From the NCBI GenBank assembly GCA_022828225.1, contig JAJEJG010000008.1, positions 1-64,000 on the forward strand: a stretch of DNA of 64,000 nt. Reading direction: 5' to 3'. The notes below the pieces were generated by a model that did not search any database, was not told the origin of the DNA, and was given only the letters and a program-made list of their open reading frames with translations. Made by a program: the position numbers and the translations under genes. Shown piece after piece: positions 1-64,000 of the stretch (within the stretch, counting starts at the first letter, position 1; each line of letters begins with the position of its first letter). The stretch is from Nitrospirales bacterium. GTDB taxonomy: Bacteria; Nitrospirota; Nitrospiria; Nitrospirales; UBA8639.

Positions 1-1
1 G

Positions 2-151
2 AAGCGGGCGTTGTCGACGAATGACGCGAACGACGTGCAATTCGGCGCCGGGGCGAGCATTCCGGTAGCGTTTGCGGTGTGGGATGGCCAGAACGTGGAA
101 CGGAATGGCATGAAGGGCATCTCCACCTGGTTCACCGCCAAGATGCCGTAA
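2..151 (+). CDS. C-terminus of ethylbenzene-dehydrogenase/NxrC-type heme-binding subunit (partial)
   Basis: Only the last 49 codons are inside the window; the gene enters from the left edge and ends at TAA 149-151. The tail reads PVAFAVWDGQNVERNGMKG followed by STWF, which matches the end of the EB_dh family: the heme b-binding gamma subunits of ethylbenzene and dimethylsulfide dehydrogenases and of nitrite oxidoreductase (NxrC). In that family the subunit passes electrons from a molybdopterin enzyme to a c-type carrier in the periplasm. The family assignment rests on this short tail alone, so the specific enzyme is inference. A strong terminator follows 30 bp downstream. Confidence 0.6.
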   Translation, partial: KRALSTNDANDVQFGAGASIPVAFAVWDGQNVERNGMKGISTWFTAKMP

Positions 152-180
152 CACCGACTTCCGTAGAACGAACACCAAAA

Positions 181-215
181 GAGCCGTCGGCCCTCGGCCG
201 GCGGCTCTTTTTTTA
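181..215 (+). terminator. Rho-independent terminator
   Basis: A GC-rich inverted repeat (GAGCCG..CGGCC / GGCCG..CGGCTC with a 3-nt loop) is followed directly by a run of T (208-214). It lies just after the plus-strand heme-subunit gene and should end its transcript. Confidence 0.85.
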
Positions 216-221
216 TCTTGA

Positions 222-294
222 ATCACTCCCCCCTTGAGGGGGAGTCGCAGAAGCCAAGCCGCAAGGCGAAGGCTGATGCGGTGGGGGGAGTGAT
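222..294. repeat. 73-bp dispersed repeat with inverted ends
   Basis: The element begins ATCACTCCCCCC and ends GGGGGGAGTGAT, so it has terminal inverted repeats. A homologous copy lies in the opposite orientation at 15962-16033 (shared core GAGGGGGAGTCGC and GCGGTGGGGGGA). It is non-coding, and the segment up to the next gene holds nothing else recognisable. Confidence 0.7.
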
Positions 295-352
295 GGGTGA
301 TGATTCTTGTTTGGGGTTGCGGGCTTTCATTCGGAATTCCGAGGGCTCGACG

Positions 353-496
353 TTACCCGTCCTGGCCTTGGGGGCGGGCGCGGCCGAACTGGCGGCGGTT
401 TTCTTGTTGGATGGCTTGCAGGCAGGCTTCGCAGATTTCGCCGTGTTCTTCGGTCATGTAGGTTTCGGTGACTTCTCCACAGCGATCACAGATCAT
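353..496 (-). CDS. Small zinc-ribbon-like protein (47 aa)
   Basis: A 47-residue reading frame starting ATG at 496 overlaps the 3' end of lspA by 11 bp, which suggests translational coupling. The protein begins [14 protein letters not shown] and continues EICEACLQAIQ, giving two CxxC knuckles about 18 residues apart, the layout of a one-zinc treble-clef or ribbon fold. The C-terminus is basic and polar. I do not recognise a named family. Its operon position after ileS-lspA is clear but gives no function. It is short, yet the paired CxxC motifs and coupling make a real gene likely. Confidence 0.65.
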   Translation of the reverse strand: MICDRCGEVTETYMTEEHGEICEACLQAIQQENRRQFGRARPQGQDG

Positions 497-1049
497 GGCT
501 TCTCCCTTTCTCTTTGTCGTTCGGGGTCCCTTCTTCGGTTGCCGTGATGGGAGCGGGGCTTTCTCGTTTGTTATCCATGGCGAACAGGATCAACAGGGAT
601 ACGACGCCCACGGTGATGGCGCTGTCCGCCACGTTGAAGGCCGGCCAGTGGTAGCCGCCCACGTAAAAGTCGAGAAAATCCACGACTTCGCCGTATTGCA
701 ACCGGTCGAGCAGGTTCCCGATCGCCCCGCCGAAAATGCCGGAGACGCTGAGTTGGCCACACACGTCCGCCGGGTGCATGCGATAGAAGATCGTCCCCAG
801 CAGCCCGAGCGCGAAGATCGACGTGCCAGCGAAAAAGATGAGCCGGAACGCGCTGTTGCTCGTGGCAAACATGCCGAAGGCCGCGCCGGGGTTCCGGATA
901 TAGGTCAGGTTGAAAAACCCGGCGATGATGGGGATGGATTCGTGCAAGTGCATGGTATGCATCACGAAGGTCTTGGTGATTTGATCCAGGACCACGATGA
1001 CGAGCCCGACGCCAAGCAGGATGCCCCACCGATGGGATCCGGTGTTCAC
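486..1049 (-). CDS. lspA: Lipoprotein signal peptidase II
   Basis: LspA is the inner-membrane aspartyl protease that removes the signal peptide of lipidated prolipoproteins. Four hydrophobic segments are visible. The two catalytic Asp motifs are present: [14 protein letters not shown] and [11 protein letters not shown]. The start chosen is GTG at 1049: it overlaps the ileS stop as GTGA and has a GAGG ribosome-binding site 7 nt upstream. An ATG at 1067 has no such site. The ileS-lspA order is common in bacteria. The last 20 or so residues are a polar tail beyond the usual family end. Lipoproteins in this window (BamD-like, TlpA-like) would be substrates. Confidence 0.95.
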
Positions 1050-3895
1050 GCCACGGCCTCGATGCACCGGTCACAGAGCGTTGGATGTTCGGACACGCTG
1101 CCCACGGAGGCACGATAATTCCAGCAGCGCTCGCATTTTTCTCCCTCCGCCTTCACGACGTTCACGCTCATGCCCAATGCTTCATCACTGGCCAACTGTC
1201 TTTCACCGGCCGGGTTCCCGGTTGGATGGAGGACCACCTGGGACACGATAAACAGCGCGGGCAACTCGTGTTCATAGGCTTGCAGGAACTCGTGCAAGGC
1301 CGGCACGACGTTGAGCACCACGCGCGCTTCCAGCGAGGAGCCGATGATTTTTTCTCGCCGCTGTTCTTCCAAGGCCGACAGGACCACGGTGCGGATGGCC
1401 AGCAATCGTTTCCAGTTGGCGTCCAGTTCCGCTTCACCGGGTATGGCCACGGGCTCGGGAAAGGTTGCGAGGTGAACCGAGTCCTCCGGCGACGGTTCCC
1501 TGCCCGGCACCGCGTCCCACACGTCTTCCGCGGTAAAACTCAGGACGGGGGCCATGAGTTTGGCCAAACCCGTGACGATTTGGAACAGGACCATTTGCGA
1601 GCCCCGTCGCAGGGGTGAGTCCGCCCGAAAGGTGTAGAGCCGGTCCTTCAGAATATCCAGGTAGGTCGCGCTCATGTCCACGGAGCAGAAGTAGTCCAGT
1701 TCGTGCACGATTTGCCGGAAATCGAAATCCTCGTATCCCTTACGGACCTGACTGATGAGGTTGTTGAATCGCAGCAGGGCCCACCGGTCCAACTCCGGCA
1801 AGTGTGCTATCTCCACCTGATGCGCCGGATCATGCGGGGCGAAGTCGTAGACATTGCTGAGCAAATACCGGCAGGTATTCCGGATTTTCCGGTAGGCCTC
1901 CACCAATTGCGTGAGGATCTGCGATGAGATGCGCAGGTCTTCCTGATAATCCTGGGCCGCGACCCACAACCGCAGGATTTCCGCGCCGTGCTGTTTGATC
2001 ACGTCCTGTGGCGACACCACGTTGCCCGCGGACTTGGACATCTTCTTGCCCTGCCCGTCCACCACGAACCCGTGGGTCAGTACGGCCCGGTAGGGCGCCT
2101 GTCCGTCCGTGGTGACGGATGACAGGAGCGCGCTGTGGAACCATCCCCGGTGCTGGTCCGACCCTTCCAGATACAGGCTCGCCGGCCACCAGTCGTCCTG
2201 CTGTTTCACGACCGCGGCATGACTCACCCCCGACTCGAACCATACGTCCAGGATGTCCTGTTCCTTGTTGAACCCGGTGGCCCCGCATTTTTCGCAGACT
2301 GTACCTGCCGGGAGCAGTTCCTGCGCCGTGCGTTCGAACCACACGTCCGCGCCATACTCGCTCACCAGGCCCGCAATCCGCTCGATGATTTGCGGGTCGA
2401 TCAACGGCTCCTGGCATTGCGCACAGGTAAACCCGGGAATCGGCGTGCCCCAGATCCGTTGACGGGACAGGCACCAGTCCGGCCGATTCTCGATCATGCC
2501 GTAGATGCGCTCACGGCCTCGTCCCGGGATCCATTGCACGCCGTCGATTTCTTCGAGCGCCCGCTCGCGCAACCGGCCTTCGTCCATGGACACGAACCAT
2601 TGCTGCGTGGCGCGAAAGATCACCGGCTTTTTGCAGCGCCAGCAATGGGGATAGGAATGATTCAATTTATCATGGCCCAGCAACACTTCCAGTTGCTTTA
2701 GCTTTTCCACGATCGCCGGATTGGCTTTGAACACGTGCTGCCCGGCAAACGCCTGCACCTCGTCCGTGAAACGCCCGTAATCATCCACGGGCACCTTTAT
2801 TTGCAGGGGTTCCGTGAGCGTCTTCTGCCCGGGCGCGTTGTACTTCATGGCAAGCAGGTAGTCGTCCATCCCATGGCCCGGCGCGATATGCACGCACCCC
2901 GTTCCCTGTTCCAGTGTTACGAAGTCGCCGAGCAGAATCGGCGACAGTCCTTCATCCAAGGGTCGTTGACAGCGAAGAGCCTCGAACCCGTCACGGCCTT
3001 TTTTCCGGGCGATGATCTCCGGGGCTTTCAACTCACAGGCTTTGGACATCTCTTCGACCAGCTTTTCCGCCATGACCAGCACTTCGTTTCCGACGCGGAC
3101 GAACGCATAGTCGATCTCGGGATGCATCGCTACGGCCTGATTCGCCGGAAGCGTCCAGGGCGTCGTGGTCCATATGACGATGGAGACTTTCTCAATTCCC
3201 TCGACGCCTTCGAGGCCGGCAAGGCCCAGCCGTTCCCTTGAGGCCGCATCGAACGGAAATTTCACGTACACGGAGGGCGACTCATGGTCCATGTATTCGA
3301 CCTCGGCCTCGGCCAGGGCGGTCTGGTCCTGCGTGCACCACAGCACGGGTTTCAGCCCTTTGTATACCCCGCCCCGCTCCACGAATTTGCCGAACTCCCT
3401 GATGATGGTCGCTTCGTAGGCCTTGTCCATCGTGAGGTAAGGACGGTCCCAATCACCCAGGACGCCCAACCGCTGAAACTCGTCCCGCTGGATGTTCCAG
3501 AATTTGTCCGCGTACTCGCGACATTGCCGGCGCAGGTCCGTGGCGCTCATGTCCCTTTTTTTCTCGCCGAGTTGCTTCGTGACCTGGTGTTCGATGGGCA
3601 GTCCGTGGCAATCCCAGCCCGGCACGTAGGGCGCCCGCATGCCTTCCATGGTGCGGGACTTGACGATGATGTCCTTGAGAATTTTATTGAGCGCGTGGCC
3701 GATGTGAATATGGCCGTTGGCATACGGCGGGCCGTCATGCAAGACGTAGAGCGGTTTGCCCGCGCGTGACGCCTGAATACGTTGATAGAGCCCCTGCTTC
3801 ATCCACCGGGCGACGAATTCCGGCTCGCGGTTCGGCAGGTTCCCTTTCATGGGGAACGCCGTCTTGGGTAGATTGAGCGTTGATTTATAGTCCAT
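1046..3895 (-). CDS. ileS: Isoleucyl-tRNA synthetase
   Basis: Class I aminoacyl-tRNA synthetase, 949 residues, charging tRNA-Ile in the cytoplasm. Visible motifs are HIGH at residues 64-67 ([11 protein letters not shown]), KMSKS ([10 protein letters not shown], around residue 610), the CP1 editing domain between them ([14 protein letters not shown]), and a C-terminal zinc knuckle CERCWNY..CDRC typical of bacterial IleRS. The length is normal. It is the first gene of an operon with lspA and the small zinc-ribbon gene. The 249-bp upstream spacer is filled by repeats, so the promoter is not obvious. Confidence 0.97.
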
Positions 3896-3929
3896 GGTTC
3901 AATGTGTAGCGGCGGGATCTCATCCCGCC

Positions 3930-4080
3930 CGACAAATCCCTCTACCTCCCCTAGCCCCTCCTTACAAAGGAGGGGAATCAACGTCATGCCTGGTTGTCCC
4001 TCTTGCCGGAACGCCCACCGGCGGGTGGCGTTTCCTCCCCTTTGTAAGGGGAGGTGAAGGAGGGGTAGAGGCCGCTGTAG
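3930..4080. repeat. CCCCTCC-type imperfect inverted repeat in spacer
   Basis: The spacer between ileS and nadA contains CCTCCCCTAGCCCCTCC with TTACAAAGGAGGGG, and then a mirrored CCTCCCCTTTGTAAGGGGAGG with GGAGGGGTAGAGG. The arms can pair over a long distance. Related hairpins occur at 18955-19012, 35120-35161 and 37688-37717, so this is a dispersed family. No gene is visible here. Confidence 0.6.
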
Positions 4081-4144
4081 TGGCGATATCCCCGCTCGGA
4101 GACGAGGATGGTCAACGAATAACGAACAGCGACAATCCCGCTCG

Positions 4145-5254
4145 TTAGCTGACCGCCATCATTCGGTCGAGCGCGACCCGGGCCAAGGCCTTATCGTCGA
4201 CGGGCACGGCAATCCGGTTCACCACGCAACCTTGGGCGAGATTCTCCATGCTCCAACACAGGTGAGCGGCATCGATCCGGAACATGGTCGCGCACCGGCA
4301 GACGGTGGGAGACAGGAAAAACACCTGCTTGTCGGTTTCTTCGTGTTTCAGCCGGTTGACCAGGTTCAACTCCGTGCCTACGACCCAGAGGGTCCCCGGT
4401 TCCGCCTGCTTGACCGTCCGAATAATGGTTTCGGTGGACCCGACCACATCGGCTTGATTGACCACGTCTTCGTGACATTCCGGGTGTACGATGACCTGAA
4501 TCCCCGGGTAGGTCTTGCGGAAATACTCCACGTGCGCGGGTTGAAACATCTGATGGACGCTGCAATGCCCCTTCCATAATATCAGGCGGGCTTTTCGGAT
4601 CGCCTCTTTCGTGTTCCCGCCGTACGGCAGGTACGGGTCCCAGACGATCATCTGCTCCCGCGGCATCCCCATGGCATTGGCCACGTTGCGGCCCAGGTGC
4701 TCGTCCGGGAAGAACAGGATTTTTTCCCTCCGGGCCCAGCACCATTCCATGACAGCCTTGGCATTGGACGACGTACAGGTAATGCCCCCGTGCTCCCCGC
4801 AAAAGGCCTTGAGGTCCGCGGCGGAGTTCACGTACACCGCGGGCATGACGTCCTCTTCAACGGACAGCACGCGCCCGAGTTCTTCCCAACACTGGTCCAC
4901 CTGCTCGATGGCCGCCATGTCCGCCATGGAACACCCTGCGGCCAGATCTGGTAAAATGACGGTCTGGTTCGACCGGCTCAGAATATCCGCGGTTTCGGCC
5001 ATGAAGTGGACTCCGCAAAAGACCACGTAGGGGTGCTGCGACCGCTCCGCGGCCAACTTGGACAGCAACAGGGAATCCCCCCTGAGGTCGGCGTGCACGA
5101 TGACTTCATCCCGCTGGTAGTTATGCCCCAGGATCAACACCCGGTCGCCGAGCGCCTTCTTGGCGGCCCTGGTCCGGTCAAAAAGTTCCTCGGCCGGGAC
5201 CGACTCGTACTCGGTAATGGGGAATGCCCCGGTTTCAACGGAATTCACGCACAC
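4145..5254 (-). CDS. nadA: Quinolinate synthase A
   Basis: NadA condenses iminoaspartate with dihydroxyacetone phosphate to quinolinate in de novo NAD synthesis, using a [4Fe-4S] cluster. The 369-residue protein shows the family motifs: LGHNYQRDEV near the N-terminus, a cluster Cys in VVFCGVHFMAETA, GGITCTSSNAKAVMEW, and CRCATMFRID near the C-terminus. Length is normal for the Bacillus/cyanobacterial-type enzyme. nadB and nadC are not adjacent. A sigma70-like promoter lies about 110 bp upstream. The leader and first codons have a diverged duplicate at 11529-11725. Confidence 0.95.
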   Translation of the reverse strand: MCVNSVETGAFPITEYESVPAEELFDRTRAAKKALGDRVLILGHNYQRDEVIVHADLRGDSLLLSKLAAERSQHPYVVFCGVHFMAETADILSRSNQTVILPDLAAGCSMADMAAIEQVDQCWEELGRVLSVEEDVMPAVYVNSAADLKAFCGEHGGITCTSSNAKAVMEWCWARREKILFFPDEHLGRNVANAMGMPREQMIVWDPYLPYGGNTKEAIRKARLILWKGHCSVHQMFQPAHVEYFRKTYPGIQVIVHPECHEDVVNQADVVGSTETIIRTVKQAEPGTLWVVGTELNLVNRLKHEETDKQVFFLSPTVCRCATMFRIDAAHLCWSMENLAQGCVVNRIAVPVDDKALARVALDRMMAVS

Positions 5255-5395
5255 ACCTCGTATTCCGGTGACTCAAATCTTCTCACTGGATTGCTCCTTT
5301 GCTCGATCCTTCGCTTCGCTCAGGACAGGCTCTCAAGCATGGACCGAGTCTAAACTTATAATTGTAGCAGATATGAAACATCCTGCAACAGTGTC
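5221..5395. repeat. nadA leader, copy A of a diverged long direct repeat
   Basis: This segment holds the nadA start codons, leader and promoter. It aligns along its length with 11529-11725 in the same orientation, sharing for example TTCACGCA, GCTCGATCCTTCGCTTCGCT, TCTCAAGCATG, ACCGAGTC and CATCCTGCAACAGTG. Together the copies bracket the accessory island. It also contains a CTTCGCTCAGGACAGG-type dispersed repeat. Confidence 0.7.
5361..5388 (-). promoter_or_regulatory. Likely sigma70 promoter of nadA
   Basis: On the minus strand, TTGCAG (5388-5383) and TACAAT (5366-5361) are separated by 16 bp. Both hexamers are almost unchanged in the duplicated leader at 11.7 kb (TTGCAG, TACAAC) while flanking bases have drifted. 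The predicted 5' leader is about 100 nt. Confidence 0.6.
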
Positions 5396-5531
5396 GCTGT
5401 CGGAACTTTATGTAGCAAAATCTGCAGGGACGGAATGGGGGCGTGAAGATGGTCTGCGACCCGAACATTGATCCGACCTGGAGGTGATGGTTCTGGTAAC
5501 ATTGACCCGAAAGGAAGAAAGGTCTTTTGCC

Positions 5532-5729
5532 ATGAAAAAGAAGCGGTACACGGATGAGCAGATTGGGTTGGTGTTGCGCCAAGCCGAGACGGAGACCCCG
5601 ATCGGCGCGGTGTACCGCAACATGGGGAGTTCGGACCAGACCTGTTATCGCTGGAAGAAGCAGTTTGTCGGGCTGGGCGTGGCCGAACTCCGACGGCTCA
5701 AGCAACTGGAAGAGGAGCACGGGCGGTAG
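5532..5729 (+). pseudogene. IS3-family transposase OrfA (remnant element)
   Basis: A 65-residue protein beginning MKKKRYTDEQIGLVLRQAE with a helix-turn-helix (VYRNMGSSDQTCYRWKKQF) is a typical IS3-family OrfA N-terminus. It is shorter than a full OrfA, and its stop codon overlaps the start of a truncated OrfB remnant. Most of the element is deleted, so it is unlikely to be active. An upstream ATG at 5484 exists, but ATG 5532 matches the family start. Confidence 0.75.
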
Positions 5730-6079
5730 AGATCCTGAATGGCCCCATTCAGACCTGGGGCAAGCCCCACGCCATCCGTGGTGACAATGGTCCGGAGTTT
5801 GCCGGACGGGTTCTGGATCAATGGGCATACTGGCACGGCATCGAACTCGACTTCTCGCGACCCGGTAAACCCACGGATAATGCATATATCAAGGCGTTCA
5901 ATGCGCGCCTACGGGCCGAGTACTTGACTGCCTCCTGGTTCTTATCGATGCGCGACGCCAAAGACCGGCTCGAAAGGTGGAGACAGGCCGACAACACCGC
6001 ACGGCCGCATTCGGCGCTCGGCAATTTGACGCCGAGGGCCTTCGCACGCCAAGCTTGCGAGGCCAGAAAAATCGCATAG
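5726..6079 (+). pseudogene. IS3-family transposase OrfB, C-terminal remnant
   Basis: An open stretch of 117 codons with no proper start encodes the last third of an IS3 integrase core: RGDNGPEFAGRVLDQW, ELDFSRPGKPTDNAYIKAFN, ARPHSALGNLTPRAFARQ. The second catalytic Asp is present (RGDNGPEF). The first Asp region is deleted, and the catalytic Glu of the usual NAFIESFN motif is replaced by Lys (NAYIKAFN). It is therefore dead by both deletion and substitution. The element end just after the stop (ATGCTGCACCAAATTCGGGG) recurs at about 7968 and 10805. Confidence 0.8.
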
Positions 6080-6154
6080 ATGCTGCACCAAATTCGGGGG
6101 CAGGGCCAGCATTGGCCTTTGGTAACAGATGATGCGGAGCATTCAGGGTAGTCG

Positions 6155-7498
6155 ATGAAACCAATCGCTTTAACACGTACATGCGTGAAGGGTGTTTCTC
6201 TTGCCCTTCATCGTTCTGCCTTCATCCTTCTGCTGTTGGTCTTCCACTTGCCGCACAACGCAGCAGGCATGCTGTTGCAAAAGAGTCGTCATGCTGTATG
6301 GGAAATCAATAATTATAATATGAAACCAGGGGAAGCTTTAGGCAAATACTCTCCCAGCAGAGGGACCGCCTTTGCCATCAGTTCCAATACATTCATCAGC
6401 AATTTCCATGTTTTTCGGAATCTCGTATATGGAGGTGCTTCTCTTAACGGCATCTCTCTTGTGCAAGAAAATAATCCCACTCAACTTAAGGTCAATCGGG
6501 TTCTCTCCGTGTCGGCAACTTATGACTTAGTTCTCTTTGAAATAAAAGGAAGTGTTGAAAACTATTTGAACCTTGCAAAGTCTTCTTCTTTAAGTGAGAA
6601 CCACCAACTGCTCGTCCTTGGGTATTTAAAGGGGGAAGTCACAGAAGTCCAGAAATCTGGAAATGTCATTTATGAGGACGCCCTCTCTTACGGGTTTCAA
6701 TCCCATCGTGGAAGCCTGAGTGGAATGAGTGGGGGGCCTGTTTTAAATGAAAGTGGAGAGGTTGTGGGAGTATCCCACGGTAATGCAAAATCTGCCCCCT
6801 ATGTATATGTGGTCAAAACAAAAAATGTCCACAGTTTTATTTCCGGAGATCTCGGCATAGAGTGTGACGACATTTATCTCAAATCATGTATCTTGCTGGG
6901 AATGGCTTGGACTGAGGAACTGGCCCAAAATGGTGATCCCATAGCCCAATTCCAAATCGCTCGTTCAGATTCCTATATTACTCTTACTCCCAAAAACCCA
7001 TCATTAAAGTTACACTGGCTAGAAGAGTCTGCCAAAAGTGGCTTTGTCCCCTCTCAATACCTATTGGGAAACAAATATTATTATGGAAAAGATGCCAATA
7101 TCAGAAAAGACTTTGAAACAGCCTTTTATTGGCACCAGAAGGCAGCCGATCAAAATCATGTTTTCTCTCAAGGAATACTTGGGTTTATGTATTACTACGG
7201 ACAAGGAACAGAGAAAGATCTCGAAAAAGCTACCTATTGGATGCAAAAAGCCGCCGACCAAGGAGACACATTCTATCAAGACTTTCTACGAGAAACAATT
7301 TGGCCGCAGCTCAACACAGAAGCCAAAGAAGGTCTACTTAAGGCGTACGCTCGGAAAACCCTAAGACAAGAACTGACTCTTCTCAAAGAAAAACTGGAAG
7401 AAAAGTTGTATTCTCGCTTTCCAGGCTGTACGGAAACGCCTGACCCATGTGGTATGCTCATTGAAGGCCTCATGAAGGAGACCCTTAAGGGTTTTTGA
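6155..7498 (+). CDS. Secreted trypsin-like serine protease with Sel1 repeats
   Basis: The 447-residue protein has an N-terminal hydrophobic segment (residues about 21-38, AFILLLLVF) that looks like a signal peptide. A chymotrypsin-fold protease domain follows with a complete triad: His85 (FISNFHVFRN), Asp124 (ATYDLVLFEI) and Ser192 (SGMSGGPV). Residues about 250-370 hold Sel1/TPR-like units ending AFYWHQKAADQ and ATYWMQKAADQG, a protein-binding solenoid. The C-terminus is Lys/Leu rich. Base composition is clearly more A+T rich than the neighbouring core genes, and IS3 remnants lie on both sides, so transfer is likely. Substrate unknown; action in the periplasm is inferred from the signal peptide. 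Confidence 0.8.
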   Translation: MKPIALTRTCVKGVSLALHRSAFILLLLVFHLPHNAAGMLLQKSRHAVWEINNYNMKPGEALGKYSPSRGTAFAISSNTFISNFHVFRNLVYGGASLNGISLVQENNPTQLKVNRVLSVSATYDLVLFEIKGSVENYLNLAKSSSLSENHQLLVLGYLKGEVTEVQKSGNVIYEDALSYGFQSHRGSLSGMSGGPVLNESGEVVGVSHGNAKSAPYVYVVKTKNVHSFISGDLGIECDDIYLKSCILLGMAWTEELAQNGDPIAQFQIARSDSYITLTPKNPSLKLHWLEESAKSGFVPSQYLLGNKYYYGKDANIRKDFETAFYWHQKAADQNHVFSQGILGFMYYYGQGTEKDLEKATYWMQKAADQGDTFYQDFLRETIWPQLNTEAKEGLLKAYARKTLRQELTLLKEKLEEKLYSRFPGCTETPDPCGMLIEGLMKETLKGF

Positions 7499-7637
7499 GG
7501 TGGACATGGCGTTTGGCTTTCCGTCTCGACCGACTCGCCGTCCGTCTCCAGCAGACTTCGCCTCCCTTGTAAGCCTCCCCGTTTAAGAGACATGTGATAA
7601 ATGACGCTTTCTGGCAGAATGCAGGCAGGAGTTCCCG

Positions 7638-8000
7638 ATGAAAAGGTCGCGATTTACGGAGACACAGATCGTTTCGCTTTTAAAGGATGCGGGATGTGGG
7701 GTGAAGGAGCTGTGCCGCAAACACGGGGCAGCGAGGCCACGTGCTACAACGGGAAGTTGAGGTACGGGGGGATGAGCGCCTCAGAGTCGCACCGCTACCG
7801 GTCCACGGCCGATCCGCAGCACGAGTTGCGGCTGCGCCTCAAGGAGTTGGCGGCGGCCCGCGTCCGGTACGGGTATCGTCGCCGGCCTGGGCGGCTTCGG
7901 CGGGAGAGCTGGCCGAGCAATGTCAAGCGGGGCTATCGTCTCGACACAGAGGCCAGAAAAATCGCATAGATGCTGGACCAACTTCGGGGGCAGGGCCACG
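7638..8000 (+). mobile_element. IS3-family element remnant
   Basis: A short OrfA start (MKRSRFTETQIVSLLKDAGC, then KELCRKHGA) runs into a frameshift and stop. The OrfB-like stretch LRLRLKELAAARVRYGYRR follows, and the copy ends with the same 3' sequence as the 6.1-kb remnant (AGAAAAATCGCATAGATGCT). Internal parts are missing. This is a different IS3 subtype in its OrfA from the 5.5-kb copy, but the shared right end suggests recombination between related elements. Confidence 0.75.
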
Positions 8001-8022
8001 AAGCGTAATCCGAGAATTCCAG

Positions 8023-10458
8023 CTAGCCCGCAACGGCGAGGAACGGCACGGCGATGGGCAACGTATTTTTAATCGCGAGCAAGAAATGGATAAGCATAAA
8101 CATGCCTGCGATCCATTCGATGCTGGCGATCCCAACCAGCGCACGCGTGCGCGGATACGCGGTTCCCAGACCCAGTTTAAAGAACGCCCGGCCCGAGAGG
8201 AACAGCGCGTCTTTCAAAGGATGCAGAGACCGCTCTTGTTTTTCCCAACTCTGGAAAAACCGCTCGAATGGACGGAAACGGAAGGCCCGTTTCCGATCCG
8301 GGAAAGGCTTCAGATATACCTTTGGCTTCCACTTGTAGACGTGAATTTGAAGCAAGAAATAGCAACAGTAGATCATTGCGAAGAAAAGCATGAGACCGGC
8401 AGACACCAATACCGCCCTATAGAGGTCGATTCCGTAGCGAGAAGGGAGGTCCCCGAAAATCAAGAACGCCCAGTACTCCAATGCAATGAAAAATTCCCAT
8501 TCCTTCACTTTAGGGTATTGACTCTCCTCATACGCCACCATGCTCAGGTACCACGCCTCATTCGCGGCTAGCCGGTCGTTCGTCACCCGGAACGACGATT
8601 CGATGGTCTTGTAGATGTCCCGGAGTTGTTCGTTTTCCTGGCCTGATTTACTTCCCCTATTCGACTCATCCAAGAGATCAGAGCATGAATGCGGGCTGTC
8701 GTTTTTGACACCGCGAATCCGGCTTTTTCCCAACGCAGTGAGCGGGAGCAGATCCGGGAAGAAATACTCGGTCCACGAGGATTCGTAGCCCAGATGTTGC
8801 CTTTCCATGAAAAGCTTGCTGATGCTGTTGAATGACAGGCACAGATGGGGATCTTCTAGTCCTTCCTTTGATTGAAATTTCACTCCTGTCAGATCCCACA
8901 CGCTACGGAACCGGTTCCGGATGAAGATCGCATCGTCCCGGAATGTGGCACGGAGGAAATCCACTTCTTTCTCGAATATGAGGTTCTGGAATATGAACTC
9001 CTCAGTCTTTTGTTCGGATTTTTCTGGATTGAGTTCGCAAGAATCCATCTTGGATTTGCCCTTATAAGACGAAATTTTCCCGGAACTCCCGAACTCGACA
9101 TCTGAAAAATCCACCAGATCGAAAAAACGAATCCCCTTGAATACGGCTTTCCTGAACTTGGCCTCACGTGCATCGAATACGCCTTTGACGCTAGACGGAC
9201 GATTCGTGCTATCCCAAGAAAGGTCTTGGATTCTTGCTTCTCGGAAATCGGTTCGACCTTCCCAATTCGTTTTGATAAGGTCGAGTTTGCCTTCGACTAT
9301 TGTGTGCCGAAGATTTATGCCCTCGCCGAAGGTGACCTCAGAGAAGGAAGCGTTATTGTCGAATTTGGCCGCAGAAAAAGAAGCGTCGTCGCCGAATTTG
9401 GCTCTACCGAAAACAGCCTTGTCGCAGAAGAAGGCCTCAGAGAAGGAAGCGCCGTTGTCGAATTTGGCCGCGGCAAAGGAAGCGTCGCCGCCGAATTTGG
9501 CTTCAACGAAGGAAGTGTTGTTCCCGAACTTGGCCTGAGAGAATAAAGTGTCGCCGCCGAAGCCAGCCCGAAGGAAGCGAGTGTTGTCGCCCAAGGTGGC
9601 CGCATCGAAGGAAGCTTTATCGCCGAATTTGGCTTCAACGAAGGAAGTGTTGTTCCCGAACTTGGCCTTAGCAAAGGAAGCGTTCTTGCCGAAGGTGGTC
9701 TTAAAGAAGGAATGGTTTCTCGAAAAGAAGGAGAAGGTATCGTGGTCACCGAATATGGTTTCCAAGAAGGAAGCGTGGTCGCCGAAGGTGGCCCTAGCGA
9801 AGGAAACGTTCTTGCCGAAGGTGGCCCTAGCGAAAGAAACGTTCTTGCCGAAGGTGGCCCTAGCGAAGGAAGTGGAATTGCTGAAGGTGGTATACGAAAA
9901 ATCTGTTAAGTTCGGAAAGCGGCTCCCATTGAATGAGGTTCCTTGCGTGAATTTAATTTCCTTGGCCGAAAATGACGGCCCTAGCGTTACATTGTGCCAT
10001 TCAATGTTTGCGGCGAACACATCCCTAACTTTTTTATTGGCTTCTTGAGTGACTTTTGCAAATTCCGCAAGACTCATCTGCCAGAACTTTTTGAACGACC
10101 ACAAGACACTGTCTTGAATGAGAAGAGCGCGTTTCTGGTCCTTGATTTTCCTCCACGCCTCTACGTACCAGTCGAAATCAATGACGTGATTCTTGAGCCT
10201 TCTGTTGCTTTCCAGACAGCGCCTGATGTCTTCCTTAGGAAAGCGGGCGGCTTTGAGCTTCGCCAACATCCTTAAATCATCTTGGATCTCCGTCGGCATC
10301 AAAGGCTGCCCCTCTTTGTTCACCGGGATTACGGCTTCAGCTTGGCTGTTGTCGCAGGGCACGTTCTGCGCGTCGGCGGCCCTGAGGGGTACGGGGAGGA
10401 GGAAAAACAGGAAGACAAAGACCCCCGTCAGGAGGGTTCGCATTCGGATTATCTGCAT
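8023..10458 (-). CDS. Large membrane-anchored pentapeptide-repeat protein
   Basis: About 811 residues from the ATG at 10458, chosen because it places a signal-like hydrophobic stretch (LLTGVFVFLFFLLPVPL) near the N-terminus; an upstream ATG at 10545 is also open. Residues about 180-420 are dense pentapeptide-type repeats of the form F..A.FG..ASF, expected to form a right-handed quadrilateral beta-helix. The C-terminal quarter has a helical region and two predicted membrane segments (AGLMLFFAMIYCCYFLL and WIAGMFMLIHFLLAI). No enzyme motif is visible. The gene lies in the IS-rich island. Function unknown; a surface or membrane scaffold is a guess. Confidence 0.75.
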   Translation of the reverse strand: MQIIRMRTLLTGVFVFLFFLLPVPLRAADAQNVPCDNSQAEAVIPVNKEGQPLMPTEIQDDLRMLAKLKAARFPKEDIRRCLESNRRLKNHVIDFDWYVEAWRKIKDQKRALLIQDSVLWSFKKFWQMSLAEFAKVTQEANKKVRDVFAANIEWHNVTLGPSFSAKEIKFTQGTSFNGSRFPNLTDFSYTTFSNSTSFARATFGKNVSFARATFGKNVSFARATFGDHASFLETIFGDHDTFSFFSRNHSFFKTTFGKNASFAKAKFGNNTSFVEAKFGDKASFDAATLGDNTRFLRAGFGGDTLFSQAKFGNNTSFVEAKFGGDASFAAAKFDNGASFSEAFFCDKAVFGRAKFGDDASFSAAKFDNNASFSEVTFGEGINLRHTIVEGKLDLIKTNWEGRTDFREARIQDLSWDSTNRPSSVKGVFDAREAKFRKAVFKGIRFFDLVDFSDVEFGSSGKISSYKGKSKMDSCELNPEKSEQKTEEFIFQNLIFEKEVDFLRATFRDDAIFIRNRFRSVWDLTGVKFQSKEGLEDPHLCLSFNSISKLFMERQHLGYESSWTEYFFPDLLPLTALGKSRIRGVKNDSPHSCSDLLDESNRGSKSGQENEQLRDIYKTIESSFRVTNDRLAANEAWYLSMVAYEESQYPKVKEWEFFIALEYWAFLIFGDLPSRYGIDLYRAVLVSAGLMLFFAMIYCCYFLLQIHVYKWKPKVYLKPFPDRKRAFRFRPFERFFQSWEKQERSLHPLKDALFLSGRAFFKLGLGTAYPRTRALVGIASIEWIAGMFMLIHFLLAIKNTLPIAVPFLAVAG
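9300..9900 (-). repeat. Intragenic tandem 30-bp-type repeats
   Basis: Within the pentapeptide gene, units such as GCCGAAGGTGGCCCTAGCGA recur nearly identically (three in a row at about 9780-9870), and more diverged units of the same length extend to about 9300. Thirty bases encode two pentapeptides. The near-identity suggests recent unit duplication and possible length variation between strains. Confidence 0.75.
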
Positions 10459-10576
10459 CTTCACGCGAAAAATGGACGCGGGGTCAAATCTTGTCATCCG
10501 ATAGTCATCAGACTGGGGGAATACAGGTAGTAATCTAACGATCATCTACAATCATGCAGTGTGGCAATCGAGGGCT

Positions 10577-10759
10577 CTAGCGGTCAAAAGTCCGCCAACG
10601 AGGCCATTTGGCGGAATTTTTCGTCGCGCATCCTTCCGGCGAAATGACCGAGTAAATCGAGTGTTCCAGCATGACTACCCGGTCGGCGGCCCTCAACGCT
10701 AACGCCTCACCGCTGCCTTCCTTTCCTGTAATGACAGCGACGATCAGTATCTTGGCACC
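10577..10759 (-). pseudogene. accA: Fragment of acetyl-CoA carboxylase carboxyltransferase alpha (accA)
   Basis: Reading the minus strand gives about 60 residues with [20 protein letters not shown]-like sequence followed by [20 protein letters not shown]. This is the conserved AccA carboxyltransferase stretch (family consensus ...GEGGSGGALA...DRVLMLE...[10 protein letters not shown]). It lacks both ends of the gene, the GEGGSGG glycines are altered to GKEGSGE, and the frame then runs into unrelated sequence and a stop. It is a decayed fragment abutting an IS3 3' end. Confidence 0.75.
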
Positions 10760-10834
10760 AAACGTCTTTGCGCGCCAAGCTCACGAGGTCAGAAAAATCA
10801 TATAGATGCTGGACCAACTTCGGGGTCAGGTCCA
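10760..10834 (+). mobile_element. IS3-family 3'-end remnant
   Basis: The segment contains CGCGCCAAGCTCACGAGGTC and then AGAAAAATCATATAGATGCT. It matches the last codons and right end of the 5.5-6.1-kb IS3 remnant. Only the terminal 75 bp remain. Confidence 0.7.
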
Positions 10835-10874
10835 ACGCTACCTGTGTCGTTGGACAACAAGGTTGAGAAACAAC

Positions 10875-11279
10875 TCACTCGCCACATTGGATCAACTCCA
10901 CATTTTTTACGCTCCTGCTCCTTGTGACTTGATCCCGCTTGGCCATTTCAAACCAGTCGTACCCGTGATCATCCGTCCAGTACACCAGAAAACACGTGTC
11001 GTCAAATTGAATAGCCGGCGTATCAGACGGAGTTTGACAGTTGTGGGGATGACGAGCCTTTTTCTGACACGCTTGGTAGGCTTCATTTGCTGCCTCTATG
11101 GCCGTTGGGTAGTTCCAGGCCGCACCGTAAGAGGTGTTAAGAGTAGAATCGTCTATTTTCGTGTGTTCGAAGCTGATCGCCCACCACAGACTTTCCCCAA
11201 GTGCAGCCATTGGCAAACCCGCCGAAAGAGCCACGAGAAACACGACGCATCTCATGACTCCCAGGTTATATTTCCGCAT
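10875..11279 (-). CDS. Small secreted protein of unknown function
   Basis: 134 residues from the ATG at 11279, which has a strong GGGAGGAG ribosome-binding site. The N-terminus MRKYNLGVMRCVVFLVALSA is a signal peptide ending near MAALGES. The mature part has the pattern YGAAWNYPTAIEAANEAYQAC with further Cys residues, loosely like the DUF4189 group of secreted proteins, but I am not certain. It lies inside the IS-rich island and no partner gene is evident. Confidence 0.65.
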   Translation of the reverse strand: MRKYNLGVMRCVVFLVALSAGLPMAALGESLWWAISFEHTKIDDSTLNTSYGAAWNYPTAIEAANEAYQACQKKARHPHNCQTPSDTPAIQFDDTCFLVYWTDDHGYDWFEMAKRDQVTRSRSVKNVELIQCGE

Positions 11280-11360
11280 CAGTGCTCCTCCCGTTCGTGA
11301 GGGTTGTGTCATCCCGATCTGTGGTCCACGGGATCAGCGATTTTCTGACCGCTGTATGTG

Positions 11361-11528
11361 CTACGACGCCTTGTACTGCAAGGGCGTCAGGTTCTTGAGA
11401 GAGGCCGCTCCTCATTGGACTCCTGTTTCCAAACCTGCATCTTCGCCCGCGCATCCGTCACATTCTCGAACCAGTGCACGTTCAAGCACTCCTCCCGCAA
11501 GCGCCCGTTGAACGACTCAATATAAAAG
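11361..11528 (-). pseudogene. IS3-family OrfB C-terminal remnant (frameshifted)
   Basis: On the minus strand the frame reads YIESFNGRLREECLNVHWFE and then RAKMQVWKQESNEERP, the end of an IS3 integrase core with the catalytic Glu in place. A one-base slip then moves the tail SLKNLTPLQYKAS into another frame. Upstream it joins abruptly to the duplicated nadA leader, so the N-terminal two thirds are missing. Confidence 0.75.
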
Positions 11529-11725
11529 GAAATGTCCCGGGTTCAACGGAGTTCACGCATGCGCCTCTTCCGTCGGTGGCTCATATATTCTCAATGATTT
11601 GCTCCTTCGCTCGATCCTTCGCTTCGCTTCCTTCGACTTCGCTCAGGACAGGCAGGACAGGTTCTCAAGCATGTACCGAGTCCAGATTTTTGGTTGTAGC
11701 AGATATAAACCATCCTGCAACAGTG
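11529..11725. repeat. nadA leader duplicate, copy B
   Basis: Aligns with 5221-5395, including the start region, leader and promoter hexamers. In this copy the nadA frame hits TGA after five codons (ATGCGTGAACTCCGTTGA), so it is non-functional as a gene. It marks the right side of the accessory island. From 11726 to 11868 nothing further is recognised. Confidence 0.7.
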
Positions 11726-11868
11726 GCAGTAGAGATTTGGACGGAATAGGTGACGATGAAAACAGGAGAGGCTAAACAAAAGCGGCGTCACCGACCAGGA
11801 GGTGGTCAGCTGTCAGTGACGCCCACTTTTGCGCCGCATCGCCCCTTAACGGGTCTTGCGGCTATCGT

Positions 11869-12066
11869 TCACTCCATGAACTCATGGAGATAGTCTTCGA
11901 TAGCCGCGTCCCAGTCACATAAGGAGTCAGCCAACAAAGAGCAGAGCTTAGAGTGATCGATTTGCGGGTAGAGGGTCGTCAAGCTCGGCTGTAAGACCAA
12001 CTTGCCCTGCAAGGGATAGATGAGTTGGCGATTTCGAATTTCTTCGAGCTGCTGACGTAAGCTCAT
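11869..12066 (-). CDS. Hypothetical protein, 65 aa
   Basis: A 65-residue frame, MSLRQQLEEIRNRQLIYPLQ through an acidic C-terminus (DWDAAIEDYLHEFME). It looks alpha-helical and has balanced, non-repetitive composition. No clear ribosome-binding site is seen and no family is recognised. It sits between the duplicated nadA leader and the heptamer array. It could be a real small gene or chance. Confidence 0.4.
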   Translation of the reverse strand: MSLRQQLEEIRNRQLIYPLQGKLVLQPSLTTLYPQIDHSKLCSLLADSLCDWDAAIEDYLHEFME

Positions 12067-12194
12067 GGCGTCAACGTATCACCAGGCGCGCCTCCGCGCA
12101 TTGACATTTTAATGAGAGAGCGAGAAAGCCGAATCAGCGGTTGAGGCGGTGGTATAGAGCGGAGAGACTGTCGACTCTTCTTGATCATTCCCTT

Positions 12195-12347
12195 TGCTAT
12201 GATCTTGCTATATCTGCTATGTTTTTGCTATGTTTTGTTGCGTTTATGCTATGCAGTGCTATGATTTGCTATGGCTTGTTATGTTTTTGCTATACTTACG
12301 CTATGTTTGCTATGATTGTGCTATGTTTCGCATAGCGTGCTGCTATG
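12195..12347. repeat. Helically phased TGCTATG heptamer array
   Basis: TGCTATG or a one-to-two-base variant starts at 12195, 12206, 12215, 12226, 12236 (degenerate), 12247, 12257, 12267, 12277, 12288, 12299, 12308, 12319 and 12341, with the inverted form CGCATAG at 12329. Spacing is 9-11 bp throughout, averaging about 10.4 bp, the pitch of B-DNA. The linkers are T-rich and not conserved. The array ends 47 bp before the start of the winged-helix gene. It has no long open reading frame of plausible composition. Confidence 0.85.
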
Positions 12348-12393
12348 AAAAAGAAACCTTTGACAAACAAGGCGTTCCGGATGGAGGCAAATA

Positions 12394-12813
12394 ATGTCTG
12401 AACACGATGCCAGCATGGAGACCTATCGCACGGTCTTGAAGGATCTGCAAAGGCGAAAAAAGATCATCGACGCGGCCATTGCCGGCGTGACGGCGTTAAT
12501 GGGAGAAAGTGAAGCCGAATTGCAGGCCTGTCTGCCTGCTTCGCTTCCCAAAACTCAGGAGTCTCGTGACCTCGCGTCCGGTGCATTCGCCGACCTGACG
12601 TTGACCGAAGCCGCCCAAATCTACCTGAGTACAGTGAAAGACCCTCAATCCACTGCTGATATTGCCGACGCTCTTAAAAGAGGGGGATATCCTACCGAGT
12701 CCCATAATTTCAGAAATACCGTGAGATCGGTCCTGGACCGGAATGCCAAGACCGTGGGGGACATCGTCAAGATTAACAGGAATTGGGGACTGGCCGAATG
12801 GTCCCGTGACTGA
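12394..12813 (+). CDS. Small winged-helix DNA-binding-like protein
   Basis: 139 residues. The N-terminal 40 residues (ETYRTVLKDLQRRKKIIDAA) form a predicted coiled coil. The C-terminal 75 residues (LTLTEAAQIYLSTVKDPQST, TADIADALKRGGY, FRNTVRSVLDRNA, WGLAEW) have the pattern of a HARE-HTH-like winged helix that recurs in many bacterial hypothetical proteins. A GGATGGAGG ribosome-binding region precedes ATG 12394. It stands alone, directly downstream of the TGCTATG array, so autoregulation through that array is a reasonable inference. Function is not established. Confidence 0.75.
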   Translation: MSEHDASMETYRTVLKDLQRRKKIIDAAIAGVTALMGESEAELQACLPASLPKTQESRDLASGAFADLTLTEAAQIYLSTVKDPQSTADIADALKRGGYPTESHNFRNTVRSVLDRNAKTVGDIVKINRNWGLAEWSRD

Positions 12814-12854
12814 GACGAGCGGTGAACGCACCTTCACACCGCACTACAGACTGA

Positions 12855-12883
12855 TTGACAAGGAAAAGCGCCAAGCGTATATT
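12855..12883 (+). promoter_or_regulatory. Near-consensus sigma70 promoter of the thiC leader
   Basis: TTGACA at 12855-12860 and TATATT at 12878-12883 with a 17-bp spacer. It places the start of transcription just before the TPP riboswitch. Confidence 0.8.
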
Positions 12884-12896
12884 TTCACTCAACCAA

Positions 12897-14980
<2,084 letters not shown>

Positions 14981-14984
14981 CCAA

Positions 14985-15115
14985 CGGAGGCCACTCACCC
15001 TGACCCCCCTCACCTTAGTCTCGCCCCTCACCCTGGCCCCTTCGACAGGCTCAGGGCAGGCTCTCTCCCACCGGGGGAGAGGGAAGGAACGGGGGAGAGG
15101 GAAGGACTGAGGGAG
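14985..15115. repeat. Dispersed repeats between thiC and thi4
   Basis: The spacer contains CCCCTTCGACAGGCTCAGGG, one copy of a repeat seen at about 18975, 30716 and 58052, plus CTCTCCCACCGGGGGAGAGG hairpins. No gene is visible. Confidence 0.6.
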
Positions 15116-15129
15116 AGGGCAATAGAGGA

Positions 15130-15954
15130 ATGTCTGCCATGGATAATCTCCAGCCGGCGCCGCTTCGTGAACGGGACGTCACCCGCCACATCGCGCGCGA
15201 ATTTTATAAAGAGTTTGATCAGCTCATTGAAAGTGACGTGATTATCGTGGGCGGCGGGCCGTCCGGTCTGGTGTGCGCTCATGACCTGGCCACACAAGGA
15301 TTTCGCACCCTGCTGCTCGAACAAAGTCTTGCGCTGGGCGGAGGATTCTGGTCCGGCGGGTACCTCATGAACAAGGCCACCTTGTGCGAGCCCGCTCACG
15401 AGATCCTCGAGAGCATGGGCGTCCCGTGCAAACCCGTGAAGGATTGCGCGGGCATGCGAATCGTGGATCCCCCGCATGCCACGGCCCGCCTCATTGCCTC
15501 GGCGTATGAAGCCGGCGCCAAGGTGCTGAATTTGACCAGGGTCGTGGATTTGATCCTGCGCGGTGAAGGGACGCTCGAAGGCGTGGTCGTCAATAATACG
15601 ACCGCGGAGATGGCCGGGCACGACGTCATTCACGTCGATCCGATCGCGCTCGAGTCCAAAGTCGTGGTCGATGCCACCGGGCATGACGCGGTGGTGGTCG
15701 GCTTGCTGAACCAGCGCGGGCTCTATCAAACGGTGCCCGGTAACGGGGCCATGTGGGTTGCGCGCTCCGAGGCCATGGTTGTAGAAAATACCCGCGAGGT
15801 TTTCCCGAACTGTTTCGTCACCGGGTTGGCCGTGGCTGCCGTGGACGGCTCTCCCCGTATGGGCCCGGCTTTCGGGTCGATGCTGTTGTCGGGGAAACGC
15901 GCCGCCGACCTCGTTCGTCATAAGTTGAAGGGTGAATGGGAGTGGTATGGGTGA
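15130..15954 (+). CDS. thi4: Thi4-family sulfide-dependent thiazole synthase
   Basis: Forms the thiamine thiazole from NAD, glycine and sulfide. The 274-residue protein has an N-terminal dinucleotide-binding motif (DVIIVGGGPSGLVCAHDLA), GGGFWSGGYLMN, and a C-terminal RMGPAFGSMLLSGKRAA. At the position where yeast Thi4 has its sulfur-donating Cys (before the MDP motif), this protein has IHVDPIAL with His, as in methanogen Thi4. This predicts a catalytic, Fe-dependent enzyme using free sulfide rather than a suicide enzyme. It follows thiC, which makes the other half of thiamine. The exact start among MSAMDN methionines is uncertain. Confidence 0.92.
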   Translation: MSAMDNLQPAPLRERDVTRHIAREFYKEFDQLIESDVIIVGGGPSGLVCAHDLATQGFRTLLLEQSLALGGGFWSGGYLMNKATLCEPAHEILESMGVPCKPVKDCAGMRIVDPPHATARLIASAYEAGAKVLNLTRVVDLILRGEGTLEGVVVNNTTAEMAGHDVIHVDPIALESKVVVDATGHDAVVVGLLNQRGLYQTVPGNGAMWVARSEAMVVENTREVFPNCFVTGLAVAAVDGSPRMGPAFGSMLLSGKRAADLVRHKLKGEWEWYG

Positions 15955-15961
15955 GAGGGCC

Positions 15962-16033
15962 TGTCCCCCCCACCGCAGCAGCCGGCGCCTGCCGGCTTGG
16001 CCGCTTGCGACTCCCCCTCAAGGGGGGAGTGAT
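15962..16033. repeat. Second copy of the 73-bp repeat (inverted)
   Basis: Reverse complement of the 222-294 element with shared ends (ATCACTCCCCCC) and core, here between thi4 and the TPR gene. It shows base differences and a small length change in the middle. Confidence 0.65.
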
Positions 16034-16038
16034 AGATC

Positions 16039-16554
16039 ATGAACCAGCAGGATTTTCTTCAGCAGGGCGAAGGGCGGGAAGAGGACAAGCTGACCGCGTG
16101 GAATTTATTCCAGCAGGCCTACGATTGTCAGATGAACGGCAAGCTGGATGACGCCGTGAAACTCTACCAGAACTCTATCGACGCCTTCCCCACGGCCGAA
16201 GCCTATACCTTCCTCGGGTGGACCTACAGCTTCATGGGCCAGCTGGACGAAGCCATTGAAGAGTGTCATCGGGCCATTGAGACGGACCCGGACTTCGGGA
16301 ATCCGTATAACGACATCGGAGCCTATCTTATCGAATTGAACCGGTTGGATGAAGCGATCCCCTGGCTCGAACGGGCCACCAAAGCCAGGCGGTATGAAAG
16401 CCCGGCTTTTCCGCATATGAACCTGGGGCGCGTGTATGAACGACAAGGGGATTGGATGCGCGCCATCGACTCGTACAAAACCGCCGTAACGTTTAACGCC
16501 GACTATACGCCCGCGAAAAAGGCGATGATGCGGCTGATTACCTTGATGAACTGA
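16039..16554 (+). CDS. TPR-repeat protein
   Basis: 171 residues made almost wholly of tetratricopeptide units: residues about 35-67 (GKLDDAVKLYQNSIDAFP), 69-101 (GQLDEAIEECHRAIETDP), 103-135 (NRLDEAIPWLERATKARR) and 140-171 (GDWMRAIDSYKTAVTFN). No signal peptide, so cytoplasmic. It should mediate protein-protein contacts; partner unknown. Its TGA stop lies in the left edge of a degenerate 142-bp MITE, so the C-terminus may have been set by that insertion. Confidence 0.85.
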   Translation: MNQQDFLQQGEGREEDKLTAWNLFQQAYDCQMNGKLDDAVKLYQNSIDAFPTAEAYTFLGWTYSFMGQLDEAIEECHRAIETDPDFGNPYNDIGAYLIELNRLDEAIPWLERATKARRYESPAFPHMNLGRVYERQGDWMRAIDSYKTAVTFNADYTPAKKAMMRLITLMN

Positions 16555-16679
16555 TTTATTGCACTATCGGGCGCATTGCTGCGTTGTGTCCTCGCTCAAC
16601 CTTCGACTATCTGTTTCGATATGTCTCAGGTTTCGCTGCGGGACGCCTTGCACTGCATCCCGCTATCACAATAAATTGA
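16551..16679. repeat. Degenerate copy of the 142-bp MITE
   Basis: Starts CTGATTTATTGCACTATCGG and ends ATCCCGCTATCACAATAAAT. It aligns with the intact copies at 33701, 53152 and 58502 but has lost both GGAACCT tips. It supplies the stop codon of the TPR gene. Confidence 0.75.
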
Positions 16680-16721
16680 GGAGGACAACCACAGGAGGTT
16701 GTCCCCACGGACAAACGGATC

Positions 16722-16815
16722 GTAGGGGCAGACCTGCGTGTCTGCCAGGATTCCACAGGGCAAGGCAAACGGACAACGGATCGAATAGGGCGAACACGCA
16801 GGTTCGCCCCTACAA
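16722..16815. repeat. REP-like element with inverted GTAGGGGC / GCCCCTAC ends
   Basis: Begins GTAGGGGCAGACCTGCGTGT and ends AGGTTCGCCCCTAC, enclosing two hairpins. It lies just upstream of the RAYT gene. A second copy is embedded inside that gene at 17077-17175. Half-copies occur at 19939, 37728, 38293 and 56228. Confidence 0.8.
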
Positions 16816-16827
16816 TTCGCAGAATTC

Positions 16828-17415
16828 GTGCATAACCGCCATAGAAAATCAAATCGGTTACAGCATTACGATTATTCCCAGGCAGGCTATTATTTCGTGA
16901 CGATCTGTACGCAAAACCGGCAATGTTTATTTGGCGAAATTGTTGAAGGCCACATGATTGTCAATGAGGCGGGGAACATCATTGTTCGTTGGTGGAACGA
17001 AACGAAAAACAAGTTTCCGAATATCGAATTGGACGAATTCGTGATCATGCCCAATCATATCCACGGCATCATCGCCATTGTAGGGGCAGACCTGCGTGTC
17101 TGCCCGGATTCCACAGGGCAAGACACAACGAACAAACGGATCAAACAGGGCGAACACACAGGCTCGCCCCTACAGAGAATAATCCAATGGTTCAAGACCA
17201 TGACCACCAATGAATATATTCACGGGGTGAAATCCGGCATCTGTCCCCCATTTAAAAACCGCCTATGGCAACGGTCCTTCTACGACCACGTTATCCGGGA
17301 TGAACAATCCCTGCATGACGTCCGTGAATACGTTCAACACAACCCGTTGAACTGGGAGTCGGATGAAAATAATCCAGCCAATAGTCTGAAACCCGAACCG
17401 GTGACCAAGCATTGA
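16828..17415 (+). CDS. REP-associated tyrosine transposase (RAYT, Y1/IS200-like)
   Basis: 195 residues with the RAYT hallmarks: YDYSQAGYYFVTICTQNRQ near the N-terminus, the metal-binding HUH motif in VIMPNHIHGIIA, and REYVQHNPLNW near the C-terminus. RAYTs are single-strand nucleases thought to mobilise REP hairpins. The start is GTG 16828 (HNRHRKSNRLQ). Residues about 83-116 (VGADLRVCPDSTGQD onward) are encoded by a REP-like repeat inserted in frame right after the HUH motif region, so the protein contains its presumed own substrate. Flanking REP copies support a RAYT-REP pairing. Confidence 0.88.
   Translation: MHNRHRKSNRLQHYDYSQAGYYFVTICTQNRQCLFGEIVEGHMIVNEAGNIIVRWWNETKNKFPNIELDEFVIMPNHIHGIIAIVGADLRVCPDSTGQDTTNKRIKQGEHTGSPLQRIIQWFKTMTTNEYIHGVKSGICPPFKNRLWQRSFYDHVIRDEQSLHDVREYVQHNPLNWESDENNPANSLKPEPVTKH
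17077..17175. repeat. REP-like element inside the RAYT reading frame
   Basis: GTAGGGGCAGACCTGCGTGT through AGGCTCGCCCCTAC, nearly the same as 16722-16815, but read through as coding sequence. The frame stays open across it. Confidence 0.8.
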
Positions 17416-17466
17416 TCCGGGAGGACAACCACCGAAGGTTGTTCGATCAGAAGAAAGGTGGAACTC

Positions 17467-17850
17467 GTGGAACAGGAAAAAATCGTGCTCGTGGGTGTGA
17501 CCGATATTTTTTTCTATACGAAGATTCGTGATGCATTCAAACCGGCCGGGTACGGGCTCAAGCGCGTCAAGTCTCCCGATGACATTCTCGAAAAGTCCAA
17601 AGCTCACGCCCCGACGGCGATCGTGCTGAACATGAACGACCCCGGGCTCGATGCCGCCACCCTGCTGAAAACCGCCAAAAGCGAGACGGCCTTGAACCGC
17701 GTGCCCGTGCTGGCGTTTGCCAATCATGAAGAAATCGACACGTGGCGGCAGGCCAAGGAACTCGGGATCGACAAGATCGTCTCACGCAATGAGTTTTCCG
17801 CCAGAACCCTGGCTTTGCTCCAGGAAGTGACCCAACCCCGTCCCGCATGA
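17467..17850 (+). CDS. Response-regulator-receiver-like protein
   Basis: 127 residues from GTG 17467, which has AAAGG 9 nt upstream; GTG 17458 is an alternative. The pattern is a receiver fold: KIVLVGVTDIFFYTKIRDAF, AIVLNMNDPGLDAATLLKTA, NRVPVLAFANHEEIDTWRQA, LGIDKIVSRNEFS. The acidic pocket near the N-terminus is replaced (VGVTD), and the phospho-acceptor site reads LNMND rather than LxD, so phosphorylation is doubtful. It overlaps ygfZ by 4 bp (ATGA) and is probably cotranscribed with it. Confidence 0.7.
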   Translation: MEQEKIVLVGVTDIFFYTKIRDAFKPAGYGLKRVKSPDDILEKSKAHAPTAIVLNMNDPGLDAATLLKTAKSETALNRVPVLAFANHEEIDTWRQAKELGIDKIVSRNEFSARTLALLQEVTQPRPA

Positions 17851-18938
17851 AACAGTCTGCCCTGCATACCGCCCATCAGCAACTGGGAGCCCTGTTCGGT
17901 CCCGCCGGAGAATGGGAGATGCCGGTCCATTATGGGGACCCCATTGCCGAACATCACGCGGTGAGAACGGGTGTGGGGATTGCCGATCTCTCCCATCGCG
18001 GAAAACTGACGGTCACGGGAGAGGATCGCGTCACCTGGCTGCAAAGCATTATCAGCAACGACATCTTGCCGCTCCAATCCGGCGACTGGCTGTATTCGAG
18101 TTTCATGACGCACAAAGGCAAGATGCTGAGTTACTTCCGGGTCTACCGGCTTGAGGAATCTCTCCTGGTGGAAGACGTGGGCGAAGCAGGCTCCGTCACC
18201 CACGAGACCTTTCGGAAATTTCTGCTCTACGGCACCAAAGCCAAAATGAAGAACTGTGGAGACACCTGGGGCATCATTCTGCTCAGCGGCCCCAAGGCCC
18301 CCGAGCTGATCAAGCAGGCGTTGGGCGTCGACGTCGCCGGCTTGAAAACGGGCGCCTTCCTGACCCACGACCTGAATGGGCACACAGCCTTAATTGCCGC
18401 GACCCAGGAAACCGGCGAGCATGACGTTGAAATCCTGATGCCGAATGACGCCATGGACCAGGCCTGGAGTCAGTTATGGGAAGCCGGGCAAGCCGTCGGC
18501 CTCCGGGCATTCGGCACGGAAGCACGGGAATCCCTGCGCATCGAAGCGGGCATTCCCAAACTCGGACCGGATTTGAATGAACGCATCGTGCCGCCCGAAG
18601 CCAACCTCGAGGGGAAAGCCTTCAGTCTGAGTAAGGGGTGCTACCCCGGACAGGAAGTCGTGGCGCGGATGGACACGTACGGCACGGTCAAGCGGCGGCT
18701 GGTGGGCCTAGTCATCGATTCGACAACGGTTCCCCCTCCCGATGCCAAAATATTCAGCGACGATCGAGAGGTCGGCTGGGTCAGCAGCGCGATTCACTCC
18801 CCCACCCTGAACAAAACGCTTGCCTTCGCGTTTCCGTTACGGGACTTCACCGCTCCGGGCACTACCCTCGCCGTGGAGATTAACGAACAACGCCACCCGT
18901 GCGTCGTCCAGGCCCTTCCGTTTCACTCCTCAAGTTGA
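17847..18938 (+). CDS. ygfZ: YgfZ/GcvT-like Fe-S cluster assembly folate-binding protein
   Basis: 363 residues resembling aminomethyltransferase GcvT but carrying the YgfZ signature KGCYPGQEVVARMDTYG near residue 265. YgfZ/IBA57 proteins bind folate and help mature some [4Fe-4S] enzymes. The N-terminus (GVGIADLSHRGKLTVTGEDR) and the Asn/Asp-rich folate pocket regions are present. ThiC and the sdh subunits elsewhere in the window are Fe-S proteins that could be clients, but that is inference. ATGA overlap with the upstream receiver-like gene. Confidence 0.88.
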   Translation: MKQSALHTAHQQLGALFGPAGEWEMPVHYGDPIAEHHAVRTGVGIADLSHRGKLTVTGEDRVTWLQSIISNDILPLQSGDWLYSSFMTHKGKMLSYFRVYRLEESLLVEDVGEAGSVTHETFRKFLLYGTKAKMKNCGDTWGIILLSGPKAPELIKQALGVDVAGLKTGAFLTHDLNGHTALIAATQETGEHDVEILMPNDAMDQAWSQLWEAGQAVGLRAFGTEARESLRIEAGIPKLGPDLNERIVPPEANLEGKAFSLSKGCYPGQEVVARMDTYGTVKRRLVGLVIDSTTVPPPDAKIFSDDREVGWVSSAIHSPTLNKTLAFAFPLRDFTAPGTTLAVEINEQRHPCVVQALPFHSSS

Positions 18939-18954
18939 GATTTGTGGAGCCTGT

Positions 18955-19012
18955 TCCCCTCCTTTGTAAGCCTGTCCTGAGCCTGTCGAAGGGGAGGGGC
19001 TAGGGGAGGCAG
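18955..19012. repeat. Nested repeat: CCCCTCC hairpin containing a CTGAGCCTGTCGAAGG unit
   Basis: CCCCTCCTTTGTAAG opens, GCCTGTCCTGAGCCTGTCGA lies in the middle and GGGGAGGGGCTAGGGGAGG closes. One dispersed repeat appears to have landed in the loop of another. Non-coding spacer downstream of ygfZ. Confidence 0.6.
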
Positions 19013-19047
19013 ATCCACGCTTTCAGCGGAAACACGCTTGCCCGTGA

Positions 19048-19518
19048 TTATTCCGGATGGCGGGCTGACGAGAGTTTGTCGGCGATGGCCAGGATGCTGG
19101 CGCGCTGGTCGTCATCCAACCCCAACAAGATGTGCGCCTCGTCCCCATGCTGGAGTCGCAGACTCAAGAAGGAAATTTCTTCTCGCTTTTCCTCGTCCTT
19201 ATAGATGCCGTCGATGGATTGGAACTTGTTCAGATCGGCGGCGGAAAACACATCATAGCGAAAATATTGATCGCCGATGACCATGTCATACACCACGTTG
19301 CCTTCCGTCACGGCGATGGCATTGAAATGGCCCTGGTCTTCATACCCTTCCGGCAAATATTGGTTGATGTGCAAAAGGGCGACGGTCCGAGACCCCAAGG
19401 CCGCTGACATTTTTTTCTCCAGGGCCTCATAATCAATTTGCAAGGCCCGTTCATCCGCTCCGGTCGCCGCCAGGGCCGCCGCTTTCACTTGTTCAAAGAC
19501 TTCTGTTGCTGTTGCCAC
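19048..19518 (-). CDS. Conserved-looking cytoplasmic protein of unknown function
   Basis: 156 residues from GTG 19518, chosen because AAAGGAGAG lies just upstream; an ATG at 19557 lacks a good site. The sequence begins ATATEVFEQVKAAALAATG and contains VALLHINQYLPEGYEDQGHF, VVYDMVIGDQYFRYDVFS and an acidic C-terminus. It looks like a mixed alpha/beta soluble protein. No family recognised and no informative neighbour. Confidence 0.65.
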   Translation of the reverse strand: MATATEVFEQVKAAALAATGADERALQIDYEALEKKMSAALGSRTVALLHINQYLPEGYEDQGHFNAIAVTEGNVVYDMVIGDQYFRYDVFSAADLNKFQSIDGIYKDEEKREEISFLSLRLQHGDEAHILLGLDDDQRASILAIADKLSSARHPE

Positions 19519-19610
19519 AAGACACTCTCCTTTCTCAATCCGTTCAGAACAGTTCATTCGCCTGTATCAACTTGGCGGCTACGATAGCCAGACCGTCAAC
19601 GAGAATGCAA

Positions 19611-19638
19611 GTAGGGCACAACGATCGTTGTGCCCTAC
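19611..19638. repeat. 28-bp perfect palindrome (REP-like)
   Basis: Left arm GTAGGGCACAACGA is the exact reverse complement of the right arm. The GTAGGGC/GCCCTAC ends resemble the REP family associated with the RAYT. Confidence 0.7.
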
Positions 19639-19712
19639 ATCGGAGCACCGTTGCACTGCCGTGTGACGGTTGGGCATACTTGGAACAACGCTTTTATGGA
19701 GGAGTCAACAGT

Positions 19713-19928
19713 ATGATCGCTCAAGCTTGTATGATCGAGGGGTGCGCGAACCAAGGCTATGCCCCGGCCGGAACGGGCACCGTGTGCAAAGAACATTTTG
19801 CCGATTTCGTGAACTGGCGGCGCAAAAAAGGGGGCAAAGGGATGTTCCGCAAATATACCGGCATGACCATGGTCGAACGGGATACGATTGTCAAAGACTG
19901 GTATAACACCCTCGCCCTCCCGCATTGA
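19713..19928 (+). CDS. Small Cys/His protein (71 aa), putative zinc-binding
   Basis: Starts ATG 19713 with GGAGGAG 9 nt upstream. The N-terminal half has C-x4-C (ACMIEGCANQG) and CKEHF, a CCCH-type metal-site pattern. The C-terminal half is basic then amphipathic (WRRKKGGKGMFRKYTGMTMV). No family recognised. It stands alone between repeats. Confidence 0.65.
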   Translation: MIAQACMIEGCANQGYAPAGTGTVCKEHFADFVNWRRKKGGKGMFRKYTGMTMVERDTIVKDWYNTLALPH

Positions 19929-19938
19929 CCCGTGGAGC

Positions 19939-19965
19939 AGGGCGAACACGTCGGTTCGCCCCTAC
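19939..19965. repeat. REP-like half element
   Basis: AGGGCGAACACGTCGGTTCG followed by CCCCTAC, the right half of the RAYT-linked repeat. Confidence 0.65.
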
Positions 19966-20013
19966 GTGAATAATCCAGCCTGCAGGCATGGAACCAGGAT
20001 CGTTACTCCCCGC

Positions 20014-20406
20014 CTATTCCATTAACAGGGAACCATGGTGGTGGATCATTTTCCAGCCTTCGTCCATGCGTTCAAACAGGTTGGTCGCCACGACCCGGCT
20101 GTTTTGCGTGTTATCGGCATGCCGGCTTGAAATATTTTCGGTACAAATCACCCAGGCCACGTCGCCGGCGACCTGCACCTGCAATTCCGTGAGGGAAAAT
20201 CCCATGGAAAACACGTTATTGAAAATGACGACCCAGGAATCCCGAACCATCGGCCAGCCGACCCGCATGCTCCAACCCGGATGGATGCACGTCACATATT
20301 CCTCATGCGCCCAGACTTTATCCATTTCTCCGATGTCCAGGCTTTCAAAAGCCTGATAAAACGCCTCGTTGGCTAACGTGACTTCCTCAATTCGCTCTTT
20401 CAGCAT
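20014..20406 (-). CDS. NTF2/SnoaL-like protein
   Basis: 130 residues. The pattern ANEAFYQAFESLDIGEMDKVW, EYVTCIHPGWSMRVGWPMVR, WVICTENISS and FERMDEGWKMIHHHGS matches the SnoaL-like/DUF4440 cone-shaped fold, often annotated as a ketosteroid isomerase-like or calcium/calmodulin kinase association domain. Such proteins bind small hydrophobic ligands or act as small hydrolases/isomerases; the real substrate is unknown. No operon partner is evident. Confidence 0.75.
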   Translation of the reverse strand: MLKERIEEVTLANEAFYQAFESLDIGEMDKVWAHEEYVTCIHPGWSMRVGWPMVRDSWVVIFNNVFSMGFSLTELQVQVAGDVAWVICTENISSRHADNTQNSRVVATNLFERMDEGWKMIHHHGSLLME

Positions 20407-20560
20407 TCGGTTTTACCTTTCTCTTGCCGCTCTTGACCGTTCGCTTTGTTCAGGAATTCCCCCCTCACCCTAACCCTCTCCCTCAGTGGGGAGAGGGAAT
20501 TGGAAATCATCATCCCATTCGAGCGACATTTGAGCAAGCATCGGCCATGGAAGCCCTCTA

Positions 20561-20739
20561 GCCCGCATTTCTCACCAGGCTCCGTCGCGAGGGCGTCGAG
20601 ACGCCGTTGTGCTGGGGCGCACGGACTGCGAGACGCTGAAGGCATAGTTGAACGCTATGTCGAAGGGGCTTGCGGGAGTACGCCCCGGCACAGCAAGTGG
20701 ACCGGCGCCCGTAGCAGGAGGCTGGTGAGAAATGCGGGC
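20561..20739. repeat. 179-bp MITE, copy 1
   Basis: Terminal inverted repeats GCCCGCATTTCTCACCAG at both ends, flanked by TA on both sides. A copy with only a handful of differences lies at 27181-27358. The flanking TA forms part of the TAG stop codon of the minus-strand EamA transporter gene. The rest of the 20407-20560 spacer holds only a CCCTCACC/GGGGAGAGGG hairpin. Confidence 0.9.
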
Positions 20740-21635
20740 TATGTCCCTGAGGAACGGTTGACCAACCAGACCCCGCCCAGGACGAATCCGATGCCAAGCA
20801 TTTTGATCAGGTCCAACGATTCCCCCAGAATGACGAACGACAACAACAAGGCGGACACCGGAATCAGATTGGTAAAAATCCCGGCTCGTGAGGGACCGAT
20901 ACCGGATACCCCGTAAAGCCAGGCTTGCTGGCCAATCGCGGTGGCAAACACGATGACGTAGACCAACGCCGCCCAGCCGGAGGGAGGAATACTTCCGACG
21001 CCTGCCTCCAGCATTTGAGGGTCTAGCCACAGCAGCGGAATTTGAAACACGATGGAGATGAGCAGCGTCGTCCAATTCACCGTCAACGGCGACAACCCCT
21101 CCATCATCCAACGACTGCCGATGGTATATAAAGCCCAGCTTACCAGGGCCAGAACGACCAACCCGCCGCCCAGCACAGGGTCCGCTCCGCCATCCGTCGT
21201 GGCGTTGCTACCCGATACCAGGGCCACGCCGATAAACGACACCGCACACCCGACCCAGACCCGGCTAAAGGGGATATCCCGCAACAACAACGAGGACAGA
21301 AAAGCCGTAATGGCCGGGCTGGCCCCGATAATCACCCCGGCAGCCCCGGCCCCGATGTGCTTGAGCCCATACAAAATCAGCAGGTGATTCCCGAGCACGC
21401 CAATCCCCAGGGCCGTGAGGATCCCGAGATCCCGCATGGTCAAACGCGTTCCGGACTGCTCCTGCCACCACCACAACGGAACGAGAATGCACAACGCGCC
21501 GAGGCCCCGAAACACGGACACTTCCACGGCTGAAAAGGCGCCCAACGCCACTTTCTGGGCCACCACCGACCCGCCCCACACGACCGAAGCCGTGAGCAAT
21601 GCGGCGTAAGCCGCCGATTTGGAAGGGCTACTCAA
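20739..21635 (-). CDS. EamA/DMT-family membrane transporter
   Basis: 298 residues from TTG 21635, which has GGGAGG 6 nt upstream; upstream in-frame codons lie in a dispersed repeat and are rejected. About ten hydrophobic helices in two EamA halves are visible (VVWGGSVVAQKVALGAFSAV, GAGAAGVIIGASPAITAFLS, GPSRAGIFTNLIPVSALLLS). DMT exporters carry amino acids, nucleotides or sugars; substrate unknown here. The stop codon TAG is created at the edge of the 179-bp MITE, so the C-terminus may have been altered by the insertion. Confidence 0.85.
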   Translation of the reverse strand: MSSPSKSAAYAALLTASVVWGGSVVAQKVALGAFSAVEVSVFRGLGALCILVPLWWWQEQSGTRLTMRDLGILTALGIGVLGNHLLILYGLKHIGAGAAGVIIGASPAITAFLSSLLLRDIPFSRVWVGCAVSFIGVALVSGSNATTDGGADPVLGGGLVVLALVSWALYTIGSRWMMEGLSPLTVNWTTLLISIVFQIPLLWLDPQMLEAGVGSIPPSGWAALVYVIVFATAIGQQAWLYGVSGIGPSRAGIFTNLIPVSALLLSFVILGESLDLIKMLGIGFVLGGVWLVNRSSGT

Positions 21636-21751
21636 CGCTCGCCTCCCGAACGCGTTTCTCTGTACAATACGACCCGGCGGACACCGGTCGCACAGGCACG
21701 GAGAGACATGTTCCTGTAGTCTTGGTATGAAAATAGCCAACAACACCCGGA

Positions 21752-21852
21752 TTGTCATTCCTGCGGAAGCAGGAATCCAGCGTCTTGATTCTTGCAGGCT
21801 GAGGAAAAAGCAAAGACACTGGATTCCCGATTAAAAATGTCGGGAATGACAG
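21752..21852. repeat. GTCATTCCTGC-type inverted repeat
   Basis: TTGTCATTCCTGCGGAAGCA on the left and GGATTCCCG...CGGGAATGAC on the right. This is the widespread intergenic repeat type seen in many environmental bacteria. Located between the divergent transporter and phosphopantetheinyl transferase genes. Confidence 0.65.
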
Positions 21853-21929
21853 ATTGGGAGAAGCGTCCCCATTTTCATCTCTTGGTGTGCAGGCGGAAAA
21901 CCTGTACGAGAGATCCCTGCGAATCAGAT

Positions 21930-22724
21930 ATGAATCACGATCATTCCCTGACCTCATCATCCTCTCCATTTTCTTTCTTTGAGAACTGTCCCGGGGACGG
22001 GCATCTGCTTCCGGCGGGGCATATCCACGTGTGGCGGGCGATTGTAGACGTACCCTTGACACGCCTTCAAGTGTATCAGGCAACCCTGAGTCCCGACGAG
22101 CAGGAACGTGCGCAGCGTTTTAAAGGCTCCCAACACCGGCGACGCTTTACCGCGGCACGCGGCATCCTGCGCCATATTCTCGCCCGCTACCTCCGACAGT
22201 CGCCCCGTGACATCCATTTTGAATCGGGTCCATTCGGGAAACCGTTGTTGCAAGACCCTGCGGGGCCATCGCTGCATTTTAACCTGTCTCATTCCCGACA
22301 GTGGGCCGTCTATGCCGTTTCCCGCGATCTTGAAGTCGGCATCGATCTCGAGGAAGACCGGGATTCCCTCGATTACGCGGGGCTGGCCGAACGCATTTGC
22401 AGCCCTGAAGAATTCACGGTTTTTCAGACCCTCTCCCAAACCGAACAACGGGCGGCGTTTTTCCGGTGTTGGACCCGGAAAGAGGCCTTTGTCAAAGCGC
22501 TGGGACACGGCTTCTCCTTTCCCCTGCAAAACGTGACGGTGTCCTTCACTCCCGACGATCCGCCACGAATCCTCAATCCTCGACTCAATGTTTCGGGGGA
22601 AGGCTCCCCTCCCGAGGATTGGTCGCTTTTTAATCTCCCCTTGGGGGAAGGGTTCTGGGGAGCTTTGGCGGTTGCGGGGAGGCCCTCCCTGGTCCGAGGC
22701 TGGGCCTATCGTCTCGAAGAATAA
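21930..22724 (+). CDS. Sfp-type 4'-phosphopantetheinyl transferase
   Basis: Transfers phosphopantetheine from CoA to carrier proteins (ACP or NRPS/PKS domains). 264 residues from ATG 21930 (MNHDHSLTSSS). Key motifs are the Mg-binding VGIDLEEDRD, LHFNLSHSRQWAVYA upstream of it, and WTRKEAFVKALGHG. Length is typical of the Sfp/HetI group rather than the short AcpS. Longer in-frame sequence upstream lies in a dispersed repeat and is not used. No biosynthetic cluster is adjacent, so it may serve fatty acid synthesis. Confidence 0.9.
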   Translation: MNHDHSLTSSSSPFSFFENCPGDGHLLPAGHIHVWRAIVDVPLTRLQVYQATLSPDEQERAQRFKGSQHRRRFTAARGILRHILARYLRQSPRDIHFESGPFGKPLLQDPAGPSLHFNLSHSRQWAVYAVSRDLEVGIDLEEDRDSLDYAGLAERICSPEEFTVFQTLSQTEQRAAFFRCWTRKEAFVKALGHGFSFPLQNVTVSFTPDDPPRILNPRLNVSGEGSPPEDWSLFNLPLGEGFWGALAVAGRPSLVRGWAYRLEE

Positions 22725-22808
22725 CGGGCCGTCGTACACGTGTCGCTCCCGATGGTGACAGAAAGCCTGGCAGTCCAAATGGCTTAGTGGCATAGGGCTT
22801 CTGTCCCG

Positions 22809-22838
22809 TTGACTACGCTATTCACGGGTGCCTAGAAT
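22809..22838 (+). promoter_or_regulatory. Likely sigma70 promoter of the ferredoxin gene
   Basis: TTGACT (22809-22814) and TAGAAT (22833-22838) with an 18-bp spacer. The transcript would carry a GGGTGCC/GGCACCC hairpin region (22826-22866, partly overlapping the promoter) before the ferredoxin start. Confidence 0.55.
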
Positions 22839-22900
22839 GTATCTTCTCTATCGCTTGGGGGCACCCGAGACTCTTGCTGGTTTGATACAAGGAGGAAGGT

Positions 22901-23248
22901 ATGTCGTTATTGATTACGGAAGAATGTATTAATTGCGGAGCATGTCTCCCGGAATGCCCGAATGAGGCGATCTTCGAAACTCGGAGTGCCGCGGAAGAAA
23001 AAGGGTATGCCGTCGGTGAAGGACAAGGCGAAGGTGATACGGTGTACGTCATCACCCATGAACGTTGTACCGAATGCGTCGGGCATTTTGATGAACCGCA
23101 ATGCGCGGCCGTCTGTCCGGTCGATGACTGTTGCATTTCCGACCCGGAAGTCCCCGAAACGACCGACGTCCTGCTCGAAAAAGCGAGGACCTTGAACCCT
23201 GACAAGGAAATCGACCCTGAGAAGGTGTGGAGCGGCGTACGAAACTAA
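22901..23248 (+). CDS. YfhL-like 2[4Fe-4S] ferredoxin
   Basis: 115 residues starting after a strong AAGGAGGAAGG site. The first cluster motif is CINCGACLPECP. The second is CTECVGHFDEPQCAAVCP, with the long insert between second and third Cys that marks the YfhL/Alvin-type ferredoxins. A short acidic C-terminal tail follows. These proteins carry low-potential electrons in the cytoplasm. In an organism with a reductive TCA cycle such a ferredoxin could supply carboxylating oxidoreductases, but that link is inference. Confidence 0.92.
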   Translation: MSLLITEECINCGACLPECPNEAIFETRSAAEEKGYAVGEGQGEGDTVYVITHERCTECVGHFDEPQCAAVCPVDDCCISDPEVPETTDVLLEKARTLNPDKEIDPEKVWSGVRN

Positions 23249-23266
23249 GGAATCCCTGATGCTGAA

Positions 23267-23296
23267 ACGCCCCGTCCTCGTATGAAGACGGGGCGT
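23267..23296 (+). terminator. Probable terminator after the ferredoxin gene
   Basis: ACGCCCCGTC pairs with GACGGGGCGT across a 10-nt loop. The trailing sequence is only weakly T-rich. It lies between the convergent ferredoxin and smc genes. Confidence 0.6.
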
Positions 23297-23337
23297 CGTG
23301 TTTCTCCCCTCGGGCCAACTCTTCCGACCTCCCGCCG

Positions 23338-26300
23338 TTACACTTTCTCGAAATCCGCAACTCGCACGGACACGAACTTCGACACGCCGGGTTCTTCCAT
23401 GGTGACCCCGAACAGGGAATCGGCGACTTCCATCGTGCGTTTATTGTGAGTGATCACGAGAAACTGCGACAACGGGGTTAACTGAGGCAAAAATCGAGCG
23501 AACCGAACCACGTTCGGTTCATCCAATGGGGCATCGACCTCGTCCAAAATACAAAAGGGCGACGGCTTCGTCAGAAAACTGGCAAAGAGCAAGGCCAGCA
23601 CGGTCAGGGTTTTTTCTCCGCCGGATAACATCGTCAGGTTCTTGAGGCGTTTCCCGGGCGGCTGCGCGATAATATCGACCCCGGGCTCCTGGCCCGGCTC
23701 TTCCTCCTCGTCTTCTTCCGCGTCCGGCTTCACCAAGACCAATTCCGCCTGCCCGCCGGCAAAAAAGGCTGAAAAGACTTCCCCGAACTTTTCCTGGACA
23801 GCCTCAAACGTCTGCTGGAACATGCGATTCGTGGTTCGATTGAGACGTTCGATGATTTCCTGCAGCGAGCGGATCGATTCGGACAGATCCTCTTCCTGTT
23901 CGTGGAGAAACCGGTGGCGTTCTTCCAATTCCCGGTGCTCGTCGATCGCGGCCAAATTCAACGCCCCCATGCGATCCATCCTGGTCCGGATGGTCTGCAA
24001 CCGTTCCCTCCATGTCTCAGGCCCTTCACCCTCGGCGTCGTTTGAATCGTCGGGCTGCGCCGTTTGGGGGTCACTGATCTCCATGGATTCCCCATAGGTG
24101 CCGGTCAGGGTTTCCTCGATGGTTTGCATCCGCGTCCGGATCTCAGCAAGCCGGACGTCCGATTCCCGTCGCGTTTCCTTTATCGCAGAACACTGTTTTC
24201 GATTCTCATTGAGACCGTGTTCACCTTCCCGGGTCCGTTGCAGGCCGTTCGTATGACGCTCTTCGACCTCGCGAAGTTCACCCTGCAACGTCGTTTTTCC
24301 GGTTTCCAATTCCTGAAACGTCGCATCCGCGCGACGGCGTTCTTCTTGGCTCTGCACGGCTTGAACGTGCAGGGATTCGATCTGCCCGGCAAGACTCTCG
24401 AGCCGCGCCCGCCGGTTGCGATCCTCTTCTTGTAACCGGTCCAGATCCGCGTGGGCGCGTTCGTGACGTTCCCGATACGTGGTGAGAGTCAACCGCGTCT
24501 CCGTCAACCGGTCATAGAGCACGCGTATGGCTTCGTCCATTTCCTGGAGTTGCGTGGTGGATTCCTCCAGCCGTGCTTCTTCTTCGCCGTGTTGTCGCGC
24601 AATCTCTTCGAGCCGCGATTGAGCCAGACGTTCGTGCTCTTGAACCCCAGCGAGTTCCGCTTGACAGGCTTCCAATTCCGTCTGATTGGCACTCAACCGA
24701 AGATCCAAGTCCTGCAAGCGCCCCGTTAAGGCAGAGCGTTCCTGCTCAACCACGAGTTGCCGCATTTCGGATTCTTTCAGGGAGGCTTCAAGGGTTTCGA
24801 GTTGTTGCTTGTTCGTCTCTACCCGTTCCCGGACGGTCCGGCGTTGGCCGTCAAACCCGGCGATGCGTTGGTCCATCGAGGACAGTTCCTGTTCCAACAC
24901 CTGCACTTCGCGCCGTCGTTGAAGCAGCCCGCTTGCCTCACCGGACGATCCGCCGGTCACGATGCCCCGGGGATCAATGACCTCTCCGGTTTTCGTCACC
25001 AACAACAGGAACCCGAGGTCGGCTTCAGACACGCGCGTTATCGCCGACAGACCATGTTCGAGCGTATCAACCAAGACCACCCGCCCCAAAAGACTCTGCA
25101 ACACGCCTTGAAGGTCGTCGGGGACGGTGACCAAATCGACCGCCCGGCCCAACACCCCGTTCGCCTGCCGCAAGTCAGGCCACGACGCCGGAGACGAAGA
25201 GGAACCGGGGGCTTGCGCGGTGACAAATGTCCCACGACCCCACCCCTGATCCGTGACGACTGCAAGCGCTTGCATCACGTCATCGACCCCGCGTACGACC
25301 CAGGCGCGAATATGCTCTCCCAAGGCCGACTCGATGGCGACTTCATATTCTTGCGGCACCTTCAACCGTTCAGCGAACACTTCCCTGACCCCCTGGCACA
25401 TCCGTCTCAAGGAAAGGTCGTTCCCTTCCCGGCCTTGCCGATACCCCAACTCTTCCCGAAGCACGGCTTGCAGTGCCTGCAACCGCGATTCGGCGGCCGC
25501 CCGGTCGGTTTGCTCCTGAACCCGTTGTTGATCGACCGCTCGAATCCGTTCTTCGAGTTCCAATTTTTCGGCTGACAGGATTTCCTGCTTTTCGCGGTCC
25601 ACGGCCAATTGTCGGGCGATTTGTTCCGAGAGCACGGTTTGCTCGGCCAGGGTCGATTCGGCCTTCGCTCGTTCCTGCCCGCAATGGGCCTGATCGCCTT
25701 GCACGTCCTGGAGGCGGGTCCCCAGTTCCCGTTGCTTGGTGTCGAGATTTGCCAACTGAGTCTCGGTTTGAGAACGTTCAACCGCAAGATCGAACAAGCG
25801 TTGCCGGCGTTCCTCGGTCCGGCTCTGTAACGCCGTCCGCTGTTCGCCTTGCCGTTGCTCTTCCATCTCCAATTCCGTCAATCGTCCGGTCACCTCGGCC
25901 GTATCGCCTTCCGCGCGTTGCACCTGCTCCTGAAGGCTCTTGATGCTCGTCGCGGCTTCCTCGGCCACCGCGCAGAGACGCGTCTGTTCTTCCACTGCCT
26001 GCGTTCGTTGCTGGTCAAACAAGTCGGCTCGATTGCGCTCGACTTCCATGGTCGTGAGGGCTTGCCCGATGCCGTGTTCCAACTGTCGAAGCTCCTCCTG
26101 CAGACGTCCTGCGCGCTCCCCGTCACGAAGCAGCGCCGATTTGGCCTGCTCGTACGACGCCGTCAGACGAGCTTCCTCGGCCATGAGTTCGGCTTCGCGC
26201 AATTCCAACTTGGCAAGTTCGGCTTCCACATGCACCCGCTGGTGCTGCAGGCCGCCAAAGTCGTGTTTCAGGAGCCGGATTTCGAGGGCGCGGGATTCAT

Positions 26301-26985
26301 CTTTCAGCTTCCGATAGTGCTCGGCCTGCTGCGCCTGGCGTTTCAAGGTCCGCAGCTGTTTTTCCACTTCGGCAATAATGTCCCGCACGCGAGCCAGGTT
26401 CTGCTGCGTGGTCTTGAGTTTGTTCAGGGCTTCCGTCTTTTGCTTTTTGAAGCGACCGATTCCCGCTGTTTCCTCGATAAACGTCCGGCGGTCCTGGGGA
26501 GACCCGGAGAGGATGTGATCGATATTGCCCTGTTCGATCACCGTGTGCCCCTTGGCGCCGGCCCTCGCTTCCAGAAAGAGACCGCGGATATCTTTCAGCC
26601 GGCAGGGGATCTTGTTGACGGCATATTCGCTTTCCCCGTCACGGTACAACCGGCGCGTGACCATGAGCTCTTTGTTGCCCGGCAAGGACTCCATCACACC
26701 GGCCACGGCCTCGAGTTCCTGACTTGTCACGTCGCTGAGGACCAACGAAACTTCCGCCATTCCCAATGGCTTACGCGATTCCGTTCCATTGAAGATGACG
26801 TCTTCCATGCGTTCACTACGCAACGTTTTGGTACTTTGCTCACCCAGAACCCATAAAATGGCATCCACGATGTTGCTTTTTCCCACTCCGTTAGGCCCCA
26901 CCACCGCGGTAATACCTTGAGGGAAATCGAGTCGAGCTTCGGGAAAGGACTTGAATCCGGATACCAGGAGGGATTTCAACTTCAT
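23338..26985 (-). CDS. smc: Chromosome segregation protein SMC
   Basis: Condensin ATPase that organises and segregates the chromosome. 1215 residues. The N-terminal head has Walker A GPNGVGKSNIVDAI. Two long coiled coils (about 170-500 and 680-1020) flank a hinge near 520-670 (GYRQGREGNDL, VLGRAVDLV, VTGGSSGEASGLLQRR). The C-terminal head has the signature LSGGEKTLTVLALL and Walker B CILDEVDAPLDE. Length and layout are normal. scpA/scpB are not adjacent. The 372-bp upstream spacer holds an A/T-rich stretch and the second 179-bp MITE. Confidence 0.97.
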   Translation of the reverse strand: MKLKSLLVSGFKSFPEARLDFPQGITAVVGPNGVGKSNIVDAILWVLGEQSTKTLRSERMEDVIFNGTESRKPLGMAEVSLVLSDVTSQELEAVAGVMESLPGNKELMVTRRLYRDGESEYAVNKIPCRLKDIRGLFLEARAGAKGHTVIEQGNIDHILSGSPQDRRTFIEETAGIGRFKKQKTEALNKLKTTQQNLARVRDIIAEVEKQLRTLKRQAQQAEHYRKLKDESRALEIRLLKHDFGGLQHQRVHVEAELAKLELREAELMAEEARLTASYEQAKSALLRDGERAGRLQEELRQLEHGIGQALTTMEVERNRADLFDQQRTQAVEEQTRLCAVAEEAATSIKSLQEQVQRAEGDTAEVTGRLTELEMEEQRQGEQRTALQSRTEERRQRLFDLAVERSQTETQLANLDTKQRELGTRLQDVQGDQAHCGQERAKAESTLAEQTVLSEQIARQLAVDREKQEILSAEKLELEERIRAVDQQRVQEQTDRAAAESRLQALQAVLREELGYRQGREGNDLSLRRMCQGVREVFAERLKVPQEYEVAIESALGEHIRAWVVRGVDDVMQALAVVTDQGWGRGTFVTAQAPGSSSSPASWPDLRQANGVLGRAVDLVTVPDDLQGVLQSLLGRVVLVDTLEHGLSAITRVSEADLGFLLLVTKTGEVIDPRGIVTGGSSGEASGLLQRRREVQVLEQELSSMDQRIAGFDGQRRTVRERVETNKQQLETLEASLKESEMRQLVVEQERSALTGRLQDLDLRLSANQTELEACQAELAGVQEHERLAQSRLEEIARQHGEEEARLEESTTQLQEMDEAIRVLYDRLTETRLTLTTYRERHERAHADLDRLQEEDRNRRARLESLAGQIESLHVQAVQSQEERRRADATFQELETGKTTLQGELREVEERHTNGLQRTREGEHGLNENRKQCSAIKETRRESDVRLAEIRTRMQTIEETLTGTYGESMEISDPQTAQPDDSNDAEGEGPETWRERLQTIRTRMDRMGALNLAAIDEHRELEERHRFLHEQEEDLSESIRSLQEIIERLNRTTNRMFQQTFEAVQEKFGEVFSAFFAGGQAELVLVKPDAEEDEEEEPGQEPGVDIIAQPPGKRLKNLTMLSGGEKTLTVLALLFASFLTKPSPFCILDEVDAPLDEPNVVRFARFLPQLTPLSQFLVITHNKRTMEVADSLFGVTMEEPGVSKFVSVRVADFEKV

Positions 26986-27180
26986 GAAAAACTCTCAGCG
27001 GGAAGTGGGTGATGGGGCAAACGGACTTGTGGTGCAAACTGTACCACAGAAGAGAAAAAAATCAAGGATTTTACACTAAATAATGTGGTAATTGATGAGG
27101 GTCTGTGTATATGTTGTGTGTTTCCGTGTATAGGCTGTTGGTTACCTGTCGATACAGGAAACGGCTGGAATGGGGGCTAA

Positions 27181-27358
27181 GCCCGCATTTCTCACCAGGC
27201 TCCGTCACGAGGGCGTCGAGACGCCGTTGTGCTGGGGCGCACGGACTGCGAGACGCTGAAGGCATAGTTGAAACTATGTCGAAGGGGCTTGCGGGAGTAC
27301 GTCCCGGCACAGCGAGTGGAACGGCGCCCGTAGCAGGAGGCTGGTGAGAAATGCGGGC
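27181..27358. repeat. 179-bp-family MITE, copy 2 (178 bp)
   Basis: Same terminal repeats and nearly identical interior as 20561-20739, flanked on both sides by TAA. The right-hand flank plus the element edge form the TAG stop codon of ispH. Confidence 0.9.
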
Positions 27359-28317
27359 TAAACGAGAGCTCTTTCCTTGCGTTTTTGTCCGGGCATCATG
27401 AGTTCTTTGGGAAGGAGAAATTCGATGTCTTCCTCAACGACCGTGAGTTCTTCGACCTCCTGGGCCCCGACTCCTTTGAGATACGCCACCACTTCATTGA
27501 CGAGAATTTCCGGTGCCGAGGCTCCGGCCGTGACCCCGATGGCTTCCACGTCCTTGATCCACTCAGGCTGGATGTCTTGATAGGAATCAATGAGATAGGC
27601 GGGGACTGCAAATCGTTCGGCTAATTCACGAAGTCTATTGGAGTTTGAACTGTTGGGAGATCCGATGACCAGGATCAAATCAACGAATTTGGCCAGTTCT
27701 TTCACGGCATTTTGCCGGTTTTGCGTGGCATAACAAATGTCTTCCTGATGCGGACCTTTGATGCCGGGAAATCGCCGGTTGAGCGCTTCGACGATTTCAC
27801 TGCATTCATCCACGCTTAGCGTCGTTTGAGTGACGTAGGACAGGTGTTCGCTATTTTCAACTTCAAGCGCTTCCACGTCCTCGACTGAAGAAACCAAGTG
27901 AAATTTATCCGGAACCTGGCCTAATGTTCCGACCACCTCGGGATGGGCGGCATGACCGATGAGAATGAGTTCGTAATTATTACTGTAATCACGATGGACT
28001 TCATTGTGAACTTTGATCACCAGGGGGCACGTCGCATCGATGACTTTCAGATTGCGGCGCCGCGCCTCCTCCCACACCCGTTGGGCCACGCCATGGGCGC
28101 TAAAAATCACCTGCGCACCATCCGGGACCTCGTCCAGTTCCTCTACGAACACCGCGCCCCGTTTCCGAAGGGAGTTGACGACGTGCCGGCTGTGCACGAT
28201 TTCATGCCGCACGTAAATCGGCGCGCCGTAGCGCTTCAGCGACATTTCGACGATCTCGATTGCCCGGTCGACACCGGCGCAAAACCCACGTGGATTGGCC
28301 AAATAGATCTTTTTCAC
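27358..28317 (-). CDS. ispH: 4-hydroxy-3-methylbut-2-enyl diphosphate reductase
   Basis: Last step of the MEP isoprenoid pathway: reduces HMBPP to IPP and DMAPP with a [4Fe-4S] cluster. 319 residues. Cluster Cys residues are visible in [23 protein letters not shown] and [10 protein letters not shown]. Substrate-binding motifs are [20 protein letters not shown] and [11 protein letters not shown]. Stop codon TAG is formed at the border of a 179-bp MITE, so the final residues (KRKERALV) may have been set by that insertion. Confidence 0.96.
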
Positions 28318-28453
28318 TCTGACCTCTCAGTTCCCTGGAAAAACGGGCCGGGATACTTGTCGCCTCAAACGTCACACCCACAAACGTCCACCAACATTAT
28401 GACATAAACTGAGGATTCGTCAACTCAGGAATGGCTTCGCCTGTCGATACGCC

Positions 28454-29458
28454 TTACCATCGAATCAAGGCCGTGCCCCACGTTAATCCTCCGCCAAACG
28501 CTCCAAGCAGAATCAGATCGCCCTCGTGAAATTTCCCCTGCCGGTGCGCCCAATCCAGAGCCATCGGCAAGGAGGCTGACGACGTATTTCCGACCCGGTC
28601 AACTATCGAGACCATTTGATCCTGATGCACGCCCAAACGTTTCGCGATGGTGTGAAGCATCCGGCCATTGGCCTGATGCGTAATCACCTGTTTGACCTCG
28701 GACAGGCTCGTCCCGGTCTCACGAAGGATCGCCTCGACCGCCTCCGTCAACCGCTTGACGGCCACGCGATAGACCGTCCCTCCCTGCAATCGAATGCTGT
28801 GCTGATGACGGCGAATCGTGTCCCGGCTCATGGGGTGCCTTGATCCGCCTGCCGGAATCGTGATCAGGTCATGGTACGCGCCCTCCGAATGGAGTCGAAT
28901 AGCCATGATTCCTGCGGCCGGATGGCGACCCGACGATTCCTCCCGGGTCACCACCGCCGCCCCGGCGCCATCGCCAAAGAGAAGTCCGCTCGCAGGCTGG
29001 GACACGTGAAGAGAGCGGGATTTGACCTCAGCCGCCACCACCAGACAGTTTCGAAATTGTCCCGACCGGATGAAGGCATCGGCCATGGATAAGCCGTAGA
29101 GAAATCCACTGCACGATGCCGCAAGATCAAAGGCCGCCACGCGACGCGCGCCGAGCCGTTCCTGAAGCGCACAGGCCGTGGATGGGAAAGGGGTATCCGG
29201 AGACGTAGTCGACACCAGGATGGCATCGATCGCATCACTCGACAGGCCCGAGGATTCCAAGGCTTGTCGAGCCGCGCGCTCGGCCAAGTGCGAACAGGTT
29301 TCCTCGTCTGCGCTCCAATGCCGGGCGCGTATCCCGGTGACTCTAAAGACGTCACGGCCCTGAAGAGCAAATTGCGTGGCCACCTCCTCGTTCGTCACGC
29401 GACGTTCCGGCACGTACGACCCGGTTCCGCAAATTCGACTGGCACGGGAATGAACCAT
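28454..29458 (-). CDS. fabH: Beta-ketoacyl-ACP synthase III
   Basis: Starts type II fatty acid synthesis by condensing an acyl-CoA with malonyl-ACP. 334 residues with thiolase fold and the Cys-His-Asn triad: Cys in DLAASCSGFLYGL (about 117), His in ITHQANGRML (about 250), Asn in VGNTSSASLPMAL (about 280). Length is normal. No other fab genes are adjacent. The divergent promoter region with the BamD-like gene is 29459-29609. Confidence 0.93.
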   Translation of the reverse strand: MVHSRASRICGTGSYVPERRVTNEEVATQFALQGRDVFRVTGIRARHWSADEETCSHLAERAARQALESSGLSSDAIDAILVSTTSPDTPFPSTACALQERLGARRVAAFDLAASCSGFLYGLSMADAFIRSGQFRNCLVVAAEVKSRSLHVSQPASGLLFGDGAGAAVVTREESSGRHPAAGIMAIRLHSEGAYHDLITIPAGGSRHPMSRDTIRRHQHSIRLQGGTVYRVAVKRLTEAVEAILRETGTSLSEVKQVITHQANGRMLHTIAKRLGVHQDQMVSIVDRVGNTSSASLPMALDWAHRQGKFHEGDLILLGAFGGGLTWGTALIRW

Positions 29459-29532
29459 TGACCGTTATCCGTTTGAGGAACGCCTTCTTGGCAAGTGAGC
29501 GCACTGAAGACGTGCGCGTTAATCCGTCAATC

Positions 29533-29562
29533 TTGTTTTGACGTTCGGAACGCTGCTATACT
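29533..29562 (+). promoter_or_regulatory. Candidate promoter of the BamD-like gene
   Basis: TTGTTT (29533-29538) and TATACT (29557-29562) separated by 18 bp, upstream of the GTG start at 29610. Confidence 0.45.
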
Positions 29563-29609
29563 CAAAGGTCAACGTGGATTTTGCAAGGAATTCAACAGAG
29601 GTGCCGCGC

Positions 29610-30590
29610 GTGTTTCGCCATCCGGTCACGATGTTGGTCTTGGCCCTGACCAGTTGCTTCACCCTGGGCTGCTCGATGTTCTCCGACGATAAAGCGCCTG
29701 CCCCGACCGCCGGAGCCGACAGGACCGATGCCCAGATTTTCGTCGGGGATACCATCGAAATGAATTATGACCCCAACGTCATTTTGAAACGAGCGGAATC
29801 ATTTCATGAACAAGAGGGATACGCGGAAGCGATCGTCGAATATCAACATTTTCTGGACCTGCATCGCAATCACATCCTGGCCCCGTACGCGCAATACCGG
29901 TTGGCCCTCAGCCATTTCAAAATGATTCAAACGATTGACCGGGACATGACTCCCGTCAAAATGGCTCGGGAAGAATTTCGGGAACTCATTGACGACTTTC
30001 CTGCCAGCCAATACGAAGCGGAGGCACGGGTCAAGATTAGAGAATGCGACGGCCTCCTGGCCAAAAACCATTTCTTCGTGGGAACGTTCTATTATAAGAG
30101 AGAGCAGTACTTAGCCGCGGCTAAACGGTTCGAAAAAATTATCGACCATTATCCCTCGACGGAGGAGGCCGTCGCTTCCAAGCTGCAATTGGCCAAAACG
30201 TATCGGAAGTTAGGTGCGCTGGAATGGGCACGCGATTGGGCGGTGAGCTTGGCTCAACAACATCCCCGGCATAAATTACGGGACGACGGGCTCAAGTTGC
30301 TGGCAGAGCTTCAAAACGAAAACCCCAATATTATGATGGCAGCCCGACCACGTCGTTCCTTACAACCTCGTAGCTCCTTAGCCCAAAACGGGTCGAGGCC
30401 CGGATTCTATCCCGCGACGACTGCAATCAATGGAGCCTCTTCGCTGGTCCCGCAAGCCCCTTCAGCGGTGGCCGATTGCCCGCTGGGTACCTGGTGTGGA
30501 GCAACGGGCACATCCCTTTCCAATGCCTTGGCACCCAATCCTCCCGTGACCCCGTCTGTGACGTGTCGCCCCGGCACCTGGTGCCAATAA
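29610..30590 (+). CDS. bamD: BamD/YfiO-like outer-membrane lipoprotein
   Basis: Part of the outer-membrane protein assembly machinery. 326 residues from GTG 29610, which has CAGAGG about 8 nt upstream and places a lipoprotein signal at once (LVLALTSCFTLGCSMF, lipid-modified Cys in TLGC). TPR-like units follow: YAEAIVEYQHFLDLH, APYAQYRLALSHF, EFRELIDDFPASQYEAEAR, AAAKRFEKIIDHYPSTEEA. This is the BamD pattern. Unusual is a Pro/Ala-rich C-terminal extension carrying two similar motifs, CPLGTWC and CRPGTWC, the second at the very end. Confidence 0.85.
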   Translation: MFRHPVTMLVLALTSCFTLGCSMFSDDKAPAPTAGADRTDAQIFVGDTIEMNYDPNVILKRAESFHEQEGYAEAIVEYQHFLDLHRNHILAPYAQYRLALSHFKMIQTIDRDMTPVKMAREEFRELIDDFPASQYEAEARVKIRECDGLLAKNHFFVGTFYYKREQYLAAAKRFEKIIDHYPSTEEAVASKLQLAKTYRKLGALEWARDWAVSLAQQHPRHKLRDDGLKLLAELQNENPNIMMAARPRRSLQPRSSLAQNGSRPGFYPATTAINGASSLVPQAPSAVADCPLGTWCGATGTSLSNALAPNPPVTPSVTCRPGTWCQ

Positions 30591-30593
30591 CGA

Positions 30594-30740
30594 TTTATTG
30601 CGCTATCGGGCGCAGGGCGGCGTTGAACCCCCCGTGCCCCCTTTCTCAGGGGGGAGAGAGGATTCTGTCTTGTCCCCCCTGAGAAAGGGGGATTGAGGGG
30701 GTTGGGGATTGAGTCTGCCCTGAGCCTGTCGAAGGGGGAG
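30594..30740. repeat. Mixed dispersed repeats downstream of the BamD-like gene
   Basis: GATTTATTGCGCTATCGGGC is the left part of the 142-bp MITE, cut short at about 30625. A CCCCCTTTCTCAGGGGGG / CCCCCCTGAGAAAGGGGG inverted repeat follows, then a CTGAGCCTGTCGAAGGG unit. No gene. Confidence 0.65.
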
Positions 30741-30746
30741 TTGTCC

Positions 30747-31496
30747 CTACTGCCCGATATACCACCCGATCCCGTTGCGTTCGAGGAAACTGGTCAGACG
30801 TGCCAGGGAATCGACGTAAACCATCACACCGACCAAAACCAGGCAGACGCCGCTGGCGAGGGAAACTCCATGAAGGTAGTGGCGGGCCTTTTGAAAATAA
30901 TTGAGGAAGCGATCGACGCTGAAGGCGGTTAAGAGAAACGGCAGCCCCAACCCCAAGGAATAGGACGCCAGGAGCAAAATACCGAACTGCATGGATTCCG
31001 TGGTGCTGGCATAGGCCAGGATTGCTCCCAGAATAGGCCCGACGCAGGGCGTCCACGCGGCGGCGAAGGCCGTCCCGATCAGGAACGATCCCACGTACCC
31101 CACGGGCCGGCTGCCGAACGAGAAGAGCCGGCGCTCGGTCATCATCACGTTCCATTTGAGCAGACCCAACAAGTAGAGCCCGAAGACAATAATCACTACG
31201 GCTCCGATTTTGCGGATGAGATCCTGATATTCATACAACACTTGCCCTACGAAACTGGCTGAGGCGCCGAACGCAATGAACACGGAAGAAAAGCCCGTCA
31301 CAAACAAGAGCGAATTCAGGATAATGGCTTTGCGAAAACGCTGCCGCTCGGACGCATCCACCAACTGCTCCAGCGAGAGCCCGGTAATGTAGGAGACGTA
31401 GGAAGGCACCAGCGGCAACACGCAAGGCGAGATGAAGGACAGAAAGCCCGCACTGAAGGCCGCAAACAGGGAAACGGGGTTCATGGCGTCGATCAT
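30747..31496 (-). CDS. ccdA: Cytochrome c biogenesis protein CcdA
   Basis: Inner-membrane thiol-disulfide transporter that passes electrons from cytoplasmic thioredoxin to periplasmic thioredoxin-like proteins. 249 residues with about six membrane helices and the two redox Cys motifs FISPCVLPLVPSY and AAWTPCVGPILGA. It lies 4 bp downstream of the tlpA-like gene in an operon on the minus strand. The pair faces the ccm operon and should reduce CcmG/CcmH and apocytochromes. Confidence 0.93.
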   Translation of the reverse strand: MIDAMNPVSLFAAFSAGFLSFISPCVLPLVPSYVSYITGLSLEQLVDASERQRFRKAIILNSLLFVTGFSSVFIAFGASASFVGQVLYEYQDLIRKIGAVVIIVFGLYLLGLLKWNVMMTERRLFSFGSRPVGYVGSFLIGTAFAAAWTPCVGPILGAILAYASTTESMQFGILLLASYSLGLGLPFLLTAFSVDRFLNYFQKARHYLHGVSLASGVCLVLVGVMVYVDSLARLTSFLERNGIGWYIGQ

Positions 31497-31500
31497 CGCG

Positions 31501-32076
31501 TTACGACTCCCGGAGAAGGCCGCGGATCAATTCGCGCGCCTCCGCACTGTCCCAGTCCCGCGCTCCGAACACGCGTTGGGTCAACGTGCCGTTTCGATCG
31601 ATCAAGAAACTCATGGGCAGCGTGCGGACGCCGTAACTTCCGCTCACCCGGTAATCCGAATCGTGCAGGATCGGGAAGGTCAGCCCTTGGGATGCGACAA
31701 ACGGCCGGGTCACGATACTCCCCTGCGGGTCGGAAGAGATCGCAAGGATGGCAAAGCCTTCGTCCTTCAAATCCTGATACACGCGTTCCATGCTCGGCAT
31801 TTCGACACGACACGGGCCACACCACGTCGCCCAAAAGTTCAGGAGTACCACCTTGCCGCGATAGTCCGGAAGCGCCTGCCAATTCCCCTGCAAGTCAATG
31901 AGTTGGAAATCAGGAGCCTGAGACCCCATGTCCGGTGGAACCTGACGAACGGCAACGGCGTTCCCCGAGGATTCTTCCTGATCCGAATACCCTGAATCAC
32001 AGGCTACCCCCGACAGAACAACCAGCGCCCCCAGGCAGCGCACCAGTTTCCAAAACAACGCTTCCCTTTCGTCCAC
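31501..32076 (-). CDS. TlpA/ResA-like thioredoxin lipoprotein
   Basis: Periplasmic thiol-disulfide reductase. About 191 residues from GTG 32076; TTG 32058 with AAGGG upstream is an alternative. Upstream in-frame codons overlap promoter-like sequence (TATAAT on the minus strand at 32115-32110). The N-terminus has a hydrophobic segment ending in a lipobox-like LSGVAC. The thioredoxin domain has the active site NFWATWCGPCRVEMP and cis-Pro region VRTLPMSFLID. Cotranscribed with ccdA, its probable electron donor. Confidence 0.88.
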   Translation of the reverse strand: MDEREALFWKLVRCLGALVVLSGVACDSGYSDQEESSGNAVAVRQVPPDMGSQAPDFQLIDLQGNWQALPDYRGKVVLLNFWATWCGPCRVEMPSMERVYQDLKDEGFAILAISSDPQGSIVTRPFVASQGLTFPILHDSDYRVSGSYGVRTLPMSFLIDRNGTLTQRVFGARDWDSAEARELIRGLLRES

Positions 32077-32367
32077 AGTATTGATCCAAACAAGCACCGT
32101 TCCCCAACCATTATACACTGTCGTTTCTTTTAAAGGCGCGTCCGCCCAACCGGAATTCATCTTATTCAGGAAATCGCAACACCGTCAATAGGCTGCATGG
32201 TTCCCCTGCCTGTCGAGTCGTCATGACAGATGTGGACACGTGTGTGACCATCCAGTATAGTGTTTTCTTGAGACAACCCGTGCATACGACGGGTGTCCTA
32301 CGGTGTTAACCGGCCACGTCCTTTCCCTGATTTTCCTTAACCGGCCTCAACGGCATACTCCCTATCC

Positions 32368-33036
32368 ATGATTGCTTGTCACGGTATCGGCAAATCCTAC
32401 GGGCATTTCCAGGTGTTGCACGACGTGAACCTGGCCATCGCGGAAGGCGAGTGTTTTGCCCTGTTCGGACCGAACGGTTCCGTCAAGACCACGTTATTGA
32501 AAATCCTGGCCACGCTTGAACGGCCCAGTACGGGGCATTTTGAAATGCTCGGCATGCATGGGCTCAAGGACAGAGAGGCCATTCGCGCCAACCTCATGTT
32601 TTTGGCCCACGGCACGCATCTGTACGATGAGTTGAATGCCAGGGAAAATCTGGCGTTCGCCCTCGCGCTGCGGGGCCACCACCCCACGGACCGGGACATG
32701 AAGCGCGCGTTGGACCGCGTGGCCATCGGCGCGTTTGCCGACATGAAGGTCCGGCACTATTCCGCCGGGATGAAGAAACGGTTGGCCCTGGCCAAAACCA
32801 TGCTGGCGAAACCCAACGTCCTGTTGCTGGATGAGCCGTTTACCGCGCTGGATACCGCCGGGACCGAAATCCTGCGGGAGTACGTGCGGGAACGCCTCTC
32901 GGACAACGGCACCGTACTCCTGTCCACGCATGACTACGACAAAACGCGTCCCATTGCCGGCCGGGCCGGCATTTTACAGCATGGGGCGTTACAGGAAACG
33001 GCTATCGAGGAGTTGAAGTCCGATGATCTCGTTTAA
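32368..33036 (+). CDS. ccmA: Heme exporter ATP-binding protein CcmA
   Basis: ATPase of the CcmABCD complex that releases holo-CcmE. 222 residues with ABC signature HYSAGMKKRLALAK and Walker B VLLLDEPFTALD. The Walker A reads GPNGSVKTTLL: the invariant Gly before Lys is Val (codon GTC, 32482-32484). This should harm nucleotide binding unless it is a sequencing error or tolerated. All other motifs are normal. It overlaps ccmB by 14 bp and is the first gene of the ccm operon. The 32161-32367 spacer holds the divergent promoters and a small ACCCGT/ACGGGT inverted repeat. Confidence 0.9.
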   Translation: MIACHGIGKSYGHFQVLHDVNLAIAEGECFALFGPNGSVKTTLLKILATLERPSTGHFEMLGMHGLKDREAIRANLMFLAHGTHLYDELNARENLAFALALRGHHPTDRDMKRALDRVAIGAFADMKVRHYSAGMKKRLALAKTMLAKPNVLLLDEPFTALDTAGTEILREYVRERLSDNGTVLLSTHDYDKTRPIAGRAGILQHGALQETAIEELKSDDLV

Positions 33037-33700
33037 CGTCATCCGCTGGATCGTGTGGAAGGATTTCGTCACCGAGTTGCGAAGCCGGGAGACGATCTCT
33101 TCCATGGTGTTTTTTGCCCTCATCGTCATCCTGATTTTCAGCTTCAGCTTTTCCATGGACCAGCAAGCCGCGCGCGAAGTCATAGCGGGGATCATGTGGG
33201 TCGCCTTTGCCTTTACCGGGATCATCGGGTTGGGCAAGTCGTTTTCCACCGAGCTTCAGAACGATTGTCTGGAGGCCCTCCAGATGGTGCCGGAGGCCAA
33301 GGGGGCGATCTACCTCGGCAAGGTCGCGGCGAATTTCGCGTTCATGTTCGTGGTGGAAATCCTTTTATTTCCGATGTTTGTGATCCTGTTCAATTTGGAG
33401 GTCGTTGAAGAGATTTCGCTCCTTCTGTTAGTATTTTTCTTGGCAACTGTGGGACTTTCCGCCATTGGGACGCTGTTTTCGGCTCTGACGGTACAAATTC
33501 GGGCGCGTGAAGTCATGCTCCCGATCCTCCTCCTTCCCCTGGTGGTTCCCGTGATGATCGCTGCGGTTGAAGCCACGAAAGGCGCCCTCAACGGGGATCC
33601 GCCGGCCCTGTACGAACAGTGGCTGGAGCTTCTCGCGATATACGACGTGGTCTTTACGGTCGTCTCGTTCTGGATGTTCGAGTTTGTCATGGATTCATAA
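33023..33700 (+). CDS. ccmB: Heme exporter permease CcmB
   Basis: Six-helix membrane subunit of the CcmABCD complex, 225 residues. Family features are DFVTELRSRETISSMVFFAL at the N-terminus, GIIGLGKSFSTEL, and a hydrophobic core (LPILLLPLVVPVMIAAVEAT). Its TAA stop is part of the ATAA target duplication of a 142-bp MITE that sits between it and ccmC. Confidence 0.93.
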   Translation: MISFNVIRWIVWKDFVTELRSRETISSMVFFALIVILIFSFSFSMDQQAAREVIAGIMWVAFAFTGIIGLGKSFSTELQNDCLEALQMVPEAKGAIYLGKVAANFAFMFVVEILLFPMFVILFNLEVVEEISLLLLVFFLATVGLSAIGTLFSALTVQIRAREVMLPILLLPLVVPVMIAAVEATKGALNGDPPALYEQWLELLAIYDVVFTVVSFWMFEFVMDS

Positions 33701-33842
33701 GGAACCTCTGATTTATTGTGATAGCGGGATGCAGGGCAAGGCGTCCCGGAGCGAAACCCGAGGCGTATCATAGAGATAGGTGAGGGTTGAGTGAGGACAC
33801 AACGCAGCCATGCGCCCGATAGTGCATTAAATCAGAGGTTCC
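33701..33842. repeat. 142-bp MITE, copy in the ccm operon
   Basis: Begins GGAACCTCTGATTTA and ends with its exact inverse TAAATCAGAGGTTCC. ATAA flanks it on both sides as a 4-bp target duplication. It separates ccmB from ccmC, which are normally adjacent. Confidence 0.95.
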
Positions 33843-33852
33843 ATAAGGAACG

Positions 33853-34581
33853 ATGACCATTCATCGGGTAATCCGAAAAGTCCAACGGTTTGAAGGCTGG
33901 TTTGGGGGAGGCGCCGCCCTGTGCCTGATAGCCGGCCTCTACGTGGGGCTCATCGGGTCTCCTCCGGATTACTACCAGGGCGAAGTGGTGAGGATCATGT
34001 ACATCCACGTGCCCCTCGCCCATACGTCTCTTCTCGGGTATACCGTCCTGGCGGTCGGAAGCCTCTGGTACTTATGGAAGCGCGACCCGATCGTGGACAA
34101 CATGTGCCAGGCCGTGGCCGCACTCAGCGCCGTGTTTACCGCGCTCGCCCTGGGGACCGGGATGATTTGGGGCAAGCCTACGTGGGATACGTGGTGGACG
34201 TGGGATGCCCGTCTGACGTCCTTTACGGTGCTCTTGTTGATTTTGATCGGGTATCTCATGCTGCGAACCTTCGTCGACGATCCCGAAAAGGAAGCGCGCT
34301 ACGGCGCCATCCTGGCCATTGTCGGGTTCGTGGATCTGCCGATCATTCATTTTTCCGTGGAATGGTGGCGGACCCTGCACCAACCGCAATCCATTTCCAT
34401 GCGCGGCGTGAGCATTTCTTCAGGCCTTCTGGTGCCCCTGCTGTTGATGAGCGTCGGCATGTCTTTGCTGTTTTCGTATATGTTGATGGTCCGCACGCAG
34501 TTGCTCTATCTGGATCGCTTGCTTCACGCGAAAAAAGGTCGCCTCTTGAGCCAGTTTCATCTGTCGAAATCCGATTCATGA
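33853..34581 (+). CDS. ccmC: Heme transporter CcmC
   Basis: Loads heme onto CcmE. 242 residues, six membrane helices, and the periplasmic tryptophan-rich WWD domain WGKPTWDTWWTWDARLTS between the heme-ligand His in MYIHVPLAH and a second one in IIHFSVEWW. Length is typical. Its stop overlaps the next gene as ATGA. Confidence 0.95.
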   Translation: MTIHRVIRKVQRFEGWFGGGAALCLIAGLYVGLIGSPPDYYQGEVVRIMYIHVPLAHTSLLGYTVLAVGSLWYLWKRDPIVDNMCQAVAALSAVFTALALGTGMIWGKPTWDTWWTWDARLTSFTVLLLILIGYLMLRTFVDDPEKEARYGAILAIVGFVDLPIIHFSVEWWRTLHQPQSISMRGVSISSGLLVPLLLMSVGMSLLFSYMLMVRTQLLYLDRLLHAKKGRLLSQFHLSKSDS

Positions 34582-35060
34582 CGAATTTCTACATCCGATG
34601 GGGCGGCGTGTGCATTGTCGCGATCGTGTTAATCGTGCTCACCTATAACCACTATCGAGACAATCTGGCCAGTCTTGCCCCGCAACAGGTCAAGCAGGAA
34701 GCGCCCGCGGGTGAAGTCCGGGTCCTGGGCATGGTGCAAGGCGGCACGCTTGAAACCCGCGCAGCCGGAGAAGCCACGTTCTCCCTGCTTGGGGAAAGCG
34801 TCTCGCTACCGGTGCATTATGAAGGCCCGCCGCCGGATAACCTGCGGGAATTGAAGATCCTGGTCCTGATCGGGACGTGGACCGCGGACACGCAGGTCTT
34901 CGAGGCCCGCGATATCGGCATCGTGCCGAACTATGGATTTATCGCCGGTGCCTACCTCCTGGGCCTCTTGCCGTTGGCGCTGTTGCTGTTTGCCATGACC
35001 CGGCGAGTCAGCCTCTTGTACGAAGAAATCAAAGCCTCCAAACTGTATGAGGAGGAGTGA
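34578..35060 (+). CDS. CcmE-like domain fused to a CcmD-like segment
   Basis: 160 residues starting in an ATGA overlap with ccmC. Residues 8-24 are an N-terminal membrane helix. Residues about 45-120 have the small beta-barrel pattern of CcmE (VRVLGMVQGGTLETR, LLGESVSLPVHYEGPPPDNL, VLIGTWTADTQVFEARDI). There is no heme-binding His-x-x-x-Tyr motif. The C-terminus (NYGFIAGAYLLGLLPLALLL then TRRVSLLYEEIKASK) looks like CcmD, the small CcmC-CcmE adaptor, which is otherwise missing from this operon. The fused role, anchoring CcmE or reading heme loading, is inference. Confidence 0.7.
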   Translation: MTNFYIRWGGVCIVAIVLIVLTYNHYRDNLASLAPQQVKQEAPAGEVRVLGMVQGGTLETRAAGEATFSLLGESVSLPVHYEGPPPDNLRELKILVLIGTWTADTQVFEARDIGIVPNYGFIAGAYLLGLLPLALLLFAMTRRVSLLYEEIKASKLYEEE

Positions 35061-35119
35061 TTCTTTGGGAGAAAAAAGGAGAGGGAAAATTACTCATTCG
35101 TTAACTATTTCTGGCGTCT

Positions 35120-35161
35120 CCTTTCCCTTCCCCTCCTTTGTAAGGAGGGGTAAAGGGGAGG
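35120..35161. repeat. CCCCTCCTTTGTAAGGAGGGG hairpin
   Basis: An inverted repeat of the CCCCTCC family in the 179-bp spacer between the CcmE/D-like gene and ccmE. No T-run follows, so it need not be a terminator. Confidence 0.6.
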
Positions 35162-35239
35162 AAATGAGAGCAGAAGGCCTGCGCTGGGCTGATCCTGCTT
35201 TCTGACATTCTGTTAGTGAAGGAGCGAATAGATACAGCA

Positions 35240-35695
35240 ATGATGGTCGCAAAGAAAAAAGTCGGAATGATCGTCAGCATCCTGTTGGTCGGCGGGGCCT
35301 TGGGCTACCTCGCCTTGGGGAACTTCGGGGAGAACGTGGTATACTTTTTTACCCCCTCCGAAGTGAAAGCCTTTTCCACCGACTACTATAAGAAAAAGGT
35401 GCGCGTGGGCGGCATGGTTGTCGAGGGCAGCATGGAAACATATCCCGATCGACTGGGGCTGACCTTCCAGTTGACCGATGGGGAGGCCACGATTCCCGTG
35501 ACCTTCGAAGGGATCCCCCCGGACCTGTTTAAAGAAGGCCAGGGCGCCGTGGTGGAAGGGTATTGGACCGGCGAACATCGATTCGAATCCAACCTGATCA
35601 TGGCCAAACATTCCGAAGATTACATGCCCATTGAATTGAAACGTGCGGGCGTGGAACTGCCTCGCAAGGATTTCATGAAATCGCTGGTGGAATAA
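35240..35695 (+). CDS. ccmE: Heme chaperone CcmE
   Basis: Binds heme covalently in the periplasm and hands it to CcmF. 151 residues from ATG 35240; GTG 35216 is also possible. An N-terminal anchor (VGMIVSILLVGGALGYLAL) precedes the OB-fold (YFFTPSEVKAF, VRVGGMVVEGSM, VPVTFEG-like strand) and the heme attachment motif in MAKHSEDYMP, whose His and Tyr match the usual HxxxY. This canonical copy contrasts with the motif-less paralogue just upstream. Confidence 0.94.
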   Translation: MMVAKKKVGMIVSILLVGGALGYLALGNFGENVVYFFTPSEVKAFSTDYYKKKVRVGGMVVEGSMETYPDRLGLTFQLTDGEATIPVTFEGIPPDLFKEGQGAVVEGYWTGEHRFESNLIMAKHSEDYMPIELKRAGVELPRKDFMKSLVE

Positions 35696-35723
35696 AACCG
35701 CCACGCCCCCTTTTGAGTATCCC

Positions 35724-37673
35724 ATGATCATTGAAATCGGACACTTTTCCGTTGTCATCGCGTTGGTGCTGGCCGTGTTCGGCATCGTGTCGTCTAGCTT
35801 GGCACTCCGGACGCGCGATGCGGACTGGGTCCGCGCCGGACGTATGGCCCTGACGCTCATTTTCATTCTGCTGTCCGTGGGCATGGCCGCGTTGATCTAC
35901 TCGTTCCTCGCGCGTGACTTTTCCGTCCACTACGTCGCCACCAATTCGAACTCGCAACTCCCCTTGTTTTACACCATCGCGGCCGTCTGGGGCGGGCACG
36001 AAGGCTCGCTACTGTTGTGGGTCTTCATTCTCTCCACGTTCAGCACGATTGCCGTGTGGCTCCATTGGCGGACTCAACCGGCGATCATGCCGTACCTCAT
36101 CGGCATGGAATGCCTCGTCATCCTGGGGTTCCTGCTCCTGATTCTTTTTCTCTCGAGCCCCTTCGACCGGCTGATCCCCGCTCCGCCGGACGGCAAGGAC
36201 TTGAACCCGCTGCTCCAGGACCCGGCCATGGTCATGCATCCGCCGATGCTGTATATGGGCTACGTGGGGTTTTCGATTCCCTTTTCCTTTGCCATGGCGG
36301 CGTTGCTCTCCGGCCGGCTGGGCGAGGAATGGATCAAGGTCACCCAACGGTGGACGATCTTCGCGTGGGTGTGCCTGACCACGGGCATCCTCCTGGGCGG
36401 CTACTGGGCCTATTATGAATTGGGCTGGGGCGGCTATTGGGGGTGGGACCCGGTGGAGAACGCCTCGTTCATGCCGTGGCTGGTCGGGACCGCCTTCCTG
36501 CATTCCGTGATGGTTCAGGAAAAGCGGAAGATGTTCAAGGTCTGGAACCTGTTCCTCATTATCGTCACGTTTTCGCTTTCGCTGATCGGCACGTTCCTGG
36601 TCCGAAGCGGCGTCCTCACGTCGGTCCATACGTTCGCCACCGATCCGGAACGGGGGTTGTACATCCTGATTTTCGTGACCACGATCATCGGCATCGCCTT
36701 CGGTGCCCTGATGCTGCGAGCCAACAAGCTGAAGAGTCAGATCGAAATGGATTCCATGGTTTCACGGGAATCGGTGTTCCTCTTCAACAACCTCTTTTTC
36801 CTGGTGGCGACGGCTACCGTGTTTCTCGGCACCTTGTATCCGCTCATGATCGAAACCTGGCAAGGCGCGAAAGTCACCGTCGGACCGCCGTATTACAATA
36901 CGGTGTTCATGCCGATCGCACTCGGGCTCCTGTTCTTGATGGGCGTCGGTCCCTATATTCCGTGGCGTAAGGCATCCCAGGCCAGTTTGAAGAAAAACTT
37001 TCTGATCCCGGTCGTCGTGGGCGTCGTGTCAACCGTCGTGTTGTTCGTCCTGGGTATCCGCAGTCTCTTTGCCTTGACCGGCGCGTTCGTCGTGGGCTTT
37101 TCCGGCGCGGCTATCTTTATCGACGTCGGCAAAATTTCCTCGCTGTACGCACGCCGGGAATCCATCAACCTGCTGAAGGGTTTCTTCTCGGCGTTTACCG
37201 CCAATCAACGCCGCTACTCCGGGCTCGTGACGCACGTGGGCGTGCTGGTCCTGGTCGTCGGCATTATCGCTTCGACCGTGTACCAGACCGAGAAAGTGGT
37301 GTCGATGCGCGTAGGGGATGAGTTCGTCATGGATGACTATCGGGTGAAACTCGAACGGATTCACGACGTCAGGGGGAAAAACTGGAGCGCGCAGGAAGGC
37401 GTGTTCGAAGTGTATGAAGGCGACACCCTGCTGACGAAATTGCGCCCCCAGAAGCGCGTGTACGATGCGTCGCAGACCCCAACGACCGAATCCGCCATTT
37501 ACGCCAAAAACATGGGGCATATTTTTCTCACCATGCCGGACGTGTCCGCGGACGGCGTGGCGGTCGCCCGAGGCGTGATCAATCCCCTGATCCTGTGGGT
37601 ATGGGGAGGCGGCGGCATCATGGGGCTGGGCGTCCTGCTCAACATATTCCGGCCACGCAAACGGGATGAATAG
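35724..37673 (+). CDS. ccmF: Cytochrome c heme lyase subunit CcmF
   Basis: Large membrane protein that ligates heme from CcmE to apocytochrome c with CcmH. 649 residues with more than a dozen membrane helices. Visible motifs are WGGHEGSLLLWV near residue 90 and the WWD domain GWGGYWGWDPVENASFMPWL near 235. A periplasmic C-terminal domain follows (YRVKLERIHDVRGKNW). Length matches the family. Confidence 0.96.
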   Translation: MIIEIGHFSVVIALVLAVFGIVSSSLALRTRDADWVRAGRMALTLIFILLSVGMAALIYSFLARDFSVHYVATNSNSQLPLFYTIAAVWGGHEGSLLLWVFILSTFSTIAVWLHWRTQPAIMPYLIGMECLVILGFLLLILFLSSPFDRLIPAPPDGKDLNPLLQDPAMVMHPPMLYMGYVGFSIPFSFAMAALLSGRLGEEWIKVTQRWTIFAWVCLTTGILLGGYWAYYELGWGGYWGWDPVENASFMPWLVGTAFLHSVMVQEKRKMFKVWNLFLIIVTFSLSLIGTFLVRSGVLTSVHTFATDPERGLYILIFVTTIIGIAFGALMLRANKLKSQIEMDSMVSRESVFLFNNLFFLVATATVFLGTLYPLMIETWQGAKVTVGPPYYNTVFMPIALGLLFLMGVGPYIPWRKASQASLKKNFLIPVVVGVVSTVVLFVLGIRSLFALTGAFVVGFSGAAIFIDVGKISSLYARRESINLLKGFFSAFTANQRRYSGLVTHVGVLVLVVGIIASTVYQTEKVVSMRVGDEFVMDDYRVKLERIHDVRGKNWSAQEGVFEVYEGDTLLTKLRPQKRVYDASQTPTTESAIYAKNMGHIFLTMPDVSADGVAVARGVINPLILWVWGGGGIMGLGVLLNIFRPRKRDE

Positions 37674-37687
37674 GGCTCGTTTGTTAT

Positions 37688-37754
37688 TCCTCCTTGTAAG
37701 GGGAAGATAGGAGGGGTAGAGGACCAAGGGCGGACACGCAGGTCCGCCCCTACG
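37688..37754. repeat. CCTCC hairpin followed by a REP-like half element
   Basis: CCTCCTTGTAAGGGGAAGAT with GGAGGGGTAGAGG, then AGGGCGGACACGCAGGTCCG followed by CCCCTAC (37728-37754). The latter is the RAYT-linked family and ends 4 bp before the ccmG start codon. Confidence 0.65.
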
Positions 37755-37758
37755 CATC

Positions 37759-38334
37759 ATGACTCGTACCACGCAGATCACCATTCTCGTCGTGCTCTTC
37801 GCCCTGCTTTCGTTGTTTTACCAGGGGCTCTGGGGCGATCCCCGGCATATTCCGCCGGTCCTGGTGGGCACCCGCGCCCCCGTGTTCGAAGGTCCCGACG
37901 TAGAATCCGGCGAGCCTATGTCCTCGGAACAATACAAAGGCAAAGTCATCCTCGTAAACTTCTGGGCCTCCTGGTGTCAGGAATGCAAGGTCGAGCACGA
38001 GAACCTGCTGAGACTGTACGACGAGTTTAAGGATCACCCCGAATTCGTGATGGTCGGGATCAACTATCAGGACGAGATTCCCAAAGCTCGCGCGTATTTA
38101 CAACGCTACGGGTCGAGTTTCCCGCACATGCAGGACGTCAAAGGCGCGCTAGCCATCGATTTCGGCGTCTACGGCGTGCCGGAAACGTTCGTCATCGACA
38201 AACAGGGTGTTATTCGCCATAAATGGATCGGCCCGATCGTGGACAACGTGTATACCAATCTGACGAAAAACGTTCTGACCCCCTTATTGCAAAGGGCGGA
38301 CACACAGGTCCGCCCCTACGACCAGGCACCCTGA
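37759..38334 (+). CDS. ccmG: Thiol-disulfide oxidoreductase CcmG/DsbE
   Basis: Membrane-anchored thioredoxin that keeps the apocytochrome CXXCH thiols reduced. 191 residues. An N-terminal anchor (ITILVVLFALLSLFY) precedes the active site NFWASWCQECKVEHE and the CcmG-type FGVYGVPETFVIDKQG. Active-site WCQEC differs from the common WCxxC with Pro. The last 14 residues (RADTQVRPYDQAP) are encoded by a REP-like repeat that runs into the 3' end, so the natural C-terminus has been replaced or extended. Confidence 0.93.
   Translation: MTRTTQITILVVLFALLSLFYQGLWGDPRHIPPVLVGTRAPVFEGPDVESGEPMSSEQYKGKVILVNFWASWCQECKVEHENLLRLYDEFKDHPEFVMVGINYQDEIPKARAYLQRYGSSFPHMQDVKGALAIDFGVYGVPETFVIDKQGVIRHKWIGPIVDNVYTNLTKNVLTPLLQRADTQVRPYDQAP
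38293..38319. repeat. REP-like half element inside the 3' end of ccmG
   Basis: AGGGCGGACACACAGGTCCG followed by CCCCTAC, nearly identical to the copy at 37728-37754 just before the same gene. It is translated as part of the CcmG tail. Confidence 0.75.
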
Positions 38335-38799
38335 ATGTTTCGTCTATTCTCCATTCCGATCCTTCTGTGTTTCGTCATCCCCACCGCGGGCTTGGCCGAA
38401 GTCGTGGATGAAACGGAGATCGATCAGAAGGTGCGCGAGATTGCCAAAACGCTTCGATGTACCGTGTGCCAGACCGAGAACATTTGGGAATCGGGCGCGC
38501 CCCTGGCCCATCAAATGCGTGAAGCCGTACGGGAACGCGTGATTCAAGGCCAATCCACCGAGGAAATCCGGGCATACTTTCACAGCCGCTACGGCGATTA
38601 CATCATGATGGAACCCCCGAAACAGGGGGTCAATTGGCTGATCTGGTTGGCGCCGTTCCTTTTGCTGTTCGGCGGCGGAGCCTTGTTATGGAGAGAAGTC
38701 AAAGGATGGGTAACGAGGACTCCCCCCTCTCAGCCGCCCCCCGCACTCGACGAGACCTCCCGGCGCCGGATCGAACGTGAATTGAACGACAATCAATGA
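38335..38799 (+). CDS. ccmH: Cytochrome c maturation protein CcmH
   Basis: Apocytochrome-binding thiol oxidoreductase partner of CcmF. 154 residues: signal peptide (LFSIPILLCFVIPTAGLAEV), the conserved LRCTVCQTENI motif near residue 40, YGDYIMMEPP, then a C-terminal membrane helix (WLIWLAPFLLLFGGGALLW). It follows ccmG without a gap. Normal length for the N-terminal CcmH domain. Confidence 0.95.
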   Translation: MFRLFSIPILLCFVIPTAGLAEVVDETEIDQKVREIAKTLRCTVCQTENIWESGAPLAHQMREAVRERVIQGQSTEEIRAYFHSRYGDYIMMEPPKQGVNWLIWLAPFLLLFGGGALLWREVKGWVTRTPPSQPPPALDETSRRRIERELNDNQ

Positions 38800-38846
38800 T
38801 CTCCCGTTAGCCGTTCCACGCGCCACGTCGCTCTTGGAAACACTCA

Positions 38847-39767
38847 ATGTCGACCATCTTCTTCTTTGCCTGTCTTACGATCCTCATCGGAGTGATTGCC
38901 GCAATCTCTTCTCCTTTTTGGCGAAAGGACCCTACCACGCCCGAGCTGATTAGCCGGGAAGCCGAGGAAGATCAGGAACGGGCCGATCTGTCCGTCGAAC
39001 GTGAGGTCCTCCTCCAATCACTTCAGGAACTCGACGTCGAATTGGCGCAAGGCCGGTTGGAGCAGGAGGATTATGATCGCCTGAAAGCCACGGACGAGCA
39101 GCGCTTGCTGGGCGTCATGGACCGGCTCCAAGCCCTCGCCGCCACCGGCCGCCCATCGTCGTCACCCGAAGGCGCCGCACAACCGGGGAGTGCCTGGGGA
39201 TCCGCCATCGCGGTCAGCCTGGTCGTGGTCATCTTGTCGGTCGGGACTTACGGCTTCCTGCAATGGCGGACCGTCAACCGTCTCGTGGGCCTCCAGACCG
39301 AAAGATCGGGCCAAATGCCCGACCCGCGAGAAATGATCGCACGGCTGGAAGCCAGGCTCAAGGAAAACCCCGATGACGTGCAAGGGCAGATGATGGCCGG
39401 TCGCTCTTACATGGTCCTGGAACGCATGGATGACGCGAAGAAAGCGTACAAGAAGGTCCTGGAGCTGGACTCTCGGAATCATGAAGCGCATTACAACATG
39501 GGCGTCATCATGATCGAACAACGAAAATTCGACGACCCTAAAATCTTCGAAGCCGCGCTCAAGCATTTCGACCGCGTGTTGGTGGATCGTCCCAACGAAC
39601 CCGGGGTGAACTGGTATAAAGGACTGGCCCTTTGGTATTTGAAGCGACACCGGGAAACCGAAGAATTTTGGGCCACCGCGTACAAGAACCTGGATCCCGG
39701 CAGCCAGGACGCCGACTTCGTCAAACAGGCCCTCGCCAAATTACGTAACGGCGAGACGCCGTTTTAG
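38847..39767 (+). CDS. ccmI: CcmI/CycH-like TPR apocytochrome chaperone
   Basis: 306 residues: N-terminal membrane helix, cytoplasmic coiled-coil (EREVLLQSLQELDVELAQGR), a second membrane helix (SAIAVSLVVVILSVGTYGFL) and a periplasmic TPR domain (MMAGRSYMVLERMDDAKKAY, HYNMGVIMIEQRK). This is the CcmI/NrfG layout that presents apocytochrome c to CcmFH. It is the last gene of the ccm operon. Confidence 0.88.
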   Translation: MSTIFFFACLTILIGVIAAISSPFWRKDPTTPELISREAEEDQERADLSVEREVLLQSLQELDVELAQGRLEQEDYDRLKATDEQRLLGVMDRLQALAATGRPSSSPEGAAQPGSAWGSAIAVSLVVVILSVGTYGFLQWRTVNRLVGLQTERSGQMPDPREMIARLEARLKENPDDVQGQMMAGRSYMVLERMDDAKKAYKKVLELDSRNHEAHYNMGVIMIEQRKFDDPKIFEAALKHFDRVLVDRPNEPGVNWYKGLALWYLKRHRETEEFWATAYKNLDPGSQDADFVKQALAKLRNGETPF

Positions 39768-39847
39768 GTCTTGCCGATAAAAGACAACCCCCTCAATCCC
39801 CCTTATCAGGGGGACTTCATGCAACTAAGTGGAGCGTCGAACCGACG

Positions 39848-40345
39848 ATGAACAAGGCGGAACAGAAGTGCAAGACTCAACGTGACACGCCCAGGAAATC
39901 CAAACCGCCGGTCCACCCCCCTGACAAGGGGGGCAGGGGGGTTGGGGGCCAGGGGGGTTTTATCCCATACGACAAAGCCCTGACCGACAGGGCGCGTGAA
40001 AACCGAAAAAATCCAACACCTGCAGAAAAACGACTCTGGTTTGAAGTATTGCAGAACAAACGGCTTGGCCAATTCAAATTCATCCGGCAAAAACCGATCG
40101 ATCAATATATAGTCGACTTTTATTGCTCAGAATTGATGCTTGCTATCGAGATAGACGGCGATACCCATGCCGAACAACAACAATACGACGCAACCAGAAC
40201 CCAAAGATTGAATAAGCTGGGAATCGAAGTCTTTCGCTACCCAAATACGGAGATACTGAATAATCTTGAAGGTGTTTATGAAGATCTGCTGAAACGTGTT
40301 GCTGAAAGAACAACCCGCGGCCCAACAGCCTCATTCCTTCCATGA
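39848..40345 (+). CDS. DUF559 endonuclease-like protein
   Basis: 165 residues. The DUF559 core, related to Vsr/restriction-endonuclease folds, is clear: RARENRKNPTPAEKRLWFEV, GQFKFIRQKPIDQYIVDFYC, LMLAIEIDGDTHAEQQQYD, EVFRYPNTEIL. Putative metal ligands include the D of YIVDF and E/D of IEIDGD. Residues about 20-38 (PPVHPPDKGGRGVGGQGG) are encoded by a C/G-rich dispersed repeat lying in frame ahead of the domain. Overlaps the next gene by 4 bp. Cellular role of DUF559 is not established. Confidence 0.8.
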   Translation: MNKAEQKCKTQRDTPRKSKPPVHPPDKGGRGVGGQGGFIPYDKALTDRARENRKNPTPAEKRLWFEVLQNKRLGQFKFIRQKPIDQYIVDFYCSELMLAIEIDGDTHAEQQQYDATRTQRLNKLGIEVFRYPNTEILNNLEGVYEDLLKRVAERTTRGPTASFLP

Positions 40346-41778
40346 ACCTTGACCAACAGATCGACGAGGCGATCTCGCCGATTGCGGGCGTCATCTCCGA
40401 CGTCATCTTTTTTTCCGTCAACATTGCCGGTCTTAATGTCCCCGTGATCGCCTTTTGGCTGATCACGGCGGGATTGTTTTTTTCTCTGTATTTCCGCTTT
40501 CCCAACTTCAGATATTTCGGTTTGGCGCTGAAGATCGTACGCGGCCAGTACACGCGTGCCGACGAACCCGGCGACCTCACCCATTTCCAGGCGTTGAGCG
40601 CCGCGCTCTCCGGAACGGTCGGCATCGGCAACATCGCGGGAGTCGCCGTAGCCATTTCGATCGGCGGTCCGGGGGCCATGTTCTGGATGATCCTGGCCGG
40701 CGTCCTGGGAATGGCGACCAAGATGGTGGAATGCACGCTCGGCGTCGCCTACCGCCGGATCAATGCGGACGGCACCGTATCGGGAGGCCCGATGCATTAC
40801 ATTCAAAAGGGGCTCGCAGAGCGCGGTTATGCAGGACTCGGGACGGTCTTTGCCACCCTCTTTGCGGTTTTCGGCATCGGGGCGAGTATCACGCTCTTCC
40901 AGGTCAACCAGGCCTTCACCCAATTTTCCGAAGCGACGGGGTTCCAGGACGGCCTTGCTTTCGGGATCGGCATCGCGTTCGCGGTCGGGCTCGTCATTAT
41001 CGCCGGTGTCCGCGTGATCGGACTGGTCGCCCAGGCGCTCGTTCCCCTGATGGCCTTCATCTATCTGGCGGCCGGGTTCATTATCCTCTGCCTGCACGTC
41101 GAACAGGTACCGGCGGCGTTCGTCAGCATTTTTGTCGAAGCCTTCGCCCCGGAAGGGGTGAGCGGCGGGGTCATCGGCGCCATGATCATCGGCCTGCAAC
41201 GGGCCGTGTATTCGAACGAGGCCGGCACCGGTTCCGCGGCCATCGCGCATTCCGCCGTGAAAACCGGTGAACCGTCGAGCGAAGGACTTGTGGCCTTGCT
41301 TGAGCCGTTTATCGACACGGTTGTCGTCAGCACGATGACCGCGCTCGTCGTGGTCGTCACGGGTGCATACAAGATCCCGGGGCTGTCGGGGATCGAGATT
41401 ACGTCGGCGGCCTATGCCTCGGTCTTTCCCTGGTTTCCGAACATTCTCGCGGTGGCCGTCATCCTCTTTGCTTACACGACGCTGCTCACCTGGTCCTATT
41501 ACAGCGTCAAATGCTGGACCTATCTCGCGGGTGAATCGTACTGGACCAGTCTCGGCTACAAGATCGTCTACTGCCTGCTCTTATCCACGGGCGCCGTCGT
41601 CTCCATGAAGGCGACGCTCGAATTCACCGATTCGATGTTTTTTGCCATGGCCATCCCGAACGTGATTACCCTATATATTCTGGGACCTCAAGTTAAACGC
41701 GAAATCGAAGGGTACGTCGCCCGTATCAGGAGCGGCGAAATCTCCCGAGTTGAAAAAGTTGCCGGGATCGGCGATTGA
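40342..41778 (+). CDS. AGCS-family sodium:alanine/glycine symporter
   Basis: 478 residues with about eleven membrane helices. AGCS signatures are GTVGIGNIAGVAVAISIGGP and NEAGTGSAAIAHSAVKTGEP, plus TKMVECTLGVAYR and GGPMHYIQKGL. The family imports alanine or glycine with sodium. Its first codon overlaps the DUF559 stop. The C-terminus carries a short charged tail. Confidence 0.92.
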   Translation: MNLDQQIDEAISPIAGVISDVIFFSVNIAGLNVPVIAFWLITAGLFFSLYFRFPNFRYFGLALKIVRGQYTRADEPGDLTHFQALSAALSGTVGIGNIAGVAVAISIGGPGAMFWMILAGVLGMATKMVECTLGVAYRRINADGTVSGGPMHYIQKGLAERGYAGLGTVFATLFAVFGIGASITLFQVNQAFTQFSEATGFQDGLAFGIGIAFAVGLVIIAGVRVIGLVAQALVPLMAFIYLAAGFIILCLHVEQVPAAFVSIFVEAFAPEGVSGGVIGAMIIGLQRAVYSNEAGTGSAAIAHSAVKTGEPSSEGLVALLEPFIDTVVVSTMTALVVVVTGAYKIPGLSGIEITSAAYASVFPWFPNILAVAVILFAYTTLLTWSYYSVKCWTYLAGESYWTSLGYKIVYCLLLSTGAVVSMKATLEFTDSMFFAMAIPNVITLYILGPQVKREIEGYVARIRSGEISRVEKVAGIGD

Positions 41779-41800
41779 CCGGAACAGGTGAAAGACAATC

Positions 41801-42271
41801 CTAGATCCGCGACAGATACGAGGCCACGAGAAGGACGGCCAGCGTCATCGCGATGACGGCCTTTTGCAGGGTATCGGCCCGGGCGGAGACGGCCGGTGAT
41901 ACGGATGCCGGTGAAGCATCCTTGGACGGCATGGCATACGGATCGATAATGAAGTCGTGAATGAGAAGAAGCCCGAAGGCGATGACGAACAGGAGCAGCT
42001 TCAGCATCAACACCACGCCCCAGGTGGTTTCGATCCGGGCGGCTCCGCTCTCGTTCAGCATTTGATACGCGCCGGTTAGGATCAGGATAATGAGACTCAC
42101 CCACGCGATGGTTCGAAAGCGGCGGCCCGACAGGCGGACGATTTCCCGGGCTTTCGAATCGGCCGGCGTCTTTCGGGCCACCGGAGTGAGCACAAATTGG
42201 GAAAACAGCAATCCGCCGATGAGGGTGATAGCGGCGGCAAGGTGAATCCAGGTAATCAGGTAATCAGGCAT
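41801..42271 (-). CDS. CopD-family membrane protein
   Basis: 156 residues with four hydrophobic helices: LITWIHLAAAITLIGGLLFS, FRTIAWVSLIILILTGAYQM, VVLMLKLLLFVIAFGLLLIH and a C-terminal one. The His in the first helix and the WGVVLMLKLLL motif match CopD/YcnJ-like copper resistance or DUF4149-type proteins. Copper involvement is family-based inference. It converges on the symporter gene with a 22-bp gap. Confidence 0.75.
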   Translation of the reverse strand: MPDYLITWIHLAAAITLIGGLLFSQFVLTPVARKTPADSKAREIVRLSGRRFRTIAWVSLIILILTGAYQMLNESGAARIETTWGVVLMLKLLLFVIAFGLLLIHDFIIDPYAMPSKDASPASVSPAVSARADTLQKAVIAMTLAVLLVASYLSRI

Positions 42272-42440
42272 AATCGCGTGGAAGAAAGGTGTTCAAGCAT
42301 GTATGAAGTTGTTACCTATCAAGGTTTTTGCCTTGGCAGCAACCCCTTGACCCTATATGGCACTCTTCTCCAAAAATGTTTCCGGTAGAATGGAATAGGG
42401 CCTTATGAAAAGCAATCCGTGTTTTTAAGGAGGGTCTCCC

Positions 42441-43733
42441 ATGAGCCGACACTCCACACTCCACATTGCGGACCAAACCATTGAACTCCCCATCGCCACG
42501 GGAACCGAAGGCGAACAGGTGCTCGACGTCACGACGCTACGCGCCCAAACGGGACTCACCACCTTTGACCCCGGGTACGTGAATACCGCCTCGTGTTCCA
42601 GCGGCATCACGTTTGTGGACGGAGACAACGGGATTCTTCGCTACCGTGGGATTCCCATTGAGCAACTGGCTGAACAGTCGAACTTTTTGGAGACCGCCTA
42701 CCTCCTGATTGAGGGAAACCTGCCCGTCCAATCCGCGTATGAGCGATTTGCAAACGCCATCACCCGGCACACGATGCTGCACGAAGACGTGAAACGGTTT
42801 TACGACGGGTTTCCCAAGGATGCGCACCCCATGGCCATTCTATCGGCCGTGGTCGGCGCGCTGTCGACGTTTTACCAGGACAGCCACGACCCGAGGGATC
42901 TTCGACAAGTCGAGATGTCCACCCACCGTCTGCTTGCCAAAATCCCGACCATCGCGGCGTATTCCTATAAGAAATCAATCGGGCAGCCCTTTGTCTATCC
43001 CGACAACGCCTTGGACTATTGTTCCAATTTTCTCCGCATGATGTTCTCGGTTCCCTCCGAGCCATACGTCGCGAATCCCGTTGTGGCCAAGGCCTTGAAC
43101 CTGCTTTTCATCCTTCATGCCGATCATGAGCAAAATTGCTCAACGTCCACGGTGCGACTCGTCGGATCGTCGCACGCGAATCTCTTTGCGTCCGTGTCCG
43201 CCGGCATCTATGCGTTGTGGGGCCCGCGACACGGCGGGGCGAATCAACGGGTGCTGGAGATGCTCGAAGTTATCCATGCCGACGGAGACAACGTGCGGAA
43301 ATATATCGAACTGGCCAAGGATCGAACGCATCCCTTCCGTCTCTCGGGGTTTGGCCACCGCGTCTACAAACACTACGACCCGCGGGCAAAAATTTTAAAA
43401 CGGACCTGCGAAGAGGTCCTAGCCGCCCTCGGCATTCACGATCCGTTGCTCGAAATCGCCAAACACCTCGAAGACGTCGCTCTCAAGGACGACTTTTTCG
43501 TCTCGAATAAATTGTATCCCAACGTGGATTTTTACAGCGGGATGATTTACAAGGCGATCGGGTTTCCCGTGAACATGTTCACGGTCCTGTTTGCGATCGG
43601 CCGGTTGCCGGGATGGATTGCCCATTGGAGGGAAATGATGCGGGAACCCAACGTCAAGATCGGCAGGCCCCGACAATTGTACACCGGCCCCTCACGCACC
43701 GACTACGTGCCCATGGAGCGAAGAGAAGAATAG
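42441..43733 (+). CDS. gltA: Citrate synthase
   Basis: 430-residue type II-like enzyme that condenses oxaloacetate and acetyl-CoA. Active-site regions are HADHEQNCSTSTVRLVGSSH, LWGPRHGGANQRVLEML, SGFGHRVYKHYDPRAKILK and NVDFYSGMIY. It has the N-terminal beta-rich region of the E. coli-like enzymes (LHIADQTIELPIATGTEGEQ) but no visible full NADH-sensing features that I can judge. AAGGAGGG lies upstream of ATG 42441. It fits with sdh genes nearby in TCA metabolism. Confidence 0.96.
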   Translation: MSRHSTLHIADQTIELPIATGTEGEQVLDVTTLRAQTGLTTFDPGYVNTASCSSGITFVDGDNGILRYRGIPIEQLAEQSNFLETAYLLIEGNLPVQSAYERFANAITRHTMLHEDVKRFYDGFPKDAHPMAILSAVVGALSTFYQDSHDPRDLRQVEMSTHRLLAKIPTIAAYSYKKSIGQPFVYPDNALDYCSNFLRMMFSVPSEPYVANPVVAKALNLLFILHADHEQNCSTSTVRLVGSSHANLFASVSAGIYALWGPRHGGANQRVLEMLEVIHADGDNVRKYIELAKDRTHPFRLSGFGHRVYKHYDPRAKILKRTCEEVLAALGIHDPLLEIAKHLEDVALKDDFFVSNKLYPNVDFYSGMIYKAIGFPVNMFTVLFAIGRLPGWIAHWREMMREPNVKIGRPRQLYTGPSRTDYVPMERREE

Positions 43734-43749
43734 CCAAGGGGGGCTGATT

Positions 43750-44322
43750 CTAAAATTCCACCTTGGGCGTGGCTCGGGCTTCTTCTCCTATTTCGAAGTA
43801 TTCGGCTTGTCCGACTCCGGCCAGCCCGGCGTAGAGCCTCCCCAGCAATTTCCGGATATAGGTGTTCAGGACCCGAACGCTGTCGTTATACCGTTTGCGT
43901 TCGACCGCCAATCGATTCTCCGTCCCTTCCAGTTGGTCCTGGAGTTTTAAAAACGATTGGTCGGATTTGAGTTGGGGATAGGTTTCCCGCAGGACCAACA
44001 GCCGCGAGAGCGCCGACTCGAACCCGCTCGCCGCGCGGGCCTTGTCATTGACGGATTGCGCCTGAAAATAGGCTTTGCGCGCATTGGCGACTCCCAGATA
44101 AATCTTCTCTTCCTGGCTCGCGACGCCTTTGACGGTATTGACCAGGTTGGGAATCAATTCAAACCGTCGCTGTAATTGATTTTCGACCTGTGCCCATTGG
44201 CTCTTCACCGCTTCGTCCATCTCAATGACCCGGTTGTATCCGGAATAGACACAGCCTCCCAGCATCAGGGTCAGGATGAGCAACCCGCCGAAGACCATGA
44301 GTAATATACGTCCAGCGCTCAT
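43750..44322 (-). CDS. lemA: LemA family protein
   Basis: 190 residues. An N-terminal membrane/signal segment (LLMVFGGLLILTLMLGGCVY, with a lipobox-like LGGC) precedes the long helical LemA domain (KSQWAQVENQLQRRFELIPN LVNTVKG region, and ETYPQLKSDQSFLKLQ). LemA proteins are of uncertain function and are very often paired with TPM-domain proteins, as here (50-bp gap). Confidence 0.92.
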   Translation of the reverse strand: MSAGRILLMVFGGLLILTLMLGGCVYSGYNRVIEMDEAVKSQWAQVENQLQRRFELIPNLVNTVKGVASQEEKIYLGVANARKAYFQAQSVNDKARAASGFESALSRLLVLRETYPQLKSDQSFLKLQDQLEGTENRLAVERKRYNDSVRVLNTYIRKLLGRLYAGLAGVGQAEYFEIGEEARATPKVEF

Positions 44323-44372
44323 GATTGTTTCCCTCCGTTACGTATGCGTATTCGACGCATGCAACCGCCTCG

Positions 44373-45197
44373 CTACCAGCTTGCGCCGCCCCCGCCGCCA
44401 CCGAAGCCGCCACCCCCGCCGAACGATCCGCCGAAGCCTCCCCCGAATCCGCCGCCAAACCCGCCGGTCGATACGCCCCACGGGCTTCGTCCCGTGACGC
44501 CACCCAAGGCGCTGCCCAGCAACATGCCGCCGACCAAGCCACCACCGCCCCACGTGGAATAATGCCGGCGACGGCGCCGCATGTTGGAAAACAACATGAA
44601 GAGGAAGAACAGCGGGACGAGCAACGATCCCAGAACCGAACCGCCTCCGCCGCCCCCCCGGCTCGGCCGGTACCGGTGTTGGGGAATCCCGGTGAGCTTG
44701 ACCCGTTGGGCGTCCGCAACCTGGTTGGCCGTCACGATCGCCAATTGAAGCAGGCCCCGGGAATACCGGCCCTGTTTAAAGAATTGGGAGGCCACCGCAC
44801 GGGATGCCGAGCCCGCCCATGAATCGGGCAGCGCGCCCTCCAAACCATACCCCGTATGGATCCGCACCTTCCGCTCTTTGAGGGCCAACGCGATCAATGC
44901 GCCGTTGTCTTTCCCTCTCCGTCCGAGCTTCCAGGCCTCGGCGTGCCGCTGGACAAAACTGAAGAACGGTTCGCCCTCGGTCGACTGCACGGTCAGCACT
45001 TTCACCTGTGCCGTCGTCTTCTGTTCGAGTTCGCGAAGCCAGCCTTCCAACTGCCGCTCGGTACCGGGGTCGATGATGCCGGCGCTATCCACGACATGAG
45101 TGCCGGGGTCCGGCACCAACACCTCACCCCAGCACAAAGCCGGCAGGCACAGCAGAATCGCAACGGCGAACCGGGCGTTCCCGATCATGGTCGTCAC
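44373..45197 (-). CDS. TPM-domain (YgcG-like) membrane protein
   Basis: 274 residues: signal peptide (FAVAILLCLPALCWGEV), TPM domain (VVDSAGIIDPGTERQLEGWL, TTAQVKVLTVQSTEGEPFF, VRIHTGYGLEGALPDSWAG), a membrane helix (LVPLFFLFMLFSNM), then an extreme Gly/Phe-rich tail ending GGGGGGASW. TPM proteins are linked to phosphatase activity or photosystem repair in other organisms; here the link to LemA is the best clue. Starts in an ATGA overlap with the upstream gene. Confidence 0.88.
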   Translation of the reverse strand: MTTMIGNARFAVAILLCLPALCWGEVLVPDPGTHVVDSAGIIDPGTERQLEGWLRELEQKTTAQVKVLTVQSTEGEPFFSFVQRHAEAWKLGRRGKDNGALIALALKERKVRIHTGYGLEGALPDSWAGSASRAVASQFFKQGRYSRGLLQLAIVTANQVADAQRVKLTGIPQHRYRPSRGGGGGGSVLGSLLVPLFFLFMLFSNMRRRRRHYSTWGGGGLVGGMLLGSALGGVTGRSPWGVSTGGFGGGFGGGFGGSFGGGGGFGGGGGGASW

Positions 45198-45919
45198 CAG
45201 CGATCAGCCACGGTTTTCAGGCCGTCGATTTCATCGTAGAGTCGCGTAAAATTATTCCAGTCATGCCGGCGGTTTTCTTGCAGCGCCGCGCGAATGCCGG
45301 GAAGGGATCGATCTGTTTCCTGCTCGATCCGGCCGACGACTTCAATCGCCGACAGATAGTCGTACTGTCCATGCAGCCACAACAATCCGCGAAGCGTGCG
45401 GATCAGTCGTTCCGCGATTTCGCCTTCCATGACATCGAAAAGTTTTTCACGACCCGCGGCCGCGAGGAGGCCCTGACGCATACCGATCAAAATGGTTTTC
45501 AATTCGCGTTCGCATTGCAGCCGGACGTGACGTTCCTCAAACGAAATATCCGCAAAATAGTCGGTGCCGGTGAAACACACGTGGCATTGCTGAATCTCCA
45601 GAAACTCCAACGGAAAAGTATCCAGGGATCCGGCGATGTAGACGGGCGTCATGATCAGGGGAGCGGTGATTTTGGCTTTCCCGAGTTTCACCCCGTCTTT
45701 GGCCAGTTCCCGGAGCATGGCCAGATCAACCGTGTCCAGGACCAGGACGCTGCGCGCGGTATGCCGCGCCGGATCAAATCCGGACGTGGCAATGGCGCCT
45801 ACCCCGATCACCGCCAAACAATTTTCCCCGCCGAGCGTCTGGACACGCTCGACAAACCGCTTCATCGGCTCCTGCATGCCACTGACGACTTGTTCGAGAT
45901 TCATCACGGATTGGGCCAT
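45194..45919 (-). CDS. Conserved protein with nucleotidyltransferase-like features
   Basis: 241 residues, first gene of the lemA-TPM operon. The N-terminal half has the strand-helix pattern GENCLAVIGVGAIATSGFDP then SVLVLDTVDLAML, and later LDTFPLEFLEIQQCHVCFTG and RHVRLQCERELKTILIGMRQ. This is reminiscent of a minimal nucleotidyltransferase fold with a helical HEPN-like second half. The classical GSxxxGxxDxD signature is absent, so activity is doubtful. No confident family name. Confidence 0.65.
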   Translation of the reverse strand: MAQSVMNLEQVVSGMQEPMKRFVERVQTLGGENCLAVIGVGAIATSGFDPARHTARSVLVLDTVDLAMLRELAKDGVKLGKAKITAPLIMTPVYIAGSLDTFPLEFLEIQQCHVCFTGTDYFADISFEERHVRLQCERELKTILIGMRQGLLAAAGREKLFDVMEGEIAERLIRTLRGLLWLHGQYDYLSAIEVVGRIEQETDRSLPGIRAALQENRRHDWNNFTRLYDEIDGLKTVADRW

Positions 45920-46129
45920 AGGATGAGACTCCCAATTTCTCTGGGAAACTGTCGCTAGTCTTGTTGAAGCAGGCTAACGCACAAGATAAACCCTTGCAAG
46001 AGAGAAAACCGAGGCGGGAATGGGGGTGTAGCAGTCGACAGATGCCGATTTCTTGCATCTCGTTCCAGTTTTCCTTAGAATACGTAGGACCGTTTGTCAG
46101 CCCCTTCCCTATGCTCGAAGAGAGACGCG

Positions 46130-46519
46130 ATGGCGACCATCGGACAATTGATGAACAGGGATTTGAGCGTCATTACCGAGGACACGACGGTCAAACAGGC
46201 TGCCGGACAAATGCACGACCAGCGCATCGGGTCGCTGTTGGTCAGAAAAGGGGACGATTTCTCCGGTATTGTAACGGAAACGGACGTGGTCAGGGCCGTG
46301 GCCGAACAGGACGACGTGGCAGCGACTTCAGTGGTTCACGTCATGTCCAGTCCCATCCTGACCGTCGACAAGAAACTTTCACCCCACTACGCAAGAGATC
46401 TTATGGCCAACAGACGGATTCGTCACTTGGCCGTGAGCGATGACGGGAAGATCGTGGGGATTCTTTCAGCGCGCGATCTCCTGGCCTACTTCAAAACCGT
46501 ATCCAAAGAAGTTTCGTAA
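46130..46519 (+). CDS. Tandem CBS-domain protein
   Basis: 129 residues from ATG 46130 (AGAGA just upstream; an earlier in-frame ATG at 46094 is less likely). Two CBS domains fill it: residues 1-60 (MNRDLSVITEDTTVKQAAGQ, GIVTETDVVRAVAEQ) and 65-125 (VMSSPILTVDKKLSPHYARD, GKIVGILSARDLLAYF). CBS pairs bind adenosine nucleotides and act as energy sensors. The 45920-46129 spacer between it and the divergent operon holds no visible gene. Confidence 0.88.
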   Translation: MATIGQLMNRDLSVITEDTTVKQAAGQMHDQRIGSLLVRKGDDFSGIVTETDVVRAVAEQDDVAATSVVHVMSSPILTVDKKLSPHYARDLMANRRIRHLAVSDDGKIVGILSARDLLAYFKTVSKEVS

Positions 46520-46537
46520 GCACTTGCCTTCCTGCCT

Positions 46538-47419
46538 TTACGCCACCCCGAGTTTTTCCAACACCGATGTCGTAGGCACCAGATTGCGTTTGAGGCCGAG
46601 TGCCCGCGGCTCCAGGCCCATGGCCAGTCCGAGCAACTGAGGCAAATGTAAAATCGGCAGATCGATGTCACGGCGCTCTTGCTTCGCGGCCTTGGTTTGA
46701 AGCCCGTCGAGGTTGAGATGACACAAGGGACACGGCGTGACCATCACGTCGGCTCCGTGCTCCTTGGCATCGGACGTATGATGGGCAACCATCTGCAGCG
46801 AGCCGGGTTCGTTGATGGTAAGCAACGGCATGCCGCAGCATCGGGTCTTGCCGGGGAAATCCACCACCTCGGCACCCAGCAAAGTTATCACCGTTTCCAA
46901 TGATTGGGCCCTTGCCGGCTGTTCGTCAAATCCCAGTGCCGCACTCGGCCGTTGAATGTAGCACCCATAAAACGGGGCCGCCCGCAACCCCGTCAACGGC
47001 CTCTTCACCGCTTGCCGGAGCTTTTCTTCCCCGACGTCTTCCAGGAGAATCCAGACAAAATGTTTCACCGTGGTGGTGCCCCGGTAGGTAAGCCCCTCTT
47101 CGGCCAGAACCCGGTTGATGTCGTCCAAATAGCCGGGCTCCGTCGTCAGCCGATGATTCGCCTGACTCATCACGCCTTGACACGTACTGCAAATCGTCAT
47201 GATGGGAAGCCCCTGCTCCTCGGCCAGGGCCAGGGTATGGGCGTTCAGGATATCCCCCAAACGCAGATCCTTTTCCTGCAAGACCCCCGCGCCCGTACAC
47301 GACGCCGTCGTCATTTCTTCCAACTCAATCCCCAATCGAGGGTACACCTGTTTCACGGATTGATAGAGTTCGGGGCAACCTCCCTTCGACACGCACCCGG
47401 GGAAAAACGCGTATTTCAT
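46538..47419 (-). CDS. CCG-domain (HdrB/SdhE-like) subunit of succinate dehydrogenase/fumarate reductase
   Basis: 293 residues related to heterodisulfide reductase subunit B and the SdhE subunit of class E succinate dehydrogenases. The C-terminal CCG motif is intact (YGCYIQRP, KTRCCGMPLLT, TPCPLCHLNL) and would hold a non-cubane [4Fe-4S] cluster. The N-terminal motif has FFPGCVSKGGC, then TASCTGAG in place of the double Cys, and ICSTCQG. Overlaps sdhB by 4 bp. Such subunits replace the usual heme membrane anchor and link the enzyme to menaquinone or other acceptors. Confidence 0.88.
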   Translation of the reverse strand: MKYAFFPGCVSKGGCPELYQSVKQVYPRLGIELEEMTTASCTGAGVLQEKDLRLGDILNAHTLALAEEQGLPIMTICSTCQGVMSQANHRLTTEPGYLDDINRVLAEEGLTYRGTTTVKHFVWILLEDVGEEKLRQAVKRPLTGLRAAPFYGCYIQRPSAALGFDEQPARAQSLETVITLLGAEVVDFPGKTRCCGMPLLTINEPGSLQMVAHHTSDAKEHGADVMVTPCPLCHLNLDGLQTKAAKQERRDIDLPILHLPQLLGLAMGLEPRALGLKRNLVPTTSVLEKLGVA

Positions 47420-48375
47420 CGTGGCTCCTTCGCTCGTTGAAACAATCGTCGGATTCGATCAATGCCCGGTATCGGCCGAAACAAAGGACCGGATTTCGGA
47501 AGTTTGCGTCGGGGTAATGCTCGAAGAATCATCGGCAAAAAGGAGAACATCTGCCGGAGATTGGCAAGCCCGAACGTTCGAACGGCCAACATGGGTTCAT
47601 CCAGGCGCCCTTTCTGCTCGATAATATCCGCAAAGGCTTCGGTATGACGCGAGCCGGAGGTTGACGGCACGCCGTACTCGATCCCCTTGGCGCGAAGCGC
47701 CATGATACGATCCATGGCCCCCACGCCTTTGGGACACACTTCGATGCACTCCATGCACCGCGTGCAATCCCACATGCCGCCCGGATCATTGAGTTCCCTC
47801 AACCGTGACGAACTGTTCCCGTCCCTGGGGTCCGCCACAAACCGATAGGCCTTGGCCAACGCCGCGGGTCCGACAAAATCCGGATTCACCTCCAAGGCCG
47901 CACAATCCGACACGCAAGCCCCGCACATGATGCAGTGCATGACGCCCGTCAAATGATTCATGGCCTCCGGGGGCGCGAGATACTCGCCTTCCGGTGCAGG
48001 ACCCGCAGGCTGGAGCCAGGGCTGAACTTGGCGGATCTTCTCCCAGAACCCGGCCATGTCCGTGACCAAATCCTTGATCACCGGCATATTGTTCATGGGT
48101 TCCACGTGGATCGTCTCGTCCGGCGCGGCCATAGATGCCACTTTGGTTTTGCATGCCAAGGCGGCATGTCCGTTGATGCGCATCCCACAGGACCCGCAGA
48201 TGGCCCCCCGGCACGAACAGCGCAAGGTCAGCGATTCATCCACGGTTTCCCGGATCCTGATCAACGCGTCAAGGACCGTGTCCGACCGCTCCGTCACCAA
48301 TCGGTAGTCCTGGAAATAGGGTTGTGGCGATTCCGCTTCAGGATTAAAGCGGCGAATGCGAAACGTGGTCAGCAT
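47416..48375 (-). CDS. sdhB: Succinate dehydrogenase/fumarate reductase iron-sulfur subunit
   Basis: 319 residues. The N-terminal plant-type [2Fe-2S] domain has CSCRGAICGSCGMRINGHAA then LAC. The C-terminal ferredoxin domain has CIMCGACVSDC and CTRCMECIEVCP. A basic C-terminal extension (LPRRKLPKSG) goes beyond the usual 240-residue length. It sits between the CCG subunit and SdhA and relays electrons between them. Confidence 0.95.
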   Translation of the reverse strand: MLTTFRIRRFNPEAESPQPYFQDYRLVTERSDTVLDALIRIRETVDESLTLRCSCRGAICGSCGMRINGHAALACKTKVASMAAPDETIHVEPMNNMPVIKDLVTDMAGFWEKIRQVQPWLQPAGPAPEGEYLAPPEAMNHLTGVMHCIMCGACVSDCAALEVNPDFVGPAALAKAYRFVADPRDGNSSSRLRELNDPGGMWDCTRCMECIEVCPKGVGAMDRIMALRAKGIEYGVPSTSGSRHTEAFADIIEQKGRLDEPMLAVRTFGLANLRQMFSFLPMILRALPRRKLPKSGPLFRPIPGIDRIRRLFQRAKEPR

Positions 48376-48411
48376 GAACTTATTCCATCAACAAACGAGA
48401 GCACCATCTGC

Positions 48412-50127
48412 TCAATACACTCGTACCTGCGGTTCCCACCGGGTAATCCGAACGGGCAGAAAGTCCAGTTGAGGCGGCCCATCGGGACGATAATGAATCA
48501 GAATATGTTTCAGCCAATGGTCATCGTCACGGTCGAGACAATCCGTTCGGAAATGCGCCCCGCGACTTTCCGTTCGCGTCAGCGCGCCCAGCGCAATGGT
48601 TTCGGCGCAATCCAGCATAAAGTCGAGTTCCAATGCCCGAACGAGGCTCGTATTGAACACCTGTCCTTTATCATGAATGGCCACGCGATTCCACCGCTCA
48701 CGAAGACTGCCGACCGTCTGTTGCGCAAGGCCCATCCCTTCCTCATCGCGAAATACGCCGAAGCCCTCTGTCATGGCGCACCCCATCTCATGCCGGATGC
48801 GCGCCACGGTGTCCCCGGTCTCAGGCCTGGCCAGGACCTCTTTGAGGGCGTTTTCCCCATCCTTCACCACACCGTCGCCGATACGGGGTTGCGGCTGGGT
48901 TTCCGCATACTCTCCGGCACAACGGCCCGCGCGGCGACCGAACACGACGGTATCCAGCAGGGAATTCGCACCGAGCCGGTTCCCGCCGTGGAGACTCAGG
49001 CATGCCGCTTCCCCGGCCGCGAACAAACCGGGAACGCCCTGCCATCCGCCCGCGAGGTCCCAGCAGCGTCCCTCGACGTCCGTCTTCACTCCACCCATCA
49101 TGTAGTGCATGCCCGGGCATACGGGAACGGGCTCTTCCGTCAAGTCGACATTGGCAAACGACTTCGCCTCCTCAAGGATTTGGCTGAGGCGTTCCCGGAT
49201 GAGCGTCTTGCCCAAATGCCGGCAATCCAGCAATACGCAGCCGTTGATCCCCCGGCCTTCATTGATCTCGATTTGCTCGGCGCGGGACACCACGTCGCGT
49301 GAGGCCAACTCCATCATGTTCGGAGCGTACTGCTCCATGAACCGTTCACCCTCGGAATTCAGCAAATGGGCGCCTTCCCCGCGAGCCGCCTCACTCAGGA
49401 GCAACCCTTTACCCCGTAAGGTCGTGGGATGATATTGCACCATCTCCATGTCCATCAGCGGGGCTCCGCCCCGATAGGCAATCGCGATGCCGTCACCGGT
49501 GCAGATCAGCGCATTCGTACTGGGCTCGAACACGCGCCCCAAGCCCCCCGCGGCAATGACCACGGCCTTGGCCTTGAACATCGCCATACGCCCGCTTCGT
49601 ATTTCAAAGGCCAGGACCCCGCCGCATCGACCCTGGTCGTCCTTGACCAACGACGTCACGAACCATTCCTCAAACACCGGGAGGCGCGCTTTCATCGCCT
49701 GCTCATACAGGACGTGCAAGAGCGCCTGTCCGGTGAAGTCGGAGACAAAAAAAGTCCGGGCGCGTTTCTGCCCGCCGAAGCGACGGGTGCCCAACCGTCC
49801 TTCCTCATTCCGGTTGAAGATCACACCCATGTGTTCCAGGGCCAGAATGTCCTGCCCGGCTTCCTGCGCCAGAATTTCCACGGCATCCTGGTCTCCCAAA
49901 TAATCGCTGCCCTTGACCGTCTCGAAGGCATGCTCTTCCCACTTGTCGCCCCGGTCGGTCAGCGCGGCGTTGATGCCGCCCTGCGCGGCATTGGAATGGC
50001 TCCGAACGGGATGGACCTTGGTGATCACCGCCACGGTCGCCCCGGTCTGATGCGCCGCCAACGCCGCCCGCAACCCCGCCAACCCGGCCCCCATCACAAG
50101 CACGTCATATTCGTAAGCAGTCGCCAT
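48412..50127 (-). CDS. sdhA: Succinate dehydrogenase/fumarate reductase flavoprotein
   Basis: 571 residues. FAD-binding DVLVMGAGLAGLRAALAA, covalent-FAD His in HSNAAQGGINAAL, substrate loop HPTTLRGKGLLLSEAARGEG, catalytic Arg region in GAHFRTDCLDRDDDHW and FAD motif GEAACLSLHGGNRLGANSLL. Interconverts succinate and fumarate. In a reductive TCA organism it may run as a fumarate reductase; direction cannot be read from sequence. First gene of the three-gene operon. Confidence 0.96.
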   Translation of the reverse strand: MATAYEYDVLVMGAGLAGLRAALAAHQTGATVAVITKVHPVRSHSNAAQGGINAALTDRGDKWEEHAFETVKGSDYLGDQDAVEILAQEAGQDILALEHMGVIFNRNEEGRLGTRRFGGQKRARTFFVSDFTGQALLHVLYEQAMKARLPVFEEWFVTSLVKDDQGRCGGVLAFEIRSGRMAMFKAKAVVIAAGGLGRVFEPSTNALICTGDGIAIAYRGGAPLMDMEMVQYHPTTLRGKGLLLSEAARGEGAHLLNSEGERFMEQYAPNMMELASRDVVSRAEQIEINEGRGINGCVLLDCRHLGKTLIRERLSQILEEAKSFANVDLTEEPVPVCPGMHYMMGGVKTDVEGRCWDLAGGWQGVPGLFAAGEAACLSLHGGNRLGANSLLDTVVFGRRAGRCAGEYAETQPQPRIGDGVVKDGENALKEVLARPETGDTVARIRHEMGCAMTEGFGVFRDEEGMGLAQQTVGSLRERWNRVAIHDKGQVFNTSLVRALELDFMLDCAETIALGALTRTESRGAHFRTDCLDRDDDHWLKHILIHYRPDGPPQLDFLPVRITRWEPQVRVY

Positions 50128-50322
50128 GTTTCAAAGCGATTGATGGAAAAAAGGCTCTTAATTCATTCTATCATGAGTATCCATTTTTCCTGGAAAAGAA
50201 AGGAGGCTCTTACTTATCTCGACAGCTATTGTAGCGGCACCATCTCATAACGCCTGTCTTCCAAGCCGCATAAGATGCGGCTCTACAAAAAACGGCTCAC
50301 GCCTGTTCCAATGCGTGCTCGA

Positions 50323-50679
50323 TTATCTGTTGCCGGCGGTCGAGCAAACGGCAGGGGCCGGAAGCGTCGTCTCGGTGGTCTCTATTTTCTTCAATTCGCT
50401 TCTCAAGTCCTGCTCCAAACGCCACAGATCATGATTCTGTTGCATCCTCAGCCAGAGCCCCGGTCCATTGCCGATCAGTTTGCCGATCCTCAGCGCCATT
50501 TCCGTCGTGATGGGGTGCGTGCACGCTAAAATCCTATGCAATTGCTGGCGCGAAACACCGAGTCTCCTGGCTGTCTCGCTGACCGATAAGCCAAGCGCTG
50601 GCAGTACGTCCTCACGCAGGACTTCTCCCGGATGAATGGAGGGACGTTGTAACGGGCGTTTGACGCGATATTCAGCCAT
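50323..50679 (-). CDS. higA: HigA-type antitoxin, orphan
   Basis: 118 residues with the XRE/HigA pattern PSIHPGEVLREDVLPALGLS, SVSETARRLGVSRQQLHRIL and PITTEMALRIGKLIGNGPGL followed by WLRMQQNHDLWRLEQ. HigA is the DNA-binding antitoxin of a type II system. No higB toxin is seen on either side, so it is an orphan or the toxin has been lost. A perfect AGCCGCAT/ATGCGGCT hairpin lies downstream at 50264-50282. Confidence 0.85.
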   Translation of the reverse strand: MAEYRVKRPLQRPSIHPGEVLREDVLPALGLSVSETARRLGVSRQQLHRILACTHPITTEMALRIGKLIGNGPGLWLRMQQNHDLWRLEQDLRSELKKIETTETTLPAPAVCSTAGNR

Positions 50680-50938
50680 TGGTATGCAAGTAGCTCCGCT
50701 GTCTGGTTACGCTACGCTAACCTGACCTGCCTCGACTGCTCCCCCTCACCCTGCCCTCTCCCACAATGGGGAGAGGGTTCTATAAGCCTATTTTCATATC
50801 AATTGTCAACGAGCGAAGGACAACCCGCGGACGTTGCCGCAACGTCATCATTGCTGCCTTGCGACTGGCTGGGGGCATCGTGTAATCTGCATTCCCTCAT
50901 CGTGATGATGGGTAAATACCGTTTCTGATGTGAATTGC

Positions 50939-51661
50939 ATGAGCCCCGTTCAAGCTATCCCTTCCGACGTCGAATCGCTTGTGCTGGAACTCCAGGCGCA
51001 CCCGGTCAATACCAACGAATTTTTTAAAACCTTCAAATCCAAAAAACTCCGGCCTCAACAACTCCGGGCCTTTGTCCAACATTACCACTATTTTTGCTTC
51101 CATTTCGTCAAGGTCCTGGAAGGGCTGTTATACCATACCCCGATCCACGAAGTGGAAATGCGCACCGAGTTGGCCAAAACCCTGTATTCGGAGTTGGGTA
51201 GCGGGTCACCCGACCGCGTGCACATCCGTCAACTCGAGCGGTTTGCGTCTGTCATCGGGCTGCTGCAGCAGGATCTCGAATGCACGGTCCCGATCCCCGA
51301 AGTGACGACCTACCTCGCCACGTTGCGGCGGCTATACCTTGACTCCGGTCATTTGACCGCACTGGGTGCGGCCTTGGCCGTCGAAACTACCGCGGCGTCC
51401 GAATTCGAATACTTCGTGCCGGGCCTCGAACAATATGAGCAGTTTCAGCCCGGGGAACTGGAATTTTTCACGTTACACCTGGCTGAAGAACAACGCCACG
51501 GCAATTGGTTGGTCGAGGCCGTGCGCAAGACGGCCCGGTCCGAGGACGACTTGCAGCAGGTGGCCGCGGGCGCCAGGGAAACCGCGGATGCCTGGTTGGA
51601 GTTCTGGGCAGGCATGTACCGGATGATCTTTGATGCCAACCCCGCCGATGCAGTTGATTGA
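50939..51661 (+). CDS. Heme-oxygenase-like (PqqC/TenA-fold) putative diiron oxidase
   Basis: 240 residues from ATG 50939 (GTG 50930 is an alternative). All-helical, with candidate metal ligands in VQHYHYFCFHFVKVLEGL, TELAKTLYSELGSG, SGHLTALGAALAVETTAASE and TLHLAEEQRHGNWLVEAV, the Glu/His pattern of HDO-superfamily enzymes such as CADD and UndA. It is directly followed (0-bp gap) by a PqqD-like/methyltransferase fusion, so the two are cotranscribed and likely act on one substrate. A redox tailoring role is inference; substrate unknown. The 50680-50938 spacer has a hairpin repeat and no clear precursor peptide gene. Confidence 0.8.
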   Translation: MSPVQAIPSDVESLVLELQAHPVNTNEFFKTFKSKKLRPQQLRAFVQHYHYFCFHFVKVLEGLLYHTPIHEVEMRTELAKTLYSELGSGSPDRVHIRQLERFASVIGLLQQDLECTVPIPEVTTYLATLRRLYLDSGHLTALGAALAVETTAASEFEYFVPGLEQYEQFQPGELEFFTLHLAEEQRHGNWLVEAVRKTARSEDDLQQVAAGARETADAWLEFWAGMYRMIFDANPADAVD

Positions 51662-53146
51662 ATGACCACCTCTCCTGCCCCATCCCTTGAACCCCTTGCC
51701 CTGGAAGGCGAGATTCTCCAACAGCGGGCCTGGCGCATGCCGGACCTCGTGGTCTACCAGCACGGGGACCGGGAATGGTGGGTCACGCCCCTGGATGAAG
51801 ACCTGCCCCTGATCCGGCTGAACCGGATGGGGGCCTCGCTTCTCGGAGCTATGGATGGGCGCCTGTCGATCAGCGCGCTGCTCGATCAGTTCGGCAAATG
51901 GGTCTGTGGCTCCAACCAGGAAACCGGACGGTGGTTTCTCGAACGGTGGTCCTTACCCCGCTATTCGTTGTGTTACTTCGGGACGGAACCGCCGAGCGGA
52001 CACAGCGTCAACGCCAAGTGGGACCTCCTTCTCCAGAAAGTGCGCGAACAATGGCATGAGAACGTGGCCATCGAAAGCGAGGAGCACCTCACGGAATTTC
52101 ATCATAAAGGGATTCAGAGTCATCACGGCCACTTCGAAATCGTGGAAACCACGGTCTCGCATCTTCTCCGGGAACCTTGCGAAGCGCTGCACGGATTCTC
52201 CTATGGCCAATTGCTTGCCAAGACCCTCCGGCAGTTGGGCTGGTGGAGTCCGAAACCGCAGCGGGTGGTGGAGGTCGGCGCGGGCCTGGGCTACCTGTCC
52301 CAGGAAATGGCAAAGGAATTTTCGCGGGTTGAACGACGCGGCGTGGAATACATCTTTCTGGATCTCACCCGGGCCTTTCTGCAATCCCAGTTCGCGTTAG
52401 CCGGCAAAGCCGGATGGGACGCCAAAGTCCTGAACGCGAACGCGGAGCAGTTGCCTCTCGCCGAGTCCAGCGTGGATCTGGTCATCGACAATGAAAACCT
52501 GGCGGATATGACCCCGGTTCACTTATCCAAAGAAGAACTGGAGACTCGCAAGGGCGCGACTCCCGAACATCAGCAATGCCTGGACCTCATTCAAAAACTC
52601 CGCCTGAACCTGGACACCCCGTATCCCGATGAAGCGATCTTCAACTACGGCGCCATTCAATTCCTGCAGGAACTCTGGCGCGTGCTCAAACCGGGCGGGC
52701 GGGCGTTGCTGATCGAATTCGGGATCGATTCAGGCTGGCCGGACCCCGTACGGCTTCCCGGGCATACGGAATACGAAGTGCAATATACCTACCTGCGCCA
52801 CGCGGCCAGATGGCTGGGCTTTCGGGAACAATACTGTGCGCTGCCGCAACTCCTCTCGATTCGACGGGATACGCAAGTCCTGTGCACCGGCGCCGCCTAT
52901 GCCATCCGGCGCCTGCAGGACGCCGAGGGCAAGACGTTCGGCGTGCGGGCGTATACTGAAGCGGAATTAAAGGACGCGCTCGGCGAGACGCTTACCAAAC
53001 TGACCGGCCTGCATTATCACAACGTCCTCGACCCGGCCTGGTTCGGGCTGTGGGATTTCAAAGCCCTGATTCTGGAGAAACCCGGCGGGTTTCACCGCCC
53101 AGCCTACAAGGAATCCCAAGGCTTCCGCTGGTACAGCCAACGGTAA
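51662..53146 (+). CDS. PqqD-like domain fused to SAM-dependent methyltransferase
   Basis: 494 residues. Residues about 20-85 (DREWWVTPLDEDLPLIRLNR, GASLLGAMDGRLSISALLDQ) match the PqqD/RRE winged fold that binds peptide substrates in RiPP maturation. Residues about 195-400 are a class I methyltransferase: motif I VVEVGAGLGYLSQEMAKEF, ANAEQLPLAESSVDLVIDNE and LWRVLKPGGRALLIEF. A C-terminal 100-residue domain (GLWDFKALILEKPGGF) is unrecognised. The fusion beside a PqqC-like oxidase suggests a modification system acting on a peptide or carrier-bound substrate, but no precursor is seen. Confidence 0.8.
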   Translation: MTTSPAPSLEPLALEGEILQQRAWRMPDLVVYQHGDREWWVTPLDEDLPLIRLNRMGASLLGAMDGRLSISALLDQFGKWVCGSNQETGRWFLERWSLPRYSLCYFGTEPPSGHSVNAKWDLLLQKVREQWHENVAIESEEHLTEFHHKGIQSHHGHFEIVETTVSHLLREPCEALHGFSYGQLLAKTLRQLGWWSPKPQRVVEVGAGLGYLSQEMAKEFSRVERRGVEYIFLDLTRAFLQSQFALAGKAGWDAKVLNANAEQLPLAESSVDLVIDNENLADMTPVHLSKEELETRKGATPEHQQCLDLIQKLRLNLDTPYPDEAIFNYGAIQFLQELWRVLKPGGRALLIEFGIDSGWPDPVRLPGHTEYEVQYTYLRHAARWLGFREQYCALPQLLSIRRDTQVLCTGAAYAIRRLQDAEGKTFGVRAYTEAELKDALGETLTKLTGLHYHNVLDPAWFGLWDFKALILEKPGGFHRPAYKESQGFRWYSQR

Positions 53147-53151
53147 GTTAC

Positions 53152-53293
53152 GGAACCTCTGATTTATTGTGATAGCGGGATGCAGGGCAAGGCGTCCCGG
53201 AGCGAAACCCGAGGCTTATCATAGAGATAGATGAGGGTTGAGCGAGGACACAACGCAGCCATACGCCCGATAGTGCACTAAATCAGAGGTTCC
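53152..53293. repeat. 142-bp MITE between convergent genes
   Basis: Same ends and length as 33701-33842, flanked on both sides by TTAC. The right-hand TTAC contains the TAA stop of the minus-strand ATPase gene; the left end is 5 bp after the methyltransferase stop. Confidence 0.95.
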
Positions 53294-54745
53294 TTACGAC
53301 GGATTCTGCTCTGGGCGAAGGGCTTTCTTCCCCATCACCAGGTTGTATCCCACCGTGTAACAGTATTCACTCGCCGGGACGAATTCAAAGTTGACCCCGT
53401 CAATCACTTTGGAGGCTTTCTCTTGTTTTGACGTGACGAGCATGTCTCTCAGATCGTTTGAACGGCAAAAGCGCAGACTGCTCTTGAGTTTATGGGAATC
53501 CTCTGAAATCCGGTCGGACCACATGGCTTCCATGGCCCATTGGATGGTCTGCTCAGGCCCTCTAAAGACCATATCGACTTCCCCGCCGGGCCACCGGGAA
53601 TAATGAAACCTGGACATATCCGCATGAAACCACTGGGAGAATATCGCCGTTTCGACCAATGAACCCATTGATTCGTCATGGGATTTGACCGGAGCAAACA
53701 GTGCGCAATAGCTCGACGGATTGGTCAGATACACTTTGAAAAAATTTGCCCGTCTGAACCGTCGCCCACTCTGGTCAACGCGATGGAGCACCCGGATCAA
53801 AAAAGCGGCCTCAAGATATTCGATGTATCGTTTAATGGTATTCTTCGCGACACCGGAATTTTGTGTCAGGTCCTCCAGGGAAACCTCGTTGGCCGTATTA
53901 AACGCAAGCGTAGTGAATAACGAGTTCAGTTCCTGGATGTCCTGGATGCCATAGAGACTCGGCAAATCACGCAGGAGAACCTTGTCGACGATGTCCGCCT
54001 TGACGAATCTCCCCGGATCTTTCTGAATATCGGCTGAAAAGACGACCTCCGGATACCCGCCGTAGTTGAGGTAATCAACAAACACCCGATTCAAATGCTC
54101 GATATCCTGTGCGCGGGAAAAGTTTGGGCCCTTCGACGACTCCGAACGCATCAATTTGGGCATTGGCTTGTCGGAACTGTCCAACAGGGTCAGATATTCA
54201 TGAAACGTGAGTGGAGGCAGGAGAAACTCCGTAAACCTTCCGGCACCCGATTCCACGCTCTTCAGCCGTAAGGCGACGGCTGCGGAACCCGACGTGACCG
54301 GTTTCACCGCAGGGAACGCATCCATCAGGGTCTTCAGATGGATTTCCCAGTCCTTCAGATACTGGATTTCGTCAAAAAAGACATACGTGGGCGTTGTCTT
54401 ATAGTCAGTCCCGCTGACCTCACCAAAAAATTCCAGAAGCTGCTCGAGGCCGAGGCTGTTGTACAAAGGATGATCAATGGAAAAATAGACGATTTGCTTT
54501 GGCGGAATTGTTTGCAGGAGCCGACTAATGGTGTGATGAATAAGGACGGTTTTCCCGACTCGTCGGGGGCCCATGAGAAGAATTGCTCGTCGAATATTCT
54601 GATTTTCGACAAGAGGGTAAAAGAGTTCCAAATAGGGTCGCGGTTTCCACTGGGTATAGTTCGGGGGCACCTCATGAGGCTTATCCCACCAGGGATTTTC
54701 AAATTCGATTCGCTTGAGAATTTGAGCTTTTGGAACGTCTCTCAT
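53294..54745 (-). CDS. AAA_14/DUF4143 ATPase
   Basis: 483 residues from ATG 54745; upstream in-frame sequence overlaps a nested palindrome and is rejected. The AAA domain has Walker A LLMGPRRVGKTVLIHHTISR and Walker B TYVFFDEIQYLKDWE, then TSGSAAVAL. A winged helix (EVSLEDLTQNSGVAKNTIKR) and the C-terminal DUF4143 nuclease-like domain (FHYSRWPGGEVDMVFRG) follow. Family function is poorly known; many sit in mobile or accessory regions. Its stop lies in a MITE target duplication. Confidence 0.88.
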   Translation of the reverse strand: MRDVPKAQILKRIEFENPWWDKPHEVPPNYTQWKPRPYLELFYPLVENQNIRRAILLMGPRRVGKTVLIHHTISRLLQTIPPKQIVYFSIDHPLYNSLGLEQLLEFFGEVSGTDYKTTPTYVFFDEIQYLKDWEIHLKTLMDAFPAVKPVTSGSAAVALRLKSVESGAGRFTEFLLPPLTFHEYLTLLDSSDKPMPKLMRSESSKGPNFSRAQDIEHLNRVFVDYLNYGGYPEVVFSADIQKDPGRFVKADIVDKVLLRDLPSLYGIQDIQELNSLFTTLAFNTANEVSLEDLTQNSGVAKNTIKRYIEYLEAAFLIRVLHRVDQSGRRFRRANFFKVYLTNPSSYCALFAPVKSHDESMGSLVETAIFSQWFHADMSRFHYSRWPGGEVDMVFRGPEQTIQWAMEAMWSDRISEDSHKLKSSLRFCRSNDLRDMLVTSKQEKASKVIDGVNFEFVPASEYCYTVGYNLVMGKKALRPEQNPS

Positions 54746-54763
54746 CGGGAATCCCGCTATGCA

Positions 54764-54841
54764 GGGCCTTGCTGGGTAAGTAATAACAGAACAACCGGAT
54801 AAGATCAATGCGCTGATCTTATCCGGCATTCAGCAAGGCCC
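54764..54841. repeat. Nested perfect inverted repeats upstream of the ATPase gene
   Basis: Inner arms CCGGATAAGATCA / TGATCTTATCCGG (54795-54826, 6-nt loop) lie within outer arms GGGCCTTGCTG / CAGCAAGGCCC (54764-54774 and 54831-54841). All arms are perfect. It could be a terminator-like structure between ppx and the ATPase gene, an operator, or a mobile hairpin. Confidence 0.75.
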
Positions 54842-54874
54842 CATTGTTTATCCAATGGTTGTATTAGAAAAGTG

Positions 54875-55807
54875 CTATGGATACACGCGGCAGGACCGGG
54901 CGAGGTGGACCAGCACGCCTTCCCGCAACCCGTATTCGCTCACCACACACCGTACGACGTTCAACTCTTCCATGATGCAACGCAGGATGAGTACGCCCGC
55001 GGCAATGACGCCTTCACGGCCCGTTTCCAGGCCGGGCATCCCGACGCGTTGCGACTGCGTTTTGCGGAACACGTCGTGCTCGATACGCCGGATGACCGGC
55101 AATTCCAATACGTAATTCTGAATCCGCGCGGGATCGTAGGCGGGGAGTTCCTGGGCAACCGCCGCTAACGAGGTGATCGTACCGGCCGTGCCCACGAGGG
55201 TCAGGTCCGTGACGTCGCCGATCTCCCGTCGGGCACCACGGGTGAGATCCCGGATCAAGGTTTCCGCCTGTTGAATTTCCGTGGCGTCCGGCGGATCACT
55301 TTGCAACACCCGCTCCGCCAATCGAACCACCCCCATGTCAATCGACGTCGTCTTGAGGGGCTGCCCTTGCCGGCTCGCGATGAATTCCGTACTCCCGCCC
55401 CCGATATCCAACCCCAGGATCGACCGCGCGTCCGGCAGACCCGATCGAATGCCCAGGAACGTCCGGCGCGCTTCCTCTTCTCCGTCGATGACTTCGATCT
55501 CGACGCCGGTTTCCCTCCTGACGCGATCCAGAAACTCTTCCCGGTTCCCGGCTTCCCGGACGGCACTCGTGGCCACGGCCGTATACCGTTCGACTTCATG
55601 GCTCTCGATAATCGCTTTCCACTCCCGAATCGTCTCGATTACGCGAGACATGGCGTCCGGTTTGAGCCGTTTGGTGTGATCGACGCCTTCCCCCAACCGC
55701 AAAATTTTCCGTTCCGAACGGATCGCGTCAACCGAACCCTCAGAAGAAACCGTCGCCACCAACAACCGGCAGGTCAGAGTGCCGATATCAATGCCCGCCA
55801 CGCGCAT
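54875..55807 (-). CDS. Ppx/GppA-family phosphatase
   Basis: 310 residues with ASKHA fold. The N-terminal GIDIGTLTCRLLVATV, the middle VATSAVREAGNREEFLDRV and GLDIGGGSTEFIAS match exopolyphosphatase/pppGpp phosphatase. Length is that of the short form without the C-terminal HD domain, so it is closer to Ppx2/GppA core proteins. It hydrolyses polyphosphate or pppGpp; which one cannot be read here. Located 6 bp downstream of recG, likely one operon. Confidence 0.9.
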   Translation of the reverse strand: MRVAGIDIGTLTCRLLVATVSSEGSVDAIRSERKILRLGEGVDHTKRLKPDAMSRVIETIREWKAIIESHEVERYTAVATSAVREAGNREEFLDRVRRETGVEIEVIDGEEEARRTFLGIRSGLPDARSILGLDIGGGSTEFIASRQGQPLKTTSIDMGVVRLAERVLQSDPPDATEIQQAETLIRDLTRGARREIGDVTDLTLVGTAGTITSLAAVAQELPAYDPARIQNYVLELPVIRRIEHDVFRKTQSQRVGMPGLETGREGVIAAGVLILRCIMEELNVVRCVVSEYGLREGVLVHLARSCRVYP

Positions 55808-55813
55808 CGGCTT

Positions 55814-58483
55814 TTATCCGATCGTTCCCAGTTCCAATTTGGTTTGCCATTTTCGCAATACGGTGGCTTTCAGGAGTCGATGGTCGGGATGCGACAACTG
55901 CGGATCACGCTCCATCAGGGCGAACGCTTCTTGCCGGGCGTGCTCCAGGGCCTCGGCATCCCGAACCAGGTTCATCACGCGAAACTCGGGGATCCCGGAC
56001 TGCCGCGTTCCCATCATTTCACCCGGTCCGCGGATGCGAAGATCCTGTTCGGCAATCGCAAACCCATCGGCACACTGCACCATCGCTTTCAGGCGCTGCG
56101 CCGCGGTTTGCGTCGGCCCGGCCGGCATACGCGGGCGGTCCGAGGCAGGCTCTGAGGGGAAAGGCAACGTCGGATCAAACTCGCCCTGCGCCGGTACGTC
56201 CGTCTCCAAATCCCGACGCCTGCCAGCAGGGCGGACACGCAGGTCCGCCCCTACAATCAGGAAACAGAACGAACGTTGCGCGCCCCGTCCGACTCGCCCG
56301 CGAAGTTGGTGAAGTTGAGCCAACCCGAAACGGTCGGCGTGCTCGATCACCATTACCGTGGCATTGGACACGTCCACGCCCACTTCGATCACCGTCGTGG
56401 CCACCAGGATGTGGACGTCGCCCGCCCGGAACGCTTTCATGATTTGGGCTCGCTCATCCGACTTCATGCGTCCGTGGATGATGCTCACGTTCATCCCGAC
56501 AAATTCCGTGGACCGCAAGCGTTCCGCGGCCTGCATCACCGCTTCGAGGTCGAGCTTTTCCGATTCTTCCACCAGCGGATACACGATGTACGCCTGCCGT
56601 CCTTCGTTGACTTCCTTCCGCACCAACTCGTAAGCCCTGGACCGCGCGTTGTGGCGAAAGACGCGCGTCCGGATGGGCTGGCGCCCGGCAGGCAATTCGT
56701 CGATGACGGACACGTCAAGGTCTCCATAAATGGTCATGGCCAGGGTGCGGGGGATCGGGGTGGCAGTCATCACCAGGACGTCGGGATACAGGGCTTTCTC
56801 ACGCAGCTTCCCTCGCTGGAGCACGCCGAATTTGTGTTGTTCATCCACCACCACGATTCCCAACTTGGCGAATTGCACGTCCTGTTCCAACAGCGCGTGC
56901 GTCCCCACGATGAGTTGCACGTCTCCCGCGGCGATGCGCGCCAACGCGGCGGCCCGCTCCTTCGGCGACGTCCCGCCGGTCAGGAAGGCCACGGACACGT
57001 CAAGCGCGTCCAGGTACGGACGGATGGTCAACACGTGTTGTTCCGCCAGAATCTCGGTCGGAGCCATCAAGGCGGCCTGATACCCGTCCCCGCAAGCCCC
57101 CAGCATCGCATGCAGGGCCACGATGGTCTTGCCGGACCCCACGTCGCCCTGGAGCAACCGGTTCATGGGCCGGGCCGTGCGCATATCCGCTTCAATCTCG
57201 GCAAGCACCCGTTCTTGAGCGCCCGTGAGTTGAAACGGCAAGTGCTTCCGCAAGGGTGTGGTGTACGTCCCGGAGAGCCGGAAGGCAATGCCGGGTGACG
57301 CCGATTGATGCATGCGCTGTCGAAGCGCCAACGCCAGTTGCAGGAGAAAGCCTTCTTCAAAGGCCAACCGGTGATGCGCCGGCGTCTGCCAATCGTTCAG
57401 CAAGGACAGGTCCGAACCCGTGCCGGGAAAATGGAGCGACGCAATGGCCGCATCCAGCGTGGGCCACCGGTGTTGCTCCAAGAGACGCGAAGGCAGCGGA
57501 TCCTCCAAATCGGAGCGGTACGTTTCCAGCAGGCCCCACAGAATCCGTCGAAGGTGCCGGGAACTCAGCCCGCGCGTTTCATGGTACACCGGGACGATGC
57601 GCCCCACGTGAAGCAGCAGGTCCTCATCCTCATCCACCACCTCATATTGCGGGGTCCGCATTTGGACCCCGACCCCACGGCGATGCCTCACCACCGGACC
57701 GCTGAGCACCACGCGCAACCCGTTCCGAAGCACGTCGTCGAGATACGGCTGGTTGAAGAACACGACTTCCACGGCACTCGTTTCATCCTGAACCGACATC
57801 GTAAACAGGGTCATGTTCCGGCGTCGCGTTCGCCGGAGTCCGGCATGGTGGATGGTTCCGGCTATCGTGGCTTTTTCACCGGGAACCAGTTGAGAAATGG
57901 ACACGATGCGGGAACGGTCTTCATACCGCCAGGGCAAAAACCACAAGGCGTCCTCAATCGTACGAATTCCCAATTTTTCGAGTAACAGCGCACGCTTGGG
58001 ACCGACCCCCTTGGCAAACCGGATGTCGGTCTCGTGTAACGCGCGATTCGACCCTTCGACAGGCTCAGGGCAGGCGCCCTCGTGAGGCTTCTCTGCGCTT
58101 CGCCAATCACCGTGATCGGACGAAATCCTTCGTTCCGGTGAGGATTCCCGGCTTGGAGAATCGGATATCTGCTGAAGCGCCATGGTGGATAGGCGATCCA
58201 GGACCTGCCTGGCCGCCTCTAATCGGTCCGGAGTCCTTACAACCCCCTCCTGCTCCTGAAACAAAAAACGCAGGACCAATAATTCCGCTTCGATGCGGGC
58301 GGGAAAGACCGCGTTTCCCAACGCCTCCACGATTTGCGTCGATACGAACGAATCGAGCTGCGTCGTGGATGAGACCGGGTTCTCTCGATTCTCATAGGCT
58401 GTTTGAATCGGACGATTCAGCCGGTCCAACAGCGCCCGCAATGCCTGGGGGATCCCGGTGTTCGCCGGTGAGTTTGTCTCCAT
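55814..58483 (-). CDS. recG: ATP-dependent DNA helicase RecG with repeat-derived insertions
   Basis: Rescues stalled replication forks. 889 residues, longer than the usual 690-820. Motifs: wedge OB domain (GEKATIAGTIHHAGLRRTRR), Walker A LQGDVGSGKTIVALHAML, DEQH box VVDEQHKFGVLQRG, TATPIPRTLAM, and C-terminal RVGRGAQRSFCF with RIRGPGEMMGTRQSG. Between RSFCFLI and AAQRLKAMVQ, where other RecG proteins have a short linker, about 50 residues (VGADLRVRPAGRRRDLETDV onward) are encoded by a REP-like repeat. A second repeat encodes ACPEPVEG near residue 140. The frame stays open, so it may still work. Confidence 0.92.
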   Translation of the reverse strand: METNSPANTGIPQALRALLDRLNRPIQTAYENRENPVSSTTQLDSFVSTQIVEALGNAVFPARIEAELLVLRFLFQEQEGVVRTPDRLEAARQVLDRLSTMALQQISDSPSRESSPERRISSDHGDWRSAEKPHEGACPEPVEGSNRALHETDIRFAKGVGPKRALLLEKLGIRTIEDALWFLPWRYEDRSRIVSISQLVPGEKATIAGTIHHAGLRRTRRRNMTLFTMSVQDETSAVEVVFFNQPYLDDVLRNGLRVVLSGPVVRHRRGVGVQMRTPQYEVVDEDEDLLLHVGRIVPVYHETRGLSSRHLRRILWGLLETYRSDLEDPLPSRLLEQHRWPTLDAAIASLHFPGTGSDLSLLNDWQTPAHHRLAFEEGFLLQLALALRQRMHQSASPGIAFRLSGTYTTPLRKHLPFQLTGAQERVLAEIEADMRTARPMNRLLQGDVGSGKTIVALHAMLGACGDGYQAALMAPTEILAEQHVLTIRPYLDALDVSVAFLTGGTSPKERAAALARIAAGDVQLIVGTHALLEQDVQFAKLGIVVVDEQHKFGVLQRGKLREKALYPDVLVMTATPIPRTLAMTIYGDLDVSVIDELPAGRQPIRTRVFRHNARSRAYELVRKEVNEGRQAYIVYPLVEESEKLDLEAVMQAAERLRSTEFVGMNVSIIHGRMKSDERAQIMKAFRAGDVHILVATTVIEVGVDVSNATVMVIEHADRFGLAQLHQLRGRVGRGAQRSFCFLIVGADLRVRPAGRRRDLETDVPAQGEFDPTLPFPSEPASDRPRMPAGPTQTAAQRLKAMVQCADGFAIAEQDLRIRGPGEMMGTRQSGIPEFRVMNLVRDAEALEHARQEAFALMERDPQLSHPDHRLLKATVLRKWQTKLELGTIG
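56228..56254. repeat. REP-like element inside recG
   Basis: AGGGCGGACACGCAGGTCCG followed by CCCCTAC, the same unit as at 37728, 38293 and in the RAYT gene. Translated on the minus strand as VGADLRVRP. Confidence 0.8.
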
Positions 58484-58501
58484 GCCGGGGCGAATAGTAC
58501 A

Positions 58502-58643
58502 GGAACCTCTGATTTAGTGCACTATCGGGGGCATGGCCGCGTTGTGTCCTCGCTCAACCCTCACCTATTTCTCTGATAAGCCTCGGGTTTCGCTCCGGGA
58601 CGCCTTGCCCTGCATCCCGCTATCACCATAAATCACAGGTTCC
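58502..58643. repeat. 142-bp MITE upstream of recG
   Basis: Starts GGAACCTCTGATTTAGTGCA and ends ATAAATCACAGGTTCC, one base off a perfect terminal repeat. Flanked by TACA on both sides. It lies 18 bp upstream of the recG start codon, in the orientation opposite to the 33.7-kb and 53.2-kb copies. Confidence 0.95.
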
Positions 58644-58667
58644 TACAATAGATGACGGCCCCGGACA

Positions 58668-58815
58668 AAGACCCTTGACAGGCTCAGAACCGACGGCTTC
58701 TCCCCCCGTTCGTCCTGAGCGTAGCGAGAGCGAAGTCGAAGGACGCTCAGGACAGGCCCTTCGACTGGCTTCCTTCGCCTTCAGGCGCGTTGCGCCTTAC
58801 GCTCAGGACAGGGTT
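58668..58815. repeat. Cluster of TCGACAGGCTCAG / GCTCAGGACAGG dispersed repeats
   Basis: Several copies and inverse copies of the CTTCGACAGGCTCAGGACAG family lie head to tail (CGTCCTGAGCGTAGCGAGAG, GAAGGACGCTCAGGACAGGC, TTACGCTCAGGACAGG). Single units occur at 5302, 11608, 15039, 18975, 30716 and inside recG at 58052. They fill the spacer before rpmB. Confidence 0.65.
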
Positions 58816-58884
58816 GTCAGACGAATCAACGGTATGGTATCAAGCAGAACGTTGCGTCACGTTTGAAGAAAAGGAGTCATTGTC

Positions 58885-59073
58885 ATGGCTTTTGCCTGTG
58901 TCGTGTGCGGAAAAAAACGCATGAGCGGAAATAACGTCAGTCACGCCAATAACAAAACGAAGCGGGTCTTCCGGCCTAACCTGCAAACCGTTCGGGCGTT
59001 ACTCAACGGCACGGCTCAACGCATTCGGGTCTGCACCCGCTGCCTCCGGTCCGGCCGTATTCAAAAGGCGTAA
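58885..59073 (+). CDS. rpmB: 50S ribosomal protein L28
   Basis: 62 residues: [26 protein letters not shown] core, [20 protein letters not shown] and a second Cys pair [13 protein letters not shown]. The two CxxC pairs mark the zinc-binding (C+) form of L28. AAAGGAGTC precedes the ATG. Confidence 0.97.
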
Positions 59074-59129
59074 GGCCTCCTTTCGACCGAAGACAACCAC
59101 CGAGAGTTGATCTTCCTTCCCTGCCTTCC

Positions 59130-59639
59130 TCAGGCTGCCCGAAACTCAAGGGCCGCGGCATTGATGCAATACCGCAAACCCGTCGGCGGCGGGCCGTCGT
59201 TGAAAATGTGACCCAAGTGACCGTCGCAGCGCGCGCAGTGCACCTCGGTTCTGGGATAGAACAATTTCCAATCGGTTTTGGTTCCCACAACCCGCTCCGA
59301 GAGCGGCTGCCAGAAACTCGGCCAGCCGGTGTTGCTGTCATACTTGACTTCCGAGGAGAACAACGCCAGGTCACAACCCGCACAATAGTACGTGCCCGTG
59401 TCCTTACTGGCATGATAGCCATTGGAATACGGCCGCTCCGTTCCTTCCTCGCGAAGCACGTAATACTGTTGAGGAGTCAGGATCGCCTTCCATTCCTCGT
59501 CGGTCTTGACGACTTTGACGATGGCCCCCGGTTCCTTTTTCGTCGTGGCCAACACGGGCGAGAAGCCCATGGTTTTCACGATGAGTCCCAACCCCGCCAA
59601 TGCCCCTATCTGCAAGACGGTCCGTCTTCCGATCTCCAT
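59130..59639 (-). CDS. msrB: Peptide-methionine (R)-S-oxide reductase with Tat-type signal
   Basis: Repairs methionine-R-sulfoxide in proteins. 169 residues from ATG 59639, which has GGAAAGGAGGGAGG upstream; ATG 59687 lies before this site and is rejected. The N-terminus [20 protein letters not shown] has a twin-arginine motif and hydrophobic stretch, so export to the periplasm is likely. The catalytic domain has zinc pairs CAGC and [13 protein letters not shown], and the catalytic Cys in [13 protein letters not shown]. Confidence 0.93.
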
Positions 59640-59783
59640 ATGCCTCCCTCCTTTCCGCGACTCGCCGCCGGCAACTCTCATGATCAAGGTGTGGTCGCCG
59701 GCATGCTCCTGATTATTCAGTGTACTCCCCCAGCGGGCCGTTATGCCAGGCTAAACCCTTGGCTCAGGACAAACAGGGCAAGT

Positions 59784-60449
59784 TCAGGATGATAAAAGCG
59801 CGAGCAGGTCTAAAGGCTTTTCGCAGTAGTAGTCGGGGTTGAGGGCCGAGACTTTATCCCGGTTGCCGTAGCCGTAGCCCACGGCGCAGGCGGACACCCC
59901 GGCGGACTGGGCGGCTCGCACGTCGTTCGTGCTGTCGCCCACCAGAATAGCGGCATCCGGCGGAACAGCGAGGGTGTCGAGGATGCGCAGCAACATGCCC
60001 GGATCGGGTTTCAAATCGGACTGGTCGAGCGGGCCTTCGATCGCGGCAAACCGGTCTTTGACCTTCAAGCCTTCGATGATGCGCATGGTGTATTCCAGTG
60101 ACTTGTTCGTGGCCAAGGCTTTCAGACGTTCATCCCGCCCGTCGAACAGCCGGTCCAGACCGGGATACAATTGCGTGGTATCCAGACAATGCGCGAGATA
60201 ATGCCCGCGGAAGATCCGTAGCGATTCTTCATAGCGCGCCTCGTTTCCCTCGCCGACGGACAAGCGCAACAGCCGTTTGACTCCGTCGCCCACGAAGGTA
60301 AAAATCCGTTCGGGAGACAGCGTCGGTAAATCCAGATCCCCGAGCGTAAGGTTCACCGCCGCGGCGATATCGTACTTGGAATCGATGAGGGTCCCGTCAA
60401 GATCGAAAATGACCAACCGGACGGAGTCCGCTAGCGGGCCGCGTTTCAT
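59784..60449 (-). CDS. gph: Phosphoglycolate phosphatase-like HAD hydrolase
   Basis: 221 residues. HAD motifs: I IFDLDGTLIDSKYDIAAA, II in KALATNKSLEY, III at the Lys of SDLKPDPGM, and IV ILVGDSTNDVRAAQSAG. Cap domain type C1, as in Gph. Removes 2-phosphoglycolate, though related HAD enzymes act on other phosphates. It overlaps the upstream secreted-protein gene as ATGA. Confidence 0.88.
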   Translation of the reverse strand: MKRGPLADSVRLVIFDLDGTLIDSKYDIAAAVNLTLGDLDLPTLSPERIFTFVGDGVKRLLRLSVGEGNEARYEESLRIFRGHYLAHCLDTTQLYPGLDRLFDGRDERLKALATNKSLEYTMRIIEGLKVKDRFAAIEGPLDQSDLKPDPGMLLRILDTLAVPPDAAILVGDSTNDVRAAQSAGVSACAVGYGYGNRDKVSALNPDYYCEKPLDLLALLSS

Positions 60450-61012
60450 GATCGGCTGGCCTCAACGAGGGCTTCCCTCAGCCTTCGCAACGTCTCGACC
60501 CGACCGGCATCGTCTTCACGGATCATGGAATCTTTCACGAAATCCGCCAGGCGTTGCCGGCCGACGTGCGGCGGAAACACCGGCCCCACCAGTTTCCATT
60601 GATGGTCCACGGCCCGGATATGTACGGACAGCACCTGCTCCCGAGGCCCAGGGACAAACGTCGCGGTCTCCACGTGGACCACGCCCAACACCTGGAACGT
60701 GACGGGAATGAAGGCCTCCGTGCTGCTCACGACGTCCCATTGCGTTACGTCGTCGTTGATCGAATAGTCACGGATCACCACGAATCGTTTCCACACCGGC
60801 TCTTCCTGTTCCCAAGCCACGTAGGGCTTGACCGATTCGTAGGTCTGAGCGGTCAGCCGGACCCCGCGTTTATCCAACGACAGATATTTGTCGACCACCT
60901 TGGCCGGATCATTGGTCAGGTCGCTTGTCAAGCTCAAGACGGACAAAGGGAACACTCCCGCGGCCAAAACCAGGCTCAACAGATACAACTGAACTCTCAT
61001 GCAACCACCCAT
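60446..61012 (-). CDS. Secreted protein of unknown function
   Basis: 188 residues. N-terminal signal peptide (MRVQLYLLSLVLAAGVFPLS). The mature protein (DKYLSLDKRGVRLTAQTYES, VKPYVAWEQEEPVWKRFVVI, STEAFIPVTFQVLGVVHVET, VDHQWKLVGPVFPPHVG) has a mixed alpha/beta pattern like NTF2-like or lipocalin-sized periplasmic proteins, but no family is recognised. AAAGGAG precedes ATG 61012; ATG 61000 is an alternative. Cotranscribed with gph by overlap. Confidence 0.7.
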   Translation of the reverse strand: MGGCMRVQLYLLSLVLAAGVFPLSVLSLTSDLTNDPAKVVDKYLSLDKRGVRLTAQTYESVKPYVAWEQEEPVWKRFVVIRDYSINDDVTQWDVVSSTEAFIPVTFQVLGVVHVETATFVPGPREQVLSVHIRAVDHQWKLVGPVFPPHVGRQRLADFVKDSMIREDDAGRVETLRRLREALVEASRS

Positions 61013-61418
61013 GGGCTCCTTTTTTCTCTCTTACTCACGTGTCGCTGTTCCATCTCATTGCGCCGTATGTTGTTGGCCGGAGTATATTGCCGGATGAGAT
61101 GCGACGGCTACATGGGACACAGACAAGAACAACAGCAAAGGAACATAAGACGCCGCGACCACGAATGCAAGGGGGTCGAGAATACGACCGCGCTATCAAT
61201 GTCCATTCATTGGAGCCCGGATCGATAGACACGGGCCTCTCAAGAAACGTGTCCGGAGCCACGTGACAATAGGATAAGAAGGCAACGGACAATGGCCATC
61301 AGGTTGCTATCAACCGGTTCCGGTATTACAGTCCCATGGATCTGTCCGAACGATGAAGCCACGAGGAAACATGACGGTTCGCTGACACATGTCCAGTCAT
61401 CAAAAGAGGCCTTCGCCC
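61013..61418. other. Intergenic region without recognised features
   Basis: 406 bp between divergent genes. Short frames on both strands have no ribosome-binding sites or plausible composition. No hairpin-T terminator or clear repeat is seen. Promoters for the gph operon and the tetraheme cytochrome gene should lie here. Confidence 0.5.
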
Positions 61419-63461
61419 ATGTCCTGGTTCCAGTTCTCGCGCCGCCGTGTCGTGCTGTTGACCGTCGGGGTGCTGCTCTTGCTCGACGTGGGACGGTCCA
61501 TCAATGCCCGGCTTGGGTTTTCCGAACCCAGAGAAATCTGGCAACCCGATCCCGCGGTCTATGCCGACCTGACCTGGCCTCCAGGTTCCGATCTTGCGCC
61601 CGAGACGCCCATGGGCCGGCGTGTATTTGTCGAACGCTGTGCGGTCTGTCATGGACCGGATGGCCGCGGCAACGGGCCGGCTGCGCCGTCACTCATTCCT
61701 CATCCCCGCAATTTTGCTGACGGCACGTTCAAATACAAGTCCACGCCCGCGGGTCAGCCGCCGCTTGAACGCGATCTCGTGCGCACGGTCTCGCATGGCC
61801 TCCATGCGAGTGCGATGCCGTATTTTCATGATCTCCTGAGTGACGAGGAAATTCGTGCCGTGGTCCGGTACATTCAAGGCCTGTCTTCGGTCTTTACCGG
61901 GCCTCCGCCTCACACCGTCACGATTCCCCCGCGCGTTCCGCCGGATGCCGAAAGTCTGGCCCGCGGAAAGGCCCTGTATACGCAATATGGCTGTGTGGCG
62001 TGTCACGGCCCCGAGGCGCGAGGCGGGCTTCCCTTTCAGGAAACCACCGGGTACCCCGTGATTTCCCGGGACCTGACGGCCCCCTGGACCTTTCGCGGAG
62101 GAAGCGACCCTGAACAGGTCTGGTTGCGAGTGACGACCGGCCTGCCCCCCGGACCGATGCCGGCCTTTGAGAGTGCGCTGACTCCTGACCAGCGATGGGA
62201 CGCGGTGAATTACGTGCTGTCGCTCGCCCGGGTGCCGCCGTGGGAGCCGGGCGGACGGCTCGCGGGTCCCGGACACGACCCGGATTTGCTGAAACGCGGA
62301 CGGTATCTGCTCCACGCGCAGATGTGCGGGATCTGTCATACCCAGACGAATCCGATCGGGATCTATCGTGGGGACGACTTTTATTTGGCGGGTGGGATGC
62401 GGGTTGGGGTCTATCCGCACGGCGTCTATATTGCCCGCAACTTAACCCCGGACGACGAAACCGGATTGGGCACCTGGACTGAAAACGAGATTGCGACGGC
62501 GTTGCGCACGGGCCGCACTCCGGACCGGCTGCTGAATCCGTGGGCCATGATTTGGGCCTTCTTTCATAGCTTGACCGACGACGATGCCCTCGCCATTGCC
62601 CGTTACCTGAAGTCGCGGCCCGCCGTGCGCAATCATATCCCCCCGCCGTTGCATTACGGCGTGCTGGAAACACTCGCGGTCAAACTTGCCGGTCCCCTGC
62701 CGGAAGGCCGGCCGCGGGTGCTGACCTATGCGGCCGGAAACTACGGCCAACCCGATTCGGGTGCGTACCCGGATCTTCCTCAACGACTGCTGATCTGGGG
62801 ACAAGGGGGCGTCCTCCTGGCTGGTCTGGCGTTCCTGTTTGCCGGGCCACGAGGCCGTCGTTTTCCAAAAAATGCGAAGGGACGGCTCCTGGCCGGACTC
62901 GCGGCGACGGGAATCGGGGTCGGTGGGCTCGTGGGGGCTTTCCTGTACTTCACCCCGACGTTACACCTCATTCCCCCGGAAGAGATTGCGGCCGGGGTCA
63001 CGGCTGGTATGCCGCAGATCGACCCGGCCGCCCTCCGTAGCCCCGAACAGGTCGCATTGGCGAAGCGCGGGCAATATCTCTATAAAATCATCTCATGCAA
63101 CAACTGTCACGGGCCTGACGGTAGCGGAGGGCAGAAAATCAGTTGGTTGCCGGCCGGCTCGCATTGGACTCGTAATCTCACGCCGGATCCTACGGCCGGG
63201 ATCGGAGCTTGGAGTGACCGGGAAATCGCCCGGGCGATTCGTAGCGGCGTCGCGCGAGACGGCAGGCCGTTACACTGGCAGGGTATGGTCTGGGACCATG
63301 CCTCGAATTTGGATGAGGAAGACGTGCGCGCGCTCATTGCATATCTCCGCTCGCTGCCGCCCGTGACCCAAGCGGTGCCGCCGTTCCGTCCTCCGGACGG
63401 ACGTGACTGCGCACGGGCCACCGTGTATCTGATCGAAGACCGGACCCCCGGCTGCCGGTAG
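61419..63461 (+). CDS. Membrane-anchored tetraheme cytochrome c
   Basis: 680 residues from ATG 61419 (GAGG upstream). An N-terminal anchor (RRVVLLTVGVLLLLDVG) is followed by four CXXCH heme sites: CAVCHG near residue 75, CVACHG near 198, CGICHT near 305 and CNNCHG near 560. Each lies in a mono-heme cytochrome c fold. Between the third and fourth there are two membrane helices (LLIWGQGGVLLAGLAFLFAG and LLAGLAATGIGVGGLVGAFL). This looks like fused c-type cytochromes for electron transfer at the periplasmic face. Heme attachment would use the ccm genes of this window. Partner unknown. Confidence 0.85.
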   Translation: MSWFQFSRRRVVLLTVGVLLLLDVGRSINARLGFSEPREIWQPDPAVYADLTWPPGSDLAPETPMGRRVFVERCAVCHGPDGRGNGPAAPSLIPHPRNFADGTFKYKSTPAGQPPLERDLVRTVSHGLHASAMPYFHDLLSDEEIRAVVRYIQGLSSVFTGPPPHTVTIPPRVPPDAESLARGKALYTQYGCVACHGPEARGGLPFQETTGYPVISRDLTAPWTFRGGSDPEQVWLRVTTGLPPGPMPAFESALTPDQRWDAVNYVLSLARVPPWEPGGRLAGPGHDPDLLKRGRYLLHAQMCGICHTQTNPIGIYRGDDFYLAGGMRVGVYPHGVYIARNLTPDDETGLGTWTENEIATALRTGRTPDRLLNPWAMIWAFFHSLTDDDALAIARYLKSRPAVRNHIPPPLHYGVLETLAVKLAGPLPEGRPRVLTYAAGNYGQPDSGAYPDLPQRLLIWGQGGVLLAGLAFLFAGPRGRRFPKNAKGRLLAGLAATGIGVGGLVGAFLYFTPTLHLIPPEEIAAGVTAGMPQIDPAALRSPEQVALAKRGQYLYKIISCNNCHGPDGSGGQKISWLPAGSHWTRNLTPDPTAGIGAWSDREIARAIRSGVARDGRPLHWQGMVWDHASNLDEEDVRALIAYLRSLPPVTQAVPPFRPPDGRDCARATVYLIEDRTPGCR

Positions 63462-63553
63462 CAGGGCGGCTGGCGGCACATCAGGCGCCATCACGGGATG
63501 GTCAATGTTCGGCCGCTCGTTGACCAAAGGAAACAACGACGCCGGACCTTGGA

Positions 63554-64000
63554 TCAGCTTTTCGGAAGAAAATCTTCGACGATGACGACGCCTTCGGGGG
63601 GAGTGAGGGTGACGACGGTGTCATCCAGACCCTTGTCGACCTTGAAGGCGGAGAACCGGAAGGTGGACACGTTACCGTTCTTCTCATGCAAGGCGAGGGC
63701 TTGAATCATATACGTTCGCGGTTGGATTTCCGCCACGATCTTGACGAGGGACGACGGCGGCCCACCGGCGACGGGTTTGGGGATCAGCGTCACCAACGGC
63801 AACCCGCCTTCCCCTTTCTTGCCGTCTCCCGTGGGTTGCGGGGTAAAGTGTTCGGCCAGCTTGCCGACGCCCTGAAGCAACCGGAGCGGGGCCTTGGTCG
63901 AGACCATCATCGTGAGACTGCCCTTCAGCACCTGATTGTGGGCAGGCACGTACATGGCTACCTGATCCTCATGCACGTAGATGTGCTCCAACGAGGGTTC
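63554..64000 (-). CDS. LolA-like outer-membrane lipoprotein carrier (partial, N-terminus outside)
   Basis: The frame runs off the right edge; about 148 C-terminal residues are visible. The pattern HEDQVAMYVPAHNQVLKGSL, TLIPKPVAGGPPSSLVKIVA and FRFSAFKVDKGLDDTVVTLT PPEGV matches LolA/LppX-type lipoprotein carriers, whose hydrophobic cavity ferries lipoproteins across the periplasm. The middle insert rich in Gly/Lys (TGDGKKGEGG) is not typical. The 92-bp spacer to the cytochrome gene holds no feature. Confidence 0.7.
   Translation of the reverse strand, partial: EPSLEHIYVHEDQVAMYVPAHNQVLKGSLTMMVSTKAPLRLLQGVGKLAEHFTPQPTGDGKKGEGGLPLVTLIPKPVAGGPPSSLVKIVAEIQPRTYMIQALALHEKNGNVSTFRFSAFKVDKGLDDTVVTLTPPEGVVIVEDFLPKS

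Follow-up and report, generated by a model that had tools for sequence, protein, structure and literature searches.

A Nitrospirales bacterium carries in its 2.36-Mb genome (G000) about 17 intergenic arrays of directly repeated TGCTATG-like heptamers, spaced by one helical turn. The array in the 64,000-nucleotide stretch analyzed here (the window) lies directly upstream of a gene for a 139-aa protein with a putative HARE-HTH-like winged helix, and this gene is inherited together with the arrays. We propose, with a probability of about 0.6, that the arrays are binding platforms of the 139-aa protein, which would form a polar cooperative filament on them, autoregulatory at its own gene and chromosome-organizing elsewhere.

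In the proposed mechanism each heptamer would take one protomer. Given that the heptamers recur every 10.4-10.5 bp, all in the same direction, the protomers would align in head-to-tail order along a single helix face, giving a cooperative polar nucleoprotein filament on probably curved DNA. Upstream of the 139-aa gene, the filament would most likely act in autoregulation; at the other ~16 sites, the complexes would most likely organize the chromosome by site-specific anchoring, bridging or boundary formation, possibly with local effects on transcription. The whole resembles a protein-and-site system not described before, which probably serves chromosome organization or gene regulation. Only tentatively do we go further and suggest an undescribed chromosome-organizing system, in which a HARE-HTH-type filament on replication-oriented phased arrays would act in folding, segregation or fork passage.

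The proteins known to read direct repeats locked in helical phase come mostly from plasmids, and a few act at promoters. If true, a network of phased arrays spread over a chromosome would be new and would open the question of how nucleoprotein filaments organize the bacterial chromosome. We know of no bacterial target of such a kind for small HARE-HTH-like proteins; the proposed pairing would give this protein group a specific DNA word that can be put to the test, and the genomes form a natural series in which the gene and the arrays are kept, reduced or lost.

The Array Upstream of the 139-aa Protein Gene

The features of the locus are listed in Table 1. The sequence-only reading had counted fourteen heptamers; thirteen stand as direct units, and the fourteenth is one inverted or degenerate slot. 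The steps are 9-11 bp, apart from one double step of 21 bp and another of 22 bp, and 46 bases separate the end of the last unit from the start codon. The intervals, the mean of about 10.4 bp and the common helix face described earlier agree with these steps and with the period of 10.4-10.5 bp found below. A TTTTGTTGCG slot, similar to the degenerate slot of the window array, recurs in several other arrays, and an inverted unit is kept at the corresponding place upstream of the gene in seven of the eight gene-bearing genomes, G005 being the exception.

Table 1. Features of the window at and around the array (positions of the 64,000-nucleotide stretch)
Feature	Position	Strand	Remarks
TGCTATG-like heptamer array	12195..12347	+	13 direct units, 9 exact; <=1 mismatch allowed
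Direct unit starts	12195, 12206, 12215, 12226, 12247, 12257, 12267, 12277, 12288, 12299, 12308, 12319, 12341	+
Degenerate slot	12234..12246	+	TTGTTGCG-like; fills the 21-bp double step
Promoter-like match	12287-12316		TTGCTA-18-TATGAT, consensus promoter scan
Inverted heptamer CATAGCG	12331..12337	-	pairs with the unit at 12319 as GCTATG-TTTCG-CATAGC
TGCTATGAA	12341..12349	+	possible extended -10 element of the 139-aa gene, suggested by its sequence
139-aa protein gene	12394..12813	+	putative C-terminal HARE-HTH-like winged helix; N-terminal, presumably helical segment
TPP riboswitch	12892-12994		Rfam RF00059, 72.9 bits
thiC	13004-14980
840-aa ORF	8023-10545	-	many FxxATFG-type repeats, pentapeptide-repeat-like

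The array is well beyond what local dinucleotide shuffles yield. Its nine exact copies of TGCTATG compare with a mean of 2.8 and a maximum of 9 per shuffled whole 64-kb window, and with a maximum of 4 in 2000 local dinucleotide shuffles. The longest chain of in-step units, 13, compares with a maximum of 7 in 1000 such local shuffles. The consensus promoter scan marks a match inside the array, not TGCTATGAA. A wedge model predicts strong curvature, with an end-to-end ratio of 0.56 for the array where the 5th percentile of the window is 0.80; the earlier suggestion of a curved regulatory segment is thus possible in addition to a binding platform. Just 3' of the 139-aa gene, an ordinary TPP riboswitch precedes thiC.

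Distribution of Arrays in the Genus and Phylum

Array counts derive from pattern and BLAST searches, and since the relatives are mostly MAGs, with arrays often near contig ends, they are lower bounds. From G000, 17 arrays of 5-18 units each were extracted; a BLAST search of the window array against its own genome gave 22 matches. For the two-unit pattern GCTATG-N3..5-GCTATG there are 84 occurrences, compared with 2 for the reversed control. The same pattern was counted in G001 (11), G003 (30), G005 (16), G008 (66), G010 (3), G011 (36), G012 (74) and G013 (55). It occurs at most once in G002, G004, G006, G007 and G009, and is at background in other members of the family and order. The scan covered 396 genomes of the phylum, 14 of the genus and 382 others. 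A stricter three-unit pattern was found in nine of the 396, all from this one genus, with no match of its reversed control in any genome, and the array pattern is absent from the 382 others sampled. To judge by its record names, we take the array-bearing genus to be sponge-associated Nitrospira MAGs. The set analyzed below comprises 70 arrays with 704 units from nine genomes, the arrays of G008, G011, G012 and G013 being those among the matches listed.

A phage origin was considered and rejected: matches of the pattern in 2.9 million viral contigs proved to be fixed-unit microsatellites or coding-like repeats, and annotated phages gave no match. Four viral contigs of very different length (L188, L195, L196 and L198) carry near-identical TGCTATGCTATGCGCT tandem arrays, an unrelated fixed-unit repeat. 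A literature search on TGCTATG returned nothing relevant.

Helical Phase and Sequence Constraint

Over the 70 arrays, the mean spacing is 10.43 bp for a single step, 21.1 bp for a double and 32 bp for a triple step; the common period that fits best is 10.4-10.5 bp. Successive steps are negatively correlated (lag-1 correlation -0.42, null -0.08 +/- 0.04, with 0 of 5000 shuffles as low). Because short and long steps compensate each other in this way, it is the helical phase itself that is conserved. Orthologous arrays are not mutually independent, so tests within single genomes matter: the correlation is -0.48 in G000, four other genomes are at p <= 0.007, and G003 stands at -0.36 (p = 0.064).

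Linkers had been described as T-rich and unconserved, as is seen in the window array, and the comparison of orthologous arrays bears out the lack of conservation. With heptamer, linker and flank labels taken from one sequence only, identity is 0.906 in the heptamers (0.716 at the seventh base, the weakest), 0.647 in the linkers and 0.643 in the flanks. Taking phase and identity together, what is retained is the heptamer along with its angular position, while the linkers drift like adjacent DNA, and such a constraint is what a row of bound protomers on one helix face would be expected to impose.

The 139-aa Protein

The Pfam HARE-HTH model (PF05066) gives the window protein 17.3 bits, below the family cut-off of 25.9, and matches the C-terminal domain in all eight homologues at E <= 0.1, at best 4.7e-5. 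Relatives of solved structure give weak matches only (E >= 0.06), and the AlphaFold model built from eight sequences has a mean pLDDT of 41. The seven other homologues in the genus are 69-83% identical to the window copy. None of the eight has a MerR-type match in Pfam or NCBIfam, and no transposase, HUH tyrosine transposase or nuclease domain was found in the protein with Pfam, NCBIfam, PADLOC and PHROGs. A GTDB-wide protein scan with clade-specific peptides recovered seven relatives only, in Nitrospira or Nitrospirales MAGs, and no plasmid-borne homologue was found. Distant homologues in the phylum are few (G098, G138, G239 and G374); the one in G098, from another family of the order, is 36% identical and has no array upstream. 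To our knowledge, no HARE-HTH protein binds arrays of this kind.

Co-Inheritance of the Gene and the Arrays

The 139-aa gene is present in G000, G001, G003, G005, G008, G011, G012 and G013, which are exactly the eight multi-array genomes, and each of the eight has an array immediately upstream of it and thiC downstream. No intact gene is found in the six other members of the genus, of which five are free of arrays and one (G010) retains a single array at the site between xth and the gene for arginine decarboxylase. Within the genus, this co-occurrence has a Fisher p = 0.003, not corrected for phylogeny, and an independent-pair test has too few pairs for significance. In this lone array of G010 (L127, 5003-5111), several units read TGCGATG and TGCTATGCGTTGCGATGGCA is duplicated in tandem; it may be a decaying relic.

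G009, which has no arrays, retains a remnant of the gene, ~45 residues with a stop, at the syntenic place on the same strand upstream of thiC. Because of this remnant, we read the gene as ancestral and repeatedly lost, with all or nearly all of the arrays disappearing on each occasion. In the thiC+xth tree, the gene-less G004, G006 and G010 group with the gene-bearing G005, while G009, G002 and G007 fall outside, with modest branch support. Loss of the gene appears from these sequences to accompany loss of the arrays more than once.

From this pattern we infer that the 139-aa protein is the cognate binder of the arrays, though the test took in one candidate gene, and this role could belong to a different gene inherited along with the arrays. 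The cooperative binding platform suggested in the sequence-only reading is thus well supported indirectly, by the co-occurrence of the gene with multiple arrays, the array upstream of the gene in eight of eight genomes, and the constrained phase and heptamers. Its scope as a local operator was too narrow, the window array being one of about 17 chromosomal sites rather than the operator of one gene. Homologous loci devoid of an array, unconserved spacing and shuffled sequences with equal phasing were all looked for, and none of the outcomes overturned the platform.

Chromosomal Positions and Alternative Explanations

About a dozen array positions are common to several genomes. With neighboring genes named from their translations, these include, besides the place before the 139-aa gene, the region where xth converges with the gene for arginine decarboxylase (argDC), the divergent purE/nuoF-like region, the region between tandem rhomboid and DHH-type genes, the vicinity of a DUF1015-like gene, and others; arrays thus occupy convergent, divergent and tandem intergenic regions. 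If the 139-aa protein were a conventional transcription factor and each array the operator of a neighboring gene, one would understand why an array precedes the protein's own gene in 8/8 genomes, the divergent purE/nuoF-like genes in five and the DUF1015-like gene in three, and why a promoter-like match lies within the window array. A pure regulon is nevertheless unlikely, because one of the conserved arrays is flanked on both sides by 3' ends, those of the converging xth and arginine decarboxylase genes. In addition, the neighbors of the arrays have no obvious common pathway, and the array of the glyQ locus is apart from the conserved promoter-like sequence of glyQ and is missing in the other genomes read. 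GC skew also predicts the orientation of the arrays better than gene direction does. At 14 of the 17 sites of G000, TGCTATG is on the C-rich strand (+/-20 kb, p = 0.013), and 28 of 35 independent loci share this orientation (+/-4 kb, p = 5e-4), whereas lone heptamers show no bias (5 vs 7). This orientation test was post hoc, and the bias could reflect how the arrays spread.

Individual arrays come and go. At the xth site, G004, G002 and G007 show a clean absence of the array. The G000 array between a receptor gene and glyQ is absent upstream of glyQ in 12 other genomes, some of them represented by short stretches only; gene-bearing relatives also lack it, so individual arrays turn over and not all are needed. 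Some arrays have border sequences in common that are found nowhere but at arrays, GAAGGAGACAAAAGGCTTG on the 5' side and TTCCGCAAAGCGGGCGG on the 3' side. Shared sites, lineage-specific sites and borders together indicate arrays that are gained and lost, yet are constrained while present. Many other short dispersed repeats, of the type GGAATGACGGAAGG / CGGGAATCCAT, occur in intergenic regions of G000 and its relatives (for instance, L226 upstream of thiC and L284-L296 upstream of glyQ); repeats of this type differ between genomes at the same intergenic site, and some border arrays.

Like REP elements, the arrays might be short non-autonomous elements that amplify in intergenic regions and that the single-copy protein helps to spread or to silence. 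A single-copy gene beside a repeat, intergenic dispersal and co-occurrence are the RAYT/REP pattern (PMC3116915), the array-only borders and the lineage-specific copy at glyQ agree with it, and the strand bias is as expected of lagging-strand-targeting elements (PMC6006769). We regard such an origin as quite improbable as a full account, in view of a protein with no transposase or nuclease domain in the libraries searched, of direct arrays where REPs are palindromic, and of orthologous sites at which heptamers and phase stay under constraint but linkers diverge as fast as the flanks. Repeat-like spreading and use as binding sites are compatible and can hold together.

The strong curvature given by the wedge model would also suit phased T-rich arrays that act by intrinsic bending, with no dedicated protein; this is very improbable, as it is the heptamer that is conserved and not the linkers bearing the T-tracts, and as the exact co-inheritance with one gene would be left unexplained. 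A functionless, microsatellite-like product of slippage, which local duplications within some arrays (for instance, the repeated TGCTATGTTCA in G005) might suggest, has next to no likelihood for the family, being contradicted by the phase and constraint tests, though these stop short of claims on single arrays. As was noted from the window alone, the array is no simple fixed-unit microsatellite. Against slippage stand unit lengths that range over 9-12 bp in the family with compensating steps, differing linkers, 16 other loci and conserved orthologous positions, and true fixed-unit microsatellites of this word in viral contigs look different.

Comparison with Known Systems

The binding-platform reading has its closest working analogues in two systems, to neither of which do we assign the arrays as family members. 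In plasmid R388, StbA binds the stbDRs, 9-bp repeats that form two groups of five with 2-bp spacers, and the motif is also present in other promoters (PMC3098194). The arrays share with them direct repeats about one turn apart ahead of a small-protein gene. However, the stbDRs are plasmid-borne with a fixed 11-bp step, whereas the arrays are chromosomal, with steps of 9-12 bp that average 10.43 bp. The second analogue, BldC of Streptomyces, is a small winged-helix protein that binds direct repeats cooperatively, head to tail, with one turn per unit and distortion of the DNA, at sites of varying length (PMC5859096). It belongs to a MerR-like family and recognizes few repeats of an AT-rich motif at the promoters of a regulon, whereas here the protein is HARE-HTH-like and the arrays, of 5-18 repeats, occur in every kind of intergenic region. 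The earlier statement that no element of this form had been described is therefore nearly right: the principle of direct repeats at one turn is shared by the stbDRs and the BldC sites.

The likeness to RAYT/REP (REPIN) systems is that of one single-copy gene beside an intergenically dispersed repeat (PMC3116915); the differences are that no transposase is present and that the repeats are phased direct heptamers, with only some end units inverted, instead of palindromes. The neighbors of the arrays are thiC, xth, purE, glyQ and others, with neither the initiator gene nor the origin that accompanies replication iterons. An iteron-like origin, as once proposed for the window array, has no support, since no replication gene adjoins it and the array exists in about 17 copies. 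ParB/parS, MatP/matS and Noc exemplify one protein with many dispersed chromosomal sites, some regionally biased. Those sites are single and palindromic and their proteins unrelated, whereas long phased direct arrays are found here.

In enterobacterial plasmids of the IncI2 type, TGCTATG-like units recur with a constant 11-bp step (L039:1479-1582; L040:1505-1619) between an stbA-like gene and mobilization genes, upstream of the stbA-like gene. The IncI2 stbA-like protein has no similarity to the 139-aa protein, and a search with it gave no match in the 14 genomes of the genus, a result obtained with no positive control. As the proteins are not detectably related, the shared heptamer, striking as it is, is taken, from these comparisons, as convergence or chance.

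Finally, the 840-aa ORF upstream of the array has tandem DNA periods of 33, 66 and 99 bp.
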